Source: Clostridia bacterium
GTDB taxonomy: Bacteria > Bacillota_A > Clostridia > Lachnospirales > Cellulosilyticaceae
Direction: 5' to 3'
DNA: 10,499 nt
Assembly: GCA_029239935.1 (NCBI GenBank)
Contig: JARBTY010000097.1
Location: forward strand, 1 to 10,499
The notes beneath the pieces are model-generated. The model was not told the origin of the DNA. It searched no databases and worked only from the letters and a program-made list of their open reading frames with translations. A program made the translations under genes and the position numbers. How positions within the stretch are numbered: the stretch's first letter is position 1; every line of letters begins with the position of its first letter. Shown in pieces: positions 1-10,499 of this stretch.

Positions 1-173
1 AAATATCCTTCTTGCTTGCCCAATCTTATAAATTCCTGTTGTTCGCGGGGAGTTAGCTTTTTCATAATTGAATTTACGTAGATAATCTTCGCCATCTCTA
101 AAGTTTCTTCAAATGTAGGCCTATTAGGGTTTTCAGAATACCTATGTGTAATTTTTCCTTCATATCTCCCCAA
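1..173 (-). CDS. Small hypothetical protein of element 1, partial (3' end outside window)
   Basis: The reverse strand is open from about position 182 to the window edge and reads as a charged soluble protein. It contains the stretch RYSENPNRPTFEETLEMAK and then KKLTPREQQEFIRLGKQEGY, after which the sequence is cut off. I prefer a TTG start at 173-171: a GGAGGGGGTGAT ribosome binding site lies about 8 nt upstream of it, whereas the in-frame GTG at 182-180 almost touches that site. I do not recognise the family. It follows the Cro-like gene in the same orientation, where a phage-like element would carry its first early genes, and a copy of the 14-bp operator lies between the two. Product function is unknown; that this is a real gene is likely from the ribosome binding site and the position. 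Confidence 0.55.
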   Translation of the reverse strand, partial: MGRYEGKITHRYSENPNRPTFEETLEMAKIIYVNSIMKKLTPREQQEFIRLGKQEGY

Positions 174-234
174 ACTAATCACCCCCTCCTATAAAGTATG
201 ATTTTTGAAAATTGTCCTATGCAAAACACTTTTA

Positions 235-248
235 TTACCTATTGGTAA
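235..248. promoter_or_regulatory. Operator copy O3 (TTACC-N4-GGTAA)
   Basis: TTACCTATTGGTAA has the same 14-bp pattern with inverted arms TTACC/GGTAA as the two copies in the divergent promoter region. It overlaps the stop codon of the Cro-like gene and lies upstream of the partial gene at 173-1, so it could control that gene. Confidence 0.55.
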
Positions 249-453
249 TGTTGTTGTTAAAAAAAATTTCATTTACATCTTCTATTGTTAAGCTTAATTC
301 TTTTGATATGGATTCAATTTCATGTCTGGTAAAATCAATTAAACCGAGCTCTTTTCGGTTATAGGTTTTTGTGGACATTCCCATACGCTTAGCTAATGTT
401 ACTTGTGTAATTTTCTTTCCTTTACGAATGTTAGATAATTTACCTGAATTCAA
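235..453 (-). CDS. Short XRE-family HTH protein, Cro-like
   Basis: This 72-residue protein consists of little more than one helix-turn-helix of the Cro/CI (XRE) family: ITQVTLAKRMGMSTKTYNRKE at about residues 15-35 fits helices 2 and 3, followed by the usual helix 4 and 5 region. The start is TTG at 453-451, with GGAGGTGA about 7 nt upstream. It is divergent from the CI-like gene at 599, and the intergenic region holds two palindromic operators, an arrangement typical of the lysis/lysogeny switch of temperate phages. Its promoter (489-517 on this strand) has a TTGACA -35 box and its 17-bp spacer holds an operator, so repression by the divergent regulator or by itself is likely. A third operator overlaps its stop codon. 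The Cro role is inferred from size and layout. Confidence 0.8.
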   Translation of the reverse strand: MNSGKLSNIRKGKKITQVTLAKRMGMSTKTYNRKELGLIDFTRHEIESISKELSLTIEDVNEIFFNNNITNR

Positions 454-470
454 TATGTCACCTCCTCAAA

Positions 471-484
471 TTACCTTTTGGTAA
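471..484. promoter_or_regulatory. Operator copy O1 (TTACC-N4-GGTAA)
   Basis: TTACCTTTTGGTAA is an inverted repeat of TTACC/GGTAA around TTTT. It covers the predicted transcription start of the Cro-like gene, about 7 bp past the -10 box, and is the exact reverse complement of O2, whose centre is 26 bp away. It is a probable binding site of one of the two flanking HTH regulators. Confidence 0.7.
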
Positions 485-488
485 CTTT

Positions 489-517
489 ATTTTATATTAC
501 CAAAAGGTAATTGTCAA
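489..517 (-). promoter_or_regulatory. Sigma-A promoter of the Cro-like gene
   Basis: On the reverse strand a perfect TTGACA -35 box (517-512) is followed by a 17-bp spacer and a TAAAAT -10 box (494-489). The spacer contains operator O2 in full, so a bound repressor would block RNA polymerase directly. Confidence 0.7.
497..510. promoter_or_regulatory. Operator copy O2 (TTACC-N4-GGTAA)
   Basis: TTACCAAAAGGTAA is the exact reverse complement of O1 and lies in the spacer of the Cro-like gene's promoter. Confidence 0.7.
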
Positions 518-536
518 TATAATAATTATATTTTTG

Positions 537-574
537 GTAATATATATTACTTTTTTTACATTTTAAATTATAAT
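537..574 (+). promoter_or_regulatory. Probable promoter of the CI-like gene with a 14-bp palindrome at the -35
   Basis: A perfect TATAAT (569-574) lies 18 nt upstream of the AGGAGG ribosome binding site. A weak TTACTT -35 box (547-552) precedes it with a 16-bp spacer. That -35 is overlapped by GTAATATATATTAC (537-550), a perfect palindrome preceded by G at 536, so it holds the GGTAA half-site of the operators at a different spacing. This could serve autoregulation. A second possible TATAAT lies at 518-523 but lacks a good -35. Confidence 0.45.
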
Positions 575-598
575 TTAGGTAACTAAAGGAGGATGTAT

Positions 599-958
599 AT
601 GGACGTTTTCAAGGAAAGATTGCTTGAGCAACTGAAAAAAAGTGGAGTAACTCAACAAGAACTAGCATTTAAAACCGAAATCACTCCGGCAACTATATCT
701 AGATATATTACTGGCAAAAGGAAACCTACTGGTGAGAATGTAAATCGAATTGCAAAAGAATTAGGCATATCTGCTGATTATCTCCTTGGAATCACTAATA
801 ATCCTATCGCTAACAATGATCAAGTAAATGTAGGCTCAAAACAAAAGCTTTTTGATTACTTGAAAGATAAAGATGAAGATTATGCTGAATTAGTTTTAGA
901 TATAATCAAAGGAATAGAAAAAAGAGAAATGTCCCAAAAAAATAAAAAGAATTTATAA
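599..958 (+). CDS. XRE-family HTH transcriptional regulator, CI-like repressor
   Basis: This 119-residue protein opens with an XRE helix-turn-helix: GVTQQELAFKTEITPATISRYITGKRKP (about residues 16-43) shows the QQELA helix 2 and the ATISRYITG recognition helix, and LGISADYLLGITN closes the domain. The remaining 55 or so residues are charged and predicted helical, probably for dimerisation; no Ser-Lys LexA/CI peptidase domain is present. I chose the ATG at 599 because AGGAGG ends 6 nt before it; the in-frame ATG at 593 abuts the ribosome binding site. It is divergent from the Cro-like gene, with operators between, and lies just upstream of LSR1, as in a phage lysogeny module. It probably represses element 1's lytic-side promoter. 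DNA targets are inferred from the operators. Confidence 0.85.
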   Translation: MDVFKERLLEQLKKSGVTQQELAFKTEITPATISRYITGKRKPTGENVNRIAKELGISADYLLGITNNPIANNDQVNVGSKQKLFDYLKDKDEDYAELVLDIIKGIEKREMSQKNKKNL

Positions 959-999
959 TAGGTATGTGGCTAGTATCTATATTTTAAAATGGAATATTT

Positions 1000-1044
1000 T
1001 TGACATAAACATAAGCTCCTTGTATTTTATTACTAGGAGCTTAT
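1000..1044 (+). promoter_or_regulatory. Predicted promoter of LSR1 embedded in a 10-bp inverted repeat
   Basis: TTGACA (1000-1005) is followed by a 17-bp spacer and TATTTT (1023-1028). A perfect inverted repeat ATAAGCTCCT (1011-1020) / AGGAGCTTAT (1035-1044) brackets the -10 box, with its left arm in the spacer and its right arm at the expected start of transcription. It could be an operator dyad or a hairpin at the 5' end of the message. No T-tract follows, so a terminator for the upstream gene is less likely. Confidence 0.5.
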
Positions 1045-1080
1045 AATTTATATAATTACAAAGAAACAAGGGTGATGCAT

Positions 1081-2721
1081 ATGAAAATAGCTATTTACGC
1101 ACGTAAATCCAAAATGAGTGAACAAGGTGAGTCCATAGATAATCAAATTAATACCTGTAAAGACTATTTGTCTAGATGGTCCTCTTTTGCGGATAAAGAA
1201 ATAGAATTTATAGTCTATAAAGATGAGGGGTTTAGTGGTGGGAATACGGACCGTCCTGAATTTCAGAAAATGCTCAATGATGCTAGAGCCAATATGTTTA
1301 ATGCGCTTGTTTGCTATAGACTTGATAGGGTATCTCGTAATATTGCGGATTTTGCAAATACCTATCAGCTCCTCCAAGAGAATACTATAGAGTTTATATC
1401 CGTTAAAGAGCAATTCGATACCTCTACCCCTATTGGCCGCGCCATGCTTAATATTGCGATGGTTTTTGCTCAGCTGGAGCGTGAGACCATTGCAGAACGT
1501 ATCAGAGATAATATGCTGAGTTTGGCCAGAACCGGCAGATGGCTTGGCGGGAATACGCCAACTGGCTTTAATTCAGAACCCATAGAATATTTGGATCAAA
1601 ATATGAATACTAAAAAGATGTATAAGTTAACTGAAGATCCGGAAGATCTGGCAAAGGTAAAGCTTATCTTTTCTAAATTCCTTGAAATAAAAAGTTTGCG
1701 TGGCACCGAATCCTATTTATTAGTGCATGACATTCTTACAAAGAGAAATTGTAACTATACTGCATCAACGATTAAGGATATCTTGCTCAATCCTGTTTAT
1801 GCAGCTGCTGACGGACAGATCTATGACTACCTCTCTTCTATTGGCTGCCAAATATGTAATGAAGAAAAAGACTTTAAGGGCCATCATGGACTGATGGTTT
1901 ATAATAAAACTTCTCAAAGTGGAAAAGCTCCTGTCTCTAAAGACTATAGTGAATGGGTTGTAAGTATCGGAAAGCACAAACCTGTGATCAGTGGATCTGA
2001 ATGGATAGTCGTTCAAGAACTCTTAGACTCTAATACGTCTAAAAGCTTCTATACGAAAGGTACCATGCAATATGGACTATTGACCAATTTAATCAAATGC
2101 GCCCACTGTGGCTCAAATATGAAGATTAAAAAGGGTAAAATGAACGCCGATGGGCATCTAGCCTATACTTATGTCTGCACAACCAAAGAAATGTCCAGAC
2201 GGACAAAATGTTCTGTGAAAAATATTATTGGACAAGAGGCGGATAAAGATGTTTTAACATACCTATTAGACCTTTCAAAAGATGACTCTTTTATGCAGTC
2301 CGTCCTTTCTACTAATAAGATCACCCTTACAAGTACAATAGAACAAACAACCAATAGATTAAAAGAGTTAAAGGAATCTCTTAAAGCCAATGAGAGCGCT
2401 ATTGACAATCTAATGAGTCAGTTGTCAAAGCTGCCTCCTGACAGTAGTCTCATAACCCGTTATATGAAGCAGTTAAATGATTTGGATGTATTAAATAAGG
2501 ATCTTCGAGTAGGCATAGAGAAGCTGCAGTCAGAAGAGGCTGCACAACATACGATGAATCTTAACTTAGACTTAGTGAAAAAGGCCTTAGATGACTTAAA
2601 CTATCTTGGGGATACAGAGGATATACAAACGCAGCGCGCATTGATACGTACCGTTATTGAGGCTATAACATGGGATGGGGAAAATCTTCAAATAGATCTA
2701 TTTGGGCAAAAAAAAAACTAG
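1081..2721 (+). CDS. Large serine recombinase LSR1 (site-specific integrase/excisionase of element 1)
   Basis: This 546-residue protein is a large serine recombinase. The N-terminal resolvase domain starts IAIYARKS, where Ser10 is the expected catalytic nucleophile, and continues with DEGFSGGNTDRPEF, the arginine motif YRLDRVSRN and the long helix AMVFAQLERETIAERIRDNM. The recombinase domain follows, then a zinc ribbon with Cys340, Cys343, Cys366 and Cys377, then a coiled-coil region (about 410-500) typical of the family. Length is normal. The start is ATG 1081, where AAGGGTGA gives good spacing; GTG 1072 and ATG 1075 overlap that ribosome binding site. It sits at the right end of element 1, co-oriented with dpaA. 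The family integrates, and with a partner protein excises, DNA through 5'-phosphoserine links. By context it should excise element 1 from dpaA. Confidence 0.95.
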   Translation: MKIAIYARKSKMSEQGESIDNQINTCKDYLSRWSSFADKEIEFIVYKDEGFSGGNTDRPEFQKMLNDARANMFNALVCYRLDRVSRNIADFANTYQLLQENTIEFISVKEQFDTSTPIGRAMLNIAMVFAQLERETIAERIRDNMLSLARTGRWLGGNTPTGFNSEPIEYLDQNMNTKKMYKLTEDPEDLAKVKLIFSKFLEIKSLRGTESYLLVHDILTKRNCNYTASTIKDILLNPVYAAADGQIYDYLSSIGCQICNEEKDFKGHHGLMVYNKTSQSGKAPVSKDYSEWVVSIGKHKPVISGSEWIVVQELLDSNTSKSFYTKGTMQYGLLTNLIKCAHCGSNMKIKKGKMNADGHLAYTYVCTTKEMSRRTKCSVKNIIGQEADKDVLTYLLDLSKDDSFMQSVLSTNKITLTSTIEQTTNRLKELKESLKANESAIDNLMSQLSKLPPDSSLITRYMKQLNDLDVLNKDLRVGIEKLQSEEAAQHTMNLNLDLVKKALDDLNYLGDTEDIQTQRALIRTVIEAITWDGENLQIDLFGQKKN

Positions 2722-2737
2722 CCATGGAAAAATGGCT
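2720..2737 (+). repeat. Small inverted repeat just after LSR1, next to the dpaA attachment site
   Basis: AGCCAT (2720-2725) and ATGGCT (2732-2737) form a 6-bp stem with a 6-nt loop, followed by CTTT. It overlaps the LSR1 stop codon. It could be a weak terminator or part of the recombinase-binding arm of the right attachment site. Confidence 0.35.
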
Positions 2738-2745
2738 CTTTACGC

Positions 2746-3258
2746 ACTTGTGTAGCGATAGCAAATGCAATACCCACTGCCGAAGGAGCTATTCAATACG
2801 CTATGCAAAACAGCGAAATTACGCTCCATGGCAGTCGATGTCTTGTGTTAGGATTTGGGCGTTGTGGCAAAATATTAGCGCATAAACTACAAGGATTAGG
2901 AGCAGCTGTTTCGGTTGAAGCAAGATCCACCTTAGATTTATCTTATATCAGTACTTATGGATATACTCCTATTCCGTTATATGATTTAAGTAAATATCTT
3001 GGACAATTTGATTTTATTTTTAATACGATTCCAGTTGTGATCTTAGATAAGTCAGCTATTAATCTATTCAATCCAGATGTGGTTTATATAGAGCTGGCTT
3101 CTGTTCCTGGTGGTATTGACACGCAGTATTGTCATCAAGTGGGCATTCGTCATATACCTGCACCTAGTTTGCCTGGCATAGTTGCTCCAAAAAGTGCTGC
3201 TAATATTCTATATCAATGCCTCTTATTGATTTTACGTGATCAGGGGGCGAATTTATGA
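2746..3258 (+). CDS. dpaA: Dipicolinate synthase subunit A, 3' part; gene interrupted by element 1
   Basis: This is the C-terminal part, about 170 residues, of DpaA (SpoVFA), the Rossmann-fold subunit of dipicolinate synthase. The enzyme turns the lysine-pathway intermediate (hydroxy-)tetrahydrodipicolinate into dipicolinic acid in the mother cell. The reading frame resumes near ACT TGT GTA GCG (2746-2757) and reads VAIANAIPTAEGAIQYAM, matching the region before the nucleotide fold of the family. The GxGxxG motif follows in VLGFGRCGKILA, then NTIPVVIL, ELASVPGGID and the C-terminal PAPSLPGIVAPKSAA. In B. subtilis the protein is 297 aa, so about 125 N-terminal residues are missing and should lie left of element 1. 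An ATG at 2803 lacks a ribosome binding site and would begin inside the fold. The TGA stop overlaps the dpaB ATG by 4 nt, indicating translational coupling. No frameshift or internal stop is seen, so it looks preserved rather than decaying. Confidence 0.9.
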   Translation, partial: TCVAIANAIPTAEGAIQYAMQNSEITLHGSRCLVLGFGRCGKILAHKLQGLGAAVSVEARSTLDLSYISTYGYTPIPLYDLSKYLGQFDFIFNTIPVVILDKSAINLFNPDVVYIELASVPGGIDTQYCHQVGIRHIPAPSLPGIVAPKSAANILYQCLLLILRDQGANL

Positions 3259-3629
3259 AGGAATTAAAAGAACTAAAACTTGGAGTTGCACTTTGTGGCT
3301 CTTTTTGTACTTTTTCTAAGGCTATAGCATTAATTGAGGAATTAGTAGCTTTAGGTATTAATGTATTTCCTATTATGTCCTCAAATGCTTATACGTTGTC
3401 TACACGTTTTGGTGAAGCATCAGAATTTAATAGTCAAATAGAAAAAATAACAGGTAAACCTATTATACACACCCTTGTAGATGCTGAACCTTTGGGGCCT
3501 AAAAATATAATTGATGCACTGCTGATTGCCCCATGTACTGGAAATACTCTAGCTAAGCTCACTTATGCGATTACTGATACGCCGGTACTGCTTGCTGCAA
3601 ATACTACCCTGCTCAAAATTACGGTTTAA
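3255..3629 (+). CDS. dpaB: Dipicolinate synthase subunit B, 5' part; gene interrupted by element 2
   Basis: This is the N-terminal part of DpaB (SpoVFB), a flavoprotein-like subunit that works with DpaA. The family features are GVALCGSFCTFSKA (about residues 10-23), TRFGEASEF, DAEPLGPKNIIDALLIAPCTGNTLAKL and then ITDTPVLLAANTTL. Residues 1-119 (to 3611) are native. The remaining codons to the stop at 3627-3629 come from element 2 and give a truncated 124-aa protein that lacks the ISTND and PFGQDD regions. The ATG overlaps the dpaA stop in ATGA. Joined to 8686-8916 it gives a 195-aa protein, against 200 aa for B. subtilis SpoVFB. As it stands the truncated product should be inactive. Confidence 0.92.
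   Translation: MKELKELKLGVALCGSFCTFSKAIALIEELVALGINVFPIMSSNAYTLSTRFGEASEFNSQIEKITGKPIIHTLVDAEPLGPKNIIDALLIAPCTGNTLAKLTYAITDTPVLLAANTTLLKITV
3595..3627. other. attL of element 2 (left junction in dpaB)
   Basis: Homology to DpaB stops after the CTG codon at 3609-3611. Aligned without gaps to the right junction (offset 5,074 bp), the shared bases are GCAAA at 3597-3601, CT at 3604-3605 and TG at 3610-3611. I favour TG as the crossover dinucleotide because it rebuilds NTTLRN, the best match to KATIRN in B. subtilis SpoVFB. The three choices differ only in residues 117-119. Confidence 0.75.
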
Positions 3630-3669
3630 ATCTTTCTTATCACCCTCTGAAATAATGGATCTATATTTT

Positions 3670-4107
3670 CTATTCTTCATTATTACTGTTATATTGACTC
3701 AGCTTTTCATTAATTTGTCTGGCCTGTTGCTGACCATCCATATACATCATCGTATAAACGGACCCATTTACAATAATAACAATGATACTATAACCTATCA
3801 TAAGGTTTGCATCTACCATTTTGTTTGGACTAAAAAACCACAGCCATGCTATAATAATAATTTCAGCCAATAAATGACAAATAGTAAAATTAAGGACTTG
3901 CATTTTTTTTTCTAATTTATATTTATTGAGTAAACCAATTTTGAAAAATGTGTAGGCTGAAGCGATAATCATAATTTGCCAAAGCAATGAAGTATTTATT
4001 GTCTTTACAGAAGAAATTCCTAAAAACAGTGTAACAATAACCAGCAAACATCCACAGGCAAGAAAAAAATCTTTTAAAAAACAAACTAAATATTTACTCA
4101 TATTCAT
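3670..4107 (-). CDS. DUF3021 family four-helix membrane protein
   Basis: This 145-residue protein has four hydrophobic segments at about residues 8-30, 40-60, 70-92 and 101-122, and a charged, Gln/Asn-rich tail. The order and the pairing with a LytTR gene fit the DUF3021 family, small integral membrane proteins usually encoded directly downstream of a LytTR-domain regulator. Its ATG has a GGGAGGTC ribosome binding site, and only 12 nt separate it from the end of the LytTR gene, so the two form an operon. In such pairs the membrane protein is thought to modulate the regulator, but the mechanism is not established here. It is the leftmost gene of element 2 and converges on the interrupted dpaB 5' part; I see no clear terminator between them. 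Confidence 0.8.
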   Translation of the reverse strand: MNMSKYLVCFLKDFFLACGCLLVIVTLFLGISSVKTINTSLLWQIMIIASAYTFFKIGLLNKYKLEKKMQVLNFTICHLLAEIIIIAWLWFFSPNKMVDANLMIGYSIIVIIVNGSVYTMMYMDGQQQARQINEKLSQYNSNNEE

Positions 4108-4119
4108 AGTAAGACCTCC

Positions 4120-4557
4120 CTATAATCCTAATTTTTTTTTAAATAACGGAACATATTGTCTTGAAATAAAAACTTTTTCTCCATTTTGAAGTAAAGCTTC
4201 AAATTTCCCATAAAAAACAGGACTTACAGATTCTATCTTTGTAATATTAAGAATAGAAGATTTTGAAGCTCTAAAAAAATCCCAGTTCTCATACGCTGCT
4301 TCAATCTCATAAAGTTTAAGCTTAGATTCAAAAACTTTTTTCTGACAATAAATAAAGACTTTATTATCTACTGACTCGAAATAAAAGACATCTTTAGGAT
4401 TGATAATATGTGTTTGTGAATCTGAAACACCAATAAGCTTTTTACAAGCTGATTGAACAGAATAGATAAGCTGCTGTAATGAGTCGTCTGATTCATTGCA
4501 TCTTATGATTATTTCTGGTTCACTTCCAACTGGAATATTTTCAATAGTTATTTTCAC
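4120..4557 (-). CDS. LytTR-domain DNA-binding response regulator-like protein (no receiver domain)
   Basis: A 145-residue protein. The N-terminal 40 or so residues (VKITIENIPVGSEPEIIIRC) are the short leader seen in stand-alone LytTR regulators, and the rest is a LytTR DNA-binding domain: INPKDVFYFESVDNKVFIYC, then FFRASKSSILNITKIESVSP and a final VFISRQYVPLFKKKLGL. No phospho-receiver domain is present. I chose the GTG at 4557-4555: a run of seven G (about 8 nt upstream) serves as ribosome binding site, and the in-frame ATG at 4587 lies upstream of the transcription start expected from the -10 box at 4593-4588. It is followed by the DUF3021 gene. Candidate LytTR-type direct repeats lie at 4728-4759, upstream of both this operon and the 48-aa peptide gene. 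Confidence 0.88.
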   Translation of the reverse strand: MKITIENIPVGSEPEIIIRCNESDDSLQQLIYSVQSACKKLIGVSDSQTHIINPKDVFYFESVDNKVFIYCQKKVFESKLKLYEIEAAYENWDFFRASKSSILNITKIESVSPVFYGKFEALLQNGEKVFISRQYVPLFKKKLGL

Positions 4558-4587
4558 TTGGGCATCCCCCCCTTTTTCTATAGTCAT

Positions 4588-4616
4588 AGTATATGCTTGA
4601 AATAAGCTCTATTCAA
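4588..4616 (-). promoter_or_regulatory. Sigma-A promoter of the LytTR-DUF3021 operon
   Basis: On the reverse strand TTGAAT (4616-4611), a 17-bp spacer and TATACT (4593-4588) make a good promoter. Transcription would start near 4581, about 25 nt before the GTG start codon, and this excludes the upstream ATG at 4587. Confidence 0.65.
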
Positions 4617-4727
4617 TAGATGTCAAAGTAAGCTGCAGTATTGAAAGGGTAAGCTGTATCCAGATAAACTTGATAACATCATTTTTAGAAATGAGTGGAT
4701 TATATAGGAAATAATGATAAACTCTTT

Positions 4728-4759
4728 ACATTTCTATAACTTAGAATTTACATTTCTAT
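4728..4759. promoter_or_regulatory. Tandem 13-bp direct repeat, candidate LytTR binding site
   Basis: TTTACATTTCTAT occurs at 4725-4737 and again at 4747-4759, a 22-bp period that places both copies on the same DNA face. Paired direct repeats about two helical turns apart are the normal target form of LytTR regulators, and the ACATTTCTA core resembles the ComE-type half-site (ACAnTTcaG). The copies end just before a promoter-like element with a poor -35 (TAGTAC 4762-4767) and a TATTAT -10 (4785-4790) reading toward the 48-aa gene, an activator-type layout. Confidence 0.55.
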
Positions 4760-4775
4760 GATAGTACGTGGTAAT

Positions 4776-4793
4776 CTAATAAGCTATTATTAG
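4776..4793. repeat. Short inverted repeat in the promoter region of the 48-aa gene
   Basis: CTAATAA (4776-4782) and TTATTAG (4787-4793) are perfect inverted arms around GCTA and overlap the proposed -10 box. It could be an operator; it may also be a chance feature of AT-rich DNA. Confidence 0.3.
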
Positions 4794-4851
4794 AATAGAT
4801 ATGAAATAATATAGTCATTTCTTATCTATTCATTTTAAGGAGGTCATGCTT

Positions 4852-4998
4852 ATGTTCACACTCCATAGTATTTTTAAAAACTCTGTTCTGCTTGTCCTTT
4901 TCTGTCTGTACAGTATCGGTATGTTCTTATTCTTCATGAAATATCGCAGTTCATCAAAAAAGTATATCATGCTTACCAAAGAGTACTATCTAACTTAA
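4852..4998 (+). CDS. 48-aa single-pass membrane peptide
   Basis: An open frame from ATG 4852 to TAA 4998 encodes MFTLHSIFKNSVLLVLFCLY, continuing through a hydrophobic core (SIGMFLFFM) to a basic segment (KYRSSSKKY) and ending KEYYLT. One membrane helix (about residues 11-29) with a positive, probably cytoplasmic, C-terminal side is predicted. AAGGAGG stands 8 nt before this ATG; the in-frame ATG at 4846 is too close. The gene is followed by a good terminator. It lies downstream of the candidate LytTR repeats, so it may be the regulated output of the LytTR-DUF3021 pair, for example a small toxic or signalling peptide, but no family is recognised. It is easily missed by gene callers because of its length. 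Confidence 0.65.
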   Translation: MFTLHSIFKNSVLLVLFCLYSIGMFLFFMKYRSSSKKYIMLTKEYYLT

Positions 4999-5040
4999 AA
5001 ATGCTTATTATACTGACATGTGTAATAGGCATTTTTCTTT
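4999..5040 (+). terminator. Rho-independent terminator after the 48-aa gene
   Basis: AAATGCTTATTA (4999-5010) pairs with TAATAGGCATTT (5023-5034), 12 bp with one G-U pair and a 12-nt loop, followed by a T-rich run to 5040. It begins directly at the stop codon and separates the 48-aa gene from phoH. Confidence 0.75.
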
Positions 5041-5063
5041 ACCATTAAATTAGGAGGTATACG

Positions 5064-6464
5064 ATGATAAAAACTTATGTACTGGATACCAATATTCTAA
5101 TCCAATCACCCCATGCCTTGCTTGCTTTTGAAGATAACAAGGTTGTTCTTCCTATTGCTGTATTGGAAGAATTAGATAAGTTAAAAACTGAGGAAGGGGA
5201 AAGAGGTATCAATGCCAGACAAACAATACGGTATTTAGAACAATTAAGGCAAAACGGTAATCTATTTGAAGGTGTAACCTTAGAAACAGGTGGACTTCTT
5301 AAAATCGAAGCAAATTTCGCTCATGTTGAACTGCCCTATGGTTTCGGTTCAGATGTAAATGATAACCGTATCTTAAAGATTTGTAAAGGATTGGCAGAAA
5401 AAGGTGAGTCTATCGTTCTTGTAACCAAGGATATTCTAGTTCGCTTAAAATCCCAGCGGATTGGTATCGCCGCTGAGGATTTTACAACAGAACAATCTCC
5501 TCACCTACAGGAGCAGTATACCGGTAGGCTGGAGGTCTATGCATCTGATCATGCAATGAGCGATTTCAAGAAAAAAGGTCTTCTTCCCGAGCAGGTTTAT
5601 CAATATACTAAGGTAGAAACCCAAATTTCAGACAGTTTGCCCAGTGTTGTAAAACCAGAAATTTGTCCAGTTTACAATCAGTTTTTTATTATCCATTCTG
5701 AAACTAATGAGAAGAAAACGCTGTTAGGCCGCTTCAACGGCAAACGCATTGTTCCATTAAAAAGTCTTAAGGAAGAGCCTTTTGGGGTACAGCCTAAAAA
5801 TGTAGGCCAAAAATTTTTACAGGAGGCCTTAATGATGGAACCGGACATAGCTCCTTTAGTAATCGTTAAAGGTCCTGCCGGTACCGCTAAAACCTTCTAT
5901 TCTCTTGCTGTGGGACTGGACAAGATATTTAAAGAAGCTAAAAAAAATTATAGAAAGATACTGATTACAAGACCCAATATGCAGTTTGACAATGATATAG
6001 GTTTTCTTCCCGGTACAGAGCAGGAAAAGATTGCCCCCTACTTAAGGCCTATTATTGATAATCTTGAAATCTTGGTAGACCAAAGTGAAAACGAGCGGTA
6101 TAAGAATGAGAAGGAATTACGTGGTAAAATTGACGAACTGTTTGCTCGTGAAATCATTACGACAGAAGCAATGAATTTCATCAGAGGTCGTTCCATCACC
6201 TATACCTATCTTATTATTGATGAAGCCCAGAATCTGACTCCCAAACAGGTAAAGGGCATTGTGACAAGAGTAGGAAAAGGTACTAAGGTTATCCTCCTCG
6301 GGGATCCTGGGCAGATAGACCATCCTCTTTTAGATGAACGCACCAATGGACTTAGCTATGCTTCCGAAAAGATGAAAGGGAGTCCGCTATGCTATCAGAT
6401 AACCATGCTGACAGAGGAGTGTGAAAGATCCGCCCTAGCCCTAGATGCTGCCCAAAGGATGTAG
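5064..6464 (+). CDS. PIN-PhoH family ATPase (YlaK/PhoH2-like)
   Basis: This 466-residue protein is a fusion of an N-terminal PIN nuclease-like domain and a C-terminal PhoH ATPase, full length for the YlaK/PhoH2 type. The PIN part opens YVLDTNILIQSP (Asp8), with acidic residues in AVLEELDKLK (Glu35/36) and FGSDVNDNRIL. The PhoH part has a Walker A GPAGTAKT at residues 270-277 and a Walker B LIIDEAQN with Asp386-Glu387, then VILLGDPGQID. Family members in mycobacteria have RNA helicase and RNase activity; the role in Clostridia is not settled. The ATG has a good AGGAGG 5 nt upstream. No separate promoter is evident between the preceding terminator and the gene. It is the largest cargo gene of element 2, and I see no sign of decay. 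A copy on the core chromosome would show that this one is an accessory paralogue. Confidence 0.92.
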   Translation: MIKTYVLDTNILIQSPHALLAFEDNKVVLPIAVLEELDKLKTEEGERGINARQTIRYLEQLRQNGNLFEGVTLETGGLLKIEANFAHVELPYGFGSDVNDNRILKICKGLAEKGESIVLVTKDILVRLKSQRIGIAAEDFTTEQSPHLQEQYTGRLEVYASDHAMSDFKKKGLLPEQVYQYTKVETQISDSLPSVVKPEICPVYNQFFIIHSETNEKKTLLGRFNGKRIVPLKSLKEEPFGVQPKNVGQKFLQEALMMEPDIAPLVIVKGPAGTAKTFYSLAVGLDKIFKEAKKNYRKILITRPNMQFDNDIGFLPGTEQEKIAPYLRPIIDNLEILVDQSENERYKNEKELRGKIDELFAREIITTEAMNFIRGRSITYTYLIIDEAQNLTPKQVKGIVTRVGKGTKVILLGDPGQIDHPLLDERTNGLSYASEKMKGSPLCYQITMLTEECERSALALDAAQRM

Positions 6465-6493
6465 GTGTAAATAAGGTTACGTATAATGGCCTA

Positions 6494-6544
6494 ATAAAGC
6501 AGATAGTTAGGTTTTGTTTTAACATTGACCACTATCTGCTTTAT
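6494..6544. terminator. Inverted repeat between phoH and the convergent 61-aa gene, likely bidirectional terminator
   Basis: The arms 6494-6507 and 6531-6544 (core AAAGCAGATAGT / ACTATCTGCTTT) pair perfectly over 14 bp with a 23-nt loop. It lies between two converging genes. The T-tracts on both sides are weak, so termination is plausible rather than certain. Confidence 0.6.
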
Positions 6545-6567
6545 ATATCAATTTTGCAATATAAAAT

Positions 6568-6753
6568 TTAATTTTCTATTAATTGACTGAATATTTGTTT
6601 TTGAATAGATAGAGGTAGTTCTTTCACCTGCTCTATTGTCTTGAGGACTAGAAATCTAGTCACTTGTTCTTCCACATAACTTCCCTTGGTACTTTCTATG
6701 GGTGATTTATCCCTCCAAAACAAATTGACTTCATAGATCTTTGCAGTCCTCAC
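6568..6753 (-). CDS. 61-aa hypothetical protein of element 2 (candidate recombination directionality factor)
   Basis: GTG at 6753-6751 is preceded by AGGAGGGG with about 6 nt spacing and opens a 61-residue frame beginning MRTAKIYEVNLFWRDKSPIE. The middle is TKGSYVEEQVTRFLVLKTIE and the end QVKELPLSIQKQIFSQLIEN, so the second half is predicted helical and amphipathic. There is no membrane segment and I recognise no family. It is the gene nearest LSR2 and is transcribed away from it. Excision by large serine recombinases needs a small partner protein (for SP-beta the 58-aa SprB). As the only small soluble protein in the element it is the best positional candidate, but nothing in its sequence proves this. 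Confidence 0.6.
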   Translation of the reverse strand: MRTAKIYEVNLFWRDKSPIESTKGSYVEEQVTRFLVLKTIEQVKELPLSIQKQIFSQLIEN

Positions 6754-6880
6754 TTCGCCCCTCCTGACTAAAGAAAATTTAACAAGTACTATTCATAGTA
6801 TTATCTCATCCAATATACTTGAGGATAGGATGTTTTGATTGTTCACACGCTATAAGTCCTTTATAAATCATATGCTACTA

Positions 6881-6909
6881 TTGACTTGTACTATACTTTC
6901 AAAAATATT
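6881..6909 (+). promoter_or_regulatory. Possible promoter of LSR2
   Basis: TTGACT (6881-6886), a 17-bp spacer and AATATT (6904-6909) could drive LSR2 with a leader of about 100 nt. The match is moderate. TACTAT occurs at 6876-6881 and 6889-6894, 13 bp apart, and with its inverse at 6787-6800. I could not find a convincing sigma-E or sigma-K promoter by eye. Confidence 0.3.
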
Positions 6910-6959
6910 ACCACAGAAGATACAGAAGTCTATGGCTTATATTTTATATTTCTAGTTTT

Positions 6960-7016
6960 AATCTCCTCCTCGAATTAATATGATAAATAATAATACAGCA
7001 CACTAAGGAGGGGGTT
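6960..7016 (+). promoter_or_regulatory. Leader hairpin that can sequester the LSR2 ribosome binding site
   Basis: AATCTCCTCCT (6960-6970) can pair with AGGAGGGGGTT (7006-7016) over 11 consecutive positions, two of them G-U. The second arm is the whole Shine-Dalgarno of LSR2 and ends at the base before its ATG. The 35-nt loop is AT-rich. Such a fold would hold translation down. Confidence 0.45.
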
Positions 7017-8696
7017 ATGAAAATTGCAATATATGCACGAAAGTCACGAATGACAGATAAAGGTGACTCTATCGAAAATCAAATATCCCTTTGTAAACAA
7101 TACGCAGCAATACATTTTCAAGATGCAGTCTTTACTGAATATAAAGATGAAGGCTATAGCGGCAGTAATACTAATAGACCAGCTTTTAAAGAACTCCTGC
7201 AAAATTTTAAAAAAGACCACTATGATGTTCTTATATGCTATCGTCTAGACCGTATTAGCCGTAATGTTCTGGATTTTTCTTCTACTCTTGATCGGTTGAC
7301 TAAAAACAACATTGCTTTTGTATCCATTAAAGAAAACTTTGATACAACAACACCTATGGGCCGTGCTATGCTTCATATTTCTTCTGTTTTTGCACAACTT
7401 GAAAGAGAAACGATTGCAGAACGTATTCGTGACAACATGCTTGAACTTTCTAAAACCGGCAGATGGTTAGGGGGTACCACGCCCTTGGGTTATCAATCAA
7501 AAAAAATGACTTATGACGGAGAGCATCATAAAATAAAGCATTATACAATACTAGAAGTAGATACTTCTACTGCACCCATTGCGAAGCTTATTTTCAAAAA
7601 GTATATCGAACTTGGTAGTTTGTCTCAGCTTGAAAGTTATTTGATGCAAAAAGGATTTCGTACACTGCATAATAAATTTTATCACCCTCATGTTTTAAGA
7701 AATATTCTTGCCAATCCTGTCTATACAATGGCAGATCAGACTATTTATGATTATTTTTATAAGCTTGATGCCTATATAGCTCATCCTAAAGAAGATTTTA
7801 CAGGTAACTGTGGTCTCATGGTCTATAACAAAAACAGACAAGGAAAAACTATCTACAAAAATGATGTATCTGAGTGGGTTGTAGCTATTGGTCAGCATCA
7901 GCCTCTCATTAGTAGTACCTCATGGTTAGAGGTACAAAAGCAACTGTCTTCAAATGTCCACAGGGCCATCCCCCATAATCATCAGTCAAATCACGCTCTT
8001 TTAACAGGGATCATCAGTTGTGAACACTGCGGAGCCCCTATGAAGGTTACTAATCAAGCTGTTCTTAAAGATGGTTCAATAAGCTATATTTACCGCTGTA
8101 CAACTAAACTGAAAAGTCATGGGACACTTTGTCATATTCAAAATGCTAAAGGGCATTATCTAGATACTGCTATTATTGATAAAATTAAAGGAATGATTGC
8201 CAATAAGGACTATCTGATTGAAAAGCTATCCCATGAGCGCCTGATGACTACTTCTCACCAGCTGAAAACAGAAAAAAGCGTTTCAGTACTTGAAGAGGAA
8301 TTAGGACAAAATGAAAAAGCTGTTTCTAAACTTGTAAGACTGATTGCTTCTTGTGAAGATGCACTGATGGAGGAGGCCTATCATGATGAAATAATCAGCC
8401 TTCACAAAGACCAGATGGTCTTAAAGGAAAAAATTTCGGAACTTAAAAATGAGGAAAATCAAGATTACAAACTAGCTCAAAATATTGATGTTATCGTAGC
8501 TGCCTTAAAAAACTTTGATCAACGTATTGATGAGGCTTCTATAAATGAAAAGCGTCTCCTTTTACAATCCATTGTTCACTCTGTTACTTGGGATGGAAGT
8601 AAAGTGAATGTGTATCTTTATAAATCTAAACAGGATTTTGAAAATAACAACCGTAATTCTCAGCATAGTCGCAAAATCTCTTATGAGAAACAGTAA
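7017..8696 (+). CDS. Large serine recombinase LSR2 (integrase/excisionase of element 2)
   Basis: This 559-residue large serine recombinase is clearly related to LSR1. It begins MKIAIYARKS with Ser10 as expected nucleophile, then DEGYSGSNTNRPAF, YRLDRISRN and SSVFAQLERETIAERIRDNM. The recombinase domain follows, then a zinc ribbon with Cys335, Cys338, Cys361 and Cys372 at the same spacing as in LSR1, and a coiled coil (about 410-490). The ATG is unambiguous, with AAGGAGGGGG just upstream. The gene lies at the right end of element 2, co-oriented with dpaB, and its last codons run across attR: with crossover at 8684-8685, the final residues EKQ and the stop are read from dpaB DNA. In the excised circle the tail would be different. 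It should mediate integration into and excision from dpaB. Confidence 0.95.
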   Translation: MKIAIYARKSRMTDKGDSIENQISLCKQYAAIHFQDAVFTEYKDEGYSGSNTNRPAFKELLQNFKKDHYDVLICYRLDRISRNVLDFSSTLDRLTKNNIAFVSIKENFDTTTPMGRAMLHISSVFAQLERETIAERIRDNMLELSKTGRWLGGTTPLGYQSKKMTYDGEHHKIKHYTILEVDTSTAPIAKLIFKKYIELGSLSQLESYLMQKGFRTLHNKFYHPHVLRNILANPVYTMADQTIYDYFYKLDAYIAHPKEDFTGNCGLMVYNKNRQGKTIYKNDVSEWVVAIGQHQPLISSTSWLEVQKQLSSNVHRAIPHNHQSNHALLTGIISCEHCGAPMKVTNQAVLKDGSISYIYRCTTKLKSHGTLCHIQNAKGHYLDTAIIDKIKGMIANKDYLIEKLSHERLMTTSHQLKTEKSVSVLEEELGQNEKAVSKLVRLIASCEDALMEEAYHDEIISLHKDQMVLKEKISELKNEENQDYKLAQNIDVIVAALKNFDQRIDEASINEKRLLLQSIVHSVTWDGSKVNVYLYKSKQDFENNNRNSQHSRKISYEKQ

Positions 8697-8701
8697 GCCT
8701 G
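8669..8701. other. attR of element 2 (right junction in dpaB, inside the LSR2 3' end)
   Basis: Homology to DpaB resumes at AGA (8686-8688), which begins RNSKPVIVAISTND. The bases shared with attL at a 5,074-bp offset are GCAAA 8671-8675, CT 8678-8679 and TG 8684-8685. The site overlaps the last codons of LSR2. Confidence 0.75.
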
Positions 8702-8916
8702 TTATTGTAGCGATATCAACCAATGATGGCCTTGGACTTAACTTCAAAAACATAGGCACTCTCATGCCTAACCAACATGTTTATTTTGTTCCATTTGGCC
8801 AAGATGACAGCATTAAAAAAACTAACTCGCTTGTAGCTGATTTGTCTAAAGTGCCTGAAACAATTGCACTGGCACTTGACCATATTCAGATACAACCTGT
8901 ATTAATTGAGTATTGA
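8684..8916 (+). CDS. dpaB: Dipicolinate synthase subunit B, 3' part; separated from its start by element 2
   Basis: This fragment encodes the last 76 residues of DpaB: RNSKPVIVAISTNDGLGLN, then FVPFGQDDSIKKTNSLVADL and LDHIQIQPVLIEY, which align over the whole length with the C-terminus of B. subtilis SpoVFB. It has no ribosome binding site; the open frame extends left to 8608 only because it runs inside LSR2. An ATG at 8683-8685 in this frame arises at the junction and lacks a Shine-Dalgarno. Joined to 3255-3611 it completes a 195-aa protein. It is free of stops or frameshifts, which argues for selection on the rejoined gene. A strong terminator follows directly. Confidence 0.92.
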
Positions 8917-8961
8917 GCATAAAAAGTGTCCCTAACAAAAAATTAGGGACACTTTTTATGC
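8917..8961. terminator. Strong bidirectional terminator between dpaB and dut
   Basis: Arms 8917-8935 and 8943-8961 (core AAAGTGTCCCTAA / TTAGGGACACTTT) pair perfectly over 19 bp around a 7-nt loop, with A- and T-runs built into the stem base. It starts right after the dpaB stop and overlaps the last codons of dut, ending both converging operons. Confidence 0.9.
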
Positions 8962-9411
8962 TTTTCCAGTATGACCAAATCCTCCGTCACCACGTAGTGT
9001 AGTGCCTAGCCTATCTGTCAAAATCAAATCAACTTGTTCCACACGCTGAATAACCATTTGCGCAATACGGTCGCCTCTGTTAATCTTAAAAGGTTCTTTG
9101 CCCCAGTTAATAAGTATGATTTTAATCTCTCCTCTATAATCTGCATCAATCGTTCCAATGCCATTAACAAGGCCAACACCATGTTTGGCGGCAAGACCAC
9201 TTCTGCCTCTAATCTGCGCTTCAAAACCTTCTGGAAGTTCAATAGCTATCCCTGTTGAAATAAGGGTATATTCCCCCGGCTCAAGCAAATACTCCTCATG
9301 GATATGGGCACATAGATCAACACCGGATGACCCCTTTGTCATATACTGCGGAACCTTTAAGTCCTCTGCTCCTGAGAGCCTTTTTATAAATACTCTTATT
9401 TTTTCATCCAC
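8956..9411 (-). CDS. dut: dUTP diphosphatase (dUTPase)
   Basis: This 151-residue protein hydrolyses dUTP to dUMP and pyrophosphate, keeping uracil out of DNA and supplying the dTMP pathway. All five motifs of the homotrimeric dUTPases are present: SSGVDLCA (residues 28-35), RGRSGLA (68-74), GTIDADYRGE (86-95, with catalytic Asp89 and the uracil-selecting Tyr92), RGDRIAQMV (112-120) and the glycine-rich RGDGGFGHTG near the C-terminus. The GTG start at 9411-9409 has AAGGAG about 9 nt upstream, and length is normal. It converges on dpaB with a shared terminator. It is a housekeeping-type gene on the chromosomal side of the element; prophages also carry dut, but here it lies outside both elements. 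Confidence 0.96.
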   Translation of the reverse strand: MDEKIRVFIKRLSGAEDLKVPQYMTKGSSGVDLCAHIHEEYLLEPGEYTLISTGIAIELPEGFEAQIRGRSGLAAKHGVGLVNGIGTIDADYRGEIKIILINWGKEPFKINRGDRIAQMVIQRVEQVDLILTDRLGTTLRGDGGFGHTGKA

Positions 9412-9454
9412 ACGTATACACTCCTTATTCTAAAATCTAATCATCTGTTCTTTT

Positions 9455-9483
9455 ATTATACTCATATTTATAAATAACTTCAA
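9455..9483 (-). promoter_or_regulatory. Sigma-A promoter of dut
   Basis: On the reverse strand TTGAAG (9483-9478), a 17-bp spacer and a perfect TATAAT (9460-9455) stand about 45 nt upstream of the dut start. Confidence 0.7.
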
Positions 9484-9550
9484 ATAGGTGTAAAATAACT
9501 TGATGATTTTTGTCAAAACAATGTTCCCAAAGGTTTTATTGATAGTTTAG

Positions 9551-9579
9551 TTGAATTATATGCAAAAAATAGGTATAAT
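9551..9579 (+). promoter_or_regulatory. Sigma-A promoter of the mltG-like gene
   Basis: TTGAAT (9551-9556), a 17-bp spacer and a perfect TATAAT (9574-9579) stand 30 nt upstream of the ATG at 9610. It is divergent from the dut promoter. Confidence 0.7.
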
Positions 9580-9609
9580 TTTTATAAAACAATACTTAAG
9601 GAGAATACT

Positions 9610-10499
9610 ATGTTTAAAAGAATCTCTATGTTAAGGTTTATATTGAGTACTGTTCTGAGTTTGGCCTTACTTATAATATGTGTACTTGGAAGTACTAAAG
9701 CCTTTTCTTACTTTTTTAATTATACATCTCATATCATTACAAGCGAGACGCAAAGAGAGAACAATCCTAATATTACGGATATCACTGTAGAAATCTCAGA
9801 TGAAACCACTATCGAAGATTTAGCGGCTTTTCTCTATGAAAAAGAATTTATCTCTAACCCTTTCTATTTTAGGCTTGAAAGTAAGTTAAGTCAGTTAGAT
9901 ACACAGCTCAAACCCGGACAATATTCTGTTAGTAGTAATATGTCCAGTGCGGAAATTCTAAAAGTACTTACAGCCAATATGGAAAATGAAGAAGAAACTA
10001 TTAAATTTACTATTCCAGAAGGCTATACAATAGTACAAATAGCCGAAAGATTAGATAATCTAGACATCGTGACAAAAGAAGCTTTTATTGATGCTGTTAA
10101 CAAACGTGAATATGATTACGACTTTTTAAATACGATTCCAAGCAACAGTAAATATGCTCTTGAGGGCTATCTTTTTCCTGATACTTACATCATCAGGCAA
10201 GATGCAACACCAGAAGAAATCATTATCAAGATGCTCAATCGATTTGATGAAGTTATCTCTAAATATTCTGCTTATTTAAACACCTCTCCTTACGATCTTA
10301 ATCAAATCCTCGCAATTGCTTCTATGATTGAGCAAGAAGCTAAATTAAGTGAAGAAAGACCTATTATTTCAGGTGTTATCTATAATAGACTTCATGCAGA
10401 AATAAAACTTCAAATGTGTTCGACCATACAATATGTATTAGAAAAAAGAAAAGCAGCGCTTTCTTACTCAGACTTACAAGTTAACTCTCCTTACAATAC
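9610..10499 (+). CDS. mltG: Endolytic murein transglycosylase MltG/YceG-like, partial (3' end outside window)
   Basis: The frame opens at ATG 9610 with AAGGAGA upstream and is open to the window edge (296 codons). Residues 7-25 (LRFILSTVLSLALLIICVLG) form a membrane anchor, leaving the rest outside the cell. A LysM-like region follows (about 46-115: ETTIEDLAAFLYEKEFI, LKPGQYSVSSNMS, FTIPEGYTIVQIAERL), then the YceG domain with YALEGYLFPDTYII and ILAIASMIEQEAK. Glu241 there corresponds to the catalytic glutamate of E. coli MltG. The later motif reads MCSTIQYVL, a variant of the usual DPTVIY type. MltG cleaves nascent glycan strands and ends their elongation. The family in Clostridia fits; the C-terminus is cut off by the window. 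Confidence 0.88.
   Translation, partial: MFKRISMLRFILSTVLSLALLIICVLGSTKAFSYFFNYTSHIITSETQRENNPNITDITVEISDETTIEDLAAFLYEKEFISNPFYFRLESKLSQLDTQLKPGQYSVSSNMSSAEILKVLTANMENEEETIKFTIPEGYTIVQIAERLDNLDIVTKEAFIDAVNKREYDYDFLNTIPSNSKYALEGYLFPDTYIIRQDATPEEIIIKMLNRFDEVISKYSAYLNTSPYDLNQILAIASMIEQEAKLSEERPIISGVIYNRLHAEIKLQMCSTIQYVLEKRKAALSYSDLQVNSPYN

Follow-up and report, generated by a model that had tools for sequence, protein, structure and literature searches.

The window, that is, the whole 10,499-bp stretch of DNA analysed here, from a Cellulosilyticum-like bacterium, carries two open pieces of dpaB that lie 5,074 bp apart with the gene of a large serine recombinase (LSR) in between. The two pieces, both free of stops, correspond to positions 2-118 and 119-193 of the NCBIfam profile for dipicolinate synthase subunit B. 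The dpaA gene of the window is split as well, the right end of its own element (element 1) lying at 2764-2770. The features are as follows.

1081..2721, plus strand: LSR1, the recombinase of element 1 (in dpaA)
2741..2757: right arm of the element 1 attP repeat, by homology with isolate genome G019
2764..2770: AATGCAA, crossover word at the dpaA attR, assigned by homology to G019
2764..3258, plus strand: 3' part of dpaA, whose 5' part the contig does not include
3255..3601, plus strand: dpaB 5' part, host sequence as far as the crossover word
3597..3601: attL crossover word GCAAA, central dinucleotide AA predicted at 3600-3601
3602..8675: intervening element 2, 5,074 bp
3602..3624: attP inverted repeat, left arm (TACTACCCTGCTCAAAATTACGG)
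3670..4107, minus strand: cargo, 145-aa protein, membrane-like by eye, without Pfam or PHROG match
4120..4587, minus strand: cargo, LytTR DNA-binding protein (PF04397, E 7.7e-24)
5064..6464, plus strand: cargo, PIN and PhoH ATPase protein
6568..6753, minus strand: ORF of 61 aa, oriented divergently to LSR2; candidate recombination directionality factor
7017..8696, plus strand: LSR2, large serine recombinase, 559 aa
8651..8670: attP inverted repeat, right arm (CCGTAATTCTCAGCATAGTC)
8671..8675: attR crossover word GCAAA, central AA predicted at 8674-8675
8671..8916, plus strand: dpaB 3' part, host sequence starting at the crossover word

Element 2 thus sits inside a mother-cell sporulation gene (dpaB by NCBIfam) and encodes a site-specific recombinase. 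In the integrated state, the dpaB 5' frame continues to a stop at 3629, giving 124 aa.

The crossover site

A first-pass annotation of this DNA had proposed that dpaB can be rejoined exactly in frame, with its left part ending at 3611 and its right part resuming at 8686. The 5,074-bp spacing and the 195-aa product that it gave are both correct, the product being equal in length to the intact gene of a relative (L001), and the core of the proposal stands, since empty and occupied sites in relatives support an LSR element whose exact excision would restore the full-length gene. The position of the junction does not stand. The empty site in G020, a relative with unsplit dpaB, reads GCTGCAAAATCTCTTATGAGAAATGG, and the right end of the window already reads GCAAAATCTCTTATGAG ahead of 8686, so that the boundary of host DNA falls within the word GCAAA on both sides, at 3597-3601 on the left and 8671-8675 on the right. 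The junction is consequently 10 nt further upstream, which changes four residues of the product: NTTL, at positions 116-119 of the left piece, is encoded by the element, and the GCAAA join restores the LAAKSLMRN of relatives.

The symmetry of the circle junction (attP) was compared for all joins that keep the 5,074-bp spacing and fall between 3570 and 3639. The join 3601/8675 gave the most symmetric attP (16 of 22 pairs, the next join reaching 11), while the earlier join fell outside the top five. By chance, over 10,439 centres in the window, symmetry averaged 6.0 (sd 2.1), and 16 was reached at 2 centres. The attP of G021 pairs at 21 of 22 positions, and a single attB is common to empty and occupied sites. 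The TG junction (3611/8685) was accordingly rejected, on the strength of the empty sites in relatives and of attP symmetry. A scan for words shared near both ends also led to GCAAA, recombination at which would restore the frame exactly and yield a 195-aa protein that matches L001 without gaps at 72.3%, against 70% for the earlier join. The GCAAA-joined DpaB scores 242.8 bits and passes the TIGR02852 cut-off of 229, a score that barely discriminates between joins (241.5 for the earlier one).

Between the window and G019, both split, dN/dS is 0.14 and 0.165 for the two dpaB parts and 0.12 for the dpaA part, values that are only rough because dS is high (0.9-3.1). The comparison indicates purifying selection on each half of dpaB.

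The recombinase and its neighbours

LSR2 scores over the cut-offs for the resolvase N-terminal (PF00239), Recombinase (PF07508) and zinc-ribbon (PF13408) domains, and matches the TP901-1 and SP-beta (SprA) integrases of solved structure. Its last six residues and stop are encoded by host dpaB DNA. Such a dpaB-type tail, read in the LSR frame, ends 15 of 120 LSR2 relatives among the matches listed; the LSRs seen in dpaB and those bearing the tail signature fall on the same side of a supported branch (96/99), and LSRs cluster according to target gene.

The 5-kb elements look non-phage: no structural PHROG was found among the five non-recombinase ORFs of element 2. A search of viral contigs gave no relatives of LSR2. 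The four larger elements examined (in dpaA of G019, G021 and G023 and in dpaB of G021) are all prophages, carrying phage structural genes among the selected ORFs.

The 61-aa ORF is 49% to an ORF at the equivalent place in G019, has weaker relatives in other dpaB elements, and is conserved beside or near the LSRs of these elements. Fold and sequence searches returned no other homologue and no match to SprB or to a solved structure; the predicted model has a pLDDT of 78. On a contig of G009, mltG sits between the dpaB 3' part and a directionality-factor-like ORF, and because mltG intervenes, a rearrangement or misassembly is possible and the contig is weak evidence.

Split genes in relatives

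Among 24 family genomes surveyed, dpaB is split at the same codon, the site being codon 115-116, in four with both halves seen (G002, G003, G019 and G021), whose halves join without gaps into 193-197 aa; in two more, the right half alone was seen. The dpaA gene is split in 5/24 and sigK in 4/24, and in Cellulosilyticum sp. I15G10I2 dpaA, dpaB and sigK are all split. Niameybacter massiliensis lacks an intact dpaA or dpaB. Across the relatives compared, dpaAB has three insertion sites and sigK has two, and the same sites occur in the family empty, with a 5-kb element and with a 46-kb element. SpoVAD is present in all eight genomes with split dpaA or dpaB.

Some candidate splits were discarded or are less well defined. 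The dpaA of G008 was counted as unsplit, contigs C111 and C71 overlapping at their ends, and the sigK genes of G005 and G024 carry frameshifts without an element. For the dpaA of G023 the join search found a shared word of only 3 letters, and for the sigK of G008 and G020 it found none, the coordinates given being probably off.

Promoters and timing

A sigma-K-type promoter precedes dpaA in 12 aligned genomes, six of them split; the corresponding region of the window is off the contig. Within the window, none of the candidate sites for sigma K, E, G and A ahead of LSR2, LSR1 or the 61-aa ORF scored above shuffles. Outside it, the best candidate was a sigma-A-like site in G005 (1/200 shuffles); others were weak, for example a sigma-E-like site in G005 (24/200 shuffles). 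When viral contigs were scanned for exact copies of two attP junctions, no circle junction turned up. Excision of element 2 is a prediction, and its presumed timing in the mother cell is based on the role of the gene and on the sigma-K-type promoter before dpaA in relatives.

Discussion

Several sporulation genes are split by comparable elements. Skin is an LSR element in sigK of B. subtilis and C. difficile. Like element 2, it occupies a mother-cell sporulation gene, and sigK is split in relatives of the window too, its LSR there belonging to a separate branch; skin, however, hits a sigma factor, whereas element 2 hits an enzyme downstream of sigma K. SP-beta, in spsM of B. subtilis, encodes the LSR SprA and the small directionality factor SprB. 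Element 2 likewise pairs an LSR, which matches SprA, with a small candidate factor, but its 61-aa ORF does not match SprB. The first-pass annotation rightly pointed to a Bacillus whose spoVFB contains such an element: vfbin is described as a serine recombinase element in spoVFB of Bacillus weihenstephanensis KBAB4, where the gene is reported to become whole during sporulation (Abe 2013, as cited in PMC4191935, PMC10747680, PMC5595907 and PMC6957869). From these accounts, vfbin and element 2 are both serine recombinase elements in the gene for dipicolinate synthase subunit B, but the host of vfbin belongs to another class of Firmicutes, and in the window dpaA is split too. The gin element in gerE of B. 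cereus ATCC10987 is, as described in PMC5595907, non-phage like element 2, with a short shared word ending in AAA and AA as predicted cleavage dinucleotide, but it measures 28.6 kb and has three recombinases, against 5 kb and one. Yin, an LSR element in yabG of C. botulinum, also splits a clostridial sporulation gene, but a different one, and is described as prophage-like (PMC10747680). Element 2 belongs with skin and vfbin, a known kind, but its form is new: both subunits of one enzyme are split at once.

It is likely that LSR2 excises the dpaB element at GCAAA, and that the mother cell would thereby regain a 195-aa DpaB while the forespore keeps the element. LSR2 would act on the two GCAAA sites and cut out the 5,074-bp element, the product of the 61-aa ORF may set the direction of recombination, and excision would be confined to the mother cell; the rejoined dpaB would then provide DpaB for dipicolinic acid synthesis. 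LSR1 would restore dpaA likewise, so that two excisions would be needed before the enzyme is made. A wider hypothesis, which I put forward tentatively and at somewhat less than even chances, is a cascade in which sigK, dpaA and dpaB are interrupted by separate elements, each gene having a recombinase lineage to itself. Up to three mother-cell excisions, sigK first and then dpaA and dpaB (under the sigma-K-type promoter), would precede synthesis of the enzyme, and phage and non-phage elements would swap gene-specific recombinase units.

One could suppose instead that an ordinary mobile element landed in dpaB by chance and that DpaB comes from a stand-alone paralogue, the split gene being dispensable. 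The split genomes G002, G003, G018 and G019 and the unsplit G020 do each carry an intact dpaB paralogue that exceeds the NCBIfam cut-off, so that dpaB excision may not be indispensable in the first four. But the dpaB parts are stop-free, with purifying selection indicated between two split genomes, no second dpaA copy was found in the family search, and G021 has both genes split without intact dpaA or dpaB, which together make this explanation quite unlikely. The observation that, according to the first-pass annotation, would have told against excision, an intact second dpaAB with the halves decaying, is thus half borne out: four split relatives keep a dpaB paralogue, but no second dpaA was found and the halves are not decaying. 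Unlikely, too, is that excision occurs by phage-like induction or by chance in growing cells, a subpopulation with whole dpaB then sporulating. The failure to find a sporulation promoter for LSR2 or the 61-aa ORF and the structural genes of the four larger elements agree with this idea, as does yin, whose excision is reported in a fraction of the population at every time point tested (PMC10747680); against it, insertion recurs in mother-cell genes (at the three dpaAB and two sigK sites), as for known sporulation elements.

Repair at the RNA level by a self-splicing intron would account for the precise interruption of the coding frame, but no Rfam family, introns included, reached the gathering threshold in the window, and the insert encodes an LSR and shows attP symmetry, so that the chance of an intron is close to nil. 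An assembly artefact, conceivable for a window that is a single metagenome contig of 10.5 kb, is highly improbable, given that the same double split lies on a 1.44-Mb contig of isolate G019 and that an LSR2 99% identical to this one, ending in the same host-coded tail, is found on a JGI contig (P0002).

The recombinases described here are candidates for gene-specific integrases whose attB and attP sites are defined. The empty, 5-kb and 46-kb states allow one to test why elements settle in mother-cell genes, and the family, how recombinases stay bound to a gene while the cargo changes. The splitting of a single sporulation gene is a known curiosity; here the genes of both subunits of one enzyme are split, joined in a cultured relative by sigK, and, if the proposed pathway is true, spore core chemistry would require several DNA rearrangements, in a set order, within a terminal cell.

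The dpaB crossover site

The window, a contig of 10,499 bp in its full length, contains the 3' part of dpaA, the 5' part of dpaB, element 2 (the 5,074-bp insert), the 3' part of dpaB, dut and the start of mltG. The first-pass annotation had joined the two dpaB parts at a TG (3611/8685), with the gene resuming at 8686. The crossover was located by side-by-side comparison of empty and occupied sites of relatives. Host-like GCAAAATCTCTTATG already stands at the right end of the element, upstream of the proposed resumption codon, and that codon was abandoned. The word common to both ends of the element is GCAAA (3597-3601 and 8671-8675), and a circle closed there has the junction CCGTAATTCTCAGCATAGTC-GCAAA-TACTACCCTGCTCAAAATTACGG, in which 16 of 22 pairs are symmetrical about the AA; alternative joins of equal spacing give at most 11. 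The same symmetry is 21, 15, 13 and 13 for the dpaB elements of the related genomes G021, G003, G002 and G019, respectively. The rejoined protein contains LAAKSLMRNSKPV, as do those of relatives. It scores 242.8 bits, over the dpaB family cut-off, as does the product of the TG join (241.5).

Host dpaB DNA at 8673-8696 also encodes the final six residues and the stop of LSR2, the large serine recombinase (LSR) of element 2 (7017-8693); in the excised circle the LSR2 frame would extend with 17 other residues.

Split genes in the Cellulosilyticaceae

Among relatives found with the window dpaA part, the closest are G019 (87.1% identity), G003 (86.9%), G002 (85.1%) and G020 (83.9%). Recombinases of G019 and G021 show full identity to the named proteins P0005 and P0010, respectively, which identifies the two genomes as Cellulosilyticum sp. 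I15G10I2 and Niameybacter massiliensis. The former is a coal seam gas pond isolate (PMC5313616), and the full text of that paper does not mention sporulation. Its dpaA, dpaB and sigK are all split within 165 kb, over spans of 46.8, 4.7 and 67 kb, each bounded on the right by an LSR. In Niameybacter the spans are 47.6 kb (dpaA) and 45.9 kb (dpaB), and a genome search found no intact dpaA or dpaB.

Twenty-four family genomes were sampled. By our own count of match rows, dpaB was matched in 22 and uninterrupted in 15; it lies in two halves in four (G002, G003, G019, G021), the right half alone was found in two (G005, G009), and G018 has only a paralogue. For dpaA there were matches in 18, of which 12 are uninterrupted (G024 and G010, counted here, each have one stop codon), one is spread over two contigs (G012) and five are split. 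Both halves were seen around a break at codon ~128 in G019 and G023 and at codon ~263 in G021, and the left half only in G009 and G018, the latter also with a frame change. At least one of the two genes is thus split in 8/24 genomes, all eight of which are among the 18 encoding SpoVAD; both are whole in G020 and in the Candidatus Cellulosilyticum pullistercoris metagenome-assembled genome (L001). sigK is in two pieces at codon ~112 in G019 (L131, L095), G008 (L133, L089) and G017 (L132, L093), and at codon ~144 in G020 (L134, L135). An LSR gene adjoins a sigK piece in all four, that of G020 with weak similarity.

In G009 C18 (L084), the dpaB 3' part is separated by mltG, whose order is inverted, from an ORF resembling the candidate directionality factor described below; this may reflect inversion or misassembly.

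Across the order, DpaB was matched in 152/295 genomes. Inspection by eye of the matches listed from the 130 matching genomes outside the family revealed no break near codon 119; G284 is a contig-edge fragment, and G033, absent from that listing, is full length. From these sequences, the split-dpaB habit looks confined to Cellulosilyticaceae within the order sample.

Recombinases and cargo

A tree was built from 24 LSR sequences. Thirteen are dpaB recombinases, five seen in dpaB and eight assigned by their tail, a C-terminal type encoded by dpaB DNA in the LSR frame, which occurs in 15/120 LSR2 relatives listed. These 13 share one side of a branch (support 96/99); as midpoint rooting places the root next to the long G021 dpaA-263 branch, that is all the tree says of them. 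The four dpaA-128 recombinases form one group (99/99), as do the three sigK recombinases with two unlabelled ones (99/96). Recombinase grouping thus follows the target gene. LSR2 has a further match, under the cut-off, to NF041201 (E 5e-37), the XisF entry for the fdxN heterocyst element.

Among selected ORFs, phage terminase, portal, tape-measure, sheath or head matches were found in the dpaA elements of G019, G021 and G023 and the dpaB element of G021. The dpaB elements of the window, G019 and G002 measure ~5 kb. The cargo of element 2 includes LytTR, PIN-PhoH and a membrane-like protein; the G019 element encodes an AgrB protein (in the stretch L077:10391-12704) and the G002 element a GHKL kinase (in L002:10371-12603). 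AgrC-like kinase genes lie in both of the latter stretches, and a small G019 ORF (L077:11876-12061) looks, by eye, like an AgrD peptide precursor. Element 1, the dpaA insert whose right end alone lies in the window, is probably a prophage, because its recombinase LSR1 is 82% identical to that of the G019 dpaA prophage and 99% identical, over 326 residues, to that on IMG/VR contig L096. The repressor-like genes of L096 differ despite this recombinase identity.

The 61-aa ORF divergent from LSR2 (6568-6753, minus strand), a candidate recombination directionality factor, has its sole close kin in G019 (49%). Weak kin were obtained by tblastn in G002 (E 1e-4) and G021 (7e-4), with a weaker one in G009 (0.05), and the G005 counterpart was recognised by position and alignment only. 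An ORF truncated at the contig edge (1-180, minus strand) resembles 62-aa ORFs of dpaA-type phages (L096:6563-6751, L077:1771-1959) and, by eye, is possibly kin of the 61-aa ORF.

Selection, promoters and excision

When the window is compared with G019, both being split, NG86 estimates of dN/dS come to 0.12 in the dpaA part and to 0.143 and 0.165 in the dpaB parts. In seven comparisons the dpaB parts range over 0.07-0.14 and 0.04-0.17, at high dS. With a consensus taken from PMC3416734, a sigma-K-type promoter, GCAC[AC]-N14/15-CATAnnnTA, was found upstream of dpaA in 12/12 genomes aligned, six of them split; its score was exceeded by only 0-4 of 300 shuffles in 11/12, and the G001 promoter, with a spacer of 14, was left unscored by the scan.

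The first-pass annotation proposed that LSR2 excises element 2 in the mother cell. Intact stand-alone dpaB genes, present in G002, G003, G018, G019 and G020 (5/5 over the TIGR02852 cut-off) and with no adjacent dpaA in the two cases inspected, count against this reading. The promoter scan found no sporulation promoter upstream of LSR2 or the 61-aa ORF, and no excised form was seen. The G003 contigs end 94 and 99 bases into the dpaB element and its LSR is absent from the bin, at most a hint of a mixed population.

The stand-alone genes (L007, L008, L028, L031, L032) are ~41% identical to the operon copy; that of G002 is flanked by cobT-like and cobQ-like genes, named by eye.

Relation to known elements

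Elements already described include vfbin in spoVFB, skin, SP-beta in spsM, gin in gerE (vfbin, gin: PMC5595907) and yin in yabG (PMC10747680). Open-licence PMC literature yielded no report of split dpaA, of both subunits split or of such elements in Cellulosilyticum. Since vfbin-type elements are known and no report of both subunits being split was found, the splitting of dpaA and dpaB represents a known kind of element in a new arrangement.
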